From Solimonas aquatica (GTDB lineage Bacteria > Pseudomonadota > Gammaproteobacteria > Nevskiales > Nevskiaceae): a stretch of 64,000 nucleotides of DNA. The stretch's first letter is position 1. Each line of letters starts with the position of its first letter. The DNA is taken from assembly GCF_900111015.1 (NCBI RefSeq), contig NZ_FOFS01000007.1, positions 1 through 64,000 on the forward strand, in the 5' to 3' direction. Of the stretch, positions 1 to 64,000 are shown piece after piece. The position numbers were made by a program, and so were the translations under genes. The notes under the pieces are model-generated. The model did no database searches and had not been told where the DNA came from. It was given only the letters and a program-made list of their open reading frames with translations.

Positions 1-16
1 GCCGCGATAGCGGCGC

Positions 17-113
17 CGGATGCGAGGCGTAGGGCGTGCTTTCTCTTGGGTACTTCTCTTTGCACGAGCAAAGAGAAGTACCTCGGGCGCCGAAGGGCGC
101 ACGAAACCAAGGC
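17..113. repeat. Dispersed hairpin repeat, copy 1
   Basis: A 97-base stretch that recurs, inverted, at 16052-16148 with only two mismatches by eye. Its core is a perfect hairpin: 14-base arms at 49-62 (GGTACTTCTCTTTG) and 69-82 around a six-base loop. A related third copy lies at 16543-16570. The rest of the first 240 bases has no gene. Bases 140-205 (lysine-codon-like A-rich run followed by a GC-rich tail) resemble the sequence after copy 3 near 16670-16735, so the whole repeat unit may be about 200 bases. Function unknown; it sits beside gene ends like other intergenic palindromic repeats. Confidence 0.8.
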
Positions 114-242
114 CTGATCAGGATATAAATCCAAGCAACAACAGCAAAAGCCCTGGCGGCTTACGGCGCTTGCGCGCCTAACACGCCCTACGAAGCTGCG
201 CCGCCAACCTGCGCGACGAAGCAACGAAGCTGCAACGCGCGC

Positions 243-1229
243 TCAAGCCAGCGACTGCGCCAGCTCACCAATCGCCTGCTGATACTCGCGCCGTAGGCGC
301 GCCACCAGATCCGCCACCGCGGGCACGTCGTGAATCGTGCCGGTACCCTGGCCTGCCGACCAGACGTGCTTCCAGGCCAGGCGATGATGGCTCAGGCTCT
401 GGCCGATATCGGCTTCGCCGGGTTCGGCGATCTCGCGCAGGTCCAGGCCGTTGGCGGCGATGCTGGCCTTGAGAAAATTGGCCGGCACGCCGGAAATCTT
501 CGAGGTGTAGACCACATCGGCGGCGCGGCTGCTCAGCAGCATGTCCTTGTAGGCCAGGGTCGCCCGACTCTCCTGCGTGGCGATGAAGCGCGTGCCCATG
601 CCGGCCAGGCTCGCGCCGGCGGCGCGCGCGGCGGCGATGTGGCGGCCGCTGCTCATCGCGCCGCTGAGCACGATGGGCTTGTCGCTGAGTTCGCGCAGCT
701 CGCCGAGCAGGGCGAAGGGATTGAGCGTGCCGCCCTGGCCGCCGGCGCCGACCCCGACCGCAATCAGCATATCCACGCCCGCCGCCAGCGCCTTCTCGGC
801 ATGACGGGTGTTGATCACATCGTGCGCCACCAGTCCGCCGTAGCCGTGCACCGCCTGCACCAGCTCGGTGGAAATGCCCATGGAGCCGATCACCAGCGGC
901 ACCCGGTGGCGCACGGCGATGTCCAGATCGGCGGCGAAGCGCTGGTTGCCGGGATGCACCACCAGGCTCAAGGCATAAGGCGCGACGCGGGCGCTGCCGG
1001 GCAGCGGCCCTTGCGCAAGCGCGGCGGCTATCCGCTGCAGCCATTGCTCCAGCTCGGCACTGCTGGCGGGATTGAGCGCGGGAAAACTGCCGATGATGCC
1101 GCTGCGGCAGCAGGCGATCACCAGCTCCGGTCCGGAGATCAGGAACATCGGCGCCGCCAGCAGCGGCAAGGTCAGCTCGCGCAGGAGCGGCGGCAATGCG
1201 GCTTGAGGCGAAGCGAGGCACTCGTTCAT
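243..1229 (-). CDS. Nitronate monooxygenase-like flavin oxidoreductase
   Basis: A 328-residue TIM-barrel flavoprotein of the nitronate monooxygenase (2-nitropropane dioxygenase) family, predicted to bind FMN and act in the cytoplasm. Family hallmarks are visible: LPLLAAPMFLISGPELV at the N-terminus, the HDVINTRHAEKALAAGVDML strand-helix, the glycine-rich GVGAGGQGG loop, and GAMSSGRHIAAARAAGASLAGMGTRF near residues 210-235, which forms the phosphate-binding part of the barrel. I chose the ATG at 1229 because family homology begins right there; an upstream in-frame ATG at 1286 would add 19 unlike residues. It is transcribed away from the XylM-like gene at 1372, so the two may share a control region. 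The substrate is unknown. Many family members lack true nitronate activity and act as NADH-dependent enoyl or quinone reductases, which would suit a catabolic cluster. Confidence 0.85.
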   Translation of the reverse strand: MNECLASPQAALPPLLRELTLPLLAAPMFLISGPELVIACCRSGIIGSFPALNPASSAELEQWLQRIAAALAQGPLPGSARVAPYALSLVVHPGNQRFAADLDIAVRHRVPLVIGSMGISTELVQAVHGYGGLVAHDVINTRHAEKALAAGVDMLIAVGVGAGGQGGTLNPFALLGELRELSDKPIVLSGAMSSGRHIAAARAAGASLAGMGTRFIATQESRATLAYKDMLLSSRAADVVYTSKISGVPANFLKASIAANGLDLREIAEPGEADIGQSLSHHRLAWKHVWSAGQGTGTIHDVPAVADLVARLRREYQQAIGELAQSLA

Positions 1230-1371
1230 GCGAACTCCGGAAGAAGGCGAGGCTATGGTCGGTAGCCGCCGTCCTGGCTTAGCCAAACTATGGGTTGGGT
1301 GAGCGCCTGGCCGTGCACGGGATCATCACGCTCGCACCGCGCCCAGCATGCGGCCGCCGGGGGAGAACACC

Positions 1372-2496
1372 ATGACCGACTACTTCAAATACCTGCTGTC
1401 GCCGCTGATTCTGGCCGCGCATGGCTACGGCCTCTATCTGGGCGGCGTCTATGCCTGGACCGGCCTGGCGCTGCTGCTCGGCGTGCTGCTGTTCGACGCC
1501 TTCCTGCCGCGCGACTACACGATGCGCGATCAGCGCTATGTGCGCATCTACGATGTGATCTGCGCGGTCACGGTGCTGTGCAGCTTCGCCAACATCTTCT
1601 TCTATGCCTATCTGGTGGGCCACGGCCACTTCAGCGGCACGAGTCAGCTCGGCGCCTTCCTGAGCATGATGTTCGTGGGCTTCGTGATCGGCGCGCCGCC
1701 GGTGCACGAGCTGTTTCACCGCGAGGAGTTCGTGCTGCGCTGGCTGGGCCGCATCGGCCAGTGCCTGATCTTCGATCCCTGGCGCGAGATCACGCACGTG
1801 GTCACCCACCACATGCGCGTGGCCACGCCCGATGATCCGGATTACGCGCGGCGCGGCGACACCGTCTACGGCCACATCCTGCGCACCTTTCCGGGACAGT
1901 GGAAGGAGTCCTATCACCTGGAAAAGATGATGTGGACCAAGCGCGGTCGCCGCTGGTACGACCTGCGCAATGCCTGGGTGTACAAGGCCGCCACCCTGCT
2001 GAGCTTCACGGCGCTGCTCTGCGCACTGGGCGGCGCGTATGGCGCGCTGCTGGCCATCGCCAGCCTGCTGCTGGGGCCGCGCATGATGCTGGAGGTTTTC
2101 AACTACGTGAATCACTACGGCCTGGTCTCGGCCACGCCGGGCCGCTTCGAAAAGCGCCACACCTGGAATCACATCACCCCGCTGACGCGCATCCTGGCGC
2201 TGGAGATCACCAATCACGCCGGGCATCACGAAGACAGCTACAAGCCCTTCTACAAGCTGGAGCCGGATCGCAACGGGCCGGTGCAGCCGCAGTTCCTGCT
2301 GGTGGTGCTGCTGGCCCTGGTGCCGCCGCTGTTCTTCATGATGATCAAGCCCCTGCTCAAGCACTGGGACATGCATTACGCCTCACCGCAGGAGCGCGAG
2401 ATCGCGCGCCGCGAGAACGAGCGCGCCGGCTGGCTGGAGCTCAATCGCCCGGACCCGCAGCGCGATCTGCCGGCCGGCATCTGGTCGGCGGCCTGA
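1372..2496 (+). CDS. XylM/AlkB-like membrane di-iron hydroxylase
   Basis: A 374-residue integral-membrane non-haem di-iron monooxygenase of the alkane hydroxylase/xylene monooxygenase group, expected to hydroxylate a terminal or benzylic methyl group in the inner membrane. Histidine boxes are visible: HELFHRE at about 112-118, THVVTHH at 141-147, NYVNHYG at 244-250 (the HYG box) and NHAGHH at 281-286. Hydrophobic segments lie near residues 8-45, 60-82, 95-110, 205-240 and 300-320. The start at 1372 is preceded by GGGGAG; an ATG at 1348 would add eight poorly conserved residues. The next gene, 19 bases on, encodes a ferredoxin-reductase of XylA architecture. That pairing favours a XylM/CymA-type enzyme over classical AlkB, which uses rubredoxin. 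The substrate cannot be read from the sequence; downstream beta-oxidation genes suggest that the oxidised product enters CoA chemistry. Confidence 0.88.
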   Translation: MTDYFKYLLSPLILAAHGYGLYLGGVYAWTGLALLLGVLLFDAFLPRDYTMRDQRYVRIYDVICAVTVLCSFANIFFYAYLVGHGHFSGTSQLGAFLSMMFVGFVIGAPPVHELFHREEFVLRWLGRIGQCLIFDPWREITHVVTHHMRVATPDDPDYARRGDTVYGHILRTFPGQWKESYHLEKMMWTKRGRRWYDLRNAWVYKAATLLSFTALLCALGGAYGALLAIASLLLGPRMMLEVFNYVNHYGLVSATPGRFEKRHTWNHITPLTRILALEITNHAGHHEDSYKPFYKLEPDRNGPVQPQFLLVVLLALVPPLFFMMIKPLLKHWDMHYASPQEREIARRENERAGWLELNRPDPQRDLPAGIWSAA

Positions 2497-2515
2497 ACAA
2501 GGAACACATTCCGTC

Positions 2516-3586
2516 ATGCTGTCTCCCGAGATGAACGCGCCAGAGGCGCGCCACGAGCGCTGCCGCATCACCGTGCGCGGCCGTGATGGCGAAGAGCAGA
2601 GTTTCGAGATCGGCCGCAACGAGCTGCTGCTCAAGGCCGCCATCGAGCAAGGCATAGACTATCCGCACAACTGCCGCGTCGGTGTCTGCGGCGCCTGCAA
2701 GACGCGCCTGCTGTCCGGACGCGTCAGTCCCATGGTGGATCTGGCGCTGTCGCCGCTGAGCAATGCGCAGATCGAAGACGGTTTCGTGCTCGCCTGCCAG
2801 GCCAAGGTGCGCAGCGACCTGCTGGTGGAAGCGCAGCTCGGCAGGCAGGCGCTGCTGCCGGTGTGCACGGTGTCCTCGCGCGTGACGCGCTGGCGCCGGC
2901 TGCCGGGCGAGGTCATCGATCTGCGCCTGAAGCTCGACACGCCGCTTCGTTATCACGCCGGGCAGTACGCCACGCTCGCCGAATCCGGCTCCTTCACGCG
3001 GCGCAGCTTTTCCTTCTACGACCCGCCGGGCGATCAGCCGGCGCAGGAAGTGGGCTTCCTGATCAAGCGCCTGCCGGGCGGCCGGTTTTCCGAATGGCTG
3101 TTCGAGCGTGATCGCAGCGGCATCAAGATCTGGCTGGAAGGCCCCTTCGGCGTGATGGGCGTGGACGATCCGGATCGCGACGCCCTGTGCGTGGCGGGCG
3201 GCACCGGCATCGCGCCGATTCTGTCCATCATCGGCGAGCGCCTGAAACGCAGCGCCCGTGCGCGCTTCACGCTCGTGTTCGGCGTGCGCACGCAGCAGGA
3301 TCTGTTTGCCGCGGAGTATCTGCAGGCGCTGCAGGCGCAGGCCGGCGAACGCCTGCGCGTGATCGACATCCTGTCGCACGAGCCGGCGCAATCCGGCTGG
3401 CGCGGCGCGCGCGGTCTGGTCACCGATGCGCTCGATGACCGCCTGGGCCTGGATTTTTCCGCGCAGGCGGCTTTCATCTGCGGCAACTACGGCATGGTCG
3501 AGGCCGTGGAGAAGAAGCTGCTGGCGCTGGGCGTGGCGCCGGAACGCATCCACGCCGACAAGTTCCTGCCTTCGGGCACGCCATAG
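2516..3586 (+). CDS. XylA-like ferredoxin-NAD(P)H reductase
   Basis: A 356-residue electron-transfer protein that passes electrons from NAD(P)H via FAD and a plant-type [2Fe-2S] centre to the hydroxylase upstream. The N-terminal ferredoxin domain has cluster ligands Cys53, Cys58, Cys61 and Cys94 (C-x4-C-x2-C-x32-C). The FAD domain shows RRSFS at 161-165, and the nucleotide-binding domain shows GGTGIAP at 227-233. Length and domain order match XylA and p-cymene monooxygenase reductase (about 350 residues). AAGGAA at 2499-2504 supports the ATG at 2516; a second ATG lies five codons later. Closely follows the hydroxylase gene and is almost certainly cotranscribed with it. The family assignment is firm; the partner is inferred from position. 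Confidence 0.9.
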   Translation: MLSPEMNAPEARHERCRITVRGRDGEEQSFEIGRNELLLKAAIEQGIDYPHNCRVGVCGACKTRLLSGRVSPMVDLALSPLSNAQIEDGFVLACQAKVRSDLLVEAQLGRQALLPVCTVSSRVTRWRRLPGEVIDLRLKLDTPLRYHAGQYATLAESGSFTRRSFSFYDPPGDQPAQEVGFLIKRLPGGRFSEWLFERDRSGIKIWLEGPFGVMGVDDPDRDALCVAGGTGIAPILSIIGERLKRSARARFTLVFGVRTQQDLFAAEYLQALQAQAGERLRVIDILSHEPAQSGWRGARGLVTDALDDRLGLDFSAQAAFICGNYGMVEAVEKKLLALGVAPERIHADKFLPSGTP

Positions 3587-3659
3587 CGTGAACAGGCCCT
3601 AAACACTTTCCTGTGCCGCGCGCCTGCGCGGCTTCATCTATCCAGCGGAGACTCCAGCC

Positions 3660-4865
<1,206 letters not shown>

Positions 4866-4874
4866 GCCTCTGCC

Positions 4875-6998
4875 ATGGTCAAGACCCAAATCCAGAACGG
4901 TATCGCGCATCTGTCGATCGACATGCCCGGCCGCTCCATGAACGTGCTGGAGCCGGCGGTGGCCGCCGCGCTCTCGGCCGCCTTCGAAAGCGTGCTGGCC
5001 GATGCCGGCGTGCAAGGCATCGTCATCAGCTCGGCCAAGGGCAGCTTCATCGCCGGCGCGGATCTGGCGCAGATGGAAGCCCTGGCCGCGCCCGGCGTGA
5101 GTCTGGCGCAGGCCGCCGCGCGCATCGCCTATCTCGGCGATTTCTTCCGGCGCATCGAAACCTGCGGCAAGCCGGTGGTCGCCGCGGCCAGCGGCACGGC
5201 GCTGGGCGGCGGCCTGGAGCTGATGCTGGCCTGCCATTACCGCATCGCCGCCGACCATCCCAAGGCGCAGTTCGGTCTGCCGGAAGTGAAGCTCGGCCTG
5301 CTGCCCGGCGCCGGCGGCACGCAGCGCGTGCCGCGTCTGATCGGCATCCAGGCCAGCATCGGCCTGCTCACCGGCGGCGCGCCCTTGTCGGCGCGCGAGG
5401 CGCAGAAGCTGGGCCTGCTCAATGAAGTGGTGCCAGCCGAACAGCTGCTCGCCGCCGCCGAAGCGGCGATCCGCGAAGGCCGCGTGCCGGCGCAGGCGCC
5501 CTGGGATGTGAAGGGCTACAAGCTGCCGGGCGGCGAGGCTTATGCACCGGCCAATGCCGCCGCGCTGATGAGCGCCACCAGCCGTCTGCACGCCGCCACG
5601 CGCGGCAACGAGCCGGCACCGCTGACCATCCTGCGTTGCATCCACGATGGCAGCAAGCTGCCCATCGCGCGCGCGCTGAAGCTGGAGCAGAAGTATTTCG
5701 CGACCCTGGTGCAGGGCCGTGTGGCCCAGAACCTGATCCGCACGCAGTTCTTCGCCAAGCAGGCCGCCGACAAGCTGTCGCGCCGTCCGGCCGCCGTGGC
5801 CAAGAGCAGCGTCAAACGCCTGGGCGTGCTCGGCGCCGGCTTCATGGGCCAGGGCATCGCGCAGGTGTCGCTGGCGGCCGGCATCGAGGTGGTGCTGGTG
5901 GATCGCGAGCTGGCCATCGCGCAGCGCGCGCGGGACGGCATCGCCGCCACCCTGCAGGCGGATGTGGACAAGGGCCGCCTGAAGCCCGAGGCGCGCGAGG
6001 CGCAGCTGGCGCGTCTGCATTGCGCCGCCGATCACGGCGGCTTTGCCGGCTGCGAGCTGGTGATCGAGGCGGTGCTGGAAGATTTCGCGGTGAAGGCGCA
6101 GGCCACCAGGCTCACGGAAGCGCAGCTGGCGGACAGCGCGATCTTCGCCTCCAACACCTCGGCCCTGCCCATCGACGAACTGGCAGCCGCCAGCGTGCGG
6201 CCGGCGAATTTCATCGGCCTGCATTTCTTCTCGCCGGTGCCGAAGATGGCGCTGGTGGAAATCATCATCGGCGCCAAGACCTCGGACGAGACCCTGGCGC
6301 GCGCCCTGGATTACTGCCAGCAGATCCGCAAGACGCCCATCGTGGTGCGCGATGGCTATGGCTTCTACACCACGCGCTGCGTGGATGCGTACGTGCGCGA
6401 AGGCATCCGCCTGCTCGCCGATGGCGTGGCGCCGGCGCTGATCGAAAACGCCGGTGTGGCCCTGGGCATGCCGGTGGGGCCGCTGGCGCTGGCCGATGAA
6501 GTGGGCATCGATGTGCTGCATCACATCGCGCACTTCTTCGCCTCGCGCGAGCACGGCGCCTGGGCCGAAGACCGTCATGCGGTGCCGAACGCGCAGATCG
6601 ACGCGCTGTATGCGGCGGGCCGCTACGGCCGCAAGCGCGGCGCCGGTTTCTACGATTACCCGGCCGGCGGTGCCAAGCAGCTGGCGGTGTCGCTGCCGCG
6701 CAATGAGGTGCAGCCGGACATGGCGGCGGTGCGCGAGCGCCTGCTCTACGCGCAGCTGGTGGAAGCGGCGCGCTGCTGGGCCGAGAACGTGGTGGAGGAT
6801 CTGCGCGAGGCCGATCTGGGCGCGACCCTGGGCTGGGCCTTCCCGCGCTACCTGGGCGGGCCGTTCGCGGCGATCGAGGACATCGGCCTTGCCAGCTTTG
6901 TGCAGAGCTGCGCGACGCTGAGCCGGACGCTGGGGCCGCGCTTCGAGCTGCCGGCGCGGCTGCGCGAGCGCGCCGCCGTCGCGCAGCACCTGACATGA
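4875..6998 (+). CDS. FadB/FadJ-like enoyl-CoA hydratase/3-hydroxyacyl-CoA dehydrogenase
   Basis: A 707-residue bifunctional beta-oxidation enzyme. Residues 1-190 are a crotonase domain with the two expected catalytic glutamates, Glu115 ([10 protein letters not shown]) and Glu137 ([16 protein letters not shown]). Residues about 315-500 are the NAD-binding dehydrogenase domain, starting with the Rossmann loop [13 protein letters not shown] and carrying the catalytic His450 in [11 protein letters not shown]. The C-terminal dehydrogenase fold runs to the end. The length equals the FadB/FadJ/peroxisomal multifunctional family. It starts nine bases after the thiolase stop and overlaps the next hydratase by four bases (ATGA), so this is one operon. 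No thiolase domain is present; that role is upstream. Confidence 0.95.
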
Positions 6999-7789
6999 GC
7001 CCGGATCTGGTGCGGCTGAGCGTGGATGCCGGCAGCGGCATCGCGCAGCTCTGCTTCAACCGTCCGGACAAGCTCAATGCCATCGATGTGCCGACCGCGC
7101 AGGCTTTCTGCGCGGCGGTGCGCGCCTTGCGCGACGATGCCCGCGTGCGCTGCGTGGTGCTGCGCGGTGAAGGGCGGGCGTTCGTGGCGGGCGGTGATGT
7201 CGCCGCTTTTGCCGCCAACTTCGAGGCCGCGCCGGCGCTGATCGATGCCCTGCTCGATGCGCTGAATCCGGCCATCGAGATCCTGCGCAGGATCGATGCG
7301 CCGGTGATTGCGGCGGTGCAGGGCTCGGTGGCCGGCGCGGGGCTGTCGCTGATGGCGGCCTGCGATCTGGTGGTGGCGGCCGAGGGCACCCGCTTTCTGA
7401 TCGCCTATGACCGTCTGGGCGCGCCGCCGGACTGCGGCGGCACGTACTTCCTGCCGCGCCGCATGGGGGCACGGCGCGCCGCCGAGATGTTCTTTTTGAG
7501 CCAGACCCTGGACAGCGCGGCGGCGCTGGAGGCTGGACTACTCAATCGGGTAGTGCCGCCGGCGCAGCTGGGGGATACCGTCGCGGAGCTGGCGCGGCAG
7601 CTGGCGGCCGGGCCCACGCGCGCCTACGGACACTACAAGCGCCTGAGCCTGCACAGCACGCAGCGCGATCTGCAGGCCCAGCTGCAGGCCGAGGGCGAAG
7701 CCTTCAAGGACGCCACGCGCACGCAGGACTTCCGCAGCGGCGTACGCGCCTTTCTCGACAAGCAGACGCCGCACTTCGAAGGTCATTGA
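6995..7789 (+). CDS. Enoyl-CoA hydratase/isomerase family protein
   Basis: A 264-residue crotonase-fold protein (one of four in the window). The CoA/oxyanion elements are FNRPDKLNAIDVP near the start, GEGRAFVAGGDVAAF near residue 65 and QGSVAGAGLSLMAACDLVV near 110. The second catalytic glutamate position, which reads PE in classical hydratases, is here DRLGAPPDCGGTYFLPR. The usual glutamate is replaced, so an isomerase, hydrolase or lyase role is as likely as hydration. The start overlaps the FadB-like stop by four bases, implying translational coupling. About 50 bases separate it from the next gene. Confidence 0.87.
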   Translation: MSPDLVRLSVDAGSGIAQLCFNRPDKLNAIDVPTAQAFCAAVRALRDDARVRCVVLRGEGRAFVAGGDVAAFAANFEAAPALIDALLDALNPAIEILRRIDAPVIAAVQGSVAGAGLSLMAACDLVVAAEGTRFLIAYDRLGAPPDCGGTYFLPRRMGARRAAEMFFLSQTLDSAAALEAGLLNRVVPPAQLGDTVAELARQLAAGPTRAYGHYKRLSLHSTQRDLQAQLQAEGEAFKDATRTQDFRSGVRAFLDKQTPHFEGH

Positions 7790-7838
7790 AACAGGTCGCC
7801 GCGGCGGCCTGCAGCAGGATCACAAAAAGAGGAGAGGG

Positions 7839-9227
7839 ATGATGGCGCATCTGCAACGCTATGACCGTGGCTACACGCGGCGCAAATTCCTGGCCGACGC
7901 CGCACGCGGGGTGCTCGCCAGCGGCGTGCTGGCACCGCTGCACGAGGTGCTGGCGGCGACCGGCGAGATCAACAAGGCCTATCCCGAGGAACTGCTGTCC
8001 ATCGAGGCCTATACCAAGGGCAAGATCAAGACCGGCGACACCATCAGCGCCGCCAACGTCGAGTACGTGAAGGATCTGCTGGAGCCGGTGCGCTACCAGC
8101 ACATCCTCAAGAACGGTCGCAAGCTCAAGGTGGTGAAGACCACCACCGAGCTGATGCGCCTGGGGCCCTGGGAATACACCGAGGCCACGCTGCGCAATGC
8201 CGGCAAGGCCAGGTTCGATGACAAGGGCAATGTGGTGAACGGCGCCGACGGCCTGCCCTGGATCGGCGGCAATCCCTTTCCCAATCCCGGCAACGGCCTG
8301 GAGCTGTTCGCCGCGCAGACCCTGAGCTGGGGGCGGCACGATGCCTCGTTCTATGCGATCACCGCGCAGGCTGTGGCGCCGGCCGGCGATGTGCGCTTCC
8401 GCTACGAAGGTGGCTGGGCGGAACTCTCGCCGGTGGCGCGCGTGGTCATGGACCCCAAGCCCTACTGGCCCGCGCATCAGGACAAGCTGCGCTACCAGAC
8501 CGTGTTCTTCACCGCGCCCACGCAGTTTGCCGGCACCTCGTATCTCAACATCTGGGATTACGACCACAGCAGGTTTCCGGACCTCTACGGCTATGTGCCG
8601 GAGTTCCGCCGCGTGCGGCAGTTCCCCACCGATCAGCGTTTCGAGCCGCTGCTGCCGGGGCTGTCCCTGTATCTCTCCGATGCCTGGGCGGCGGGCGATC
8701 CGCTGCACACCTGGGGCGATTACCAGATCGTCGGGCGCGGTCCGTTTCTGGCGGGGCTGTCCGACAACTGGAGCAGCGAGCATCCGAACTGGGAGCGCGG
8801 CGTGCACGGCGGGCCCAAGAACCAGACCTTCTGGGACGCCAGCGTGGAGCTGGTGCCGGAGGCGATCATCGTCGAGGCCAAGCCCTTGAAGTTCCCGCGC
8901 GCGCCGGTGTCCAAGAAGCGCGTCTGGTTCGACGCGCGCAATCAGGCGGTGATCGGCATGATCACCTATGACCGTCGCGGCGAGCCTTTCCGGTCCTTCG
9001 ACGGCGCCTATTCGCTGTACGAGGCCGGCGCCAAGAAGGTGATGGACGGCCAGCATCCGTACTGGAGCTGGACGCATGTCACCGCCTCGGATATCCAGAC
9101 CGGCGACGTCACCCGGCTGCAGCAGGTAAGACAGATTGCCGGTGGACACATGAGCGGCGCCAACGATCCTGGTATTTTTGAGCGTTACATGACCCAGAAG
9201 GCGCTGATCCGGCTCGGCGCCGTGTGA
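7839..9227 (+). CDS. DUF1329 exported protein with Tat signal
   Basis: A 462-residue DUF1329 protein. The family is periplasmic or outer-membrane associated and is often found in gene clusters for degrading aromatic, terpenoid or steroid compounds; its biochemical role is not established. The N-terminus carries a twin-arginine-like signal, TRRKFLADAARGVLASGVL, ending near VLAA, so Tat export of a folded protein is likely. The body shows the family pattern of long aromatic-rich stretches (WDYDHSRFPDLYGYVPEFRR) and a C-terminal YWSWTHVTASDIQTGDVTR region. Two adjacent ATGs exist (7839 and 7842). The strong purine run ending at 7838 is better spaced for the second. Lies between the hydratase and acyl-CoA dehydrogenase genes and is probably cotranscribed. 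Confidence 0.88.
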   Translation: MMAHLQRYDRGYTRRKFLADAARGVLASGVLAPLHEVLAATGEINKAYPEELLSIEAYTKGKIKTGDTISAANVEYVKDLLEPVRYQHILKNGRKLKVVKTTTELMRLGPWEYTEATLRNAGKARFDDKGNVVNGADGLPWIGGNPFPNPGNGLELFAAQTLSWGRHDASFYAITAQAVAPAGDVRFRYEGGWAELSPVARVVMDPKPYWPAHQDKLRYQTVFFTAPTQFAGTSYLNIWDYDHSRFPDLYGYVPEFRRVRQFPTDQRFEPLLPGLSLYLSDAWAAGDPLHTWGDYQIVGRGPFLAGLSDNWSSEHPNWERGVHGGPKNQTFWDASVELVPEAIIVEAKPLKFPRAPVSKKRVWFDARNQAVIGMITYDRRGEPFRSFDGAYSLYEAGAKKVMDGQHPYWSWTHVTASDIQTGDVTRLQQVRQIAGGHMSGANDPGIFERYMTQKALIRLGAV

Positions 9228-9249
9228 TTTCCACATTTTGAACGAGACC

Positions 9250-10383
9250 ATGTTGAACGAAGACCAGCAGCTGATTTTCGACACCGCCCGGCGCTTTTCC
9301 CGTGAGGTGCTGGCGCCCGGCGCCGCCGCGCGCGAGCAGCGCGCCGCCATCGAGCCCGAGGTGTTCAAGGGCCTGGCGGAAATGGGCCTGCTGGGCATGA
9401 CCGTGTCGCCGGACTACGACGGTGCCGGTGCGGACTACGTCTCCTACGCCGCCGCGCTGATGGCGGTGGCCGAGGGCGATGGTGCGGTGTCCACGGTGAT
9501 GAGCGTGCACAACGCGCCGTTCTGCGCGATTCTCGAACGCTTCGGCTCGGCGGCGCACAAGCAGGACGTGCTGATGCGTGCCGCGCGCGGCGAGTTCATC
9601 GGCGGCTTCGCGCTCACCGAAAGCCATGCGGGTTCGGACGCCAGCGCCCTGCGCACGCGCGCGGTGCGCAAGTCCGACCGCTATGTGCTCGACGGCAGCA
9701 AGCAGTTCATCACCAGCGGCAAGATCGCCGAGTACGTGGTGGCCTTCGCGGTCACCGATCCGCAGAACCCCAAGCGCGGCATCACGGCCTTTCTGGTGCC
9801 CACCGCCGCCAAGGGCTACACGGTGAGCAAGATCGAGCACAAGCTCGGCCAGCGCGCCTCGGACACCTGCAGCCTGAACTTCGACAGCCTGGAAGTGCCG
9901 CTCGAAAACCGCATCGGCGAGGAAGGCGAGGGTTACAAGATCGCACTGTCCAGCCTGGAAAGCGGCCGCATCGGCATCGCCGCGCAGAGCGTGGGCATGG
10001 CGCAGGCGGCGCTGGATGCCGCGATCCGCTACGCCGGCGAACGTCGCAGCTTCGGCAAGAGCCTGATGGAGCATCAGGCCGTGAACTTCCGTCTGGTGGA
10101 CGCGCGCACGCGCCTGGAAGCCGCGCGTCAGCTGGTGTACTCGGCGGCGCGCATGAAGGATGCCGGCCTGCCCTGCCTGGATCAGGCCTGCATGGCCAAG
10201 CTGTTCGCCAGCGAGACCGCCGAGGCGGTGTGCTCGGCGGCGATCCAGACCTTCGGCGGCTACGGCTATGTGGAAGACTTTCCGGTGGAGCGCATCTACC
10301 GCGATGCCCGCGTCTGCCAGATTTACGAAGGCACTTCCGACATCCAGAAGATCATCATCGGTCGCAGCCTGCAGCCCAGCTGA
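9250..10383 (+). CDS. Acyl-CoA dehydrogenase (short/medium-chain type)
   Basis: A 377-residue FAD-dependent acyl-CoA dehydrogenase that introduces the alpha-beta double bond and passes electrons to ETF. It has the three classical parts: an N-terminal helical domain, a beta domain with FALTESHAGSDASALRTRA, and a C-terminal helical domain. The catalytic glutamate is in QIYEGTSDIQKIIIGRSL, as in short/medium-chain enzymes. FGGYGYVEDFPVERIYRDAR is also present. The ATG at 9250 gives the normal family start (MLNEDQQLIFDTARRF); a TTG at 9238 would add four residues. Last gene of the forward run, followed by a terminator 17 bases after the stop. Confidence 0.93.
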   Translation: MLNEDQQLIFDTARRFSREVLAPGAAAREQRAAIEPEVFKGLAEMGLLGMTVSPDYDGAGADYVSYAAALMAVAEGDGAVSTVMSVHNAPFCAILERFGSAAHKQDVLMRAARGEFIGGFALTESHAGSDASALRTRAVRKSDRYVLDGSKQFITSGKIAEYVVAFAVTDPQNPKRGITAFLVPTAAKGYTVSKIEHKLGQRASDTCSLNFDSLEVPLENRIGEEGEGYKIALSSLESGRIGIAAQSVGMAQAALDAAIRYAGERRSFGKSLMEHQAVNFRLVDARTRLEAARQLVYSAARMKDAGLPCLDQACMAKLFASETAEAVCSAAIQTFGGYGYVEDFPVERIYRDARVCQIYEGTSDIQKIIIGRSLQPS

Positions 10384-10400
10384 ACACCAGCGCCACAAAA

Positions 10401-10440
10401 AAAGCGGCAGACCCGATCAGGATCCGCCGCTTTCTTTTTG
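10401..10440. terminator. Bidirectional intrinsic terminator
   Basis: Arms AAAGCGGC (10401-10408) and GCCGCTTT (10426-10433) are flanked by an A-run on the left and a T-run (TTTCTTTTT) on the right. It sits between the convergent acyl-CoA dehydrogenase gene and the small membrane-protein gene and can serve both. Confidence 0.85.
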
Positions 10441-10450
10441 CGTGTGATTG

Positions 10451-10798
10451 TTAAAACGCGGCGCCGTACAGCAGATACAGACCCACGGCGCCGAGGCTGC
10501 CGTGCATCAGCGCCAGCGGCAGCGTGGCGCGGTCCTTGAACAGCACGCGAAACAGCACCAGGCCGCCGATCAGGCCGCTGAGAAACACCAGCAGCGCCCA
10601 CCAGGCCTGTGCCGGCGTGGCTTCGCCGCCCCGCAGATTGGCGGCCAGCAGCAGCGCCAGGCAGGCCAGCGCCCCCAGGCCGTGCACCATGCCCAGCCAG
10701 GAAGGAAAGCGCAGGCGCAGCAGAATCAACAGTGTCAGTCCCAGACCGCCGGCGGCGATGGCGGCAAAGGCATAGAACGCAAGCTGCGTGAGTGTCAT
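10451..10798 (-). CDS. Small four-helix membrane protein, function unknown
   Basis: A 115-residue hydrophobic protein with about four predicted membrane helices: residues 1-25 (LTQLAFYAFAAIAAGGLGL), 30-50, 60-85 (AWWALLVFLSGLIGGLVLF) and 95-115. I chose the ATG at 10798, which begins just before the first helix. An upstream in-frame start would add 13 polar residues. I do not recognise a family. It is convergent with the catabolic operon and shares the terminator at 10401, so it is probably not part of that operon. Confidence 0.7.
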   Translation of the reverse strand: MTLTQLAFYAFAAIAAGGLGLTLLILLRLRFPSWLGMVHGLGALACLALLLAANLRGGEATPAQAWWALLVFLSGLIGGLVLFRVLFKDRATLPLALMHGSLGAVGLYLLYGAAF

Positions 10799-10997
10799 GG
10801 GCAAGGCTCCCCGATGTTGTTGGTGTGCGCATAGCATGAGGCAGGCGCGGCCCGCGAACCGCTAGCCGAAAGTTAGGGGGCAGTCGCGCAGGCGCCCGGC
10901 AAAATGCGATCATCGCCGCATCTTCAAAGCGTCGCCGTGTGTGCCGCGCGCATCCTGCGCACACGCCGGATACAGGATCAAAAAAAGGGGAGGCAGG

Positions 10998-11972
10998 ATG
11001 CCGAGTCGTCATCATTGGCGCCATGGATATCGGGCGCTCGGGTTTTGTGTGCTGTGCGGTTTCGCCATGGCGGCGCAGGCCGCCACCCTGCGCACCCTGC
11101 GCAGCGGCACCGCGCATTCCGCGCTGTATGGTCTGTGCTTCGACGCCGGCTACGGCGTGGCCGTCGGCGCACAGGGCGCGCTGCTGGAAAGCAGCGATGG
11201 CGGCGAACACTGGCAGGCGGCCGCGGTGCTCACGCCGCTGGCGCTGCTGGCCGTGGACTGCCGTGCCAATCGCGCGCTGGCCGTCGGACAGAGCGGCAGC
11301 CTGCTGCGTCGCGAGGCCGGCGCCTGGAGTCTGGCACCCGCCATCAGCGCGCAGCGTCTGCTCGGTGTGAGTCTCAACAGTCGCGGTCAGGCGGCGGCGG
11401 TCGGCGAGTTCGGCACCGTGCTGTGGTCGGACGATGCCGGCCGCAGCTGGCGTGATGCGCGGCCCGACTGGGAACGCTTCGCGCCGGAAGCCGCCGAACC
11501 GCATCTGTATGCGGTGCAGGTGGAGGAGTCCGGACAACTCACGGTGGCCGGCGAGTTCGGCCTGATTCTGCGCAGCGCCGACGCCGGCCACAGCTGGCAG
11601 TCACTGCGCGCCGCCGATCCGGCGGCGCCGGCGGTGCACGCCCTGGCCCTCGATAGCCGCCCGGGTGTGCCCAGCTATGCCGCCGGCCAGAGCGGCCTGC
11701 TGCTGAAGTCGGGAGACGGTGGCCGCAGCTGGCAGACGCTGCCGGCATCGCGCGGCAACGCCCTGCTGGGACTGGCCGCCGCGGATGCGCAGACCGTGCT
11801 GCTCGCCGGGCTGCGCACGCTGCGCATCAGCCGCGATGGCGGCGCCAGCTTCAGCGAAGTGCCGCTGGGCAAGGATGCGCAGCCCTGGTACCAGAACCTG
11901 CGCGTGAGTCCGGTGAACGGGCGGTATTACGCGGTTGGCTATGCCGGCCGTCTGGTGGAGCTGTTGCCATGA
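10998..11972 (+). CDS. YCF48-like beta-propeller, periplasmic
   Basis: A 324-residue exported protein of the YCF48/Hcf136 type with BNR-like repeats. A signal peptide ends at AMAAQA. At least five repeats follow, each with a core such as LLESSDGGEHWQA, LWSDDAGRSWRD, LRSADAGHSWQSL, LKSGDGGRSWQTL and RISRDGGASFSEV. In bacteria these propellers often accompany MMPL-family exporters in catabolic clusters, and they are thought to assist assembly or substrate capture. The ATG at 10998 follows GGGGAGGCAGG; an upstream in-frame start would disrupt the signal peptide. It overlaps the exporter gene by four bases (ATGA). First gene of a four-gene envelope operon. Confidence 0.9.
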   Translation: MPSRHHWRHGYRALGFCVLCGFAMAAQAATLRTLRSGTAHSALYGLCFDAGYGVAVGAQGALLESSDGGEHWQAAAVLTPLALLAVDCRANRALAVGQSGSLLRREAGAWSLAPAISAQRLLGVSLNSRGQAAAVGEFGTVLWSDDAGRSWRDARPDWERFAPEAAEPHLYAVQVEESGQLTVAGEFGLILRSADAGHSWQSLRAADPAAPAVHALALDSRPGVPSYAAGQSGLLLKSGDGGRSWQTLPASRGNALLGLAAADAQTVLLAGLRTLRISRDGGASFSEVPLGKDAQPWYQNLRVSPVNGRYYAVGYAGRLVELLP

Positions 11973-14383
11973 AGGCTTACGGACTGCGTCTGCGCTTTGC
12001 CAGCTGGATGCTGGAACACCGGCGCGGCGCGCTGCTGGTGTTCGCCCTGATCACCCTGGCGTTCGCCTGCGGCCTGCCGCGCGTGCGCCTGCAGACCATC
12101 TTCTCGGACCTGCTGCCCAAGGATGATCCCTTCGTGCAGGTGTTCCGCGATCATCCCAACTTCGGCAATCCGCTGACGGTCATGCTGATGATCCGGCGCA
12201 CGGACGGCGATCTGTATCAGGCCGACACCCTGGCCAAGATCTGGCAGCTGACCCGCGACATCGATCTGGTGCCCGGCGTGGACCACGATCAGATCCTGTC
12301 GGTGACCACCGAGAAGGCGCGCTACTACGAGGCCACGCCGGAAGGCATCGACATGCGGCCGCTGATGGGCGATCACGCGCCACGCGATGCGCAGGAGATC
12401 GCCGAGTTCCGCTCGCGCGTGGACAAGGCGCCCAACGTGCGGCAGTTCCTGATCTCCGCCGACGAGCGCTCCACGATTCTGATGGCGACCTTCATCGAGC
12501 AGCGCCTGGATTACGGCGTGGTCTTCGATGCCGTGCAGAAGCTGGCCGCCAAGGCGCGCGATGAACATCACGAGGTGTTTGTCACCGGCCAGCCGATCCT
12601 GATCGGCTGGGTGTATCAGTACGAATGGCAGATGATCGGCATCTTCGCCGTCACCCTGGGCGCGCTGATTCTGGCGCTGGCGCTGTACATGCGTAATCTG
12701 GTCGGCGTGCTCACGCCCATCATCACCAGCACGGTGGCGGCGATCTGGGCCTTCGGCCTGGTGGGCTGGCTGAACATCTCCATCGAGCCGCTGCTGATGG
12801 TGATTCCGCTGCTGCTGATGGCGCGCTCGTTTTCACACAGCGTGCAGTTCACCGAGCGCTATTACGAAATCTACGCCGGGCTGCGCGACCGCAAGAAAGC
12901 TGCGGCGGTGACCATGAGCGTGATGCTGGCACCTTCGGTGCTGGGCATTCTCACCGACGTGCTGGGCATCGCGGTGGTGATCGTGGCGCCGATTCCGGCC
13001 ATGGTGCGCCACGCCATCTTCTGCGGCATGTGGGCCTGGTTCCTGATTCCCACCGGCTGCGTGCTGATCTCGCTGCTGCTGGCCAGCCTGCCGGCGCCGC
13101 GCAACATCGAACAGCTGGTGGCAGGCAAGGGCAGCGGTCTGGCCACGCGCCTGCTGGAGCGCACGCTGCGCGTGCCGGCACTGCTCACGCAGGGCCGCTG
13201 GGCGCTGCGTACTTCTCTGGTGGTGCTGATCGCGGCGGTCTGCGTGGTGGCCACCGCGCGGCAGATCAAGATCGGCAATCCGGTGGAAGGCAGCAATCTG
13301 CTCTGGGAAGACTCCGAGTTCAACGCTGCGGTGCGCGCCATCAATGCCAACTTCCCCGGCGTGAACACCCTGGAGATCGTGCTCGAAGCCAAGGACCCGG
13401 ACAGCCCCGACTGGACCGCGCAGCAGCTCGACACGGTGATGACCGAGATGCGCCTGCAGCAGCTGCTGGAGGCCGATGCCTTCGCGCCGCGCGCGACGCT
13501 GTCCTTCGCCGATTACCTGATGGAGTCCAACCGTCTGTTCCACGGCGGCAATCCGCAGTGGCTGCAGCTGGACCCGCGCGAGCGCGCGGTGAGCGCGGCA
13601 GCGGTGGGCGCGATGATGGGCACCAGCGCCAAGAACTTCGGCCATGTGGTCAGCTTCGGCATGCAGCACTCCACGGTTTCGCTGTGGTATGCCGACAACA
13701 AGCAGGAGACCGTGGATGCGGCCCTGGCTTCGGCGCGGCGTGCGGTGGCCCTGGTCGGCGAGGACCATCCGAGCTTCCGTGTGCGCCTGGGCACCGGCAC
13801 CATCGCCCTGCAGGAGGCGGTCAACCGCGTGATCGGCCGTTATCAGCATCTGTTGCTGCTGCTGCTCAATGTGCTGGTGTTCATCATGTGCGCGCTGGCC
13901 TATCGCTCCGTGCTGGCCGGCGTGCTGCTGCTGATTCCGGTGAACCTCGCCAACGAGGCGCTGCTCGCCGCCATGCATCTGCTCGGTGTGGGTCTGGATG
14001 TGAACTCGATGATCGTCGCCGCGGTGGGCGTGGGCGTGGGCATCGACTACGGCATCTATCTGCTCTCGCGCATCTGCGAGGAAGTGCAGGCCAGCGGTGA
14101 CTGGGGCCTGGCCATCAGCCGCTCGCTGCAGACCACCGGCAAGGCGATTCTGTTCACCGCCAGCGTGATGACCCTCGGCATCCTGCCCTGGTATCTGATG
14201 TCGGGACTGAAGTTCGTGGCCGACATGGGCCTGCTGATCATGGCGATCATGGCCATCAACATGGTGCTGGCGCTGATCGTGCTGCCGCTGCTGGTGTGGT
14301 GGGTGAAGCCGCGCTTCGCGCTGCGCCAGAACACCATCGTCGGCGAAGGCGGCCATATCGACTGGGCGGGTTCGGCGCCCTGA
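11969..14383 (+). CDS. MMPL/RND-family exporter
   Basis: An 804-residue inner-membrane transporter of the RND superfamily, MMPL/hydrophobe branch. There are two homologous halves: a TM helix near residue 22-40, a periplasmic loop to about 210, then a five-helix bundle (GIFAVTLGALILALALYM onward) to about 390. The second half repeats this, with the bundle starting near LLLLLLNVLVFIMCALAYR (about 628). The GVGIDYGIYLLSRICEE motif in the second bundle is the family proton-relay region. The size matches hydrophobe/amphiphile exporters. It is coupled by overlap to the YCF48 gene and four bases from the TonB-like gene. The cargo is unknown; a hydrophobic substrate or lipid is plausible given the setting. 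Confidence 0.9.
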   Translation: MKAYGLRLRFASWMLEHRRGALLVFALITLAFACGLPRVRLQTIFSDLLPKDDPFVQVFRDHPNFGNPLTVMLMIRRTDGDLYQADTLAKIWQLTRDIDLVPGVDHDQILSVTTEKARYYEATPEGIDMRPLMGDHAPRDAQEIAEFRSRVDKAPNVRQFLISADERSTILMATFIEQRLDYGVVFDAVQKLAAKARDEHHEVFVTGQPILIGWVYQYEWQMIGIFAVTLGALILALALYMRNLVGVLTPIITSTVAAIWAFGLVGWLNISIEPLLMVIPLLLMARSFSHSVQFTERYYEIYAGLRDRKKAAAVTMSVMLAPSVLGILTDVLGIAVVIVAPIPAMVRHAIFCGMWAWFLIPTGCVLISLLLASLPAPRNIEQLVAGKGSGLATRLLERTLRVPALLTQGRWALRTSLVVLIAAVCVVATARQIKIGNPVEGSNLLWEDSEFNAAVRAINANFPGVNTLEIVLEAKDPDSPDWTAQQLDTVMTEMRLQQLLEADAFAPRATLSFADYLMESNRLFHGGNPQWLQLDPRERAVSAAAVGAMMGTSAKNFGHVVSFGMQHSTVSLWYADNKQETVDAALASARRAVALVGEDHPSFRVRLGTGTIALQEAVNRVIGRYQHLLLLLLNVLVFIMCALAYRSVLAGVLLLIPVNLANEALLAAMHLLGVGLDVNSMIVAAVGVGVGIDYGIYLLSRICEEVQASGDWGLAISRSLQTTGKAILFTASVMTLGILPWYLMSGLKFVADMGLLIMAIMAINMVLALIVLPLLVWWVKPRFALRQNTIVGEGGHIDWAGSAP

Positions 14384-14387
14384 GCCC

Positions 14388-15047
14388 ATGACCCCGGCGC
14401 TCGTCGAGCTGAAAGTCGGCACCGCGCCACCGGGCGCGGTGGCGGCGCAGCCGCTGGGGCCTTCGTTTCTCGCCGCCTTGCTGCTGCATGCGCTGTTGCT
14501 GGGCCTGCTGCTGCTGGAACTGGACAGCCTGCTCAAGCCCGGCGGACGGCCCGCGCCGGCTTCGGCGATCACGGTGATGCTGCTCACCGCGCCGGTGGTG
14601 GCGCCGCCCAGCGCCAGTGCCGAGCCGCTGCCGGAGCCGCAGCAGCCCGTGCCGACACCCAAGCCCGGCAGCCTGGCGCCGAGCAAGCCGCCGCGCACGA
14701 TGGCGGCCAGCCATCCGACGCCGGCGGCATCCGCCGCCAAGGTTGCCAGCGCGCCGACCGCACCGCCGACCAGCACCGAGGAGCCCGATACCGAGCTGGC
14801 CGATTTTCTGGGCAGCCTGCGCGGCCGCTGGCTGGAGCCGCGTGGTGTGCCCTCGCGTTTTCATTGTCAGGTGCAGATCCGCTATCAGGCCGGCGGCATG
14901 ATCGAGGCGGTGAGCGTGCAGCCCGGCTGCGGTTCGCCGGAGCTGGTGGATTCCATCGAGCGCGCGGTGTGGAAAAGCCAGCCGCTGCCGCTGCGCGTGG
15001 CACGCAATCAGGCCGGCGCGCTCACCGTGGATTTCTCGCCGCGATGA
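14388..15047 (+). CDS. TonB/TolA-like energy transducer
   Basis: A 219-residue protein with the TonB/TolA plan: a short cytoplasmic N-terminus, a single membrane helix at about 25-48 (LAALLLHALLLGLLLLELD), a Pro/Ala-rich periplasmic spacer (about 70-135, rich in PEPQQP and PTPKPG), and a C-terminal domain from about 150 with IRYQAGGMIEAVSVQPGCGS and RAVWKSQPLPLRV, similar to the TolA/TonB C-terminal fold. No ExbB/ExbD pair is in the window. The start is four bases after the exporter stop, and the end overlaps the next gene by four bases. It may link inner-membrane energy to an outer-membrane partner of the exporter. Family call is moderate because the domain is divergent. Confidence 0.7.
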   Translation: MTPALVELKVGTAPPGAVAAQPLGPSFLAALLLHALLLGLLLLELDSLLKPGGRPAPASAITVMLLTAPVVAPPSASAEPLPEPQQPVPTPKPGSLAPSKPPRTMAASHPTPAASAAKVASAPTAPPTSTEEPDTELADFLGSLRGRWLEPRGVPSRFHCQVQIRYQAGGMIEAVSVQPGCGSPELVDSIERAVWKSQPLPLRVARNQAGALTVDFSPR

Positions 15048-15922
15048 AAAAACCTTCACTGCTGTTGTTGGCGCTGTGTCTGTGCTGGCTGCTGCCGGGT
15101 GCGGCGCGCGCCGCCTGCAGCACGCAGAGCCTGGGCGAGACCGAGGCGCATCTGCCCATCTTCCGCGACTGCGAGCAGGCGCCGGAGATGGTGTTGCTGC
15201 CGGCCGGTTCGTTTCTCATGGGCAATGACAGCGGCGCCGGCAATGGTTACGACCTGCCGCTGCACGAGGTGCGCGTGAATGCCTTTGCCATCGGCCGCCA
15301 TGAGGTCACGCGCGGGCAATGGCAGGCCTGTGTACGCGACAAGGTCTGCGAGTCCTTGCCGGACGGCGCAGGCGATCCGCGTCTGCCGGCGGCGCAGCTG
15401 AGCTGGAAGCAGGCGCAGCGTTATCTGCAATGGCTGAGCGTGCGCAGCGATCATCATTACCGCCTGCCCAGCGAGGCGGAGTGGGAATACGCGGCGCGCG
15501 CCGGCACGCAGACGCAGTACAGCTGGGGCAATCTGAGCCGTTCCGCCTGCAGCTACGCCAACAGCTTCGACCGCAGCGGCCGCGCCGCGTATCCGGCCTG
15601 GAACTGGGACATCGATTGTGATGATGGCTATGCGCAGACCGCGCCGGTGGGCAGCTTCGCCGCCAACGCCTGGGGTCTGTACGACATGCTCGGCAATGTC
15701 TGGGAGTGGGTGCAGGACTGCTGGAACCCCGACTATCGCGGCGCACCGAGCGATGCCCGTGCCTGGCTTGCCGGGGATTGCGGCAAGCGTGTCAATCGCG
15801 GCGGCGGATGGGGCAATCATCCACGCAGTCTGAAGGTGTTCAACCGCGATGCCGATGGCGTCGACAGTTTCAGCGATGGCCTGGGTTTTCGTGTGGCGAG
15901 GGATGTGCCGGCGGCGAAGTGA
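15044..15922 (+). CDS. SUMF1/FGE-fold exported protein
   Basis: A 292-residue secreted protein with a clear signal peptide (LLLLALCLCWLLPGAARA). It has a formylglycine-generating-enzyme-type fold: MVLLPAGSFLMG near residue 55, HEVTRGQWQAC near 90, RLPSEAEWEYAARAG near 145, GLYDMLGNVWEWVQDCW near 210 and the RVNRGGGWGNHPRSLKVFNR block near 255. The two active-site cysteines that true formylglycine-generating enzymes carry in that last block are absent, so sulfatase activation is unlikely. Related SUMF1-domain proteins act as binding modules or in other reactions. The ATG at 15044 overlaps the TonB-like stop; longer in-frame upstream codons lie inside that gene. Last gene of the operon. Confidence 0.85.
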   Translation: MKKPSLLLLALCLCWLLPGAARAACSTQSLGETEAHLPIFRDCEQAPEMVLLPAGSFLMGNDSGAGNGYDLPLHEVRVNAFAIGRHEVTRGQWQACVRDKVCESLPDGAGDPRLPAAQLSWKQAQRYLQWLSVRSDHHYRLPSEAEWEYAARAGTQTQYSWGNLSRSACSYANSFDRSGRAAYPAWNWDIDCDDGYAQTAPVGSFAANAWGLYDMLGNVWEWVQDCWNPDYRGAPSDARAWLAGDCGKRVNRGGGWGNHPRSLKVFNRDADGVDSFSDGLGFRVARDVPAAK

Positions 15923-15979
15923 AACCTTGCCACCGGGCATCCCGGCGCTCGGCCCGGTGTCCGTGTAACCGCGACACCC

Positions 15980-16010
15980 GTGGGTTGGGCGCGCTAACGC
16001 CGTAACCCAC
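15980..16010. repeat. Small hairpin after the SUMF1 gene
   Basis: Arms GTGGGTT (15980-15986) and AACCCAC (16004-16010) enclose a GC-rich loop containing GCG and CGC. No T-run follows, so it is not an obvious intrinsic terminator. It is the outermost part of a repeat-rich, gene-free stretch (15923-16817). Confidence 0.6.
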
Positions 16011-16051
16011 CGTGGCTTTGCTGCTTGTTGCTTGGTTTATTGCTCGATTGC

Positions 16052-16148
16052 GCCTTGGTTTCGTGCGCCTGTCGGCGCCCGAGGTACTTCTCTTTGCTCG
16101 TGCAAAGAGAAGTACCCAAGAGAAAGCACGCCCTACGCCTCGCATCCG
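16052..16148. repeat. Dispersed hairpin repeat, copy 2 (inverted)
   Basis: Reverse complement of bases 17-113, 95 of 97 matching by eye. The core hairpin is at 16083-16116 (14-base perfect arms, six-base loop). The two copies bracket the first 16 kb in opposite orientation, so recombination between them would invert the intervening segment. No coding potential with family resemblance is seen here. Confidence 0.85.
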
Positions 16149-16185
16149 TCGCCGCTGACGCGGCGGCGGCAGCCTGCGCTGCTCG

Positions 16186-16482
16186 CGTGCTCGGGGCCGT
16201 TGCAGACGCGCCATCCCTGGCGCGGCTGCAACTGAGCCGAACTTCCTGTTCGGCTCTCCCACTGCGCTCGCTACGCTGCTCGGTGCGAGGCAAAGGGGGT
16301 TAAAGGCAACAGCAAAGCACAGCGCAGCCGCGCTCATCGCGCGAAGCTGCTGTGGCTTTTGATGTTGGGGTCCCCGTCTCTGGCGCTGAGCTGTGCGGCG
16401 AGCGCAGGGGAGAGCCGCCCAGGAAGGGCGGCTCAGTTGCGGCCACGCCAGGGATGGCGCGTCTGCAACGGCCCCGAGCACG
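16186..16482. repeat. Long inverted repeat
   Basis: Arms 16186-16239 and 16429-16482 are reverse complements at 52 of 54 positions. Weaker inverted similarity continues inward to about 16285 and 16385. The roughly 100-base centre is unique. The outer edges lead into hairpin copies 2 and 3, so this is a head-to-head pair of one composite repeat unit. No gene is recognisable inside. Confidence 0.8.
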
Positions 16483-16542
16483 TTGCACAGCGAAGGCACC
16501 CGCGCAGCGGGCGCCAGAGCCGGGGTGTGCTTTCTTTTGGTT

Positions 16543-16570
16543 CCTTTTCTTTGCACAAGCAAAGAAAAGG
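16543..16570. repeat. Dispersed hairpin repeat, copy 3 (diverged)
   Basis: Perfect 11-base arms CCTTTTCTTTG and CAAAGAAAAGG around a six-base loop (CACAAG). Same design as copies 1 and 2 but with C/T and A/G changes on both arms, so pairing is kept. Compensating changes argue that the hairpin itself is maintained. Confidence 0.75.
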
Positions 16571-16574
16571 GACT

Positions 16575-16666
16575 CCGCCGCCGGAGGGCGGCGGAAGAAG
16601 CCAGTAGATCGAGAAACACACGAAGCCGCCGCCGAAGGGCAGCGGAAGAAGCCAATAGATCAAGAA
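16575..16666. repeat. Two-copy tandem repeat, 51-base period
   Basis: Units 16575-16615 and 16626-16666 match at 37 of 41 positions; both begin CCGCCGCCG and contain AGCGGAAGAAGCCA or a close variant. The four differences are all G versus A. Part of the same gene-free repeat region. Confidence 0.7.
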
Positions 16667-16817
16667 CAAAACAAAGCAACAACCAGCGAAGCCCGGCGGG
16701 TCAAGGCGCTCACGCGCCTAAGCCGTCCTACGGTGGTTTGCCTGCGTTACGAGCTTCGCTTATTTCAGGCGCAAGGCTTGGCGATCACAGCAGGCTGCGG
16801 CGCAGGCTGGCCCGACA

Positions 16818-17615
16818 TCAGGCGAAGCGCGCCGCGCGTTTGGCGCTGAACGCGGCTACGCCTTCCTGCAGATCGGGGCCTGCCGCTGCGGCCATCAGTT
16901 CGCGGCGCTCGGCTTCCAGTTGGGTGCCCAGCTCGCAATCGGCCGCGGCATAGGCCAGCGCCTTGGTGCGCGCCAGCGCGTGCGCGGCGCCGGCACGCAG
17001 ACGCTGCACCAGGGCGCGGGTTTCTTCGGGCAGCCGCTCCGGCGGCACCACGAAGTTCACCAGCCCCAGACTCTGCGCACGCGCCGCGTCGAAAGGCTCC
17101 GCCAGCAGCATCAGCTCCAGCGCCCGGCGCTCGCCCAGCAGACGCGGCAGCAGGAAGGACGCGCCGACATCGGGCGTGACGCCGATGCGTGCATAAGCCA
17201 GCGAGAAACGCGTGTTGCTGGCGGCAATCACCAGATCGGCCATGTTCATCAGGCCCAGGCTGCCGCCGGCGACGATGCCGTGCACCGAGGCCACCACGAT
17301 GGCCGGCGCGGCCCGCAGGCGCTGCATCAGCGGATTGAGCACACGCAGCGTGCGGTCCACGCGGCCCGGCGCGCCGCCATCCTGCGGATGCAGCCAGTTG
17401 AGATCGGCGCCGGTGCCGAAGGCCGGACCCTCGCCACGCAACAGAATCACCCGCACGCGGGTATCGAGCAGAATCTCATCCAGGTGCCGGCCGATGGCGT
17501 ACACCGCTTCTTCATCCAGCGCGTTGTAGGCCTGAGGACGGTTCACCGTGACCGTGGCGATGCCGTCCTTGATCTCGCTGATGACCGATTCCGGACCGGC
17601 ACTGTCGATGCTCAT
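16818..17615 (-). CDS. Enoyl-CoA hydratase/isomerase family protein
   Basis: A 265-residue crotonase-fold protein. N-terminal VTVNRPQAYNALDEEAVYAI, the oxyanion-hole part GEGPAFGTGADLNWL near residue 65 and SVHGIVAGGSLGLMNMADLVIAA near 110 are clear. The first catalytic glutamate position reads GGSLGLM, without Glu. The second reads YARIGVTPDVGASFLLPR, with Asp where Glu is usual. This pattern suggests an isomerase or other crotonase chemistry rather than simple hydration. It is the last gene of the reverse operon led by the thiolase at 22318, 31 bases after the ligase gene. Confidence 0.87.
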   Translation of the reverse strand: MSIDSAGPESVISEIKDGIATVTVNRPQAYNALDEEAVYAIGRHLDEILLDTRVRVILLRGEGPAFGTGADLNWLHPQDGGAPGRVDRTLRVLNPLMQRLRAAPAIVVASVHGIVAGGSLGLMNMADLVIAASNTRFSLAYARIGVTPDVGASFLLPRLLGERRALELMLLAEPFDAARAQSLGLVNFVVPPERLPEETRALVQRLRAGAAHALARTKALAYAAADCELGTQLEAERRELMAAAAGPDLQEGVAAFSAKRAARFA

Positions 17616-17646
17616 GGGAGTTTTCCGTAGTCGATGGCGCCGCGCT

Positions 17647-19206
17647 TCAGGACACGCGGCGGCTGTGTTGCTGCCAGAACGGCTCGCGCAGCTTGTTCTT
17701 CAGGACCTTGCCGGCGCCCGACAGCGGCAGCGCCTCGACGAACTGGAAGCTGCGCGGGCATTTGTAGTTGGCGATCAGCGTGTGGCAGTGCGCGCGCAGC
17801 TCATCCTCGCTGACGCTGGCGCCGGCCTTGAGCACCACCACCGCGTGCACCGCCTCGCCCCAGCGCGGATCGGGGATGCCGATCACCGCGCAGGTGGCCA
17901 GCGCCGGATGTCGGACCAGGGCGTTTTCCACTTCCACCGAATACACGTTCTCGCCGCCGGTGACGATCATGTCCTTCAGGCGGTCCACCACGAACACGAA
18001 GCCCTCGCTGTCCATGTAGCCCATGTCGCCGGTGTGCATCCAGCCGCCGCGCAGCGCCGCCGCGGTTTCCTTTTCCTTCTTCCAGTAGCCCTGCATGACG
18101 CTGGGACTGCACACGATGATCTCGCCGACCTCGCCACGCGGCAGTTCGCGGTCGTCTTCGGGATCGACGATGCGCACCTCGGTGCAGAAGGTGGCGCGAC
18201 CGGCCGAACGCAGCTTGCCGGCCGGCCGGCCCTGCTCGCTGTGGTACCAGGGCGGCAGCACCGTGGCCACCGGCGCCAGCTCGGTCATGCCATAAGCCTG
18301 CACGAACTCCACGCCCGGCAGTCGTGCCATGGCGCGTTCGAGCAGCGCCTCGCTGATCGGCGAGGCGCCGTACATGAGGCTGCGCAGGCTGCTGAGCAGG
18401 TACTGATCGATCTGCGGCGAGTCGATCATCATCTGGATCATGGTCGGCACCAGCAGCGCGGCGCTGACCTGCTCGCGGTCGATGGTCTCCAGCGTCGCCT
18501 GCGGGGTGAAGGAGGGAATGAACACATGCCGCGAACCGCTGGCCAGCAGCGCGTTCATGAAGGCGCAGTCGGCGATGTGGAACATCGGTGCGGCATGCAG
18601 GCCCACGCAGCGGTCCTTGATCAGGCCTTCGCTCAGCAAGGTCAGCGCGTTCACGTAAAGGGCGCGCTGACTGAGCATCACGCCCTTGGGAAAGCCGGTG
18701 GTGCCGCCGGTGTAGAACACGCCGGCCAGGTCATCGCCATTGCGACGGGCGTCGGCCACCGGCGCCGACTGTTCGATCAGTGCCTCGTAGGACCGCATGC
18801 CGGCCGGTGTGGCCTCGTCGCCACAATAGATCAGCTCGCGCAGGCCCGGCGCCAGCCGGCGCAGTTCCGGCGCCATCGCTACGAAGGGATCGCCCAGCAG
18901 CAGCAGGCGGTTGTCGCTGTCCTCCAGCGAGTAGGCGATTTCCGCGGCACTCCAGCGGGTGTTGACCGGATTCACCACCGCGCCCGCCCAGTACACGGCG
19001 AGGAAATATTCCAGGTAGCGGTCGGAATTGGGCGAGAGAATGGCGACGCGGTCACCGGTCTTCACGCCCAGGCCCTGCAGTCCTCCGGCCAGACGCGCCA
19101 CGCGCGAGGCCAGCTGCGCGAAGCTGTGGCGGCGCGTGCCGCAGACGGTGGCCAGGGCCTCGGGCTTCTGCTGCAGCGCGCGGTGCAGCCCTTGTGTCAG
19201 ATACAT
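17647..19206 (-). CDS. Acyl-CoA synthetase (AMP-forming)
   Basis: A 519-residue ANL-superfamily ligase that activates a carboxylic acid with ATP and CoA. Motifs are intact: VFYTGGTTGFPKGVMLS (AMP-binding loop, near residue 175), YGMTELAP (near 300), HTGDMGYMDSEGFVFVVDR and LKDMIVTGGENVYSVEVENAL (hinge, near 400-425), and the C-terminal lysine region LSGAGKVLKNKLREPFW. The length fits medium/long-chain or aryl acid ligases. AGGAG lies just before the ATG at 19206. It lies between SDR and hydratase genes and supplies the entry step of the regulon. Substrate not determinable. Confidence 0.93.
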   Translation of the reverse strand: MYLTQGLHRALQQKPEALATVCGTRRHSFAQLASRVARLAGGLQGLGVKTGDRVAILSPNSDRYLEYFLAVYWAGAVVNPVNTRWSAAEIAYSLEDSDNRLLLLGDPFVAMAPELRRLAPGLRELIYCGDEATPAGMRSYEALIEQSAPVADARRNGDDLAGVFYTGGTTGFPKGVMLSQRALYVNALTLLSEGLIKDRCVGLHAAPMFHIADCAFMNALLASGSRHVFIPSFTPQATLETIDREQVSAALLVPTMIQMMIDSPQIDQYLLSSLRSLMYGASPISEALLERAMARLPGVEFVQAYGMTELAPVATVLPPWYHSEQGRPAGKLRSAGRATFCTEVRIVDPEDDRELPRGEVGEIIVCSPSVMQGYWKKEKETAAALRGGWMHTGDMGYMDSEGFVFVVDRLKDMIVTGGENVYSVEVENALVRHPALATCAVIGIPDPRWGEAVHAVVVLKAGASVSEDELRAHCHTLIANYKCPRSFQFVEALPLSGAGKVLKNKLREPFWQQHSRRVS

Positions 19207-19242
19207 CGCTTTCTCCTCGTTATGGTGCGACAGACGCCATTC

Positions 19243-20070
19243 TTATAGCGTGATGCCGCCACCGCAAACGATGGTCTGACCGCTGATGTAGTCCGCTTCC
19301 GGGGTGCACAGCAGATACACCGCGCCGGCGGCCTCGTCCGGCGTGCCGCTGCGGCCCAGGGGGATGTTGCGCTCCAGGGCCTTGGCCAGCTCCGGGTTCA
19401 CGCCGACCTTGATGCTGCGGCCCTCGATGTTCACCGTGGCATTGCTGTCGGCGGTGGCCTCGGTGAGGCGGGTGCTGATGAAGCCGAAGGCCACGCAGTT
19501 GACGTTGACCTTCATGCGGCCCCATTCCTTGGCCAGGGTCATGGTCATGCCGACGATGCCGGCCTTGGCCGTGGAATAGTTGGCCTGCCCGGCATTGCCG
19601 CCCAGGCCCGCCACCGAGGAGATGTTGACCACCTTGCGGTGCACGATGCGCCCGGCCTCGCTCTCGGCCTTGTTCAGCGCGCGGATCACCGGCTGCGCGG
19701 CGCGCAGGATGCGAAACGGCGCGGTGAGATGCACATCGAGAATCGCGTACCACTGCTCGTCGGTCATTTTCTGGATCACGCTGTCCCAGGTGTAGCCGGC
19801 GTTGTTGATGATGATGTCCAGGCCGCGATAGCTGTCGGTGGCGGTCTTGACGAAGCGCTCGGCGAAGTCCGGCGCGGTGACGCTGCCGATGCAGGCCACC
19901 GCCTCGCCGCCGGCCGCGCGGATCTCTTCCACCACCGCCTGCGCCGGTTCGGCGTCCAGATCATTGATCACCAGCCGCGCGCCTTCGCTGGCGAGCTTGA
20001 GCGCGATGGCGCGACCGATGCCGCGCCCGGAACCTGAAACCAGTGCCACCTTGCCGTCCAGCTTTGCCAT
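19243..20070 (-). CDS. SDR 3-hydroxyacyl-CoA dehydrogenase-like
   Basis: A 275-residue classical short-chain dehydrogenase. The cofactor loop is SGSGRGIGRA (about 11-20), DLDAEP follows beta-2 and favours NAD(H), NNAGY is near 90, and the catalytic Ser and Tyr-Lys pair lie in VVNISSVAGLGGNAGQ and NYSTAKAG. The C-terminal end has the usual YISGQTIVCGGGITL. Within a beta-oxidation operon that lacks a FadB-type enzyme, this is the obvious 3-hydroxyacyl-CoA dehydrogenase. A palindromic element separates it from the MaoC gene upstream. Confidence 0.9.
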   Translation of the reverse strand: MAKLDGKVALVSGSGRGIGRAIALKLASEGARLVINDLDAEPAQAVVEEIRAAGGEAVACIGSVTAPDFAERFVKTATDSYRGLDIIINNAGYTWDSVIQKMTDEQWYAILDVHLTAPFRILRAAQPVIRALNKAESEAGRIVHRKVVNISSVAGLGGNAGQANYSTAKAGIVGMTMTLAKEWGRMKVNVNCVAFGFISTRLTEATADSNATVNIEGRSIKVGVNPELAKALERNIPLGRSGTPDEAAGAVYLLCTPEADYISGQTIVCGGGITL

Positions 20071-20096
20071 GTCCTGTCTCTGTCGTCTTTGCGGGG

Positions 20097-20266
20097 TTTA
20101 ACAGCTTGTTGAAAAACGCCGTCCCTGGCGTTTTTCAGGTCGCTACGGAAAAGCGTGGTTTTCCTGCGCTCCCGGCCATCCAGCGCTGGCGCGCCGGATG
20201 GCCGTTGGCACCTCCCTGTGCCAAGCACAGCGTGCCGAACACTTCGTTTTTCAGCACGCCGTTAAA
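20097..20266. mobile_element. MITE-like element inside the operon
   Basis: A 170-base element with imperfect terminal inverted repeats: TTTAACAGCTTGTTGAAAAA at the left end and TTTTTCAGCACGCCGTTAAA at the right. A short internal hairpin, GAAAAACGCC/GGCGTTTTTC, follows the left end. No transposase is encoded. It separates the MaoC gene from the SDR gene, and the TAA stop of MaoC (20262-20264) lies inside its right terminal repeat. Only one copy is seen in this window. I could not find a target duplication. Confidence 0.65.
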
Positions 20267-20669
20267 TGGCGACCAGTGCGTCGCCGAGAATCTTGCTTTC
20301 GCCGTACTGATTGACGGCCTGCAACTCGATGCGCGCCAGGCGTTCGCCGTCACGTTCGAGGATTTCCGTCACCGTGCCGCCGCAGCGGATGCGGTGGCCC
20401 AGATGGGTGATGCCGGCGAAGCGCGCGTTGAAGGCGCGCAGCCGTGGTTGCGGCAGCCAGTTGCTGAGCAGCCGGCCCAGATAAGCCATCACCAGCATGC
20501 CGTGCGCGAAGACATCGGCCATGCCGGCCTTGCGCGCGAAGTCGATGTCGATGTGAATCGGGTTGTGATCGCCGGAAGCACCGGCGAACAGCGCCAGGGT
20601 GGTGCGCGTGATCGGCGGCAACTCCAGCGCCGGCAGCTGCAGGCCGATGTGAATCTCGGTAGCGGTCAT
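20262..20669 (-). CDS. MaoC-like hydratase (catalytic subunit)
   Basis: A 135-residue hot-dog-fold protein with the R-hydratase signature ALFAGASGDHNPIHIDIDF and MADVFAHGMLVMAYLGRLL. The Asp and His in GDHNPIH are the expected catalytic pair. Alone it is about half the length of double hot-dog hydratases. The neighbour at 20680 encodes a MaoC N-terminal-type domain, so the pair likely forms a heteromeric enoyl-CoA hydratase, as in steroid side-chain degradation. The ATG at 20669 overlaps no conserved region; the longer frame adds 21 residues without family resemblance. The final codons (ALVAI, then TAA) run into the terminal repeat of the adjacent mobile element. Confidence 0.88.
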   Translation of the reverse strand: MTATEIHIGLQLPALELPPITRTTLALFAGASGDHNPIHIDIDFARKAGMADVFAHGMLVMAYLGRLLSNWLPQPRLRAFNARFAGITHLGHRIRCGGTVTEILERDGERLARIELQAVNQYGESKILGDALVAI

Positions 20670-20679
20670 GATGTTCTCT

Positions 20680-21123
20680 TTAGCTATTGCGCTGCACGAT
20701 GACGCTGCGCAGATCGGCGATGTGGCGGCCATGCTGGTCGCTGACGCGGGTCTGCTTGACCACGAATTCCAGCAGGCCGTTTTTCTTGTCGTAGATGTCG
20801 GCGATCTGCGAATGGAAGCTCAGCACGTCGCCGGCACAGGCCGGTGCGTGATAAACGAAGGACTGTTCGCCGTGCAGGATGCGCGGCAGGCTCAGGCCCA
20901 CCGTCCCGAACCAGGCGAAAGGCTCCGCCTGTTCGAGATCCAGGCTGAAAAGGAAGGTGGGCGGCACCGGCAGGGAACGATAGCCGGCCGCTTGCGCGGC
21001 CGACTCGTCGAGATAGATCGCCCGGGTTTCGCCGATGGCCTTGGCGAAGAAGCGCAGCCGGCCTTTCTCCACTTCCACCGTGTGCGCGGGCAGGCTCAGG
21101 CCGATATGGGCTTTGTCGAGCAT
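20680..21123 (-). CDS. MaoC N-terminal-domain protein
   Basis: A 147-residue hot-dog protein of the MaoC-dehydratase N-terminal type: VEKGRLRFFAKAIGETRAIYLD near residue 18, LPVPPTFLF near 50, and LHGEQSFVYHAPACAGDVL near 83. It lacks the catalytic D-x-N-x-x-H motif found in the partner at 20262. Such non-catalytic subunits make half of heteromeric enoyl-CoA hydratases and help bind bulky acyl groups. It begins 10 bases after the thiolase stop and ends 10 bases before the MaoC start. Confidence 0.88.
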   Translation of the reverse strand: MLDKAHIGLSLPAHTVEVEKGRLRFFAKAIGETRAIYLDESAAQAAGYRSLPVPPTFLFSLDLEQAEPFAWFGTVGLSLPRILHGEQSFVYHAPACAGDVLSFHSQIADIYDKKNGLLEFVVKQTRVSDQHGRHIADLRSVIVQRNS

Positions 21124-21133
21124 GGCGCTGCGC

Positions 21134-22318
21134 TCAGGCCGACTGGTAGAGCGTGACCACGCAGGCGCCGCCCAGACCCAGGTTGTGCTGCAGTGCGGTG
21201 CGCGCGCCTTCCACCTGACGCTGCTCGGCGCTGCCGCGCAGCTGGTGGGTCAGCTCATAGCACTGCGCCAGGCCGGTGGCGCCGAGCGGATGGCCCTTGG
21301 ACAGCAGGCCGCCGGAGGGATTGGTGACCACCTTGCCGCCGTAGGTGTTGCCGCCCTCGTCGACGAACTTCTGCGCGCCGCCTTCCGGGCACAGGCCCAG
21401 GGCTTCATACGTGATCAGCTCGTTGTGCGCGAAGCAGTCATGCAGTTCCACCACATCGAGGTCCTCGGGGCCGATGCCGGCTTCCTGGTAGACCTGCTGC
21501 GCGGCTGCCTTGGCCATGTCGTAACCCACCAGCTGCATCATGTCGTGGGCTTCGAAGGTGCTGCAAAAATCCGTGGTCATGGCCTGCGCGGCGATGTGGA
21601 CCTTGGTGTTGAGGCCGCGGGCCTTGGCGAAGTCTTCGGAGACCAGCACCGCCGCTGCCGCGCCGCAGGTGGGCGGACAGGCCATCAGGCGCGTCATCAC
21701 GCCCGGCCACATCACCGGCGCGTTCAGCACGTCCTCGGCACTGATCACATTGCGAAACAGCGCCAGGGGATTGTTGGCGGCGTGACGGCTGGCCTTGGCG
21801 CGGATCTTGGCGAAGGTTTCCAGCGGCGTGCCGTACTTCTTCATGTGGCTGAGACCCGCGCCACCGAAATAGCGCAGCGCCAGCGGCACCTCGGGCATGC
21901 CGACCAGGGCATCGGTCTCGCGGTCGAAATCATCGAAGGGGCTGGGGCGGTCCTTGAACACCGAACCCAGGGCCCCGGGATTCATCTGCTCGAAACCCAG
22001 CGCCAGCACGCAGTCGGCGACGCCGCTGGCGATGGCCTGACGCGCGAGAAACAGCGCGGTGGAGCCGGTCGAGCAGTTGTTGTTGACGTTGACGACCGGA
22101 ATGCCGGTCATGCCGATCTGGTACACCGCCTTCTGGCCGGCGGTGGAATCGCCGTAGACATAACCCACATAAGCCTGCTGCAGATCGGCATAGGACAGAC
22201 CGGCATCGGCCAGTGCCTGGCGTCCGGCGCTGGCGCCCATCTCGTGATAGGGGGCGCTGGCGCCGGGCTTGGTGAAGGGAATCATGCCGACACCGGAAAC
22301 GTACACCTTGCGCGCCAT
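21134..22318 (-). CDS. SCP-x-type thiolase (lipid-transfer protein family)
   Basis: A 394-residue thiolase of the SCP-x/Ltp branch. Cys82 in NVNNNCSTGSTAL is the nucleophile. ELHDCFAHNELITYEALGL supplies the His/Asp-Cys element, and [17 protein letters not shown] the C-terminal histidine. All catalytic positions are present, so it is a real thiolase and not a DUF35-dependent retro-aldolase of the Ltp2 type. The ATG at 22318 follows AGGAG; an upstream extension runs into the control region. First gene of the reverse operon, divergent from the TetR gene, with two operator-like palindromes between. Confidence 0.92.
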   Translation of the reverse strand: MARKVYVSGVGMIPFTKPGASAPYHEMGASAGRQALADAGLSYADLQQAYVGYVYGDSTAGQKAVYQIGMTGIPVVNVNNNCSTGSTALFLARQAIASGVADCVLALGFEQMNPGALGSVFKDRPSPFDDFDRETDALVGMPEVPLALRYFGGAGLSHMKKYGTPLETFAKIRAKASRHAANNPLALFRNVISAEDVLNAPVMWPGVMTRLMACPPTCGAAAAVLVSEDFAKARGLNTKVHIAAQAMTTDFCSTFEAHDMMQLVGYDMAKAAAQQVYQEAGIGPEDLDVVELHDCFAHNELITYEALGLCPEGGAQKFVDEGGNTYGGKVVTNPSGGLLSKGHPLGATGLAQCYELTHQLRGSAEQRQVEGARTALQHNLGLGGACVVTLYQSA

Positions 22319-22360
22319 TGCGAAGCTCCTTGGAAACGGGCGGAATTTGCGAAACGGGAA

Positions 22361-22376
22361 TAGGTCATGCGACCTA
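22361..22376. promoter_or_regulatory. TetR operator-like palindrome O1
   Basis: TAGGTCATGCGACCTA: seven-base arms with one mismatch around a two-base centre. It lies 43 bases upstream of the thiolase ATG. It is the same design as the perfect site at 23188-23203, strongly suggesting one regulator binds both. Confidence 0.75.
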
Positions 22377-22389
22377 GTTGTTAGGTTAT

Positions 22390-22403
22390 CGGTCACTTGA
22401 CCG
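22390..22403. promoter_or_regulatory. TetR operator-like palindrome O2
   Basis: CGGTCACTTGACCG: perfect six-base arms around CT. It shares the GGTCA-NN-TGACC core with O1 and O3 and lies 28 bases before the TetR ATG, so it probably mediates autorepression. Confidence 0.7.
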
Positions 22404-22431
22404 GTTTGTCAACGCTGCCGATACTGCCGCG

Positions 22432-23094
22432 ATGGACGCCATGCAGAAGCGGCAGGTCTCGGCGCGCACCCTGCGCCAGTCGCTAGCCAAGAAGAATTCC
22501 GAAACCACCGACAAAGGCCTGGAGCGAGCGCGCGCGATTCTCGATGCGGCGCGCGATATCTTCGCCAGCGAAGGCTTTGCGGCGCTGTCCATGCGCAGCG
22601 TCGCGGCGCGCGTCGGGGTCAGTCTCAGCACCGTGCAGCACTACTACCGCAGCAAGGAAGCGCTGCTGGAGGCGCTGCTGGTCTACACCCTGGAGTCGTA
22701 TCAGGCGGCCATCGACCGCATCACCGGCGAGATGGCCGGCGCCTCGCGGCTGGAGCAGTTCGCGGCTGCTGTCGATGTGCTGATCGATGTGATCCGCGCG
22801 CCGCTGACGCGCGGGGTGTTCGTCGAAATCTGGGCGCTGGCCAACCGCCACGCCTATGCGGCGCGCATCGTCAAGGACATGCAGAACCGCGAGCGGCGCA
22901 CGCTCTATCGCCTGATCCGTGGCCTGAACGAAGCGATCAGCGACAAGGAATACGAACAGCGCGCGGCCCTGATCGCGGCGCAGCTGGAAGGGGTGATGAT
23001 GCGCGTGGCGCTGCGCGGTGTGCATCCGGCCGAGGCACAGCGTCTGGCGGCGGCGGCGCGCCAGAGTTTCATCCGCCTGGCCACAGAACCCTGA
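22432..23094 (+). CDS. TetR-family regulator of the beta-oxidation regulon
   Basis: A 220-residue TetR repressor. The N-terminal DNA-binding helix-turn-helix is RARAILDAARDIFASEGFAA followed by LSMRSVAARVGVSLSTVQHYYRSKEALLEALL (about 28-78). The rest is the helical ligand domain, presumably sensing an acyl-CoA. I chose the ATG at 22432; another ATG three codons later is possible. It is divergent from the thiolase operon and upstream of the acyl-CoA dehydrogenase gene, with matching palindromes in both control regions, which suggests it controls both. Confidence 0.9.
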   Translation: MDAMQKRQVSARTLRQSLAKKNSETTDKGLERARAILDAARDIFASEGFAALSMRSVAARVGVSLSTVQHYYRSKEALLEALLVYTLESYQAAIDRITGEMAGASRLEQFAAAVDVLIDVIRAPLTRGVFVEIWALANRHAYAARIVKDMQNRERRTLYRLIRGLNEAISDKEYEQRAALIAAQLEGVMMRVALRGVHPAEAQRLAAAARQSFIRLATEP

Positions 23095-23187
23095 GGTCCG
23101 GCGCCGGTGGCGCCCATCCTTTAGTCCGGGGATTCGCTGATGAACTTGGGCAAGATGAAACCCAGCCGGCAGGCTGCAGGCGCCGGC

Positions 23188-23203
23188 TAGGTCAGGTGAC
23201 CTA
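23188..23203. promoter_or_regulatory. TetR operator-like palindrome O3
   Basis: TAGGTCAGGTGACCTA: perfect seven-base arms around GG, 118 bases before the acyl-CoA dehydrogenase ATG. Same core as O1 and O2. The remaining part of 23095-23321 shows only a GC-rich hairpin (AGCCGGC/GCCGGCT) just before this site. Confidence 0.8.
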
Positions 23204-23321
23204 TTATGGCCGGTTGACACGATGGACAGTCGCAGCGATTGCCATCGCGGTAACGGGCACTAGAAGGCGCATGCCAATAGCGCCGCCAATCTCTTCCAAA
23301 TTTCAGGACCAAGTCTTGCCC

Positions 23322-24473
23322 ATGACTCAGCTTGCTTATCGTTCGCCGTGGATGACGCAGGAACTCGAACTGCTGCGCGATTCGGCGCGGCGCTTCTTTG
23401 AAGCCGAAGCCGTACCGAATGAGGCGCGCTGGGCGCAGCAGAAGCATGTGGACCGCGAGTTCTGGCGCAAGGCCGGCGAGATGGGCCTGCTCTGCGCCGG
23501 CATTCCCGCCGAATACGGCGGCGGTGACGGCAGCTTCGCGCACGAGGCGGTGATTTTCGAGGAGCAGGGCCGCATCGCCTGCAGCAGCTTCGGCAATCAT
23601 GTGCACAGCGGCATTGCCGCGCATTACATCGCCAGCTACGGCAATGAGGCGCAGAAGCGGCGCTGGCTGCCCAGGCTGGCCAGCGGCGAGATGATTTCCG
23701 GCATCGCCATGACCGAGCCGGGCGCCGGCTCCGATCTGCAGGGCATCAAGACCCGTGCGCTGCGCGAGGGTGATCATTACCGGGTGACGGGCGCCAAGAC
23801 CTTCATCTCCAATGGCTATCTCGCCGATCTGCTGGTGCTGGTGGTGAAGACCGATCCGGCGCTGGGCGGCAAGGGCGTGTCGCTGCTGGTGGTGGAGACC
23901 GCGAACCTGCCGGGCTTTCGCCGTGGCCGGGTGCTCGACAAGGTGGGCATGCACGGGCAGGACACCTCCGAGCTGTTCTTCGACGACTCGCCGGTGCCGG
24001 TTGAAAACCTGCTCGGCAGCGAAGGCCAGGGCTTCGTGCAGCTCATGCAGCAGCTGCCGCGCGAGCGCCTGATCATCGCGCTGCAGGCGCAGGCCACCAT
24101 CGAGCGCGCGGTGGCGCTGACGCAGGAATACGTGCGCGAGCGCAAGGCCTTCGGCAAGACCATCGGCGAATTCCAGAACACCCGCTTCTCGCTGGCCGAG
24201 TGTCACACCGAGGCGCGCATCGGCCGCGTGTTCGTGGATCACTGCATCACGCAGTTCCTCGCCGGCACGCTGGACAGCGCCACGGCCTCGATGGCCAAGT
24301 ACTGGGTCACCGACAAGCAATGCGAGATCATCGATCGCTGCCTGCAGTTCTTCGGCGGCTACGGTTACATGAACGAGTATCCGATTGCGCGCATGTTCGC
24401 TGACGCCCGTGTGCAGAAGATCTACGGCGGCGCCAACGAAATCATGAAGGAACTGATCGCGCGCAGCATGTAA
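23322..24473 (+). CDS. Acyl-CoA dehydrogenase (long-chain type)
   Basis: A 383-residue acyl-CoA dehydrogenase. The FAD/substrate strand is SGIAMTEPGAGSDLQGIKTRA and the C-terminal block is FFGGYGYMNEYPIARMFADARVQKIYGGANEIMKELIARSM. The position that is Glu in short/medium-chain enzymes is Gly here (YGGANEI). That is typical of the long-chain/isovaleryl branch, which places its catalytic glutamate on another helix; RERLIIALQAQATIERAVAL is that region. The ATG at 23322 gives the family start; an upstream in-frame extension lacks similarity. First gene after operator O3. Confidence 0.92.
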   Translation: MTQLAYRSPWMTQELELLRDSARRFFEAEAVPNEARWAQQKHVDREFWRKAGEMGLLCAGIPAEYGGGDGSFAHEAVIFEEQGRIACSSFGNHVHSGIAAHYIASYGNEAQKRRWLPRLASGEMISGIAMTEPGAGSDLQGIKTRALREGDHYRVTGAKTFISNGYLADLLVLVVKTDPALGGKGVSLLVVETANLPGFRRGRVLDKVGMHGQDTSELFFDDSPVPVENLLGSEGQGFVQLMQQLPRERLIIALQAQATIERAVALTQEYVRERKAFGKTIGEFQNTRFSLAECHTEARIGRVFVDHCITQFLAGTLDSATASMAKYWVTDKQCEIIDRCLQFFGGYGYMNEYPIARMFADARVQKIYGGANEIMKELIARSM

Positions 24474-24496
24474 GCGCGGCGCCCGGGAGACAGGCG

Positions 24497-25279
24497 ATGA
24501 ATTTTGCAGGCAAGGTGGTGTTCGTTGCCGGCGGCACCAGCGGCATCAATTTCGGCGTCGCCGAAGCTTTCGCCCTCGCCGGCGCCAAGGTGGCGGTGCT
24601 GAGCCGTTCGCCGGAGAAGGTGGAAGCGGCGGTGGCAGCGCTGCGCCAGCACGGCGCCGAAGCCTGCGGCCATGCCGCCGATGTGCGTCAGTATGAGGCG
24701 GTGGCGGCGGCGATGGCGGACACCGCGGCGCGCTGGGGCGCGATCGACGTGCTGGTCTCGGGCGCCGCCGGCAATTTCGTGGCGCCGGCGCAGCAGCTCT
24801 CCGCCAATGGCTTCAAGACCGTGATCGACATCGATCTGCAGGGCTGCTTCAACGTGATGCGCGCGGCCTTCGCGCATCTGCGCAAGCCCGGCGCGGCGGT
24901 GGTCAACATCAGCGCTCCGCAATCCTGGCTGCCGACGCCGGGGCAGATTCACGTCTGCGCGGCCAAGGCCGGCATCGATCAGATCACGCGCACCGCCGCC
25001 ATGGAATGGGGGCCGCTGGGCATCCGCGTCAACTCGATTGCGCCCGGCCCCATTGCCGATACCGAAGGCATGCGTCGCCTGGCGCCGACTCCGGAATCGG
25101 AACGCAGCTGGCGCGAGGCGGTGCCGCTGCGGCGCTGGGGCGCCAAGCAGGAGATCGCCAAGGCCGTGCAGTGGTTGTGCTCCGAGGACGCGGCTTACGT
25201 GACCGGCGTGCTGCTGCCCGTGGATGGCGGCTGGTCGCTGGGCGGGTCCAGCGCCATGGTGCAGGCACTGGGTGCCTGA
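24497..25279 (+). CDS. DECR2-like SDR (2,4-dienoyl-CoA reductase type)
   Basis: A 260-residue short-chain dehydrogenase resembling peroxisomal 2,4-dienoyl-CoA reductases. Features are the cofactor loop AGGTSGINFGVAEAF, DVRQYEAVAAAM, GAAGNFVAPAQQLS, and the diagnostic block QIHVCAAKAGIDQITRTAAM with EWGPLGIRVNSIAPGPI next. The classical YxxxK tyrosine is absent (VCAAK), as expected for this branch, while lysine is kept. The likely role is removing double bonds at even positions of unsaturated acyl-CoAs using NADPH. GGGAG precedes the ATG; 23 bases after the dehydrogenase gene, so cotranscribed. Confidence 0.85.
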   Translation: MNFAGKVVFVAGGTSGINFGVAEAFALAGAKVAVLSRSPEKVEAAVAALRQHGAEACGHAADVRQYEAVAAAMADTAARWGAIDVLVSGAAGNFVAPAQQLSANGFKTVIDIDLQGCFNVMRAAFAHLRKPGAAVVNISAPQSWLPTPGQIHVCAAKAGIDQITRTAAMEWGPLGIRVNSIAPGPIADTEGMRRLAPTPESERSWREAVPLRRWGAKQEIAKAVQWLCSEDAAYVTGVLLPVDGGWSLGGSSAMVQALGA

Positions 25280-25413
25280 AGCGTGCTGGCACGCGCCGAT
25301 TCTGCCGCGGCACGGCGGCCTGCGAGCCGCCAGGCCGGGCCTCGGCGCCAGGATGCAGTCACCTGTCGCCGCTGGCGGCGGGCATCGATAAGCAGGAGGT
25401 TTTTCAGCATTTG

Positions 25414-25681
25414 GGGCCTGTTGACATTCACTTTGCCCGCTGCGACGGCGGCTGTTTTGGCGCAGGGCAAGGCGGCAGACGCGCCGCTTGGTGACTCCAA
25501 GCAAGCGGCTGCCAACGCCGCCCTGCGCCAAAACAGCCCCGTCCCTTCCGGGTTGCGCCAGAAATCGCGCCATGCGGCGTTGCGAAACTTGGCTTTGGAA
25601 CCACCAAAGCCTGCGTTTCGCGCCTTGCCTGGCGCGATTTCTGGCAGCAACGCAGCGGACAAAGTGAGTGTCAACAGGCCC
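25414..25681. mobile_element. MITE-like palindromic element, copy A
   Basis: A 268-base element with inverted terminal repeats of about 30 bases: left GGGCCTGTTGACATTCACTT, right AAGTGAGTGTCAACAGGCCC. It is built of nested palindromes, including GGCTGTTTTGGCGCAGGGC (25450-25468) paired with 25520-25538. No transposase. A second, shorter copy in the same orientation lies at 28605-28789 beyond the LuxR gene. Its right end is 50 bases before the LuxR start, so the regulator promoter may lie within or overlap it. The gene-free bases 25280-25413 before it show nothing recognisable. Confidence 0.8.
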
Positions 25682-25731
25682 TAGGACGCGGACCCAAAAG
25701 ACGTCCAATAAAACATGGAGGAAAAAACGTC

Positions 25732-28542
25732 ATGCGCATCAAGGTGGATTATCGGCGTGGTGCGGAAGAGGCGGTGGGCGGCGGGCAGCAGAAGGTGAGG
25801 GTGCTGGGCGGCAACACGCTGGCGGCGCCGGCGCAGCCGCTGCCGCTGCCGTGGCTGCGACCGCCTTTGCTGGCGGTGCCGCCACAGCTGGACTTCGCGG
25901 TGGTGAAGACGCGTCTGATCACACAGGGCCCGGCGGCCGGCGGCGAGCCGCGCCGTCTGACCACGGTGATCGCCCCGGCCGGTTACGGCAAGACCGTGCT
26001 GCTGGCGCAGTGGTACGAGCAGGCGCTGGCGCGCGGCGAACAGGCCTGCTGGATCACGCCGGCGCAACAGGGTGCGCCGCTGGACAATCTGATCGAGGCG
26101 CTGGAGACCGCGCTGCAGGCCGACGCGGTGCAGGTTTCATCCTCGCGCGAGTGCCGTCATCTGGCGCAGCGCGTCGAGCGCTTGTGCATGCTCTTGCGCA
26201 ATCGCCGTGCGGCTCTGAGCTTGTTCATTGACGGCTTCGAGCCTTGCTGCGGCCCGGAGGCCTCGGCCCTGCTGCAGCTGCTGCTCGCACAGTCGGCGAG
26301 CGTGCGCTGGGTGGTGGCCAGCCGCTACGAGCTGGCCATCGACTGCGTGGCGGCGCGCCTGGACGAGACCTTGCGCGAGCTTGGCGCGCAGGATCTGGCT
26401 TTCGATCCCGCCGAGATCCGCGCGCTGCTGGGCGAGGCGCTCTGCGCCGGGCTCGACGAGCAGCAGCTGCTCGACATCGCCGAGCTCAGCGAAGGCTGGC
26501 CGGCGGTGCTGCGTCTGCTGATGCGGCGTCTGGGCGAAGGGCAGTGTCCGTCCACCGTGCTCGAGCAGTTCGCCGCCGGCGATGAGGCGCTCGCGCAGCT
26601 GATGGGGCAGAAGGTGCTGGCGCCGCTGTCCGAGGCGCAGCATGCGCTGCTCATGGAGCTCTCGCTGCTGCCGCGGCTCAGCGGCAACCTGTCCGCGGCC
26701 ATCGGCCTGCGCAGCGGCGCGCTGCAGAGTCTGGTGCATCTGCGTGCGCTGGGTTGCCCGATCATGTCGCTCGACGCCGGCGGACAGCAGTACCGCTTTC
26801 ATCGCCTGTTCCAGGGCTTTCTGCAGCGACAGTCGGAGAGCGTGCTGGAGCCGGCGCGGCGGCGCGCGATTCTGCAGACCGCCGCAGGCTGGTTCGAGGC
26901 GCAGCGCCAGTGGCGCGAGGCGATCCGCGCCTATGTCGAGGCCGAGCAGCTGGGGCGCGCCGCGCAGCTGCTGGAGCGCTGCGCCGAACGTCTGGTGCGT
27001 GACCGCGGCGATCTCAAGACGGTCACCGACTGGGTGGATTTTTTCCGCGACAAGGGGCTGTCGGTCGGGCCGCTCACCGAGTTCTGGTATCTCTGGGCGC
27101 TGAGCTTCCGCCGTCGTCATGGCCTGTCGATCCATCAGAGCCGCGCCATCGAAGAGCGTCTGCGCGCCGCCTGTCGCAGCGAAGGAGCGTCGGGCGAGAT
27201 TCAGGAGCTGTGCCGTTCGCTGCCGATCATCCGCGCCTGCTCGGAAATGTTCTCCGATCATCACCGTCTGGCGGTGGCCAGCGCCCAGCAATGGCTGCTG
27301 CACAATCCGGATGGCGATCCCTTCCACAATGCCACCGCCGCAGCGATTCAGAGTCTGGCGCTGGCCAACGATGGCTGTCTGGCCGAGGCGCGCGCGTCCA
27401 TCCGCGCCGCACATGCGGCGGTGATGCAGACCAGCAGCTGCTATGGCAGTGCCTGGATCTGCATGATCGACGCCTACATCAAGATCCGCATGGGCGAATG
27501 CCGCGACGCGCGCGACGATGTGCGCGCCATGCTCACGACGCTGGAGCCGGAAATCGGCCTGGATGCTCCCATCGCCAGCACCCTGGCGCTGATCGGCGCC
27601 AAGGCCTCGCTGGATCTGGGTCTGGATTGCGAGGCGCGCCAGCTGCTGGCCCTGGGCATGCGCAACGCGCATGGCCACGGGCTGCTGGATCTGGTGGCCT
27701 GCGGGCTGGAAGTGGGCGTGCGACTGTCGATGGGCACGCCCGAGGAAGCGGCGCGCGCGCGGGTGCTGGACCGCATTGCCAGTGCGTATCCGGAGCGACT
27801 GTCGCTGATGCTCAGCTGCTATCGCATCCGCGCCCTGCTCAGCCTCAATCGCATCGAGGAAGCGATTCAGGAAGCCGACCGCGTGGTGCTGGATCACACC
27901 CGCGCGCCCACGCCGGGCGCCACCTACAGCCAGGCGTATCGCGCCCTGCACGCCGGCACGCAGCTGCAGCTGCGGGTGGCGCAGTGTGCTTTCGGCAAGG
28001 CGCTGCCGCTGTTCGAGGAGGAGCTGCGCGCGGCGCGTTCGGAGCTGCGCAGCGGCGATCTGGTGGAGCTGCTGCTGCAGATGACCTCGCTGAGTCTGAT
28101 GCGCAACGATCGCGAAGGCGCACGACGTTATTTCCTGAAGGCGCTGCCGGTGGCGGCCAACTGCGGCCTGATCCGTCCGTTCCGCGATCAGGCGGTGGCG
28201 CTGGGCGGCCTGATCTCGGAGAGCCGGCCGCGCGACTGGACCTTCACCCGCGAAGAGGATCGCCGCTTCTTCATGGCGGTCTGCCGTGAGCTGCCGATCT
28301 CGCAGGACTGGCTCAAGGAAGAGATCGGCACGCCGGAAGGCTTGAGCGAGCCGCTGATCCAGCGCGAGATCGAGTTGCTGCGCCTGATCGAGACCGGGCA
28401 GTCGAATCATCAGCTGGCGGCGCGCCTGGATCTGTCGGTGCCGACCGTGAAGTGGCATCTGTACAACCTCTACCGCAAGCTCGGCGCCCGCAGCCGCTCG
28501 GCAGCGCTGGCGCGCGCACGCGTGCTCAATCTCCTGCGCTGA
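25732..28542 (+). CDS. MalT-type LuxR-family regulator
   Basis: A 936-residue large ATP-binding transcription activator. A P-loop, APAGYGKTVLLAQW, lies near residues 81-94, with a Walker-B-like LFIDGFE near 165. A long helical-repeat region follows (winged-helix then TPR-like, about 300-830), and the C-terminal LuxR helix-turn-helix (REIELLRLIETGQSNHQLAA then RLDLSVPTVKWHLYNLYRKL, about 875-920). This is the MalT/STAND plan: an inducer triggers ATP-dependent oligomerisation. TGGAGG precedes the ATG at 25732. It is alone in its unit, enclosed by MITE-like elements. The target is unknown; nearby P450 or beta-oxidation genes are candidates. Confidence 0.9.
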   Translation: MRIKVDYRRGAEEAVGGGQQKVRVLGGNTLAAPAQPLPLPWLRPPLLAVPPQLDFAVVKTRLITQGPAAGGEPRRLTTVIAPAGYGKTVLLAQWYEQALARGEQACWITPAQQGAPLDNLIEALETALQADAVQVSSSRECRHLAQRVERLCMLLRNRRAALSLFIDGFEPCCGPEASALLQLLLAQSASVRWVVASRYELAIDCVAARLDETLRELGAQDLAFDPAEIRALLGEALCAGLDEQQLLDIAELSEGWPAVLRLLMRRLGEGQCPSTVLEQFAAGDEALAQLMGQKVLAPLSEAQHALLMELSLLPRLSGNLSAAIGLRSGALQSLVHLRALGCPIMSLDAGGQQYRFHRLFQGFLQRQSESVLEPARRRAILQTAAGWFEAQRQWREAIRAYVEAEQLGRAAQLLERCAERLVRDRGDLKTVTDWVDFFRDKGLSVGPLTEFWYLWALSFRRRHGLSIHQSRAIEERLRAACRSEGASGEIQELCRSLPIIRACSEMFSDHHRLAVASAQQWLLHNPDGDPFHNATAAAIQSLALANDGCLAEARASIRAAHAAVMQTSSCYGSAWICMIDAYIKIRMGECRDARDDVRAMLTTLEPEIGLDAPIASTLALIGAKASLDLGLDCEARQLLALGMRNAHGHGLLDLVACGLEVGVRLSMGTPEEAARARVLDRIASAYPERLSLMLSCYRIRALLSLNRIEEAIQEADRVVLDHTRAPTPGATYSQAYRALHAGTQLQLRVAQCAFGKALPLFEEELRAARSELRSGDLVELLLQMTSLSLMRNDREGARRYFLKALPVAANCGLIRPFRDQAVALGGLISESRPRDWTFTREEDRRFFMAVCRELPISQDWLKEEIGTPEGLSEPLIQREIELLRLIETGQSNHQLAARLDLSVPTVKWHLYNLYRKLGARSRSAALARARVLNLLR

Positions 28543-28562
28543 AGCCTCGCATTCGAAGGCCG

Positions 28563-28595
28563 AAGCCCCTGCCGCGAGGCAGGGGCTTTTTCTTT
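28563..28595. terminator. Intrinsic terminator of the LuxR gene
   Basis: Arms AAGCCCCTGCC (28563-28573) and GGCAGGGGCTT (28578-28588) around GCGA, followed by TTTCTTT. Twenty bases after the LuxR stop. Confidence 0.9.
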
Positions 28596-28604
28596 GCCCG
28601 TTTG

Positions 28605-28789
28605 GGGCCTGTGTGACGTTCACTTTGCCCGCTGCGCCAAAACCGCCCCGTCCCTTCGGGTTGCGCCAGAAATCGCGCCATGCGGCGTTGCGAAACTTGG
28701 CCTTGGCACCACCAAGGCCTGCGTTTCGCGCCTTGCCTGGCGCGATCTCTGGCAGCAACGCAGCGGGCAAAGTGAAGGTCAGCAGGCCC
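28605..28789. mobile_element. MITE-like palindromic element, copy B
   Basis: A 185-base relative of copy A (25414-25681), same orientation, lacking an internal palindromic piece of about 84 bases. Terminal repeats are GGGCCTGTGTGACGTTCACT at the left and AGTGAAGGTCAGCAGGCCC at the right. Interior arms GCCAGAAATCGCGCCA and TGGCGCGATCTCTGGC are close inverted partners. Its last base is also the first base (on the plus strand) of the rubredoxin stop codon. Both copies are preceded by TTTG and followed by TA. Confidence 0.8.
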
Positions 28790-28968
28790 TATTGCGCCAT
28801 CGGCGCGTACTGCGATTTGTCGGCGCCGCAGGCCGGACACAGCCAGTCGTCCGGCAGATCCTCCCAGCGCGTGCCGGGCGCGATGCCGTATTCCGGCAGG
28901 CCCAGCGCCTCATCGTAGATTTCGCCGCAGGCCAGGCACTGGTACTTTCGATAAGGCTGCGCGCGCAT
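28789..28968 (-). CDS. Rubredoxin
   Basis: A 59-residue rubredoxin, a small cytoplasmic one-electron carrier with one iron bound by four cysteines. Ligands are Cys11 and Cys14 ([10 protein letters not shown]) and Cys44 and Cys47 (CPACGADK), and the intervening [15 protein letters not shown] is the family signature. Its ATG overlaps the P450 stop by one base (TGATG), so translation is probably coupled. Rubredoxins usually serve AlkB-type hydroxylases; here the closest partner is a P450. The stop codon abuts the end of a MITE-like element, so the gene end may have been set by that insertion. Confidence 0.93.
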
Positions 28969-30263
28969 CAGTGCGCTCCCTGCGCGAGGCGGTAACGGAT
29001 GGGCACCGACTTCGGCCCGCAGACGAATTCCGACTGCGCCATCTGCCCTTCACCGGCCATCTCCACCGCTTCCAGGCGTGGCAGCAGCTCTTCCCAGAGC
29101 ACGCGCATTTCCAGACGCGCCAGATGCTGGCCCAGGCAGATGTGCGGGCCGTAGCCGAAACCGATGTGGCGGTTCGGCGAGCGCGTGGGATCGAAGGTGA
29201 AGGGGTCCTTGAAGACTTCTTCGTCGCGGTTGCCCGAGATGTAGGACAGATACAGCAGATCGCCTTTCCGGATCTGCTGGCCGCGCAGCACGTAGTCCTG
29301 TGTCGCGGAGCGCACGAACTGCTGCACCGGACTGGTCCAGCGGATGGTTTCCTCCACGAAGCCGGGAATCAGCGCGGGCTCGGCCTTGAGGCGACGCAGC
29401 AAGTCCGGATTTTCGGCCAGCACCCACATGCCGGTGGCGGTGGTCGCGGAGGTGGTGTCGTGGCCGGCGGTGGAGGCAATCACCAGATAGCTCACCATGT
29501 TGCGCTCGTTCATCGGGCAGCCGCCGACCTTGCCGTTGGCGATCACCGAGGCCAGATCCTCGCGCGGACACTTCTGGCGGTCGGCGATGATCGGCTCGTA
29601 GTAGTTCTTGAACTCCGAATACACGATGTCCCAGGTCTTGATGATCTCGGCCGGGTCGGTGAGGTTGGCGCCGGGGCGGCAGAGATCGGGATCGGCATAG
29701 GTGAACAGCCAGTGCGTCAGATCCAGCATCTTCTGGTGATCTTTCTGCGGCACGCCGATCAGGCTCAGCACCACCTCCGCCGGATACGGAAAGGCCAGTT
29801 CCGTGGCGAAGTCGGCGTTCTGGCCCTTGGCCAGGAAGGCCTCGATGTAGCGGCGCGCGGTCTCGCGCACCGGAGCCTCGTACTTGGCAATCGCCTGCGG
29901 ATAGAAATGCTGCTGCGTCACCGCGCGATGCTCGGCGTGCTCCGGATCATCCATGTGCACCAGCGTCTTGAAGATCGTCGGCAGGCCGCCGGTGTACTGC
30001 CGCATCAGCTGCTCGGCCAGCTGTGAAGCCAGGGTCTTGGAGCGGTCGGCGCTGTGGAAGAGATGATCCTGGCGCGTGATCTCGCGGATGTCCTCGTACC
30101 GGGTGACGATCCAGTGCGGGTCATAGCCCGGCACCTCGGCGATCGCCAGCGGGTAGTCGCGGCGCAGGCGCGTGAAGATTTCATGCGCCGCGCCGCGCAC
30201 GCCGAACGTGGCGGGATTGAAAACCGGCGCGACCAGCTCGGTGGGAATTCGTGGGGCACTCAT
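28968..30263 (-). CDS. Cytochrome P450 (bacterial class I)
   Basis: A 431-residue soluble P450 monooxygenase. The haem ligand is Cys376 in [18 protein letters not shown]. The I-helix oxygen-activation motif is [15 protein letters not shown], and the K-helix ExxR is in EETIRWTSP. It needs external electrons from a ferredoxin-type partner; the overlapping rubredoxin is the only local candidate besides the XylA-like reductase. The ATG at 30263 follows GAGGAGA; a longer frame lacks P450 similarity. General look is near the CYP108/terpene-hydroxylase and steroid-active bacterial groups, but the family cannot be fixed by eye. It is divergent from a MerR gene across a strong palindrome. Confidence 0.93.
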
Positions 30264-30350
30264 TTGACTCTCCTCGGTATGAACGGCTGGGACTTGCCAG
30301 GGACGCGCCGCCCGGGGGGGCGGCGGCGTGCCGGTCCTGGGCTGCATCCC

Positions 30351-30379
30351 AATAATGCGTGTACTGTACACGCATTATT
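30351..30379. promoter_or_regulatory. 29-base perfect palindrome, probable MerR operator
   Basis: Arms AATAATGCGTGTAC and GTACACGCATTATT meet at a single central T; every base pairs. It lies 87 bases upstream of the P450 start and 119 bases upstream of the MerR start. MerR-family proteins bind such dyads within elongated promoters. Confidence 0.85.
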
Positions 30380-30498
30380 ACGTGGATTGTCAACGTGAAA
30401 ACGAGTGTCCCCGTCCCTGGCTTGCGCCGGGCTGGGAATCGGGTTGTGATTGCGCCCCCGAACGGGGGTGGCGACAGCAATCCGGAGATGCGGCAACG

Positions 30499-31188
30499 AT
30501 GAAGATGCGGGACCTAGAGCAGCGCACGGGCGTGAATCGCGAGACCATCCGCATCTATCTCAAGCATGGCCTGATGCCGGAACCGCAGCGGCCCAAGCGC
30601 AATGTCGCCGACTACGGCGAGGAGCACGTCCGCGCCATCGAGGCGATCCGCGGCCTGCAGAAAAAAACCCGTCTGCCCCTGCATCTGATCAAGCGGGCGA
30701 TGGAGGGCGACACCACGGTGATGCCGGCGGACGCCAGCGCCTTCCCGCATCTGGACAGCCTCATCGCCGCGCGCGCCGGTGTGGACGAAGCCCTGCTGCC
30801 CTTGTCCAGCCTCAGCGGGCGCTATCCGCGGGCCGAGACCGATGCGCGGGCGCTGGAGAAGGTGGGGGCGATCCGCCTCTTCCGCCGTGGCGGCAAGCTG
30901 CATCTGAGCCGCATCGATGCGCAGCTGGTCAGTCTCTGGGGTGATATGCGCAGCGCCGGCTTCACCGAGGAGCTGGGCTTTTATCCCGAGGTCTGCGAGC
31001 TGCATGTGAAGGCGGCCGAACAGCTGGCGCATGCCGAGCTGAAAATCTTTCTCCAGAACCTGCGCGGTCGCGGCTCCGAAGGCCAGGCCGCCGACATGGC
31101 GCAGGCGGCGCTGACCCTGCTGCTGAGTTTCTTCGGTCTCATCCGTACCAAGACCGTGATCGCCGATCTGCGCGGCCCGGCCGGCTGA
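30499..31188 (+). CDS. MerR-family regulator
   Basis: A 229-residue regulator. The N-terminal winged-helix is MRDLEQRTGVNRETIRIYLK then HGLMPEPQRPKRNVADYGEE, continuing to LQKKTRLPLHLIKRAMEGD. The C-terminal 150 residues are mostly helical and have no cysteine cluster, so a metal sensor is unlikely; an organic ligand is probable. I chose the ATG at 30499 because the domain begins there. The P450-rubredoxin pair is the evident target through the 30351-30379 palindrome. Confidence 0.88.
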   Translation: MKMRDLEQRTGVNRETIRIYLKHGLMPEPQRPKRNVADYGEEHVRAIEAIRGLQKKTRLPLHLIKRAMEGDTTVMPADASAFPHLDSLIAARAGVDEALLPLSSLSGRYPRAETDARALEKVGAIRLFRRGGKLHLSRIDAQLVSLWGDMRSAGFTEELGFYPEVCELHVKAAEQLAHAELKIFLQNLRGRGSEGQAADMAQAALTLLLSFFGLIRTKTVIADLRGPAG

Positions 31189-31299
31189 AGAAACCCCCGC
31201 CGGCCTGCGCCGGCGCCTGCATTCCTGTCCGCGTGTTCAGCTGCGGCTCAGCCGGCGGATCGCGCCGCTCTTGATAATAGACAACACTGTTGATTACTA

Positions 31300-31313
31300 T
31301 TGACTCAGGTCAA
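31300..31313. promoter_or_regulatory. FNR/Anr-like box upstream of a tiny gene
   Basis: TTGACTCAGGTCAA: TTGAC and GTCAA arms around four bases, close to the FNR-family consensus (TTGAT-N4-ATCAA). Just upstream, 31275-31300 contains CAACACTGTTG, a perfect dyad, inside a longer imperfect one with AATAG/CTATT ends. The small-protein ATG is 90 bases downstream. The part nearer MerR holds only GCCGGC-type hairpins. Confidence 0.5.
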
Positions 31314-31403
31314 GGCCGGCGGGTGAATCCCCCGGCAAGCTTTCACCCAAGGCAGGCGCGAACGGCGCGCCGCCGGTGAACACCGCTACAGGAGTACATG
31401 TGC

Positions 31404-31529
31404 ATGAACGCCTTCAATCTTCCCTATCAGGACATCCTGCTCGGCGCGCAGTTTCTGGGCGCTGTGGGTCTGATCGTGCTGGCGCTGTTCGCCGAAGCCC
31501 GCCTTGCGGCGCACGGCCGCACGCCCTGA
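31404..31529 (+). CDS. 41-residue single-helix membrane protein
   Basis: A very short gene: MNAFNLPYQDILLGAQFLG, then a hydrophobic run AVGLIVLALFAEARL, ending in HGRTP. AGGAG at 31390-31394 is nine bases from the ATG at 31404; another ATG two codons earlier is too close to it. One membrane helix (about 12-30) with a charged C-terminus. It has its own upstream control region with an FNR-like box and is convergent with the hydratase gene. No family recognised; a small subunit or regulator of a membrane complex is possible. Coding support rests on the ribosome-binding site, length and helix only. Confidence 0.55.
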   Translation: MNAFNLPYQDILLGAQFLGAVGLIVLALFAEARLAAHGRTP

Positions 31530-31569
31530 AGGCCCCGCCCGCCGCGCGGCGCGGCGGGCCACGGCGGCT

Positions 31570-32370
31570 TCAGATGCCTTTGAACTGCGGCGGACGTTTT
31601 TCGGCGAAGGCCTGCGCCCCTTCCTTGAAGTCGCCGCTGAGCATGGCCACGGTCTGTACGTGGTTCTCCAGTTCCAGGGCCGCTTCCAGGCTGGGCGCGT
31701 CGAGGTTGCGCCACATCAGCTGCTTGGTGTGCTTTACCGAATAGGGGCTGTTGGCAGCAATCGCCAGCGCCGTCTGCAGGGCACTGTCCAACAGCGCGTC
31801 TTCGGCCACGCAGCGGCTGACCAGGCCGATGCTCAGCGCTTCCTCGGCCGCGACGGCGCGGCCGCTGAGCATGATTTCAAAGGCGCGACCGGCGCCGATC
31901 AGACGCGGCAGGTGATAGCTGATGCCGCATTCACCGGCCGACAGCCCGATCTTCACCGCGCCCACCAGAAAGTTCGCCGAGGCTGCGGCGATGCGCACGT
32001 CCGCCGCCAGCGCCAGACCAAAGCCGGCGCCCACTGCGGCGCCTTGCACGGCCGCGACGATGGGCTGCGGCAGACGGCGCAGTTGCGCGACGGTGCCGGC
32101 GAACAGTTCCTGCAGCGCCATCGCCTCTGTGGCATTGCGCGCGGCTTCCGCGCCGAACACCGAAGTCTTCAGGTCCAGGCCGGCGCAGAAACCGCGCCCT
32201 TGCCCGGCGAGCAGCAGCACACGGCAGTCGCGATCCTGTTCGAGCGCTTGCAGCTGCGCGCGCAGCTCGCGCACCGCCGCCAGGGTCAGGGCATTGCGCG
32301 CCTCGGGGCGATTGAGCTTGAGCAGCGCGATGCCGCTGGCGGGGCGTTCGAGTAGCACGCTGGGGTTCAT
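31570..32370 (-). CDS. Enoyl-CoA hydratase
   Basis: A 266-residue crotonase-fold enzyme. N-terminal LNRPEARNALTLAAVREL, the oxyanion loop GQGRGFCAGLDLKTS near 65, and QGAAVGAGFGLALAADVRIAA near 110 are present. The later block reads KIGLSAGECGISYHLPRLIG, with Glu in the second catalytic region. Most similar in look to broad-specificity hydratases of actinobacterial EchA type. The ATG at 32370 is the first that fits the family; upstream codons in frame have no similarity. Divergent from the aldo/keto reductase gene. Confidence 0.88.
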   Translation of the reverse strand: MNPSVLLERPASGIALLKLNRPEARNALTLAAVRELRAQLQALEQDRDCRVLLLAGQGRGFCAGLDLKTSVFGAEAARNATEAMALQELFAGTVAQLRRLPQPIVAAVQGAAVGAGFGLALAADVRIAAASANFLVGAVKIGLSAGECGISYHLPRLIGAGRAFEIMLSGRAVAAEEALSIGLVSRCVAEDALLDSALQTALAIAANSPYSVKHTKQLMWRNLDAPSLEAALELENHVQTVAMLSGDFKEGAQAFAEKRPPQFKGI

Positions 32371-32557
32371 GTCCTGATTCCTCGATGATCTGCAGTGCGC
32401 CAGACTGTAACCCAGGGCCGCGCGGCGGTTTGTTTCGCGTGTGGTTTCCAGATCTGCAAGAAAGCCAAGCCTGATCACCGCGACAGGCAAGCGCGGATCA
32501 CGGCGCCTGCGTCCTGCCCTGCTAGAGTGCCGCGCAGATCAAAAGTGCGGAGCCCGC

Positions 32558-33613
32558 ATGCAACTGGATGACTACCGCCTGCTGGGCCGTTCGGGTCTGC
32601 GCGTCTCGCCGCTGGCCCTGGGCACCATGAACTTCGCCGCTGCCGGCAGCTGGGCCGTGGATGAGGCGCCGGCGCGCGAGCTGCTGGCGGCGTACACCGA
32701 GGCCGGCGGCAACGCCCTGGACACCGCGAATTTCTACGGCGCCGGTGAATCCGAACGCCTGCTCGGCCGCTTGCTGGGCGCGCAGCGGCAGCGCTACGTG
32801 CTGGCCAGCAAGTATTCGCTGAGCATGAGTCCCGGCGACGCCAACGCCAGCGGCAATCAGCGCAAGAACATGCTGCGCTCGGTGGAAGACAGCCTGCGGC
32901 GCCTGAACACCGATTATCTCGATCTGTTCTATCTGCACATGTGGGATGGCTGCACGCCGGTGGAGGAAATCCTGCGTGCCTTCGATGATCTGGTGCGCGC
33001 CGGCAAGGTGCTCTACATCGGCCTGTCCGATACGCCGGCCTGGCAGGCCTCGCGCATGCAGGCCATCGCCGAGCTGCGCGGCTGGTCCAGCTTTGCGGCG
33101 CTGCAGATTCCCTACAACCTCACCGAGCGCACGGTGGAGCGCGAGCTGCTGCCGATGGCGCAGGAAATGGGGCTGGGCGTGCTGCCCTGGTCGCCGCTGG
33201 CCGGCGGCGTGCTGTCCGGCAAGTACGGCGCAAGGGATCTGAACCGTGCCAGTGCCGAATCCGGTTCACGACAGGCGATCAATCTCGCCACCGGACGGCT
33301 GAGCGAACGCAATCTGCGCATCGCCGCCGTGGTGCAGGCACGCGCCGCTGCGCTGGGCTGCACGGCCTCGCAGCTGGCGCTGGCCTGGACCCTGCACCAT
33401 CCCGCCGTGGTCTCGCCGATCCTGGGTGTGCGCACTCTGGCGCAGTTGCAGGACAATCTCGCCGCGCTGCGCGTATCGCTGGACGCCGAAACCCTGAGCG
33501 CCCTGCAGGAGGTCAGCCGCATCGAGCCGGGCTTTCCGCATGAGCTGCTGGACACGGCCAGGCGCGGGCCGCTGTTCGGCAACATCAAGCTGCAGCCGCG
33601 GCGCGTGCCCTGA
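32558..33613 (+). CDS. Aldo/keto reductase
   Basis: A 351-residue NADPH-dependent aldo/keto reductase barrel, YhdN/KCAB-like branch. Key residues: Asp in GNALDTANFYGAGESERLLG (catalytic Asp and Tyr), Lys in YVLASKYSL and His in LFYLHMWDG, the complete tetrad. LPWSPLAGGVLSGKYG and the C-terminal VSPILGVRTLAQLQDNLAAL bind the cofactor. It ends seven bases before the convergent SDR stop. Likely reduces aldehydes or ketones; substrate unknown. Confidence 0.92.
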   Translation: MQLDDYRLLGRSGLRVSPLALGTMNFAAAGSWAVDEAPARELLAAYTEAGGNALDTANFYGAGESERLLGRLLGAQRQRYVLASKYSLSMSPGDANASGNQRKNMLRSVEDSLRRLNTDYLDLFYLHMWDGCTPVEEILRAFDDLVRAGKVLYIGLSDTPAWQASRMQAIAELRGWSSFAALQIPYNLTERTVERELLPMAQEMGLGVLPWSPLAGGVLSGKYGARDLNRASAESGSRQAINLATGRLSERNLRIAAVVQARAAALGCTASQLALAWTLHHPAVVSPILGVRTLAQLQDNLAALRVSLDAETLSALQEVSRIEPGFPHELLDTARRGPLFGNIKLQPRRVP

Positions 33614-33620
33614 AGTCCGC

Positions 33621-34382
33621 TCAGAGCCGCCAGCCGCGCATGCGGTTGCCGGCGTCGCAGCTGATCAGCTCATTGGTGATGAAGCGCGCTTCCTCGCTGA
33701 GCAGGAACGCGGCCAGAGCCGCGATGTCGCTGGCTTCACCGTGCAGGGGCAGCAGTTGCTGGGCCTGCACGCGTGCATAGGTTTCCGCGGGCAGGCTGCC
33801 CTTTGAAGCCGGCGTGGCCATGATGCCGGGCGCGATGGCATTGACGCGGATGCCCTCGGCGGCGAATGCATTGGCCATGCCGTAATTGAGCGCGTTGAGT
33901 GTGGCCTTGCTGACGCCATAAGCCGTGGCCGGCGCATAACTGGCCATGGAGCTGATGTTGACGATCGCGCCGCGTGCACGCGCCAGTGCCGGGCGCAGCG
34001 CCTCGGCCAGCAGCAGGGGCGCGAGGCTGTTGACGGTGAGGAAGTGCTGCCACTTGGCCAGGCCCAGACCGGTGAAGCGATGCGCCACCTCCCCATAAGC
34101 CAGGCCGGCGTTGTTGATCAGGCCGTGCAGCGGCGCTGCGTCGGCGCAGACGCTGTCCGCCAAGGCGGCGATGCCGCTCTCCTGCGCCAGGTCCGCCACC
34201 ACCGTGCGGCAGCAGACCTGCTGCTCCAGCAGGGTTTGCGCGCTGGCCTGCAGCCGCTCGCCGTTCACATCGCTGAGAATCAGCTCGGCGCCTTCCGAGG
34301 CCAGACGCTGCGCCATTGCCAGACCCAGCCCGCCGCCGGCGCCGGTGATGAGAATGATCTTGCCGGTGAAGCCTTGTCTCAC
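33621..34382 (-). CDS. SDR-family oxidoreductase
   Basis: A 253-residue classical SDR: TGAGGGLGLAMA (about 11-22), SDVNGERL after beta-2, NNAGLAYG near 90, catalytic Ser in NISSMASYAP and Tyr/Lys in YGVSKATLNAL. Starts with GTG at 34382, preceded by GGAG. Convergent with the aldo/keto reductase gene and in the same direction as the sulfotransferase, 122 bases downstream of it. Substrate unknown. Confidence 0.9.
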   Translation of the reverse strand: MRQGFTGKIILITGAGGGLGLAMAQRLASEGAELILSDVNGERLQASAQTLLEQQVCCRTVVADLAQESGIAALADSVCADAAPLHGLINNAGLAYGEVAHRFTGLGLAKWQHFLTVNSLAPLLLAEALRPALARARGAIVNISSMASYAPATAYGVSKATLNALNYGMANAFAAEGIRVNAIAPGIMATPASKGSLPAETYARVQAQQLLPLHGEASDIAALAAFLLSEEARFITNELISCDAGNRMRGWRL

Positions 34383-34504
34383 GCTGCGGTCTCCGGATCA
34401 GAACCTGATGGCAGGGTTTCAAGAATCACGCAAAGGCGCAAGCAACGCAAAGACGCAGCCCGCCTGCCTGCCGCGAGGGCCGCGTCCCGCTTCTGGCGCG
34501 GCGA

Positions 34505-35659
34505 TCAGCCTTCGCTTTCCACCGCGTAGCGCGACAGGTAACGCTCGAAACGTCCACGCAGGCCGTCCGGCGTCAGGCCATATTGCGCGAGCTTGTATTC
34601 GTGACGGCCGAACTTGTCCTGCGGATTGTCGTCGAGCCAGGCCTTCATGCTGGCCTCGGCCTGCGGCGTGAAGGCATCGCCCAGCGCCTGGTAGAGCTGG
34701 CGCATGGTCTCCAGCGGTCTGCGCATCAGATCTGCGTAGTGCACGTCGATGACGCGGTCCTCGCCCAGCCGCTCGCGTGCATCCATGATGCGTTCGGCGT
34801 GCAGCACGGCCTGGTACGAGCAGTTCTCGCCCAGCCACTGCGTATCGACGCGACCCATGAAGGCCTGATGCGAAAGCGAGATGAGGCTGCAGAAAGAGCC
34901 GGTGGCAGTGAGCGGATCACGATGCGTCCAGACCAGGCGCGCGTCCGGATACACCTTGAGCAGGGTTTCCAGCCACAGCGCATGCGAAGGCTGCTTCAGG
35001 TTCCACACGCCCGGCGCCTCGGCCTGCAGCAGCTGCAGGAAGCGCTTGTGGTACTGGTAGGTGGAAGTGAGATCGGCCTGGAACAGCCAGTCGCGATACT
35101 CGCGCAGCTTGCCGCGCGACTCCCAGATCAGAGCCTTGAAGTCGCTGTTGATGAAGAACATGCACTCGTTGGGATAGATCGCCGAGTTGCGGTAGTACTT
35201 GCCCATCTCCGGCCGCGCCGCGAGCATCTTGCGTTCCATCTCCAGACGCGCCAGCGCGCGCGGATCGCTGTACAGCTTGGCGCTGGTGGGCGGCGGTACC
35301 GGATCGTCGATCTCCCAGCTCAGCGGCGAGCGGCGCGCCGGATCGGCGGCCAGCAGATTGGACAGCAGCGTGGTGCCGGTGCGTGGCACACCGAACACGA
35401 ACACCGGACGCGGCACCGGCCGCTGCAGCAGCTGCGGATGCTGGTCGAGATAGGCAGTGCTCTTCAGGCGGCTGGCCAGCGCCGCGACGATGCCGGACTT
35501 GATGCGCTCGGTGGCCGGCTCGGGACGTTCGTTGCGGTTGAGGTCGCGGATCAGCACCTCGAGACCTTCGCGGAAGCTGTCGCTGTCGAAGCGTGACAAA
35601 CCGGTGTCGCGCTGCGCCTGTTCGATGAGTTGCGCGGCAATCAGGGGCTGGCTGCTCAT
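34505..35659 (-). CDS. Sulfotransferase-like protein
   Basis: A 384-residue P-loop sulfotransferase (Sulfotransfer_3 type) that would transfer sulfate from PAPS to a hydroxyl. The 5-prime phosphosulfate loop is VFVFGVPRTGTTLLSN near residue 95 and the 3-prime phosphate region is RLVWTHRDPLTATGSFCSL near 225. It has a C-terminal YGLTPDGLRGRFERYL helix. The ATG at 35659 is preferred; an upstream start adds 12 residues. Members of this family also occur with little known about acceptors. An alkylsulfatase-like protein is encoded 3 kb away. Confidence 0.87.
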   Translation of the reverse strand: MSSQPLIAAQLIEQAQRDTGLSRFDSDSFREGLEVLIRDLNRNERPEPATERIKSGIVAALASRLKSTAYLDQHPQLLQRPVPRPVFVFGVPRTGTTLLSNLLAADPARRSPLSWEIDDPVPPPTSAKLYSDPRALARLEMERKMLAARPEMGKYYRNSAIYPNECMFFINSDFKALIWESRGKLREYRDWLFQADLTSTYQYHKRFLQLLQAEAPGVWNLKQPSHALWLETLLKVYPDARLVWTHRDPLTATGSFCSLISLSHQAFMGRVDTQWLGENCSYQAVLHAERIMDARERLGEDRVIDVHYADLMRRPLETMRQLYQALGDAFTPQAEASMKAWLDDNPQDKFGRHEYKLAQYGLTPDGLRGRFERYLSRYAVESEG

Positions 35660-35779
35660 GGCCTTGGATCTTGGTCTGGTCAATGCGGCGCTCATCTTCG
35701 ACCGCCGTTCGCAGCCTTGGCAACGCGAATTGACGACGAGCGCCGGCCAGAGTGTTGCGGGCCGGCCCTGCGACGCTGC

Positions 35780-36652
35780 CTATTGCAGCGTCACGCGCAG
35801 ACTCCGCTCGCGATACTGGCGCGGCGTCTGGCCGGTGGCGCGACGAAACGCATAGCAGAAGGCCGAAGGCGAGGCGAAGCCGAGTGTATAGGCGATGGCC
35901 TTGATGCTCTGCCGGCCGCTGAGCATCTGCTTGGCCTGCGCCACGCGGCTGACGGCCACGTGTTCGCCAATCGAGCAGCCCTGGCTGACGCGAAAGCCAC
36001 GCGTGAGCTGGCGCACCGAGAGACCGCACAGCGCGGCCAGCTCGCCCAGGCTGGGCGCCTCGCGCGGTTCACGCAGGCGCTCCTCGATCAGGCGCAGGCG
36101 CCAGGCCGCCAGGCCGCCGCTGTCGCGATTCTCGTGGACATTGCGGCAGTAACGGCTCAGCTCGATGGCCAGTTGTGCGGTGATCAGCTCCACCATGGTG
36201 GTGCCGGCGAATCCGGGATGGCGCAGCTCCTCGGCCAGACGCAGCAGCAGCGCGCGCACATTGCTGTCGGCGATGTCGAGGCTGGCATCCAGACGCTGGC
36301 CGCGCCATTGCAGATCGCCATCGAACCACTGGCGAATCGGTTCGGGCCGCAGATGGCAGAGCAGCGAGGCCTGCGAGATGCCGCCGTCGCTGCGCGCCTG
36401 CAGCACTTCGCCGGCCGGCAGCATGAACACCTTGCCGAGCCGCTGAAAACGGTTCGGGCTCCAGTGATCGCGATAGCGTGCGCGGGCATTGTCCGGACGT
36501 GGCGTGAGGCACATGTCCAGCCAGTAGGTTTCGTCCGCACGCAGCTCGTTGTCCGCCGGCCCCACCATGTGGAACCGGACCAGTTCGACATCGGCGATGG
36601 GCACGCGCACTGCGGCGTCCACCGTCATGCTTTGTGTCGAGGGCTGATTCAT
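35780..36652 (-). CDS. AraC-family regulator
   Basis: A 290-residue regulator with an N-terminal ligand domain (about 1-180) and a C-terminal double helix-turn-helix: SLGELAALCGLSVRQLTRGF near 205 and IKAIAYTLGFASPSAFCYAF near 255, ending in RRATGQTPRQYR. GAGGAG precedes the ATG at 36652. It is divergent from the SDR-alcohol dehydrogenase-MBL operon at 36969, which is the likely target. The 316-base gap between them holds no palindrome I could identify. Confidence 0.9.
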   Translation of the reverse strand: MNQPSTQSMTVDAAVRVPIADVELVRFHMVGPADNELRADETYWLDMCLTPRPDNARARYRDHWSPNRFQRLGKVFMLPAGEVLQARSDGGISQASLLCHLRPEPIRQWFDGDLQWRGQRLDASLDIADSNVRALLLRLAEELRHPGFAGTTMVELITAQLAIELSRYCRNVHENRDSGGLAAWRLRLIEERLREPREAPSLGELAALCGLSVRQLTRGFRVSQGCSIGEHVAVSRVAQAKQMLSGRQSIKAIAYTLGFASPSAFCYAFRRATGQTPRQYRERSLRVTLQ

Positions 36653-36968
36653 CCTGCCCTTCTCCTCTCCTGCGGCGATGCGCCAATCTAAGCATCGGCT
36701 GGCGGGCCGCATACAGTGGGTATGTCCCGAAATCGTCAGTCTGGGCCGACATTCGACACTCTACAGCAGCGTCCCGGCAATCCGCGTCGGCACTGCGTCC
36801 AGAGGCAAGCCGGCTGTCGCTAGCGGCATCAGATCGACGGAGCATGTCCGCGTCCCGGCATTGCGGCCTGCCTTCGACATCCTTGGTGGTTGAGACGCAT
36901 GGCGGCGCTGGCCGACACTGCCGCATCGGTTCGCCGGGACGCGTCCGGCGGCAGGCAAGGAGCGCTTC

Positions 36969-37754
36969 ATGACACGAGGTTTGTTCGATCTGCACGGCAA
37001 GGTCACGGTGATCACCGGTGGCAACAGCGGGCTGGGGCTCGGTTTTGCGCGTGGCATCGCCAGGCAGGGCGGCGATCTGGAAATCTGGGCCCGCAATGCC
37101 GAGAGGAACGCTGCCGCGAAGAAAGAGCTGGAGGCTTACGGCGTGCGCGTGATCACGCGACAGGTGGATGTGGCGTCCGAGCCGCAGATCATCGCCGCCT
37201 ATGCCGCGCTGCTGCAGGAATCCGGTCGTGTGGACTGCGTGATTGCCAATGCCGGTCTGCCGCCGCCGCGCACGCGCTCGATGCTGGAGCTGTCCACGCG
37301 GGAATATCTGGACTTCATCGACGTCAGCCTGCATGGCGCCTTCTACACCTTGCGCGAAGGCGCGCGGCTGATGGTGCAGCGTGCCGAAGCCGGCGAGCGC
37401 GGCGGTTCGCTGGTGTTCTGCGGCAGCCTGTCGATGTTCAAGGGCCTGCCGGGCAAGCCCTCGTATGCCGGCTCCAAGGGTGCGATGGGCGCCATCGTGC
37501 GCTCGATGGCCGCCGAGTTCGGCAAGTACGGCATCCGCGCCAACACCGTGGCGCCGGGCTACATCAAGACCGGCATGACCGGCGCGGGTGAGCTCAGCGA
37601 TCTGGACAGGTTCATGATGGCCAAGAACGCCATTCCACGCCCCGGCTACATGGCCGACTTCGAAGGCATCGCCGCCTATCTGGCCAGCGATGCGTCCGCC
37701 TTCCATAGCGGCGACACCCTCACCATCGATGGCGGCAGCATGGTGATGATGTAG
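36969..37754 (+). CDS. SDR-family oxidoreductase
   Basis: A 261-residue SDR: TGGNSGLGLGFA (about 16-27), NAGLPPP near 93, Ser in LVFCGSLSMFKG and Tyr/Lys in SYAGSKGAMGAIV. C-terminal HSGDTLTIDGGSMVMM is standard. AAGGAG precedes the ATG. First gene of a three-gene operon with a zinc-type alcohol dehydrogenase and a metallo-hydrolase; opposite the AraC gene. Probably interconverts alcohol and ketone of the operon substrate. Confidence 0.9.
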   Translation: MTRGLFDLHGKVTVITGGNSGLGLGFARGIARQGGDLEIWARNAERNAAAKKELEAYGVRVITRQVDVASEPQIIAAYAALLQESGRVDCVIANAGLPPPRTRSMLELSTREYLDFIDVSLHGAFYTLREGARLMVQRAEAGERGGSLVFCGSLSMFKGLPGKPSYAGSKGAMGAIVRSMAAEFGKYGIRANTVAPGYIKTGMTGAGELSDLDRFMMAKNAIPRPGYMADFEGIAAYLASDASAFHSGDTLTIDGGSMVMM

Positions 37755-37781
37755 GCCGCGCGCAGCGCAAGGAGCGGAACG

Positions 37782-38804
37782 ATGGGACATGTACTGAACA
37801 TTCACGGCGTCAACGATGTGCGTCTGGACCCGTACGAGGCCCCCAAGCCCGGTGCCCGCGACGTGCTGGTGAAGGTGCGCGCCTGCGGCATCTGCGGCAG
37901 TGATCTGAGTTACATCAAGCTCGGCGGCATCCATCGCAAGCCCGATGGCGTGACGCCCATCGGCCACGAGGCCGCCGGTGAAATCGTGCAGCTGGGCGAG
38001 CAGGTGCAGGGTGTGAGCCTGGGCCAGCATGTGGTGATCAATCCGATGATGACGCCCAGCTACATCGGCAGCGGCGGCCCGGAAGGCGCGTTCACCGAAA
38101 ACCTGCTGGTGCGGGACGCGCGCGTCGGCGACAGCCTGCTGCCGATTCCCGCCGATCTGCCGTTTGAGATCGGCGCGCTCACCGAGCCGCTGGCGGTGGC
38201 CCTGCACGGCGTCAATCGCGCGCAGGTGAAGGCCGGCGACAAGGTGGTGGTGTTCGGCTGCGGCCCCATCGGTCTGGGGATGGTGCTGTGGCTGGTGGAT
38301 CGCGGCATCCGCGATGTGGTGGCGCTGGATCTCGCGCCCGAGCGTCTGGCGCGCGCCAAGGCCCTGGGCGCACGCGAGGCCCTGGACCCGACGAAGATCG
38401 ATCTGCCCGCCAGGCTGCGCGAGCTGCACGGCAGCGCGCGCGTGTTCAGCCGCGAGGCGGTGGGCACCGATGCCTTCATCGATGCCGCCGGTGCGCCCAG
38501 CATCCTCTCCGACGTGGTGCGCATGGCCAAGTACCAGTCGCGCATGGTGGTGACCGCCGCTTACATGAAGCCGGTGCAGCTCGATCTGGGTGCGATGCTC
38601 ACCACGGAGATGAGCATCACCACGGCCGTGGGCTATCCCACGGAAATGCCGGAGGTGATCGCCGCACTGCCGCGTCTGCGTGACCAGCTGGCGACGCTGA
38701 TCAGTCATCGCTACGCCTTCGGCGATGTCATCGAAGCCTTGGGCGTGGCGGCCACGCCGGCTTCGGCCAAGGTGATGATCCACTTCGACGGCGCCGGCTC
38801 GTGA
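37782..38804 (+). CDS. Zinc-type alcohol dehydrogenase
   Basis: A 340-residue MDR-superfamily dehydrogenase. Catalytic zinc ligands are Cys in ACGICGSDL and His-Glu in PIGHEAAGEIV; the NAD loop is FGCGPIGLGMVLW near 165. The four-cysteine structural zinc lobe usual in alcohol dehydrogenases is missing: that region reads INPMMTPSYIGSGGPEGAF. Some short MDR enzymes are built this way. It starts 27 bases after the SDR gene and overlaps the MBL gene by four bases. Confidence 0.9.
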   Translation: MGHVLNIHGVNDVRLDPYEAPKPGARDVLVKVRACGICGSDLSYIKLGGIHRKPDGVTPIGHEAAGEIVQLGEQVQGVSLGQHVVINPMMTPSYIGSGGPEGAFTENLLVRDARVGDSLLPIPADLPFEIGALTEPLAVALHGVNRAQVKAGDKVVVFGCGPIGLGMVLWLVDRGIRDVVALDLAPERLARAKALGAREALDPTKIDLPARLRELHGSARVFSREAVGTDAFIDAAGAPSILSDVVRMAKYQSRMVVTAAYMKPVQLDLGAMLTTEMSITTAVGYPTEMPEVIAALPRLRDQLATLISHRYAFGDVIEALGVAATPASAKVMIHFDGAGS

Positions 38805-40054
38805 GCAAAAAGCCGGAAGCCGGCCAGCCGCTGCTCGCCTCGCTGGTGCAGGCCGGCAACAGCCAGACCCGGGCCGAGGCGATCAACGACTTCATCTACA
38901 TGGTGAAGGACATCTCCAATGCCTATCTGCTGCAGACCGGCGATGGCGATCTGCTGGTCAACACCGGCTTCATGGACAACGCCGAGCGCAACAAGGCGCT
39001 GCTGGCAGCGCATCGCAGCGGGCCGCTGCGGCGCATCGTGCTCACGCAGGCGCATGCCGATCACTATGGTGGCGTGCCGGCCTTGCGCGAGCCAGACACA
39101 CAGCTGCTGGCCGAGCGGCGCTTCGTCGAGACCTGGAACCACTTCGATCAGCTGGGGCCCTATCTGGGCCGGCGTTCGCGCAAGCTCTGGGCGGGCACCA
39201 TCCAGCGCAGCGGCAATCCGCCGCCGCCACCGCGCGTGATACCGGATGTGACGGTCGACGGCCGTCTCGAATTCACGCAAGGGCAAAGGCGCTTCACGCT
39301 GATCTCCACGCCCGGCGGTGAATCGCTGTGCTCGCTGGTGGTCTGGCTGCCGGATGAGCGCATCGTGTTCACCGGCAACCTGTTCGGCCCGGTGTTTCTG
39401 GCCATGCCCAATCTGGTCACCCTGCGCGGCGACAAGCCGCGCCTGGTGGAAAACTATCTGCGCTCGCTGGACACGGTGCGGGCGCTGGGCGCCGAACTGC
39501 TGATCACCGGACACGGCGAGCCCATCCGCGGCGCCGACACCATCCGCGCTGCGCTCGACAAGATGCACGCCGCCGTGAGCCATGTGCGCGATGCGGTGAT
39601 CGCCGCGATGAATGCCGGCCATGATGTGCACCGTCTCATGCGCGAGCTGCAACTGCCGCCGGAACTGCAGATCGGCGAATTCCACGGCAAGGTCTCCTGG
39701 GCGGCGCGCAGCATCTGGGAAGAACTCTCCGGCTGGTTTCATTACGACAGCACCACCTCGCTCTACGGCGAGCCGCGCAGCAGCGTGCATGCCGATCTGC
39801 TGGAGCTGGCCGGCGCCGAGGCGCTGGTGCAGCGCGCGCGGCAGAAGCTCGATGCGCGCCAGCCACTGCAGGCCCTGCATCTCACCGACATCGTGCTGGG
39901 CGTGCAGCCGGCGCAAGCGGCCGCGCTGAGCGTAAAGCGCGATGCACTGCAGGCGCTGCTCGAAGCCGGCGGCGGCACCAATCTCAGCGAGACCATGTGG
40001 CTCAAGTCGGAGATCGCCGCCAGCGAAGCGGCATTGGCAGCAGCCCGCAGCTAG
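38801..40054 (+). CDS. MBL-fold protein with alkylsulfatase-like C-terminus
   Basis: A 417-residue metallo-beta-lactamase-fold protein with an alkylsulfatase-like helical dimerisation region (about 240-417). The metal motif is altered: the usual HxHxDH reads QAHADHYGG, and the bridging aspartate block reads VFTGNLFGP (Asn for Asp). GHGEP supplies a later histidine. So it may bind one metal or none. GTG start at 38801 overlaps the alcohol dehydrogenase stop. A sulfate-ester hydrolase or lactonase-like role is possible, but the altered ligands make activity uncertain. Confidence 0.8.
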   Translation: MSKKPEAGQPLLASLVQAGNSQTRAEAINDFIYMVKDISNAYLLQTGDGDLLVNTGFMDNAERNKALLAAHRSGPLRRIVLTQAHADHYGGVPALREPDTQLLAERRFVETWNHFDQLGPYLGRRSRKLWAGTIQRSGNPPPPPRVIPDVTVDGRLEFTQGQRRFTLISTPGGESLCSLVVWLPDERIVFTGNLFGPVFLAMPNLVTLRGDKPRLVENYLRSLDTVRALGAELLITGHGEPIRGADTIRAALDKMHAAVSHVRDAVIAAMNAGHDVHRLMRELQLPPELQIGEFHGKVSWAARSIWEELSGWFHYDSTTSLYGEPRSSVHADLLELAGAEALVQRARQKLDARQPLQALHLTDIVLGVQPAQAAALSVKRDALQALLEAGGGTNLSETMWLKSEIAASEAALAAARS

Positions 40055-40087
40055 CGGGGTGAGGCCAAAGCGCGGCCACGACCTTTG

Positions 40088-40119
40088 GCCGCTCGCTTCG
40101 AAACGACGCGGCTTTTTTT
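40088..40119 (+). terminator. Probable intrinsic terminator
   Basis: Arms GCCGC (40088-40092) and GCGGC (40108-40112) followed by seven T. A second dyad, GGCCAAAG/CTTTGGCC (40063-40090), overlaps it. Just after the three-gene operon. Confidence 0.65.
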
Positions 40120-40287
40120 GCGCCCCCCGTCCGTGGCTGCGGAGCAGGCAAATGCCGCTACCGTCGCAGTCAATCGGCGCGGGTATGCGGGCATGCACAA
40201 TCCAAGCGCTCATCAGTACAGGAGTCGGGCGGCCGCGCCAGCGCAGGCCGCTCGCCCTGATTAAAACGTCTTCTAAGGAGAGAGCGC

Positions 40288-42717
40288 ATGAAAAAGAGAG
40301 TGCTCGCCGCGGCGATGACCTCGGTGGCGGGTTTTGGCCTGGGCGTATCGTCCGCGGCCCTGGCGCAGATCGAGCCGCAGGCGCCGGCCGCCGAGCCGGC
40401 AGCGGCCACGGACAGCGCCGCAGCCGATGAAATTCCCACGGTCGTGGTGACCGCCAACCGCCGCGCGGAAAATCTGGAAAAAGTCTCCGCCTCGATCACG
40501 GCGCTGGATGCCACGCGTCTGGCCGAGCAGGGCATCGTCTCGCAGTCGGATCTGCAGGCGGCGGTGCCGGGACTGACCGTGCGTCAGACGCAGGGCTCCA
40601 ACTCGCTGACGCTGTCGATCCGTGGTCAGACCATCGATGCCTTCACCGGCTCCAAGACCGCCGTGGTGCCGTACTTCAACGAAGTGCAGCTCAACACCGG
40701 CGGCGCCTCCACGTTCTACGATCTCGAATCGGTGCAGGTGCTGAAAGGTCCGCAGGGCACGCTGTTCGGCCGCAACGCCACCGGCGGCGCCGTGCTCTAT
40801 ACCGCCGCCAAGCCCAAGGATGAAGTGGGCGGCTATCTCAAGATGCGCGGCGGCAGCTACAACCTGACGGAAGCGCAGGGCGCTGTGAACCTGCCGCTGT
40901 CCGGCAACACGCTCTTGATGCGTATCGCCGGCGATGTGATTCATCAGGACGGCTTCCAGGAAAACATTCACGACGGCCGCGATCTGGGCGAAGTGGCACG
41001 CCAGAGCGGCCGCATCAGCCTGCTGTGGCGTCCCAGCGAGGCGCTGGAAAACTCCACGCTGATCTCCGCCGATCACGTCGGCGGCAACAGCACGGCGACG
41101 CGGCTGAAGACGGTGAATCGTGTCAATCACACCACGTTCGCCTGCGTGAATCCGAATGTGGTGAACTGTGCCTCGGACCTGCTGTTCAGCCCCAGCGTCG
41201 ATACGGTTTACGCCTATCCCACCATGTGGGCGCAGTACACCGCCGCACATCCGGAGCTCAATGCCAACGGCATCGCAGACTACCTGGACAACGATTCGCC
41301 CAGGATCGGTTTCTGGAAGGCCAACGAAGCGGCGCCGGTCACGCACAACGAGCAGGACTACTTCTTCGCCAACACCACCAGCTATCAGCTGGGCGAGGAC
41401 CTGCTGCTCAAGAACATCGTCGGCGCCTCGCTGGCCAACACGCATGATCTGGGCAGTTCGGTCGGCGCGCCGTATCCGGTGTTCTACTCGGCCAACCTGG
41501 ACGATCAGGAGTTCGGCAATCACGTCCGCAATCTGAGCTACTCCGAAGAACTGCAGCTGCAGGGCAAGGCGCTGAACAAGGCCCTGACCTACATCCTCGG
41601 CGCCTACTACCAGAAGGAAGACTCCAAGACCCTGTTCCCGCAGGTGTACTTCGACTTCTCGCCGGTGGTGCCGGGCACCAGCGTGGACAACCATTTCCAG
41701 ATCAAGGATGAGACGCCGGCGGCGTTCGCGCAGGGCACTTACGATTTCAGTGCCATCGGCTTGAAGGGACTGAGCTTCACCGCCGGCTTCCGCTACACCT
41801 GGGAGTCGGTGGACATCTCGCAGCTGTCCAGGAGCGTGTACGCCGGTGCGCCCGATCAGAGCACGCGCTACAGCAACCCGAGCTGGAACCTGGGGCTGTC
41901 GTATCAAGTCATGGATGATCTGCTGCTGTACGTGCAGGGCCGTCGCAGCTGGCGCGCGGGTGGTTTCAACGGCACGGCGCCGCCGTCCCTGGACACCGGC
42001 AGCGGCATTCTCGAAGACGTGAACATCTTCAAGCCCGAGTTCGTGCACGATGTCGAAGTCGGCGCCAAGTTTGCGGGCAGCCTGTTCGGTCGTCCGCTGC
42101 GCGCCAACCTCGCGCTCTACAACCAGTGGATCAAGAACGTGCAGCGTGCCGAGTTCCCCGATCCGCCGGGGCCGGTCACGTCCATCGCCTACACGGTCAA
42201 TGTTCCCGAGGCGCAGGTTACCGGCGCCGAGCTGGATTTCGCCTTCAAGCCCGTGAACTGGATCGAAACCGGTTTTGCCGGTGCGCTCACGCGCGCGCGT
42301 TTCACGAAAGGCAAGGACACCGCCGACGTGTTCGGTGTGACCTACACCTTCGGCCCCTACGCCGACGTGCCGCGCGCCTCCGGCTCGCTGTATGGCACGG
42401 TGTTCCTGCCGACGCCGTCCGACTGGGGCCCGATGAATGTGCGCGCCGATCTCTACGCGCAGACCGGCATGTACTTCTCCAACAACAACAACACCATCAC
42501 GCCGGACACCCGCATTCCCGGCTATGGCCTGGTGAACCTGCGTTATGACTGGAGCGAGATCCGCGGCTCGAAGTATTCCTTCGCCGCCTATGTGCGCAAC
42601 CTCGCCGACAAGGAGTACTACACCGGCGGCTTCGCGCTGACGGCCTCGCTGGGCGTGAACTCGGTGGCGGTGGGCACGCCGCGCATGTTCGGTGCCGAGA
42701 TCCGCTACGAGTTCTGA
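40288..42717 (+). CDS. TonB-dependent outer-membrane receptor
   Basis: An 809-residue outer-membrane receptor. The signal peptide ends at SSAALA; a TonB-box-like EIPTVVVTANRR follows near 50. The plug domain (about 60-170) contains VQVLKGPQGTLFGRNATGGA, then a large beta-barrel ends in the C-terminal aromatic FGAEIRYEF. AAGGAGAG precedes the ATG. The overall look is of the large sphingomonad/proteobacterial receptor group often placed with catabolic genes, so uptake of a hydrophobic organic substrate is more likely than siderophore uptake. No inner-membrane partner is beside it. Confidence 0.93.
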   Translation: MKKRVLAAAMTSVAGFGLGVSSAALAQIEPQAPAAEPAAATDSAAADEIPTVVVTANRRAENLEKVSASITALDATRLAEQGIVSQSDLQAAVPGLTVRQTQGSNSLTLSIRGQTIDAFTGSKTAVVPYFNEVQLNTGGASTFYDLESVQVLKGPQGTLFGRNATGGAVLYTAAKPKDEVGGYLKMRGGSYNLTEAQGAVNLPLSGNTLLMRIAGDVIHQDGFQENIHDGRDLGEVARQSGRISLLWRPSEALENSTLISADHVGGNSTATRLKTVNRVNHTTFACVNPNVVNCASDLLFSPSVDTVYAYPTMWAQYTAAHPELNANGIADYLDNDSPRIGFWKANEAAPVTHNEQDYFFANTTSYQLGEDLLLKNIVGASLANTHDLGSSVGAPYPVFYSANLDDQEFGNHVRNLSYSEELQLQGKALNKALTYILGAYYQKEDSKTLFPQVYFDFSPVVPGTSVDNHFQIKDETPAAFAQGTYDFSAIGLKGLSFTAGFRYTWESVDISQLSRSVYAGAPDQSTRYSNPSWNLGLSYQVMDDLLLYVQGRRSWRAGGFNGTAPPSLDTGSGILEDVNIFKPEFVHDVEVGAKFAGSLFGRPLRANLALYNQWIKNVQRAEFPDPPGPVTSIAYTVNVPEAQVTGAELDFAFKPVNWIETGFAGALTRARFTKGKDTADVFGVTYTFGPYADVPRASGSLYGTVFLPTPSDWGPMNVRADLYAQTGMYFSNNNNTITPDTRIPGYGLVNLRYDWSEIRGSKYSFAAYVRNLADKEYYTGGFALTASLGVNSVAVGTPRMFGAEIRYEF

Positions 42718-42752
42718 GCGCTGAGGAAACTCAGCACGGTGCAAGGAGCGTC

Positions 42753-42782
42753 CTGTCATTCCCGCGCAAGCGGGAATGACAG
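42753..42782. repeat. Palindromic repeat after the receptor gene
   Basis: Perfect arms CTGTCATTCCCGC (42753-42765) and GCGGGAATGACAG (42770-42782) around GCAA. Such ATTCCCGC/GCGGGAAT dyads are widely dispersed in proteobacterial genomes. It may also stabilise or end the receptor transcript; no T-run follows. Confidence 0.8.
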
Positions 42783-42820
42783 ACTGTGCAGCGCCTCGCC
42801 AGCGCCTCGCGTACTGAACC

Positions 42821-42866
42821 GGCCCGTGAACGCATTCTGAGAAGAATGTCGTTCACGGGCCTTTTT
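42821..42866 (+). terminator. Strong intrinsic terminator
   Basis: Arms GGCCCGTGAACG (42821-42832) and CGTTCACGGGCC (42850-42861) with an inner ATTCT/AGAAT pair, followed by TTTTT. Ends the receptor transcript before the SDR gene. Confidence 0.88.
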
Positions 42867-42936
42867 GCTTTTGCGTGGTGGCGCATCGGTTCTATGCTGT
42901 CGCGTGGTGCCATCAGGCCCATCACCAGGAGCGGCA

Positions 42937-43740
42937 ATGATCGGCAATGACCCTTTGGATCTCGGCGGACAGATCGCCTTCGTCACTGGCGCGGGCCAGG
43001 GTGCGGGACGGGCCATCGCGCTGGCGCTGGCGCGGCACAACGCCGGCGGTGTCGCGGTCAACGATTTTGTCGCGGAACGTGCGGAGGCCGTGGTTGCGGA
43101 AATCCGTGCGCTGGGCGTGCCGGCGCTGGCGGTGGCGGCGGATGTGGGTGATCTGAACGCCGTGCGCGCCGCGTTCACGCAGGCCAGTGAAAACCTGGGG
43201 CCGGTGACGCTGCTGGTGAACAATGCCGGCAACGCCGGGCCCGGTGTCACCATGCGGCCCACGCCGCTGTTCTGGGAGACCGCGCCGGAGGATTGGGGAC
43301 GCTATTTCCACACCAATCTGTTCGGCGTGATGAACTGCTGCCACACCGCGCTGCCGGGCATGGTGGCGCAGAACCGTGGCCGCATCGTCACCGTGGTCTC
43401 CGATGCCGGACGGGTGGGCGAGGCGCGGCTCGCGGCTTATGCCGCCGCCAAGGCCGCCGCCGCCGGTTTCGTGCGCTCGCTGGCGCGCGAGACCGGCCGC
43501 CACAACATCACCTGCAATGCCATCTCGCTGTCGACGCTGGAGCCGGCGATGGCGGAGCCGGCGCGCACACAGTTCCTGGCCAGCGAACAGGCCAAGGCGC
43601 ATGTCGCGCGCTATGCGATCCGGCGTTTTGGCCAGCCCGAGGACGTGGCGGGCATGAGCTTGTTCCTGTGCTCTGAAGCCGCGTCCTGGATCACCGGCCA
43701 GACCTATCCGGTCAACGGCGGCTACAGCTTTGCGGTCTGA
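42937..43740 (+). CDS. SDR-family oxidoreductase
   Basis: A 267-residue SDR: TGAGQGAGRAIA (about 16-27), NDFVAERAEAVV after beta-2, NNAGNAGPG near 95. The Ser/Tyr/Lys triad is in VTVVSDAGRVG and LAAYAAAKAAAAGF. C-terminal WITGQTYPVNGGYSF. AGGAG precedes the ATG at 42937; an upstream in-frame start runs into the terminator. Convergent with the cytochrome gene, whose stop is 39 bases away. Substrate unknown. Confidence 0.9.
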   Translation: MIGNDPLDLGGQIAFVTGAGQGAGRAIALALARHNAGGVAVNDFVAERAEAVVAEIRALGVPALAVAADVGDLNAVRAAFTQASENLGPVTLLVNNAGNAGPGVTMRPTPLFWETAPEDWGRYFHTNLFGVMNCCHTALPGMVAQNRGRIVTVVSDAGRVGEARLAAYAAAKAAAAGFVRSLARETGRHNITCNAISLSTLEPAMAEPARTQFLASEQAKAHVARYAIRRFGQPEDVAGMSLFLCSEAASWITGQTYPVNGGYSFAV

Positions 43741-43778
43741 GCGCAACGGCGGCGCGTGGCCGCCGGTGCCGGGTCTGC

Positions 43779-44153
43779 CTACTTCGCGTCGAGACTGAGA
43801 ATCCAGGCCACCAGCTTGCGCGTGTTGGCCTCGTTGATCGCCACCGCATTGGGCGGCATGGCCAGGCCCGTGACCTTGTTCTTCCAGTGGCTCTGATACG
43901 GATTCGAGCCCTGCAGCACGGTCTGCGTGAGTTTGTCGAGCGCGTCCTTCTGGCCGTGATACTTGCGCGCGACCTCGGCCCAGGGCGGACCGATGGGTTC
44001 CTCGCCGCCGGCCTTGGCTTCGATGCTGTGGCAGGTGAGACAGCCGGCGTGCGCGGCCAGCTGCTTCATGTCCTCGCTCTTGGCCGGTGCGGCGATGACG
44101 CCGGCGCTGCCCAGGCTGAGCAGCAGCAGGGTGAGAAGGCGGGGGATACGCAT
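43779..44153 (-). CDS. Periplasmic class I cytochrome c
   Basis: A 124-residue small cytochrome. A signal peptide (LLTLLLLSLGSAGVIA) is followed by the haem-binding CLTCH at about 38-42 and an axial Met in GLAMPPNAV near 98, the c551/c5-like pattern. Two ATGs lie six bases apart (44159, 44153); GGAG spacing favours the second. It carries electrons in the periplasm. It lies next to, but in the opposite direction from, the molybdenum enzyme, which has no signal peptide, so a direct link is not evident. Confidence 0.92.
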   Translation of the reverse strand: MRIPRLLTLLLLSLGSAGVIAAPAKSEDMKQLAAHAGCLTCHSIEAKAGGEEPIGPPWAEVARKYHGQKDALDKLTQTVLQGSNPYQSHWKNKVTGLAMPPNAVAINEANTRKLVAWILSLDAK

Positions 44154-44295
44154 GGTCATTTCTCCGGCGGTGGCAAGGGCCGCATGGCGCGGATGCGGCG
44201 GGCGGCATGCGCAACATATCGGCGCGCCGTGCGCTTCCCTTTGACGCGCATCAAACGCCGCGGCGCCGGCTGTGTCATGGCCGCGACAGTGGTGC

Positions 44296-44802
44296 TCAGC
44301 TGGCCTTCCGGCGCGAGCGTCTGCCTTGCGCCTGAATTTTCTGCGCCTGCGCGCGCAGTCCCGGGCCGATCAGCGGGGTGACCTCCCGCGGTTTGACCGC
44401 CTCGCCGCAATGCGAGCAGCTCAGCACCGCATGAAACTCGTGATTGCAGCGCTGGTGCTTGAACAGCAGCGGTGGACCGTCGCCTTCATCGGCCCATTTG
44501 TCGCCCCAGGCCACCAGGGCCATCAGCACCGGATACAGCTCCATGCCTTTTTCAGTGAGACGGTATTCGTAACGCGGCGGGCGATCCTGATAGGCCTGCT
44601 TCTCCAGCACGCCCTGCGCCACCAGACGGCTGAGGCGGTCCGCGAGGCGGTGCCGGGTGAGGCCGATCTGCTTCTGAAAGTCCTCGAAGCGGCGCACGCG
44701 CAAGAACGCGCTGCGCAGGATCAGCATGGTCCAGCGATCGCCGACCACGGCCTGGGCGCGCGCCACCGAGCAGGGCAGCCGATCGACCTCGTTCCATTTC
44801 AT
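44296..44802 (-). CDS. HxlR-family regulator
   Basis: A 168-residue winged-helix regulator: CSVARAQAVVGDRWTMLILR, FEDFQKQIGLTRHRLADRLS, and the wing YRLTEKGMELYPVLMALVAW are the HxlR signature. A C-terminal extension contains CNHEFHAVLSCSHCGEAV, a likely small zinc ribbon, then a basic tail. Divergent from the molybdopterin oxidoreductase gene with a perfect palindrome between, so it presumably controls that gene and itself. Confidence 0.92.
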   Translation of the reverse strand: MKWNEVDRLPCSVARAQAVVGDRWTMLILRSAFLRVRRFEDFQKQIGLTRHRLADRLSRLVAQGVLEKQAYQDRPPRYEYRLTEKGMELYPVLMALVAWGDKWADEGDGPPLLFKHQRCNHEFHAVLSCSHCGEAVKPREVTPLIGPGLRAQAQKIQAQGRRSRRKAS

Positions 44803-44850
44803 CCGGTCACTTCCGAAAAAAAGCCAGTGGCAATGCGCCTAGTTTGACAT

Positions 44851-44867
44851 AGTTCCAAAATGGAACT
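44851..44867. promoter_or_regulatory. Probable HxlR operator
   Basis: AGTTCCAAAATGGAACT: perfect seven-base arms around AAA, 49 bases before the HxlR start and 37 bases before the molybdoenzyme start. TTTGACAT just to the left may be a -35-like element for the forward gene. Confidence 0.75.
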
Positions 44868-44903
44868 TAATCTGGCCACCACATCTTTTCGGGGGGCACG
44901 GCC

Positions 44904-47207
44904 ATGGCCGACGCAGAGCAGTGGCACAAGACCGCCTGCATTCTGTGCAGCATCAACTGCGGTCTGGAGGTGCAGACCGGCGGCGAGGACGGCCGGCGCA
45001 TCGTCAAGATCCGCGGCGACGCCGAGCATCCCGCGTCCCGGGGCTATGTCTGCGAAAAATCGCAGCGCATGGACTACTACCAGAACGGTGCGGATCGTCT
45101 GCGCTCGCCGATGCGCCGTCGTGCCGACGGCAGCTACGAGGCGATCAGCTGGGAAGTCGCCATCCGCGAGATCGCCGCCAAATTCGGCGCCATCAAGACG
45201 CAGTACGGCAAGGAGGCGGTGCTGTTCTACGGCGGTGGCGGGCAGGGCAATCATGTCGGTGGCATGTATGCCGACAGCTTTCTCAAGGCCCTGGGCAATC
45301 CTTATCGCTCCAACGCGCTGGCGCAGGAGAAGACCGGCGAGTTCTGGGTGCAGGGCAAGATGCTGGGCACCGGCGTGCATCCCGACTTCGAGCATTGCGA
45401 GGTGGCGCTGTTCGTGGGCAAGAACCCCTGGCAGTCGCATGGCTTTGCGCGTGCGCGCGTGCTGCTCAAGGAGATCGCCAAGGATCCGGCGCGCTGCCTG
45501 ATCGTGATCGATCCGCGCCGCAGCGAAACCGCGGAAATGGCCGACATCCATCTCGCCATCAAGCCCGGCACCGACGCCTGGTGTCTGGCAGCGCTGATGG
45601 CGGTGCTGGTGCAGGAGGATCTGGTGGCCAGGGACTGGCTGGCTGAACACACACGCGGCTATGAGGCGGTGGCGCCCTATTTCAGCGGCATCGACATCGC
45701 CAGCTACGCGCAGGCTTGCGGGCTGGCGGAGCAGCAGATCCGCGACACCGCGCGGCGCATCGCTGGCGCGCGCAGCGTGGCGATGATGGAAGACCTGGGT
45801 CTGCAGATGAACCGCCATTCCACGCTGGGCAGTTATCTGCAGCGTCTGATCTGGCTGTCCACCGGTCATTACGCGCGGCCCGGCACCAACAACGCGCCGG
45901 TGCCCTTCCTGTCGCTGGCCAAGGCCAGCAAGGGCGAGACCAGCGCCAGGCGCGGCCCGCGCGTGGAGCGGCGCAGCCCGGTGGCCAATGCCAAGATCAT
46001 CATCGGTCTGGTGCCCTGCAATGTGATTCCCGAGGAGATCCTCAGCGATCATCCCAAGCGTTATCGCGCGATGCTGATCCACAGCGGCAATCCGGTGCAT
46101 TCCCTGGCCGACAGCCAGCGCATGCGTGAGGCGCTGCGCGCGCTGGAGCTGTCGGTGGTGGTGGATGTGGCGATGACCGAGACCGCACGCGAGGCGGACT
46201 ACGTGCTGCCGGCAGCGAGCCAGTTCGAGAAGGCCGAGGCCACCTTCTTCAATCTCGAATTTCCCGACAATGTCTTTCACCTGCGTCAGCCGCTGTTCGA
46301 GCCGCTGCCCGGCACGCTGCCGGAAGCGGAGATCTACGCGCGTCTGGTGGAAGCCATGGGCGAGCTGGGCGAGGCCGACTACGCGCCGCTGCGTCGCGCC
46401 CTGCGTTTCGGGCGCCTGGCCTTTGCGCTGCGCTTCATGATCGGCACGCTGCGCAATCCCAAGCTCGTGAAATACGCGCCGGTGATTCTGTATCGCACCC
46501 TGGGCGAGCGGCTGCCGCAAGGCATGGCTTCGGCCGCCGCGCTCTGGGGCGCGGCCTTGCTCTATGTGCAGGCCAGTCCGGCGACGGCGCGTGCGGCCGG
46601 CTTCGGCGGTCTGCTGCCGCTGGCGGCGGACAGGCTGTTCCAGGCCATCATCAGCCAGCCCTCGGGTGTGGTGTATGCACGTGCCACGCATGCGATGAGC
46701 TGGCAGGCGGTGGGTCATCCCGAACACCGGATCAATCTCAAGCTCGATGAGCTGCTCGCCGAGCTGCCCAAGCTCGACGCCATGCCGCCGCCGGTCGATG
46801 CCGACTATCCCTTCGTGCTCTCCGCCGGCGAGCGCCGCAGCGAAACCGCCAACACCGCCGTGCGCGACAGCAGCTGGCACAAGCGCGGCGTCTACGGCAG
46901 CCTGCGCATCAATCCGCAGGATGCGCGGCGGCTGGGTTGTGCCGACGGCGAACGCCTCTTGCTGCGCACGCGGCGCGGCAGTGCCGAAGTGATTGCCGAA
47001 CTCTCCGACAGCCTGCAGCCCGGGCATGTGTCGCTGCCCAACGGCCTGGGCCTGGACTATCGCGACGCCAGCGGCGCGCTGCTGCGCAAGGGCGTGGCGC
47101 CCAATGAACTCACCGATGCGCAGGCGCGCGATCCCTTCGCCGGCACGCCCTGGCACAAGCATGTGCCGGCGCGGCTGGAGCGTGTCGCGCAGGCGCTGAG
47201 TGCCTGA
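44904..47207 (+). CDS. Molybdopterin oxidoreductase (DMSO reductase superfamily)
   Basis: A 767-residue molybdenum enzyme. An N-terminal [4Fe-4S] motif, CILCSINC (Cys12-x2-Cys-x3-Cys) with a fourth Cys in GYVCEKSQRM near 50, leads to the molybdopterin domains (about 60-600): KTQYGKEAVLFYGGGGQGNH, CEVALFVGKNPWQSHGF and AREADYVLPAASQFEKAEAT. The C-terminal dinucleotide-binding barrel starts near RVYGSLRINPQDA. There is no Tat signal, so it acts in the cytoplasm. No electron-transfer subunits are adjacent. Resembles unassigned formate-dehydrogenase-like single-subunit enzymes; substrate unknown. Paired with HxlR upstream. Confidence 0.9.
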   Translation: MADAEQWHKTACILCSINCGLEVQTGGEDGRRIVKIRGDAEHPASRGYVCEKSQRMDYYQNGADRLRSPMRRRADGSYEAISWEVAIREIAAKFGAIKTQYGKEAVLFYGGGGQGNHVGGMYADSFLKALGNPYRSNALAQEKTGEFWVQGKMLGTGVHPDFEHCEVALFVGKNPWQSHGFARARVLLKEIAKDPARCLIVIDPRRSETAEMADIHLAIKPGTDAWCLAALMAVLVQEDLVARDWLAEHTRGYEAVAPYFSGIDIASYAQACGLAEQQIRDTARRIAGARSVAMMEDLGLQMNRHSTLGSYLQRLIWLSTGHYARPGTNNAPVPFLSLAKASKGETSARRGPRVERRSPVANAKIIIGLVPCNVIPEEILSDHPKRYRAMLIHSGNPVHSLADSQRMREALRALELSVVVDVAMTETAREADYVLPAASQFEKAEATFFNLEFPDNVFHLRQPLFEPLPGTLPEAEIYARLVEAMGELGEADYAPLRRALRFGRLAFALRFMIGTLRNPKLVKYAPVILYRTLGERLPQGMASAAALWGAALLYVQASPATARAAGFGGLLPLAADRLFQAIISQPSGVVYARATHAMSWQAVGHPEHRINLKLDELLAELPKLDAMPPPVDADYPFVLSAGERRSETANTAVRDSSWHKRGVYGSLRINPQDARRLGCADGERLLLRTRRGSAEVIAELSDSLQPGHVSLPNGLGLDYRDASGALLRKGVAPNELTDAQARDPFAGTPWHKHVPARLERVAQALSA

Positions 47208-47244
47208 AGCATCGGGCCAGGGTGATGATGGCAGGCGCCGCTGC

Positions 47245-48135
47245 TTACCAGATCACCTGAAAATCGCCGGAGAACTGCTGCAGGAAGTGCTCGGCCTGCT
47301 CGCCCTGCAGCATCGCCAGCGTCGACAGCACGCCGGCCTCGGTGCAGCTGCTGCCGGCGACGGTCACGCTGCGCGGTCCGCCCGGTACCGGCCAGCCGGT
47401 CCTGGGATTGAGGATGTGCGGATAGCGTTGGCCGTCCTTGAGCAGGAAGCGATGCGCATCACCGCTGGTGGCCACGCCGCCCTGGCGCAGGCGGATCAGG
47501 CTGCTGCTGGCGCCCAGGCCGCTGTCGATGCCCACCCGCCAGTCCTGGCCTTGTGCGCGCGGGCCGCTGGCGGCCAGATCGCCGCCGCAGTTGACCAGCA
47601 CCGCGTGTGAAGTCTGCGCCGCCAGCAGCGCGCAGGCGCGATCCACCGCGTACTCCTTGCCGATGCCGCCGAAGTCGATCTCCATGCCGGCCGGCATCTG
47701 CAGCTGCGGCGACTGCCAGTGCAGTTTCTGCCAGCCCACCAGCGGCAGCAGCGCCTCGATCTGCGATGGCGTGGGCACGCGATCCGAGCCGTCGAAGCGC
47801 CAGGCGCGGCGCAGCACGCCGGAGGTCACGTCGAACAGACCTTCGCTCAGCTCATGCAGCTGCTGCGCGTAATCGAGAAAGCGCGCCGTCTCCGCATCCA
47901 CCGTGATCGCCGCGCCCTGCGCGCGATTGATGCGATCGACGATATTGCCCGGCAGATAGCGGCTCCAGTGCTGCTCGATGCGCCAGACTTCTGCAGCCGC
48001 CAGCTCGCCCAGCCGGCGCAGCTCGGTGCGATCCGCACCATCGACCAGGACCTCGCAGGGCGAGGCCATGGCCGTGAAGCGCGCGACGAAGCCATCGCCG
48101 CCGGGCTCGATGCGGACGCTGCGGGTTTCGTTCAC
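47245..48135 (-). CDS. apbE: FAD:protein FMN transferase (ApbE family)
   Basis: A 296-residue ApbE-family enzyme that splits FAD and attaches FMN covalently to a Thr or Ser of a target protein. Family marks: FTAMASPCEVLVDG near residue 20, EIDFGGIGKEYAVDRACALL near 155, LVNCGGDLAASG near 185, and HILNPRTGWPVPGG with SSCTEAGVLSTLAML near 240-275. No signal peptide is seen, unlike the usual lipoprotein ApbE, so it may work in the cytoplasm or be exported by other means. Its ATG overlaps the DUF3570 stop by four bases. Last gene of a four-gene overlapping operon. Confidence 0.92.
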   Translation of the reverse strand: MNETRSVRIEPGGDGFVARFTAMASPCEVLVDGADRTELRRLGELAAAEVWRIEQHWSRYLPGNIVDRINRAQGAAITVDAETARFLDYAQQLHELSEGLFDVTSGVLRRAWRFDGSDRVPTPSQIEALLPLVGWQKLHWQSPQLQMPAGMEIDFGGIGKEYAVDRACALLAAQTSHAVLVNCGGDLAASGPRAQGQDWRVGIDSGLGASSSLIRLRQGGVATSGDAHRFLLKDGQRYPHILNPRTGWPVPGGPRSVTVAGSSCTEAGVLSTLAMLQGEQAEHFLQQFSGDFQVIW

Positions 48136-49433
48136 CAGTTGAAGCGGTACCCCATGCTGAGAATCACGGCGGACATGTCCGGTGCGGTCGGCAGACCCGA
48201 GTATGCCGCAGCGGCCTGCGCGGGAATATCACTGCTCTGGCCGCGCTGCTTGTAGTACTCCAGGCGCACGTTCCAGCTGTCGCCGTTGCGCAGCTGCTGG
48301 CCGAACTGCAGGCCGCCGGTCAGGCCGGTGAAGGCGCCCAGACGCGGATCGCCGCTGGCGTAGCGCAGGCCGGCATCCTCGCCACTGAACAGGGCGAAGT
48401 GGTAGAAGTCTGCGGCGTTCTGCCGGTAGAAGCGCAGGCTCGGCTGCAGATGGAAGGCTTCGGAGAAATTCCAGCGATAGCTCAGGCTCAGGGTGTGGGC
48501 ATTGATGCCCCAGCTGTCGGTGAAGAAGCGGTAGGAGAAATCCAGCACATCGCGATCAAAGGCAAAGCGCTTGTACTCGGCATAGAGCGCGTGCTTGGTG
48601 CGCTTGTCGGGGCGGCTTTCGTAGAGGTAGTAGAGCGGATTGGCATTGGCATCCACCACCGAGACCACCTTGTAGGGATCGGTCTGGTAGCCGCTGGACA
48701 GGCCCAGCGAGTAGTTCAGCTGCAGCAGGCTCTTGCTGTCCAGCACCTGCGTGACGCCCAGCAGCAGATCGACGAGGTTCTTGTTCTTGCTGCTGCCGCC
48801 CTCCTCATCGTCGCCGCCACCACCACCTGCGCCCATGTGCGACAGCGGCTGCGGCGCACCCCCCACCGGACGCACCTGATCGTATTCGAAGGACACACCG
48901 GCGCCGAGCGTGGTGTTCTTCTGGTTCAGGTCCAGGCTGTAATGCGCATTGGCACCGAAGGAGGTGAAGTCATACTCGCTGGAGCCGCGCAGGCCCAGGC
49001 CCAGCTTGCTGTCATGCGAGAGCGGAAACTGATAGCCCAGATTCGCCGCGACGCGCTGATCGTGGAAGGTATCGTCCAGCGGCGTCTTGCCGGCGGCCGT
49101 GGTGTAGGTCTGGCCGCCGCCGGAAGGCGAGGAGAAGGTCTGCGCCGTATGCGCCGGGGCGGCGCCATTGGGGCTGGCGCCGCTGAGGCTGTCGAACACC
49201 AGACCCGCCGACAGCAGACGCTCGCCGCCGAGATTGAAGCTGGCATTGAGCACCGGCTCGATGGCCTGCACGCGGCCATTGCCTTCCTTGTACAGCAGCA
49301 GCCCGGTATCGAAAGTCCAGGGCTTTTCCGGTGCGGCCGGTTCCTGCGCGGCAGCGGGTTTGACGCCGGCCACGCCGAGCAGGCTCAGCGTGGCGGCGGC
49401 CAGACGCAGGCGCTGTTGTTCGTTCAGTTGCAT
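48132..49433 (-). CDS. DUF3570 beta-barrel protein with flavinylation-like motif
   Basis: A 433-residue DUF3570 protein. A signal peptide ends near AAAQ (about 30). The rest alternates short polar and aromatic strands and ends SMGYRFNW, a typical outer-membrane beta-barrel end. Near the mature N-terminus, residues 81-87 read DSLSGAS (49173-49193), close to the ApbE target consensus (D-x-x-S/T-G-A-T/S), and are followed by PNGA. A Gly/Asp/Glu-rich loop (GAGGGGGDDEEGGS) lies near 205. It overlaps DUF4266 by 10 bases and ApbE by four. Function is not established for the family; I infer a surface or outer-membrane redox role. Confidence 0.85.
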   Translation of the reverse strand: MQLNEQQRLRLAAATLSLLGVAGVKPAAAQEPAAPEKPWTFDTGLLLYKEGNGRVQAIEPVLNASFNLGGERLLSAGLVFDSLSGASPNGAAPAHTAQTFSSPSGGGQTYTTAAGKTPLDDTFHDQRVAANLGYQFPLSHDSKLGLGLRGSSEYDFTSFGANAHYSLDLNQKNTTLGAGVSFEYDQVRPVGGAPQPLSHMGAGGGGGDDEEGGSSKNKNLVDLLLGVTQVLDSKSLLQLNYSLGLSSGYQTDPYKVVSVVDANANPLYYLYESRPDKRTKHALYAEYKRFAFDRDVLDFSYRFFTDSWGINAHTLSLSYRWNFSEAFHLQPSLRFYRQNAADFYHFALFSGEDAGLRYASGDPRLGAFTGLTGGLQFGQQLRNGDSWNVRLEYYKQRGQSSDIPAQAAAAYSGLPTAPDMSAVILSMGYRFNW

Positions 49434-49633
49434 CCGCAGCCTCCGCCGCCAAAGCCGCGGCCGCCGCTGGCGGCTTCCTTGCTGAAGTAGATGTGATCAT
49501 CCAGCTGCGCCTGCACCGGATCGGCTTCCAGCTGCATGTCGGGACGGGCCAGCGTGCCGCGCTGCCAGGGCTTCACGTTCGCGCAGGCGCTCAAGCCGGC
49601 CAGCAGCGCAAGGCTCCACAACAATCGGATCAT
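49424..49633 (-). CDS. DUF4266 small lipoprotein with Gly/Cys tail
   Basis: A 69-residue lipoprotein. The signal has a lipobox LSAC (Cys17). The mature part contains KPWQRGTLARPDMQ, then DDHIYFSKEAASGGRGF, and ends in GGGGCGCN. DUF4266 proteins accompany DUF3570 proteins; their role is unknown. The short cysteine-glycine tail could bind metal, form disulfides or be modified. Overlaps the thioredoxin-like gene by four bases and DUF3570 by ten, so expression is tightly coupled. Confidence 0.87.
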   Translation of the reverse strand: MIRLLWSLALLAGLSACANVKPWQRGTLARPDMQLEADPVQAQLDDHIYFSKEAASGGRGFGGGGCGCN

Positions 49634-50091
49634 GGCGTCTTTCCCAGCGCGGCGGTGATGGCGCTTTCGTATTGCGGAATCTCTTCTTCGCGAAAACCGG
49701 AGTGCTGATGCAGCACGCGGCCGTCGGCGCCCAGAATCAGCGCGCTGGGCATGCCGGCGATCTGGTAGTGATCGGCGAGTGCGCCCTTGGGGTCATAGGC
49801 CAGCGCGAACTGCGCCGGATGCTTTTCCAGAAAGCGCTGTGCGTCGGCCTGATGCTCATCGACATTGACCGCCAGCACCGTGAGCCGGTCACCGAAGCGC
49901 GACTTCAGGGCGTTGAGCCAGGGAAAGGACTGCGCGCAGGGCGCACACCAGGACGCCCAGAAATCCAGATAGATGATCTTGCCCTTGTAAGCGCTCAGCG
50001 CGGTGGGCAACTCGGCGGCCTGCGCCGGCAGTATCGCGCTGATCGCCAGCAGCAAAGCGGCAATCAGACCATGGGGGGCTGGCCTGCGCAT
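49630..50091 (-). CDS. TlpA-like periplasmic thioredoxin
   Basis: A 153-residue thioredoxin-fold protein. A signal peptide ends at AQAAE, and the active site FWASWCAPCAQSFPWL lies near 47-60 (WCAPC). The cis-proline loop is AGMPSALIL near 115. In the periplasm it would reduce disulfides or haem-ligand cysteines. First gene of the operon with the Cys-tailed lipoprotein, a natural candidate substrate. Upstream lies a response-regulator-like box at 50139-50155. Confidence 0.93.
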   Translation of the reverse strand: MRRPAPHGLIAALLLAISAILPAQAAELPTALSAYKGKIIYLDFWASWCAPCAQSFPWLNALKSRFGDRLTVLAVNVDEHQADAQRFLEKHPAQFALAYDPKGALADHYQIAGMPSALILGADGRVLHQHSGFREEEIPQYESAITAALGKTP

Positions 50092-50138
50092 GAAGTCTCC
50101 AATCCTGTTGGTACTGGAGCGCTTTGTAGCAGGGCCTG

Positions 50139-50155
50139 CTTAAGATTTTCTTAGA
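50139..50155. promoter_or_regulatory. OmpR-type response-regulator box (candidate)
   Basis: CTTAAG and CTTAGA hexamers separated by five bases, the PmrA/QseB-like direct-repeat layout, about 50 bases before the thioredoxin-like gene start. It also contains TAAGATTTTCTTA, a near-dyad. Regulator not in the window. Confidence 0.4.
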
Positions 50156-50180
50156 GCAGCTTTCAGCGCTTGAAAGCTGC
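50156..50180. terminator. Hairpin ending the efflux operon
   Basis: Arms GCAGCTTTCA and TGAAAGCTGC around five bases, six bases beyond the RND permease stop on the minus strand. The T-run on that strand is weak; a T-rich stretch follows on the plus strand. Confidence 0.6.
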
Positions 50181-50185
50181 GGCTT

Positions 50186-53100
50186 TTAGTCGCGCAGCCA
50201 GCGCGCCGCCAGCGGCGGCACCAGCAGCAGGCTCACCAGTGTCGAAGACACCAGGCCGCCGAGAATCACCACCGCCATCGGGCCTTCGATCTCGTGGCCG
50301 CTCTGATGCAGCTGCGCGGCCACCGGTGCCAGCGCCAGTGCGGTGAGCAGCGCGGTGAGCAGCACCGGCGTCAGACGTTCTTCGGCGCCGCGCAGCGCGG
50401 TGTCCAGATTCCACGCGCAGCCTTCCACGCGCAGCAGATGCTGGTAGTGCGAAACCAGCAGGATGGTGTTGCGCGCGGCCATGCCGAACAAGGCCACGAA
50501 GCCCACCATCGAACCCAGACTCAGCGTGCCGCCGCTGAGCGCCACTGCCACCACGCCGCCAATCAGGGTGCTGGGCAGCGCCAACAAGACCAGCAACACC
50601 TGGCGGCTGTTGCCGAAGGCCAGGGCCAGCAGCAGCACGATCAGCAGCAGCGCCGCGCCGCTGTGCAGCAGCAACTCGCGCGCCGCCGCCTGCTCGGCCT
50701 GCGCCGAGCCGCCGTAACGCAGATACACGCCGGGCGGCAGCGCGATCTGCTGCGCAATCGCCGTCTGTGCGCGCTGCGCCCAGCCGCGCTGATCGCTCAC
50801 GGCGGGACTCGCGGTGACGATCTGCCGGCGCAGGCCGTCCTCATGGCTGATCAGGCTGCGCGCCGACACGGTCTGCAGCTCGGCCAGCTGCGAGAGCCGC
50901 AGCAGGCTGCCGTCGCCACCGTGAATCAGCAGCGTCTCCAGGGCCTGCGGTGAAGGCAGGAGACCGGATACCCGCAGGGTCAGCGGCAGGCTGCGGTCGG
51001 CTTCGCTGAGCTGCGTCACCACATGACCATGAAACGCGGCCTGCAGGGTCTCCAGCACCTCGGCGGCCTGCACCCCATGCAGGGACAGCTGCTCGGACTT
51101 CAGGCGCACGCTCAGCTCGCTCTGACGCGGCGGCAGCTTCACGCGCACATTGCCGGCATCCGGCAGGCTTTCCAGCAAGGCGGCGATCTGCGCCGCGACG
51201 CGATCATTGGCATCGAGATCCTGGCCGAACACGCTGACGAAGAACGGCGAGGACTCGCCGGCCAGGGTTTCGCCGATGCGCTCGGCCAGCACCGAGTAGA
51301 TCTCCACCAGCTGGTTGGGAAAGTCCTCGAACACCTCGCGCACGCCTGACTCGATCTCGTGCGTGGACAGCCCCGTGCTGCGGTCGATCTGGATCTCGAA
51401 CTCGCTCTTGTTGGGCAGGTCGGGGTCCTGGCCGTTTTCGGCGCGGCCGATCTGCTCGGCCACGCTCTTCACGCCGGGCAGCGCGGCCAGACGTTCGGAG
51501 ATGCGCTGGCCCACGCGCGCGGTTTCGGCAATCGCCACGCCGGGCCGCAGCGAGGCGTGCGCAATCAGATAGTCCTCGCGGAATTCCGGCAGCAGACGCG
51601 CGCCCAGCAGCGGCAGCAGCACCAGGCCCAGCGCGCTGGCGCCCAGCATCAGCAGCAGCACCAGCCGCGGCCGCGCATGCAGCGCGGTGATGATGCGCCG
51701 CTGCACCCGCTTGCAGCGTTTGAGAATGGGCGCTTCCTCGCGCGGCAGATGTTCGCGCATGGCCAGCGCGCACAGCGCCGGCGTGGCACTCATGGCCACC
51801 AGCAGCGAGATGCCCACCGCCAGCAGGAAGGCCACCGACAGCGGCCGGAAGAACGCGCCCTGCAGGCCGGAGAGCATGAGAATGGGCAGGAAGGCCACGG
51901 CCACGGCCGCCGTGGCGTAGAACACCGGCTGACGCACTTCCAGCGAGGCGGCGGTGAACAGCGCGCGGATGTCGAAGTCGCCGCTGATGGCGCGGCGCCG
52001 GCGCGTGATGTTCTCGACATCGATCACCGCATCGTCCACCACCACGCCCAGCGCCACCACCAGCCCGCCCAGGCTCATGGTGTTGAGGCTGAAGCCGAAG
52101 TTGTGAAGGATCCAGATGGTGGCCAGCAGCGACAGCGGAATGGCGCTGAAGGAGATCAGTGCGCCGCGCCAGTCGCGCAGCGTCAGCAGCAGCAGAATCA
52201 CCACCAGCAGCGCGCCGATCAGCAGCGAGTTGCGCAGCTTGCCGATGGCGCTTTCGATGAAGCTCGCCGGACGCAGCAGCGCCGGATGGTAGTCCACGCC
52301 CTGGCGCTTGAGCTGCGGTGCGATGGCGTTCAGGCGCTGCTCCAGCTCGCGCGTCACGTCCAGGGTGTTGGCGCCGAACTGCGTGGAAGTCTCCACCAGG
52401 ATGCCGGGCTTGCCGCCGATCATGGCATCGCCGAAGCGGGGCTCGGCGCCATCGCGGATATCCGCGATCTCGCCGAGCAGGATCGGCCCGCTGTCGCGCA
52501 TCGCCACCACCGCCTGCGCCAGCTGCTGCGTGGTGGCGCCGGGCCGCTGTGCCTGCAGCACCAGACGCTGCGTGGGCGTTTCCAGATAGCCGCCGCCGAT
52601 CAGCGCGGTGGCGCGACGCACGGACTCGGACACTTCACTCAGGCTCAGGCCGGCGGCGGCGAGCTTGAGTGGATCGAGGTGAATCTGCCGTTCGCGCGAC
52701 AGGCCGCCGAAGATCTGCGCCTGTGCCACGCCGGGCACCGCCATGATCTGCGGCTTGAGCGTCCAGCGCACCAGATCGCGCAGTTCCAGCGGCGAGAGCT
52801 TTTCGCTGGTGAAGCCGAAGTGCAGCAGATACTCCATCGAGGAACTCAGCGGCGAGAGCTGCGGCGGACTCACGCCTTCCGGCAGCAGGCCGGCGGCCTC
52901 GGCCAGGCGTTCGGTCACCACCTGCCGCTGCCGGTACGGATCGCCGCCGCGTTCGAACACCACCTGGATCGCCGACAGGCCCTGCGCGGAGTTGGAGCGC
53001 AGCGCGGCCAGGTTCTCGGTGCCGGCCAGCAGGTTCTCCAGCGGCCGCGTCACCAGCGCCTCCACCTGCTGCGCGTCCAGGCCCGGGGCCTCGGCCTGCA

Positions 53101-53245
53101 CCAGCACATGCGGCGGCGCGAAGTCGGGAAACACATCGAAGCGCGCCTGCAGCAGCGCGCCGGCGCCGAGCAGCGCAATCAGCAGCGACAGCGCGGTGAT
53201 GATGCGCGGATGCGCCAGCGAGGCGCGGACGATGGCGGCGAGCAT
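50186..53245 (-). CDS. CusA/CzcA-like RND efflux permease
   Basis: A 1019-residue inner-membrane RND pump. It has twelve helices in two sets, with the large periplasmic loops expected. FPDFAPPHVLVQAEAPGLDA near 35 and ALVTRPLE are typical of the heavy-metal-efflux branch. The fourth-helix motif reads VALGVVVDDAVIDVENITRR, with the proton-relay aspartates. Late GMAARNTILLVSHY lies near 930. I chose the ATG at 53245, which starts right at the first helix region. Third gene after an outer-membrane lipoprotein and adaptor. Metal cations are the likely cargo, but no metal-binding methionine cluster could be confirmed. Confidence 0.9.
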   Translation of the reverse strand: MLAAIVRASLAHPRIITALSLLIALLGAGALLQARFDVFPDFAPPHVLVQAEAPGLDAQQVEALVTRPLENLLAGTENLAALRSNSAQGLSAIQVVFERGGDPYRQRQVVTERLAEAAGLLPEGVSPPQLSPLSSSMEYLLHFGFTSEKLSPLELRDLVRWTLKPQIMAVPGVAQAQIFGGLSRERQIHLDPLKLAAAGLSLSEVSESVRRATALIGGGYLETPTQRLVLQAQRPGATTQQLAQAVVAMRDSGPILLGEIADIRDGAEPRFGDAMIGGKPGILVETSTQFGANTLDVTRELEQRLNAIAPQLKRQGVDYHPALLRPASFIESAIGKLRNSLLIGALLVVILLLLTLRDWRGALISFSAIPLSLLATIWILHNFGFSLNTMSLGGLVVALGVVVDDAVIDVENITRRRRAISGDFDIRALFTAASLEVRQPVFYATAAVAVAFLPILMLSGLQGAFFRPLSVAFLLAVGISLLVAMSATPALCALAMREHLPREEAPILKRCKRVQRRIITALHARPRLVLLLMLGASALGLVLLPLLGARLLPEFREDYLIAHASLRPGVAIAETARVGQRISERLAALPGVKSVAEQIGRAENGQDPDLPNKSEFEIQIDRSTGLSTHEIESGVREVFEDFPNQLVEIYSVLAERIGETLAGESSPFFVSVFGQDLDANDRVAAQIAALLESLPDAGNVRVKLPPRQSELSVRLKSEQLSLHGVQAAEVLETLQAAFHGHVVTQLSEADRSLPLTLRVSGLLPSPQALETLLIHGGDGSLLRLSQLAELQTVSARSLISHEDGLRRQIVTASPAVSDQRGWAQRAQTAIAQQIALPPGVYLRYGGSAQAEQAAARELLLHSGAALLLIVLLLALAFGNSRQVLLVLLALPSTLIGGVVAVALSGGTLSLGSMVGFVALFGMAARNTILLVSHYQHLLRVEGCAWNLDTALRGAEERLTPVLLTALLTALALAPVAAQLHQSGHEIEGPMAVVILGGLVSSTLVSLLLVPPLAARWLRD

Positions 53246-53259
53246 GGGATCGGAAATTT

Positions 53260-54207
53260 TTAGTCGTCGTCGTCTTCGGCCTGCACGCCGGACAGGCCCT
53301 GCAGCGACCACAGCACGCCGGCGCCGCGCACCACGATGCGGTCCGTCGCCTTGAGGCCTTGCACGCGCCAGAGGCCGTCCTCGGCGCCCAGCACCCGCAC
53401 CGGCACTGCGGCGTACTGTGCGCGCTGCTGCGCATCGCGCTGCGGCAGCTGCCGGTACACATAGCTGCCGCCGGCTTCAAAGATCAGCGCCTCCCCCGGC
53501 ACCAGCAGCGCGGCCTCGTCCGCTTGCTGCAGCTGTACCGCGACGCGCGAGCCGGCCGCCAGGGGCAGCGGGGCGTGCTCCAGCATCAGCAGCAGGCCGG
53601 CGCCGCGCAGTGCGCTCTGTGCCTGCGGCAGATGGCCCAGCACCTGCGCCGGCAGGTTCAGGCCGTCGAGCTGCACCGAGGCGCCGCGCGGCAGGCCGCC
53701 GGGCAGGCCGCTGCCGGGCAGCTCGGCGCGGATCAGCACGCTGCGCGCGCCGAGCAGCTCCACAGCAAGCTGCGCACGCTGGGCGCTGCTGCGCGCGGCC
53801 AGCGGTCCCCAGCGCTGCGTGAAGCCCGCCAGCTGCGTCTGCGCTTCGCCGCGCGCCTGCGCCGCGGCGGCCTCGGCCTGCTGCACGGCGCGCAGGGAAG
53901 CGTCGCCTTCACTGTCATGCAGCGCGCGCAGACGGCTCAGCTCGGTCTGCGCCAGCTGCGCGCTGTTCTGCGCGGCGCTGAGCTGATTGCTGTCGGCGAC
54001 GAAGGCGGCGGCGTCCAGCACCAGGCCATAGGCGGCCTGGCTGCGCCGTGACTGCGCCGCATGCGGCGTGGCCAGGTGCAGATCCACGGCCTGCTGCTGG
54101 CGCGCGCTCAGCGCGGCCGGAGGCTGCGGGCTCGGCGGGCCTGCGGCCAGCGCCGCTCTCAGGCCGCACAGACCCAGCAGCAGAAACGCGATGCGCGTCG
54201 CCATCAT
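53260..54207 (-). CDS. RND membrane-fusion (adaptor) protein
   Basis: A 315-residue periplasmic adaptor. A signal peptide ends near ALAAG, followed by a lipoyl/hairpin region rich in Ala/Gln (about 60-150, coiled coil) and a beta-domain with ADEAALLVPGEALIFEAGGS near 235. The protein ends in an acidic run, AEDDDD. Shorter than most adaptors. The start overlaps the outer-membrane gene stop (ATGA); a second ATG follows at once. It links the outer-membrane channel to the pump. Confidence 0.85.
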   Translation of the reverse strand: MMATRIAFLLLGLCGLRAALAAGPPSPQPPAALSARQQQAVDLHLATPHAAQSRRSQAAYGLVLDAAAFVADSNQLSAAQNSAQLAQTELSRLRALHDSEGDASLRAVQQAEAAAAQARGEAQTQLAGFTQRWGPLAARSSAQRAQLAVELLGARSVLIRAELPGSGLPGGLPRGASVQLDGLNLPAQVLGHLPQAQSALRGAGLLLMLEHAPLPLAAGSRVAVQLQQADEAALLVPGEALIFEAGGSYVYRQLPQRDAQQRAQYAAVPVRVLGAEDGLWRVQGLKATDRIVVRGAGVLWSLQGLSGVQAEDDDD

Positions 54208-55583
54208 GTGGCGGTCTCCGGCCAGGGCACGAGCGTCTGCTCGGGACCCTGCAAGGGGCGGCGGTAAGCGGACTCCAGCTGCGCATAGGCCTGCTGCGCG
54301 GCGCGCGCGGCGGCCAGCGCCTGCAGCGTGGCCTCGTGCAGTGCCTGCTGCGCGTGCAGCAGCAGGCCGCGCTCGCTGGCACCCAGTTCCAGCGCACGCT
54401 GCGCGCGCTGTTGCTGGCGCTGCGCCAGCGCTGCGCCTTGCTCGGCGCGCTGCCATTGCTCGCGCGTCTGCTGCCAGCGGGTTTCGGCCTGCGCCATCTC
54501 GTCGAGCACGCGCGCCTGTGTGGCGAGCAGGGCCTGCGCGGCGGCCTCGCGCTCGGCCTGGGCCTGCGCGATGGCGCCTTCGTTGCGGTTCATCAGCGGC
54601 AGCGGTAGGCCCAGGCCCAGTGCGTATTCCTGTGAATCCCGGTCCCAGCCCAGCGCCGGACTCAAGCGCAGATCGGGCCAGCGCCGCGCCAGCTCATCCT
54701 GCAGCTGCAATTCGCGCAGCTCGCATTGCAGCAGGGCCTGCAGCACATCGGCGCGCGTGAGCAGGGCCTGCTGGCGCTGCGTCGACAGATTCTCGGCGGG
54801 CAGGTCCGTGATGCGCTGCCAGTCATCCCAGCGCGGCGCGATGCCCTCGAGCGCGGCCGGGGGCACGCCCAGCAGCGCCGCCAGATTCAGACGCGCCTGC
54901 TGCGCCTGCAGCTGCAGGTCCGCATGCTGCTGCTCGCGCTGCCGCAGCGCCTGTTCGGTGGCGGGCACTTCGCTGGGGGCGAGATCGCCGGCCCTCACGC
55001 GTCGCTGCGTGGCGCGCAGCAGGGTCTGCTCCGACTCCAGCAGCGCCGCCGATTCGCGCAGCGCGTCCTCGCTGTAGCGCAGCGCCAGCAGCGCCTCGCG
55101 CAGGCTGCTGCGCAGCTGCCAGACCGCGTCCATCAGCGCGCTCTGCGCGATGCGCGTGCGCAGCTGCGCCTGGGCGATGGCGCGCTGCCGCTCGCCGCGC
55201 CGTGGCAGCAGCAGGTCCAGCGCCACGCCGTACAGCCAGCCGCTGGCCTGGCCGGCCAGCTCCAGCGCGCTGCCGTGGATGTAGCCGGCGCTGAGATTGA
55301 GTTCGGGATTGGCGCGCTGCGCGGCGCTGCGTTCACCGGCGAGCGCGATGTTCACCTGGGCGCGCGTCTGCGCGATGCCGGGATTGAGGCGCAGCGCGGC
55401 CTGCAGCCACTGCGCGCGATCCCAGTCCTGCGGGGCTTCCGGCAGGCCGGGCAGATGATCGAGACGACGCTGCTGATAATCCTGCGCCAGCTGCGCGGGA
55501 TCGGGCGGCGGCGTGCGCGGCGGCGCGTGGCCGCAGGACGCCAGCAGCATCGGGACCAGCACGATGATGGGCAGTCCGCGCAT
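54204..55583 (-). CDS. TolC-family outer-membrane efflux lipoprotein
   Basis: A 459-residue outer-membrane factor. A lipoprotein signal ends in LASC (Cys16). The mature protein has two long Ala/Gln/Glu-rich alpha-helical repeats (about 60-250 and 270-440, e.g. AGDLAPSEVPATEQALRQRE and LLTRADVLQALLQCELRELQ), the TolC/CusC plan. I chose the ATG at 55583, which gives a proper lipoprotein signal. First gene of the efflux operon. The 290 bases between it and the SWIB gene hold only a GC-rich hairpin near 55835-55863, a possible terminator for SWIB. Confidence 0.9.
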   Translation of the reverse strand: MRGLPIIVLVPMLLASCGHAPPRTPPPDPAQLAQDYQQRRLDHLPGLPEAPQDWDRAQWLQAALRLNPGIAQTRAQVNIALAGERSAAQRANPELNLSAGYIHGSALELAGQASGWLYGVALDLLLPRRGERQRAIAQAQLRTRIAQSALMDAVWQLRSSLREALLALRYSEDALRESAALLESEQTLLRATQRRVRAGDLAPSEVPATEQALRQREQQHADLQLQAQQARLNLAALLGVPPAALEGIAPRWDDWQRITDLPAENLSTQRQQALLTRADVLQALLQCELRELQLQDELARRWPDLRLSPALGWDRDSQEYALGLGLPLPLMNRNEGAIAQAQAEREAAAQALLATQARVLDEMAQAETRWQQTREQWQRAEQGAALAQRQQQRAQRALELGASERGLLLHAQQALHEATLQALAAARAAQQAYAQLESAYRRPLQGPEQTLVPWPETAT

Positions 55584-55873
55584 GGGCGGAAGATTCTCTC
55601 CTCTGGCGATGTGTGCCGCCTGGCTCTGCGTATGAATCGCCGATGCCGGGGCGCAGTTTCTTTTGCGGGCGCGTGCTGGCGAACATGCCAGGGGCCGAGG
55701 CGCTTTGTAAAGGCGCGCGGCCGGATGTCGCGCCACACATGAGGCGCGGCGTGCTTGAGGATGAGAGCGGGGGAAGGGGTGCTTGCGCTGCGTGCGGCGC
55801 GTGGGCCGGCAAAGCGCGGGTTGCTGCAGAAGCCCGGCGCAGACGCCGCGAAGGCGCCTGCGCCGGCGGTGCA

Positions 55874-56257
55874 TCAGCTGATGTGCTTGGCAACCAGCTT
55901 GGTCATCTCGAACATGTTCACGCTGGCCTTGCCGCCGAAGATCTTCTTCAGCTTGTCGTCGGCATTGATCTGGCGCTTGTTGGTCTTGTCCTGCAGACCG
56001 TTCTTCTTGATGTAGGCCCAGAGGTTCTTGGTGATCTGACCGCGGGGCTGCGGCTTGGCGCCGACCACTTCCGCCAGCGTGGCGCTGGGCGTCATCGCCT
56101 TCATCAGAGCCGCGCTGGGCTTGCGCTTGGCCTTCACTACCTTCTTGGCAGCGGCCTTCTTCGCCGGAGCTGCCTTCTTCGGAGCCGCCTTCTTGGCGGC
56201 AGCCTTCTTCGCCGGAGCCTTCTTCGCAGCAGACTTCTTCTTCGTGGCCTTGGCCAT
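55874..56257 (-). CDS. SWIB-domain protein with H1-like tail
   Basis: A 127-residue basic protein. Residues 1-45 are a Lys/Ala/Pro repeat (AKKAPAKKAAAKKAAPKKAA) like histone H1 tails. Residues about 50-127 form a SWIB/MDM2 domain (ALMKAMTPSATLAEVVG, RGQITKNLWAYIKKNGLQD, RQINADDKLKKIF). Such fusions occur in several bacteria and probably bind DNA and help organise the nucleoid; the molecular role is not settled. The ATG at 56257 starts directly with the tail. Divergent from the antiporter gene. Confidence 0.93.
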   Translation of the reverse strand: MAKATKKKSAAKKAPAKKAAAKKAAPKKAAPAKKAAAKKVVKAKRKPSAALMKAMTPSATLAEVVGAKPQPRGQITKNLWAYIKKNGLQDKTNKRQINADDKLKKIFGGKASVNMFEMTKLVAKHIS

Positions 56258-56400
56258 GAATCCTTCTCCTTTACGAAATTGAAACCCAACTGGGTCGGCG
56301 TATCCTAGGGGAAGACGAAGCGTCTGTGTGGGTTTTTCGCAGTGCGCACGCAAAAAAATCGCATCGAAGCCGCCCCTAGGGGCGCCCTAGGAGGAAAAAA

Positions 56401-57657
56401 GTGACGCCGAGCCTCATCGAGTACGTGGCATCAGCCCTGTTTGCGGTGGCGCTGCTGCACACCTTCTCGACCAAATTCTTCGAGCGTCTGGCCCATGCCC
56501 AGCCTGCGCATGCGGGCTTCTGGCATCTGCTCGGCGAGGTGGAAGTGGTGTTCGGGCTCTGGGCCATGGTGCTGGTGGCGCTGATGTTCGTGCTGCTGGG
56601 TTCGGGCGAGGCCATCGCCTACATGGAAAGCCGCAACTTCACCGAGCCGCTGTTCGTGTTCGCGATCATGGTGGTGGCCGGCAGCCGGCCGGTGCTGGAA
56701 GCCGCCAATTCCCTGGTGACACTGATCACGCGTCTGCTGCCACTGCCGGCGGCGCTCTCGGGATATTTCTGCGCGCTGGCGGTGGTGCCCTTGCTGGGCT
56801 CCTTCATCACCGAGCCCGGTGCGATGACGCTGGCGGCACTGATGCTGCGCGAGCGTTTCCTGCGTGAAGAGCTGCCGGCCCGCGTCAAATACCTCACCGT
56901 GGGTGTGCTGTTCGTGAATGTCTCCATCGGCGGCGTGCTCACGCCCTACGCCGCGCCGCCGGTGCTGATGGTGGCCAGCACCTGGGGCTGGGACCTCGGC
57001 TTCATGCTGCAGCACTTCGGCTGGAAGGCTGCGATTGCGGTGGCCGTGAATGCCTTCGGCGCCACGCTTTTCGCACGCACGGCGCTGTTGCAGCTGCCAC
57101 TGCAGGACAAGCCCAGGCGTGAAGCACCGCCCTGGCCGGTGACCCTGGTGACGCTGGGCCTGCTCAGCGGCATCGTGGTGTTTGCGCATCACCCGGCGCT
57201 GTTTCTCGGCCTGTTGCTGTTCTTCATGGGCTTCGCACAGGCCTACCGACGGCATCAGGGCCATCTGATCCTGCGTGAGTCCCTGCTGGTGGCCTTCTTC
57301 CTGGCCGGCCTGGTGGTGCTGGGCGGTTTGCAGCAATGGTGGCTGCAACCGCTGCTCACCTCGCTGAGCGAGACCGCCGTGTACTACGCCGCCACTGCGC
57401 TCACCGCCATCACCGACAATGCCGCGCTGACTTATCTGGGCTCACTGGTGCCGGGCCTGAGCCCGGAATACCAGTACGCCCTGGTGGCGGGCGCGGTGAC
57501 CGGCGGCGGTCTCACGGTGATTGCCAACGCGCCCAATCCCGCCGGCTACGCGATTCTGCGCAGCCGCTTCGAGGACGAGGTGATCCATCCGGGCAAGCTG
57601 CTGCTGGCGGCGCTGGCGCCGACGCTGGTGGCGATCGTGGCGTTCCGCTTCCTGTAG
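56401..57657 (+). CDS. Putative Na+/H+ antiporter
   Basis: A 418-residue, about ten-helix membrane protein of the putative Na+/H+ antiporter family. LLGSFITEPGAMTLAALML near 135 and SIGGVLTPYAAPPVLMVAST near 180 are conserved loops. A later VYYAATALTAITDNAALTYL near 330 holds a polar Asp/Asn pair likely in the ion path. The start is GTG at 56401, preceded by AGGAGG. Transport specificity is inferred from the family name only. Stands alone and is convergent with the kinase-like gene. Confidence 0.82.
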   Translation: MTPSLIEYVASALFAVALLHTFSTKFFERLAHAQPAHAGFWHLLGEVEVVFGLWAMVLVALMFVLLGSGEAIAYMESRNFTEPLFVFAIMVVAGSRPVLEAANSLVTLITRLLPLPAALSGYFCALAVVPLLGSFITEPGAMTLAALMLRERFLREELPARVKYLTVGVLFVNVSIGGVLTPYAAPPVLMVASTWGWDLGFMLQHFGWKAAIAVAVNAFGATLFARTALLQLPLQDKPRREAPPWPVTLVTLGLLSGIVVFAHHPALFLGLLLFFMGFAQAYRRHQGHLILRESLLVAFFLAGLVVLGGLQQWWLQPLLTSLSETAVYYAATALTAITDNAALTYLGSLVPGLSPEYQYALVAGAVTGGGLTVIANAPNPAGYAILRSRFEDEVIHPGKLLLAALAPTLVAIVAFRFL

Positions 57658-57727
57658 GCCTGCCCGGGCTGCGGGCCCTCTTGAGCCCCCGCCTCTGCGC
57701 GCTGCAAGAGGAGAAGCAGCGGGCCCT

Positions 57728-58768
57728 TCAACGCGGGCGCGCGAGTATCTGTTCCACCTGCCGCCAGCCGGCTTCGGCAATCGGCCTGGTGCGGCGTCCG
57801 TTCTCCAGGCCCTGTGCGCTCGCGGCATTGCCGGACAGCGCGCGCTTGAGCACGCCCTGCAGAATCGCGGCGAGGCGGAACATGTTGAAGGCCAGATAGA
57901 AGTCCCACTCGTTCTGCGCAATCGGCGCCAGGCCGCGACGCTCGCAGTAGCGCGCCAGAAACGCTTGCTCCGAGGGAATGCCCAGGGGCGCGAGGTCTTC
58001 ACCGCCGAAGCCGCGGAACTCCTGGCGGTTCAGACGCCAGGCCATCATGTAATACGCCAGATCCGCCAGCGGATGGCCGATGGTGGACAGTTCCCAGTCC
58101 AGCACCGCCAGCACGCGCGGCTCGCTGGGATGGAAGATGAGATTGTCCAGGCGCAGATCGCCGTGGGCGATGGCGCTCATCTCGCCGGCCGGAATGTTGG
58201 CCGGCAGCCAGGCGATGAGCTGCTCCATGGCTTCGATGCGCTCGGTTTCCGAGGCGCGGTACTGCTTGGTCCAGCGTCCGATCTGGCGTTCGATGTAGTG
58301 CTCGGCGCGACCGTAATCGCCCAGGCCGCAGGCCGCGTAGTCCACGCTGTGCAGGGCCGCGATCACGCGGTTGATCTGCTCGTACATCGCGGCGCGTTCG
58401 GCGGCGCTGCCCACTTCCGGCAGGCGCGGGTCCCAGAGGATGCGGCCCTCCACGAAGTCCATCACGTAGAAGGCGGTGCCGATCACCGAGTCGTCTTCGC
58501 AGTACACGCGCATGCGCGGCACCGGCACCTGACTGCCGGCCAGCGCCGACATCACCCGGTATTCACGATCCACCGCATGCGCCGAAGGCAGCAGCGCACC
58601 CGCCGGCTTCTTGCGCAGCACATAGCGCTGGCTGCCGGCGCTGAGCAGGTAAGTGGGATTGGACTGTCCGCCCTCGAAAGCCTGGATGCTCAGCGGCGAC
58701 TGCAGATCGGGAATGTGCTCGCGCAGAAAGCGCGCCAGCGGCGGCAGTTCGAAAGCTGCGGTACTCAT
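57728..58768 (-). CDS. APH-fold phosphotransferase (ACAD10/11-like)
   Basis: A 346-residue aminoglycoside-phosphotransferase-fold protein. The catalytic loop is AIAHGDLRLDNLIF near 200 and the metal-binding Asp is in AVLDWELSTIGHPLADL near 225. The N-terminal FEGGQSNPTYLLSAGSQRYV is the nucleotide region. Proteins of this group often sit with acyl-CoA dehydrogenase genes and are thought to phosphorylate hydroxy-acyl-CoAs so that the dehydrogenase can remove the group, which fits this catabolic region. The ATG at 58768 is the first fitting start. Confidence 0.88.
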   Translation of the reverse strand: MSTAAFELPPLARFLREHIPDLQSPLSIQAFEGGQSNPTYLLSAGSQRYVLRKKPAGALLPSAHAVDREYRVMSALAGSQVPVPRMRVYCEDDSVIGTAFYVMDFVEGRILWDPRLPEVGSAAERAAMYEQINRVIAALHSVDYAACGLGDYGRAEHYIERQIGRWTKQYRASETERIEAMEQLIAWLPANIPAGEMSAIAHGDLRLDNLIFHPSEPRVLAVLDWELSTIGHPLADLAYYMMAWRLNRQEFRGFGGEDLAPLGIPSEQAFLARYCERRGLAPIAQNEWDFYLAFNMFRLAAILQGVLKRALSGNAASAQGLENGRRTRPIAEAGWRQVEQILARPR

Positions 58769-58874
58769 GGCGATGGTGTCCAAGGCGAAATTTTGAAGCG
58801 GCGAGCATAGACAAAGCCCGCGCGGCAGGGCAAAGCCGCTGGCGGCCTGCGCGGCGCCGGGTGTGAGGCGGCAC

Positions 58875-58906
58875 AAACAAAAATCCCGGCGCAGCGGCGC
58901 CGGGAT
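58875..58906 (-). terminator. Terminator of the DUF5666 gene
   Basis: Arms ATCCCGGCGC (58883-58892) and GCGCCGGGAT (58897-58906); on the minus strand the hairpin is followed by TTTTTGTTT. Sits 25 bases past the DUF5666 stop. Confidence 0.85.
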
Positions 58907-58930
58907 GCTGGGGTCGGCGCGGTGAGCGCT

Positions 58931-60511
58931 TCAGTCCGCTTCCTGACTCAGGTCGCCGCTCTGGCTCAGCGGCTGCAGATCGAGCAGTGCTGCGCTGAGC
59001 TGGCCGTCGGCATAGCTGCCCAGGGCCATGACACTGGCGCTGGCGTTCTGGCTGTCGGCCAGGGCCGCGAAGTACTGCGCCTGTGTGCGCTGCTGGCCGT
59101 GCACGAAATACAGCGTGCAGCTGGCATCCAGGGTCACGCGGCCCAGGGCATCGCCGCCGTGATGGCGGCTGCGGCCCTGCACCGAAGTGCATTCGCTCTG
59201 CGCCCGCACCGGCACGCTGGACACCGTGAGCGTGTAGGCGCTGCTGTTCACGGCCGCAAACGGGCCGCCCACCGCGCTGTAATCCGGTGTGTAGCGCGGC
59301 AGCGCCACCTTCAGCGCGCTGAGCGTGCCGTTCTGCACGCTCACCGCCACCTGCACCAGCGAGCCCGCCGCCAGATCGGCGAGGCTGAACATCTGATTGG
59401 CGCGGTTGGAGCGGTCCACGAACACCGTGCTGCTGTCGATCAGCACCGTGGTTCCCAGCAGGCTGATGCTGCCGGCGCCGGTATCGGGATCGGCGCTGAG
59501 CGTGCCCAGCAGATAGCCCAGCTGGCCATCGAGCGTCGTGATCTGCCGCTGCACCTGGATGCGCGTGGCCTGCAGGCTGCCGTCGCTGTTCAGCGTGCCA
59601 TGCGCTTCCACGCGCGTGCCGGCGATCAGCTCGGCAGTGCTGGCCGTGCCGCGGAATTTCTCGATCACGGTGCTGGCGTCGTAATAGACCACGGTGCCGT
59701 CGATGGTGAAGGAACCGGAATTGGCGTCGGTGGCACTGGCGCTGGTGATGATGCCTTCCACCTCGCCACGGCTGCCGCCCTGTGCGCCATCCAGCACCTT
59801 GCGCACGCGGACCTTGCTGGCCAGCAGCGTGGCGCCGCTGCTGTCGCTGCTGTCCAGCGTGCCGGTCACCGCTACGCGCAGGCCGTTGGCCAGCGTGGTA
59901 TCGCTGGGCTGCAGCGTCGCGGTGCTGGCGTCGATGGTTTCGCCGCCGATGCTGAAGCGGCTGCCGCTCAGGTTCGCGATGCTGCCGCTGAGACGGTAGC
60001 TGGCCGGCGTGCTGGCCAGCAGCTGCACATAACCGGCGACGATATTGCCGCTGGCGTCGCGGTCGCCGCTGACGCGCACCGAGGCGCCGCTGCTGATATC
60101 GCCCAGGCCCGTGGCGTTCACGTAAATCGTGCTGGTGTTCACCAGCACCGTCTGGCCCAGGGCCACGAAGCTGTTGGCATTGCCGTCCACCGCGGTGACC
60201 GGACCGACCACCGCCGAGTCGTAGATCACGCTGAGTGCGTGATGCCGGCCGCTGTCGTCGGTGCGGCCGGAGAGGGTCACCACCTGGCCGGCGCTCAGGC
60301 CGCTCACCGAGGTGGTGCCGTCGTCATAGCGCACGCTGGCCTCGTCGGTTTCGTAATGCACGCCGTTGATGACGATGCTGCCGAAGCCGCTGATGGTGCC
60401 GGTGGTGGTGGTGGCCGTGCCGCTGCTGCCGGATGTGCTGTCACCACCGCCGCCGCAGGCCGTCAGGGTGGCGATCAGGGACAGGGACAGCAGCATCTTG
60501 TAGCGGTGCAT
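58931..60511 (-). CDS. DUF5666 repeat lipoprotein
   Basis: A 526-residue secreted lipoprotein. The signal ends in the lipobox LTAC (about Cys19), then a Gly/Ser/Thr linker. The body has several repeats of about 65-75 residues with cores such as GTISGFGSIVINGVHYETD, GPVTAVDGNANSFVALGQTV and GVVEGIITSASA-like segments, each a small beta-barrel of DUF5666 type. Function unknown; a surface or periplasmic binding role is a guess. Stands alone with its own terminator. Confidence 0.87.
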   Translation of the reverse strand: MHRYKMLLSLSLIATLTACGGGGDSTSGSSGTATTTTGTISGFGSIVINGVHYETDEASVRYDDGTTSVSGLSAGQVVTLSGRTDDSGRHHALSVIYDSAVVGPVTAVDGNANSFVALGQTVLVNTSTIYVNATGLGDISSGASVRVSGDRDASGNIVAGYVQLLASTPASYRLSGSIANLSGSRFSIGGETIDASTATLQPSDTTLANGLRVAVTGTLDSSDSSGATLLASKVRVRKVLDGAQGGSRGEVEGIITSASATDANSGSFTIDGTVVYYDASTVIEKFRGTASTAELIAGTRVEAHGTLNSDGSLQATRIQVQRQITTLDGQLGYLLGTLSADPDTGAGSISLLGTTVLIDSSTVFVDRSNRANQMFSLADLAAGSLVQVAVSVQNGTLSALKVALPRYTPDYSAVGGPFAAVNSSAYTLTVSSVPVRAQSECTSVQGRSRHHGGDALGRVTLDASCTLYFVHGQQRTQAQYFAALADSQNASASVMALGSYADGQLSAALLDLQPLSQSGDLSQEAD

Positions 60512-60636
60512 GGCGGGGGCTGGTCTGCGTGCGTGTCGACGAGTGTAGAAGCGCACCCGTCCTGGCCGCGCACCGCCCGGCGGTGGCTGGCCGCCGTCCA
60601 TCCGCCGCCTGCGCGGGCGCCCGCCTTGCCGCTGCT

Positions 60637-61098
60637 TCAGCCGCCCGCGGACTCGCCTTGCATGATCAGCAGCGTGGAGCTGGCCGAGGCCAGCAGCCGG
60701 CCGCGCGCATCGTGCAGCTTGGCCTCCACGAAGGCCGCGCGCCGGCCCATGCTCAGCACCCGGCCTTCCGCCGTGACCGGCCCGGTGTCCTTGTTCATGC
60801 CGCGGTGATAAGCGACCTTGAGCTCCAGCGTGGTGTAAGCCTGTCCGGCCGACAGCCGCGAATGCACGGCGCAGCCGCAGGCCGAATCCAGCAGGGTCGC
60901 GGCATAGCCGCCGTGGACGGAACCGATGGGGTTATAGGTGGCCGGGCCGGGCACGCCGCGAAACACGGCGCGGCCTTCCTCGATCTCCACCAGATCGAAA
61001 TCCAGCGTCTCGGAGATGGGCACCCGGCGCCCGGACGCGATCATCGCGCGCAGCTGCTCCAGACCGCTGAGATGTGCGTGGCTGGCGGAAATGTTCAT
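60637..61098 (-). CDS. PaaI-type hot-dog thioesterase
   Basis: A 153-residue acyl-CoA thioesterase. VPGPATYNPIGSVHGGYAAT near 65 (HGG with Asn-Pro-Ile before it) and LDSACGCAVHSRL are the PaaI signature, and ELKVAYHRGMN is the substrate loop. Cytoplasmic; it would release acids from stalled CoA esters. The ATG overlaps the TetR stop by four bases, so both are made together. Confidence 0.9.
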   Translation of the reverse strand: MNISASHAHLSGLEQLRAMIASGRRVPISETLDFDLVEIEEGRAVFRGVPGPATYNPIGSVHGGYAATLLDSACGCAVHSRLSAGQAYTTLELKVAYHRGMNKDTGPVTAEGRVLSMGRRAAFVEAKLHDARGRLLASASSTLLIMQGESAGG

Positions 61099-61688
61099 GC
61101 TTGGCTCCAGAGGGAAAGACGGTCTTTGATCTGTTCGCGCGAGCTGCGCAGGATGCGTTTGCGACGTCTGGCGTCGGTGCTGCTGCGGGCCAGCGACAGC
61201 GCGCCCACCAGCTCCGCGAGCAGCGAGCGCGCCATGGCTTCGGCGCCGGCGCTGCGCGCGCGGCGCAGCAGCTGCGTGATGGCGGCCACCAGCTGCTCGG
61301 AGCCGGCATCGAACTGCGCGCGCGCGGCGGCGGGCAGGCGCGGCAGCTCGCTGACCAGCGCCGCCAGCGGGCAGCCCTGCGCGGGCGCCTCGCAATGCGC
61401 GGGCGCGAGATAGCCGTCCACAAACAGGCCCATGGCCTGCAGCGGCGGATGCCCCGCCGTGCGCCGCTGGAAGCGCTGCAGTGACTGCACGAACATCTGC
61501 TCGATGGCCGCGGCCACCAGCTCATCCTTGGACTTGAAGTGCGCGTAGAAGCCGCCGTGCGTGAGCCCCGCGAGCTGCATCACCTCCGCCACGCCCACGC
61601 GCGCCGCGCCCTTGCCACGGATGGCATCGGCGGCCTGCGCCAGAATCGCCTGGCGGGTCTGCGACTTGTGTTCGGCCTGATAGCGCAT
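61095..61688 (-). CDS. TetR-family regulator
   Basis: A 197-residue TetR repressor. The helix-turn-helix is in RQAILAQAADAIRGKGAARV then GVAEVMQLAGLTHGGFYAHF with KSKDELV (about 15-55). The C-terminal half is helical and ends SSREQIKDRLSLWSQA. I chose the ATG at 61688; a TTG upstream is possible. The perfect-arm dyad at 61713-61730 is the evident operator. Cotranscribed with the thioesterase, so the thioesterase may be autoregulated through it. Confidence 0.9.
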   Translation of the reverse strand: MRYQAEHKSQTRQAILAQAADAIRGKGAARVGVAEVMQLAGLTHGGFYAHFKSKDELVAAAIEQMFVQSLQRFQRRTAGHPPLQAMGLFVDGYLAPAHCEAPAQGCPLAALVSELPRLPAAARAQFDAGSEQLVAAITQLLRRARSAGAEAMARSLLAELVGALSLARSSTDARRRKRILRSSREQIKDRLSLWSQA

Positions 61689-61712
61689 GGCGGATGACGG
61701 AGCCTGCTGTTT

Positions 61713-61730
61713 ATATGACAAGCATCATAT
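61713..61730. promoter_or_regulatory. Probable TetR operator
   Basis: ATATGACAAGCATCATAT: perfect six-base outer arms around six bases, 25 bases before the TetR start. It also lies about 80 bases before the ABC transporter start, so it could affect both directions. Confidence 0.65.
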
Positions 61731-61805
61731 TACGGCGGGCGCATCGCGGCAAAGCCTCGGCGGCGGTCACACCGGCGTCTTCGGCGGAGTGATAATCTGC
61801 CGCAT

Positions 61806-62740
<935 letters not shown>

Positions 62741-62744
<4 letters not shown>

Positions 62745-63517
62745 GCGCGCTCATCGCCAACCCTTACGGACTCTGGGCCATCTACCGTTTCGAGATGGCG
62801 CGCTTCCTGCGCACCGTCTGGCAGAGCCTGCTCACGCCGGTGATCAGCACCTCGCTGTACTTCGTGGTGTTCGGCGCCGCCATCGGCTCGCGCATGAGCG
62901 AGATGCACGGCGTGCCCTACGGCGCCTTCATCGTGCCGGGCCTGATCATGCTCACCCTGTTCACCGAGAGCCTGTCCAACGCATCCTTCGGCATCTACTT
63001 CCCCAAGTTCACCGGCACCATCTACGAACTGCTCTCCGCGCCGGTCTCGCCGCTGGAAGCGGTGCTGGCCTATGTGGGCGCCGCCGCCACCAAGTCCGTG
63101 GTGCTGGGTCTGGTGATTCTGGCCACCGCCAGCGTCTTCGTGCCGCTGCACATCGCGCATCCTTTCGCGATGCTGGGCCTGCTGATCTTCACCGCCGCCA
63201 CCTTCAGCCTGTTCGGCTTCATCGTCGGGGTCTGGGCCAAGGGCTTCGAACAGCTGCAGGTGATTCCGATGCTGATCATGACGCCGCTGACCTTCCTGGG
63301 CGGCGTGTTCTATTCCATCGACATGCTCTCGCCCGCGTGGCGAACCTTCAGCTTGTTCAATCCCGTGGTCTACCTGATCAGCGCCTTCCGCTGGAGCTTC
63401 TACGATCATGCCGATGTGAATCTGGCGGTGTCGCTGGGCTTTCTGCTCGGCTTCTTTGCCGTATGTGCGGCGGTGGTGACGCTGATTTTCCGCACCGGGT
63501 ATCGCTTGAAGAACTGA
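62741..63517 (+). CDS. ABC-2 exporter permease
   Basis: A 258-residue, six-helix inner-membrane permease of the YadH/ABC-2 type. The first helix is near 25, [11 protein letters not shown] lies near 205, and [18 protein letters not shown] near 180 is the family loop. Overlaps the ATPase gene. Forms a simple two-gene exporter; no substrate-binding protein is present. Confidence 0.92.
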
Positions 63518-63665
63518 GCGCGCAGCGGCGCAAGGCCGGCCGTCTTTCGCTGGCAACAAACGGATGTGAGACTCGGCCGGCCCGGCCCTGGCTTGCGCCG
63601 GATGCGCGCGGCACCGATGATCAGGTCCGGCACCCGCCGGCACGACGACACCGAGGAGACCCACC

Positions 63666-64000
63666 ATGCCCAAGCTCGTTCTGACTTACTTCGATTTCGA
63701 CGCCGGCCGTGGCGAGCCTGCCCGTCTTGCCTTCTACATCGGCGGCGTGAGCTTCGAGGACCGGCGCATTTCACCCAAGGACTGGGCGCAGCATCGCGAT
63801 CAGATGCCGCTGCAGGCCATGCCGGTGCTGGAAGTGGACGGGATGCCCGTCACCCAGTCCAATGCCATCGTCCGCTATGCCGGCAAGCTCGCCGGCCTGT
63901 ATCCCCAGGATGCGCTGCAGGCCCTGCTCTGTGATGAGCTGCTGGACGCCAGCGAGGATCTCGGCAGCCGCATCGGCGCGACGATCCAGATGAGTGATGA
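63666..64000 (+). CDS. Glutathione S-transferase, truncated by window end
   Basis: At least 111 residues of a cytosolic GST. The thioredoxin-like N-domain starts at once: LVLTYFDFDAGRGEPARLAF, with the glutathione-site residues in QAMPVLEVDGMPVTQSNAIV and a helix after VRYAGKL. The rest is beyond the window. GAGGAG precedes the ATG at 63666. The 148 bases between it and the permease hold no clear terminator. Confidence 0.9.
   Translation, partial: MPKLVLTYFDFDAGRGEPARLAFYIGGVSFEDRRISPKDWAQHRDQMPLQAMPVLEVDGMPVTQSNAIVRYAGKLAGLYPQDALQALLCDELLDASEDLGSRIGATIQMSD

Follow-up and report, generated by a model that had tools for sequence, protein, structure and literature searches.

The window (the whole 64,000-nucleotide stretch of DNA that was analysed) contains four overlapping genes, for a thioredoxin-like protein, a DUF4266 lipoprotein, a DUF3570 protein and a predicted ApbE flavin transferase, and the locus raises a question of place: if the DUF3570 protein is an outer-membrane flavoprotein, where does it receive its flavin when the ApbE encoded next to it has no visible signal peptide? 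An earlier note on the same DNA had proposed such a flavoprotein, in the company of a Cys-tailed lipoprotein and a thioredoxin. This proposal is supported by the conservation of the motif, by a barrel model of 16 strands and by the published flavinylation of a DUF3570 protein. The explanation we favour, and consider somewhat likely, is that FMN is added to the barrel in the cytoplasm, before Sec export, within an outer-membrane flavin-thiol redox unit.

Flavinylation clusters with ApbE, DUF3570, thioredoxin and DUF4266 (DsbD-type) were published by Meheust et al. 2021, who left their function open, with iron as a hint (PMC8238504). The window operon is a member of this published kind of gene set, sharing with it the four families, the CxC tail of DUF4266 and an SGA[ST]-type motif in DUF3570. 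It differs in two respects: two motifs were reported for ApbE-associated DUF3570, whereas the window DUF3570 has one, and 316 DsbD-type clusters were counted, whereas the window operon has no adjoining DsbD (PMC8238504). In the text of PMC8238504, no discussion was found of a missing ApbE signal, of the ApbE catalytic residues or of the barrel topology. The leaderless Glu/Gly class of ApbE, its near-exclusive pairing with DUF3570 of clades A and B1, and the outer site, all described below, were not found in print and are apparently unreported, although the figures or supplements of PMC8238504 may record the missing signal.

Materials and Methods

An evenly drawn set of 274 genomes of the same class as the window was searched, and DUF3570 was found in 71 of them. 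The regions around the DUF3570 genes were fetched for 69 of the 71, leaving out G076 and G136 (partial matches), and 80 loci from named genomes were added, these being the best 80 of 519 relatives; the nearest by identity among these best 80 include Nevskiales, Sinimarinibacterium, Polycyclovorans and Solimonas. A-type DUF3570 proteins were defined by a profile E-value below 1e-80 and an ORF of at least 250 amino acids. DUF3570 ORFs shorter than 150 amino acids were left out of the table of motifs and adjacent ApbE genes, those shorter than 250 out of the motif counts and those shorter than 300 out of the tree, which is a quick tree of 87 DUF3570 proteins with the motif columns excluded.

For the signal scan and the residue table, ApbE ORFs shorter than 200 amino acids were left out. 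The scan applies one crude test over every possible start; it misses 35 of 172 DUF3570 ORFs, some of which are over-extended. The alignments used for modelling were picked by hand, with cut or over-extended ORFs excluded: A2 comprises the window sequence and 19 loci, and A3 the window sequence and 51 of the 80 loci.

Operon Organisation

The families, overlaps and motif recorded for the four genes in the earlier note are confirmed (Table 1). Consecutive genes, all on the minus strand, overlap by 4, 10 and 4 bases (49630-49633, 49424-49433 and 48132-48135), and their products match Pfam families with E-values of 2.9e-17 (Redoxin), 8.5e-25 (DUF4266), 7.5e-125 (DUF3570) and 1.9e-69 (ApbE); the PF12094 match covers residues 10-431 of the DUF3570 protein, i.e., its whole length. 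Among relatives, the overlap between the DUF4266 and DUF3570 genes is most commonly 16 bases (48 cases, with the most upstream start) or 10 bases (32 cases). Thioredoxin-DUF4266-DUF3570-ApbE is the prevailing gene order in the loci fetched, with ApbE missing or far off in many of them. A comparison with plasmids gave no near-identity match to the window sequence.

Table 1. Features of the operon, in window coordinates.
Feature	Position	Strand	Basis
Exported thioredoxin-like protein, 153 aa	49630..50091	-	N-terminal signal sequence; Pfam Redoxin/AhpC-TSA/Thioredoxin
Thioredoxin active site CAPC, residues 49-52	49936-49947	-	Sequence
DUF4266 lipoprotein, 69 aa	49424..49633	-	Lipobox LSAC; C-terminal GGGGCGCN; Pfam PF14086
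DUF3570 outer-membrane beta-barrel, 433 aa, predicted ApbE substrate	48132..49433	-	Pfam PF12094; AlphaFold2; Foldseek
Flavinylation motif DSLSGAS, DUF3570 residues 81-87; predicted FMN acceptor Ser87	49173..49193	-	Conservation
DUF3570 Ser104-Gly105, at the alignment position of the second SGA[ST] site in clade B1	49119..49124	-	Alignments
ApbE flavin transferase (predicted), 296 aa, GTG start	47245..48135	-	Pfam PF02424; signal scan; residue table
ApbE codon of Gly268 (in FmnB, Mg-binding, catalytic-triad Asp301)	47332..47334	-	Alignment to FmnB; PMC8906456
ApbE codon of Glu161, beside Lys160	47653..47655	-	Alignment to FmnB; PMC8906456

Flavinylation Motif of the DUF3570 Protein

The DSLSGAS motif that had been read in the DUF3570 protein is present at residues 81-87, and alignment of the homologues, the check proposed at the time, reveals it to be conserved. 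The pattern D..[ST]G[AS][ST] fits the aligned site in 108 of 113 distinct A-type proteins, and the strict GA is found in 98 of the 113. The reservation that the motif ends in Ser rather than Thr falls away, as its last residue is Ser in 81 of the 108 and Thr in 27. The five exceptions are L057, L064, L137, L157 and L162; an ApbE of the DUF3570-linked class described below adjoins four of them, which read IGAS (L057), TGPT (L137), TGGS (L157) and TGNS (L162).

A second SGA[ST] site is rare among A-type proteins (2 of 113). The window protein has no second site of this type: where clade B1 has its second site, the aligned residues are SPSGGG.

Chance occurrence of DSLSGAS was considered as an explanation and is ruled out by the conservation of the motif in 108 of 113 A-type relatives.

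Barrel Model and Side of the Predicted FMN Site

The AlphaFold2 model of the DUF3570 protein (52 rows, pLDDT 87.7) is confident and contains 16 long strands by manual count. The loops after the odd strands are 4, 38, 2, 28, 28, 4, 29 and 21 residues long, those after the even strands 2 to 5 residues, and in the model the flavinylation motif is located at the end of strand 3, where it opens the 38-residue loop on the long-loop side. The 50 Foldseek matches listed from the PDB are all outer-membrane barrels by title, with query TM-scores of 0.31-0.45; when the DUF3570 profile was run against PDB sequences, no match came below E=0.07. The sequence ends in YRFNW, with an aromatic C-terminal residue, and its N-terminus is leader-like by eye. 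The window DUF3570 protein is predicted to be an outer-membrane barrel with its FMN site on the long-loop side.

Outer-membrane barrels usually have both ends in the periplasm, and in the model this would put the long-loop side outside; the outer placement of the FMN site is what we infer from such general barrel rules. Of the positions identical in at least 96% of the rows (n=62), 54 are on the long-loop side and eight on the other, with about 41 expected on the long-loop side from its share of the positions (258 of 387). When only the strand halves are counted, the numbers are 24 and 7, out of 104 positions each. Mean identity did not differ significantly between the outer and inner strand halves (p=0.11).

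Chain 6r2q_B ('Structure of the Mtr complex') ranks 45 among the matches listed, with TM-scores of 0.39 (query) and 0.28 (target). We take this chain to be MtrB. The likeness to the Mtr porin-cytochrome conduit, namely a barrel as a possible electron route through the outer membrane, is an analogy only; the window operon differs from the conduit in having no haem protein.

Missing Export Signal of ApbE

The absence of a visible signal peptide from the window ApbE, entered in the earlier note as a caveat, is real and conserved. No start in the frame lies further upstream than the GTG at 48135. Our crude scan detects a signal-like start in two of 109 DUF3570-linked ApbEs, L049 and L167, and in both the start is over-extended, giving an overlap with the DUF3570 gene of 433 and 133 bases, respectively. 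The same scan flags 148 of 155 thioredoxins, 156 of 164 DUF4266 proteins, 137 of 172 DUF3570 proteins and six of seven other ApbEs. Judged by their sequences, the DUF3570-linked ApbEs seem to have no signal peptides, while the other three products mostly look exported.

Scored with the A2 profile, the DUF3570-linked ApbEs also group as a single class: those of full length reach at least 263 bits, two partial genes of the class 234 and 201 bits, and the best other ApbE 194.5 bits. The same type occurs, under uneven sampling, at four loci from Acidobacteria (L167), Thermoanaerobaculia (L145), Krumholzibacteriia (L187) and Rhodospirillaceae (L147); the starts at L145 and L167 are over-extended and L187 is cut by a contig end.

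Flavinylation of the barrel in the periplasm, by a window ApbE exported through an unrecognised route or by another, exported ApbE, would be in keeping with the location of most characterised ApbEs, which are periplasmic lipoproteins, and with the failure of a cytosolic ApbE, made by removing the first 20 residues, to complement an ApbE knockout (PMC12052999). FMN could also be placed on the unfolded barrel ahead of its insertion. We nevertheless regard this route as unlikely: the genome of the window (98.4% complete) has three ApbE matches, none of them with a signal peptide, and the absence of the signal is conserved throughout the DUF3570-linked class. Since the genome yielded no exported ApbE, FMN addition is most simply placed in the cytoplasm, and if the FMN is on the outer side, its attachment must come before barrel insertion. 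An ApbE without signal peptide has a precedent in the cytoplasmic enzyme of Klebsiella pneumoniae, the substrate of which is a soluble cytoplasmic fumarate reductase, whereas that of the window ApbE is a predicted exported barrel (reviewed in PMC12052999).

Altered Active Site of ApbE

The window ApbE belongs to the same family as FmnB of Listeria monocytogenes, for which the conserved centre has been named as Asp301, His273 and Ser257 (PMC8906456). In FmnB, Asp301 coordinates both Mg ions, Lys190 contacts FAD, and changing Asp301 or other metal-binding residues to Ala strongly lowers or abolishes activity (PMC8906456). A single numbering offset relates the window protein to FmnB (PDB 7esa), with Ser257 corresponding to Ser224, His273 to His240 and Asp301 to Gly268. 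In addition to its PF02424 match, the window ApbE thus retains the active-site Ser and His, and its AlphaFold model is confident (pLDDT 92.9), but the catalytic, Mg-binding Asp is absent, with Gly268 in its place. Lys160 aligns with FmnB Lys190 and is directly followed by Glu161, which replaces a Gly of FmnB. The substrate of FmnB is a cell-surface lipoprotein.

These features extend to the 105 distinct DUF3570-linked ApbEs: position 268 is Gly in all 104 that are readable (one has a gap), and position 161 is Glu in 104 and Lys in one. Ser224 and His240 are present in 105 of 105, Asp186 in 104. The seven other ApbEs aligned have Asp at position 268 and Gly at position 161. In these alignments, Glu161 and Gly268 together are the mark of the DUF3570-linked class. 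As the two residues co-occur, their pattern suggests that the acidic metal ligand has moved to Glu161 and that the site has not simply decayed.

If the change from Asp to Gly had ended transferase activity, the leaderless ApbE might be a chaperone or a handler of free flavin, and the barrel would not be flavinylated by ApbE. This reading draws on the replacement of the metal-binding Asp in every readable class member, and we hold it to be quite improbable, given the near-complete retention of Ser224, His240 and Asp186, the presence of Glu161 together with Gly268, and a flavinylation motif kept by nearly all A-type proteins, even if four of its five exceptions adjoin a class ApbE.

An experimental parallel to the cytoplasmic transfer we favour comes from Chlorobium (C. 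luteolum), the DUF3570 protein of which was flavinylated when E. coli expressed it together with its ApbE; most of the flavinylated protein was found in the cell pellet, and it was purified in denatured form (PMC8238504). The cloning procedure is described as 'similar' to the one for a signal-truncated pair (PMC8238504), so the co-expression was presumably cytoplasmic. By the same cloning note, the C. luteolum ApbE may have had a signal peptide to remove, and the transferase activity of the leaderless class is therefore putative.

Pairing of the ApbE Class with DUF3570 Clades

On the tree, DUF3570 proteins fall into clade A (37 rows, including the window), clade B1 (8 rows, of which 7 carry two SGA[ST] sites) and clade B2 (37 rows, mostly with SSAS). 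The genome of the window has a second DUF3570 cluster, L072, which is placed in clade B1. Among genes carrying the Gly motif, 27 of 55 have a class ApbE as neighbour, against none of 29 lacking it (Fisher 8e-7; 10 of 94 genes unclassified).

At the level of genomes, the ApbE class is present in 41 of the 71 with DUF3570 versus one of the 203 without (G034, an orphan gene). It occurs in 39 of 40 genomes with a clade A or B1 DUF3570 (the exception is G052) and in two of the 31 other DUF3570 genomes, which include the unfetched G076 and G136, with no clade assigned; the genomes behind these counts are not independent, yet the contrast is large. Outside clades A and B1, a class ApbE adjoins none of 42 DUF3570 genes.

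These last 42 genes, and a large B2 branch that mostly retains thioredoxin and DUF4266 with mostly SSAS for SGAS, would suit a core of thioredoxin, DUF4266 and barrel working without FMN, the flavin being incidental, but the near-universal motif of A-type proteins makes a need for flavin likely there, and we give this idea very little credence.

Several B2 proteins keep SGAS without a class ApbE (L079, L087, L108, L199, L201 and L203). Motif loss in B2 was dropped as proof of a coupling to ApbE, for it maps mostly to one clade of the tree and offers zero independent pairs.

Proposed Mechanism

In the preferred, cytoplasmic reading, the leaderless ApbE would take FMN from FAD and attach it to Ser87 while the DUF3570 protein is still a precursor; Sec would then export the loaded precursor, and BAM would insert it as a barrel of 16 strands. 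A SecY pore of up to 2.4 nm has been reported for preproteins carrying rigid organic tails (PMC6028853). The FMN loop would then be on the extracellular side, or folded into the pore. A DsbD-type protein encoded elsewhere may feed the periplasmic thioredoxin, which, together with the CxC tail of DUF4266, would pass electrons to the FMN from the periplasmic side; the FMN could hand them on to an outside acceptor, possibly a metal ion. For the window protein, we infer from the features described above that it is flavinylated and that this precedes export, and likewise on which side the FMN is placed, how electrons travel and what accepts them. The most specific form of the proposal, joining a cytoplasmic transferase class, transfer of the role of Asp301 to a Glu beside the FAD-contacting Lys, loading before Sec, an outer flavin and a haem-free electron path, is put forward tentatively, as a possibility.

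If it is true, covalent FMN can be installed before Sec, making flavinylation independent of the periplasmic flavin supply; the Glu/Gly swap would stand for a different catalytic arrangement in a family that has been described with one conserved Asp-Ser-His set, and the barrel would be a candidate for a cytochrome-free electron route across the outer membrane.

Thiol Partners and Neighbouring Genes

The description of DUF4266 as a Cys-tailed lipoprotein is right by sequence, with LSAC as the lipobox and CGCN at the C-terminus. All 151 distinct DUF4266 relatives have CxC within the last eight residues, and 141 end in CGCN. Among 155 thioredoxin relatives, the eight commonest C..C motifs are all C-x-P-C. 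No DsbD was found among the eight window proteins scanned with Pfam; a DsbD_TM match is located elsewhere in the same genome (G000:C7:224401-225027), and in 16 related loci a neighbour cluster with DsbD as its representative occurs no more than 8 kb from the DUF3570 gene.

The gene for the third ApbE of the genome of the window lies close to one for an FMN_bind protein whose N-terminus resembles a leader.

A cupredoxin gene precedes the operon in Glaciecola (L161, by Pfam) and Opacimonas (L177, by membership of the same cluster), as do genes that fall into clusters with sensor kinases and response regulators. A neighbour cluster of 50 loci that contains histidine kinases mixes kinases, response regulators and apparent GGDEF proteins, and is not taken as a count of two-component systems. 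The cupredoxin and regulator neighbours at these two loci hint faintly at metal chemistry.

Related clusters and fusions

The window's genome carries a second thioredoxin/DUF4266/DUF3570/ApbE cluster, of clade B1, in which the DUF3570 protein has the motifs DSVSGAS and TTKSGAS, spaced 11 residues apart, and the ApbE is leaderless. This cluster adjoins a long protein that is Ig-like and shows a weak match to cytochrome. In the B2 branch, DUF3570 relatives that have SSAS where others have SGAS retain thioredoxin and DUF4266 for the most part. A different conserved cluster surrounds them, its three commonest families each present in 26–27 loci; its members include HZS_alpha-like lipoproteins, TPR proteins and small outer-membrane barrels, one of which carries SH3. 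The B2 branch is perhaps a flavin-free sister system.

In two loci, DUF3570 is joined to a long Met/His-rich C-terminal half with MHMHM stretches, which looks metal-related. Upstream of the four genes, L161 and L177 contain cupredoxin, regulator and sensor genes and further proteins; the latter, when scanned, had no Pfam match, except for an acyltransferase-like one in L161.

Other ApbE proteins

The third ApbE of the window's genome lacks a signal peptide, yet retains the canonical Asp. The FMN_bind protein close by has twin arginines in its leader, as does a second one on another contig; they are possibly flavoproteins that are preloaded with flavin and then exported by Tat. A gene that looks PepSY-like also lies near the third ApbE. 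Genome G034 carries an orphan ApbE of the DUF3570-linked class and no detectable DUF3570; this ApbE may be a relic or have some other substrate.

Coordinates of operon neighbours and related loci
Feature	Locus	Position	Strand	Remark
RND (AcrB family) efflux pump	window	50186-53311	minus	upstream of operon; Pfam
Molybdopterin oxidoreductase	window	44904-47207	plus	downstream of operon, opposite strand; Pfam
Second cluster	L072	G000:C27:1-14000		DUF3570 at 5528-6736
B2 DUF3570 relatives	most of L080-L113, several of L194-L203			
DUF3570 fusion	L034	6491-9244		
DUF3570 fusion	L042	5863-8550		
Upstream stretch	L161	2368-7134		
Upstream stretch	L177	3267-7124		
Third ApbE	L213	5002-6006		
FMN_bind protein	L213	7423-8124		
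Second FMN_bind protein	L217	1192-1743		contig C25, window's genome
Orphan ApbE	L218	7015-8064		G034
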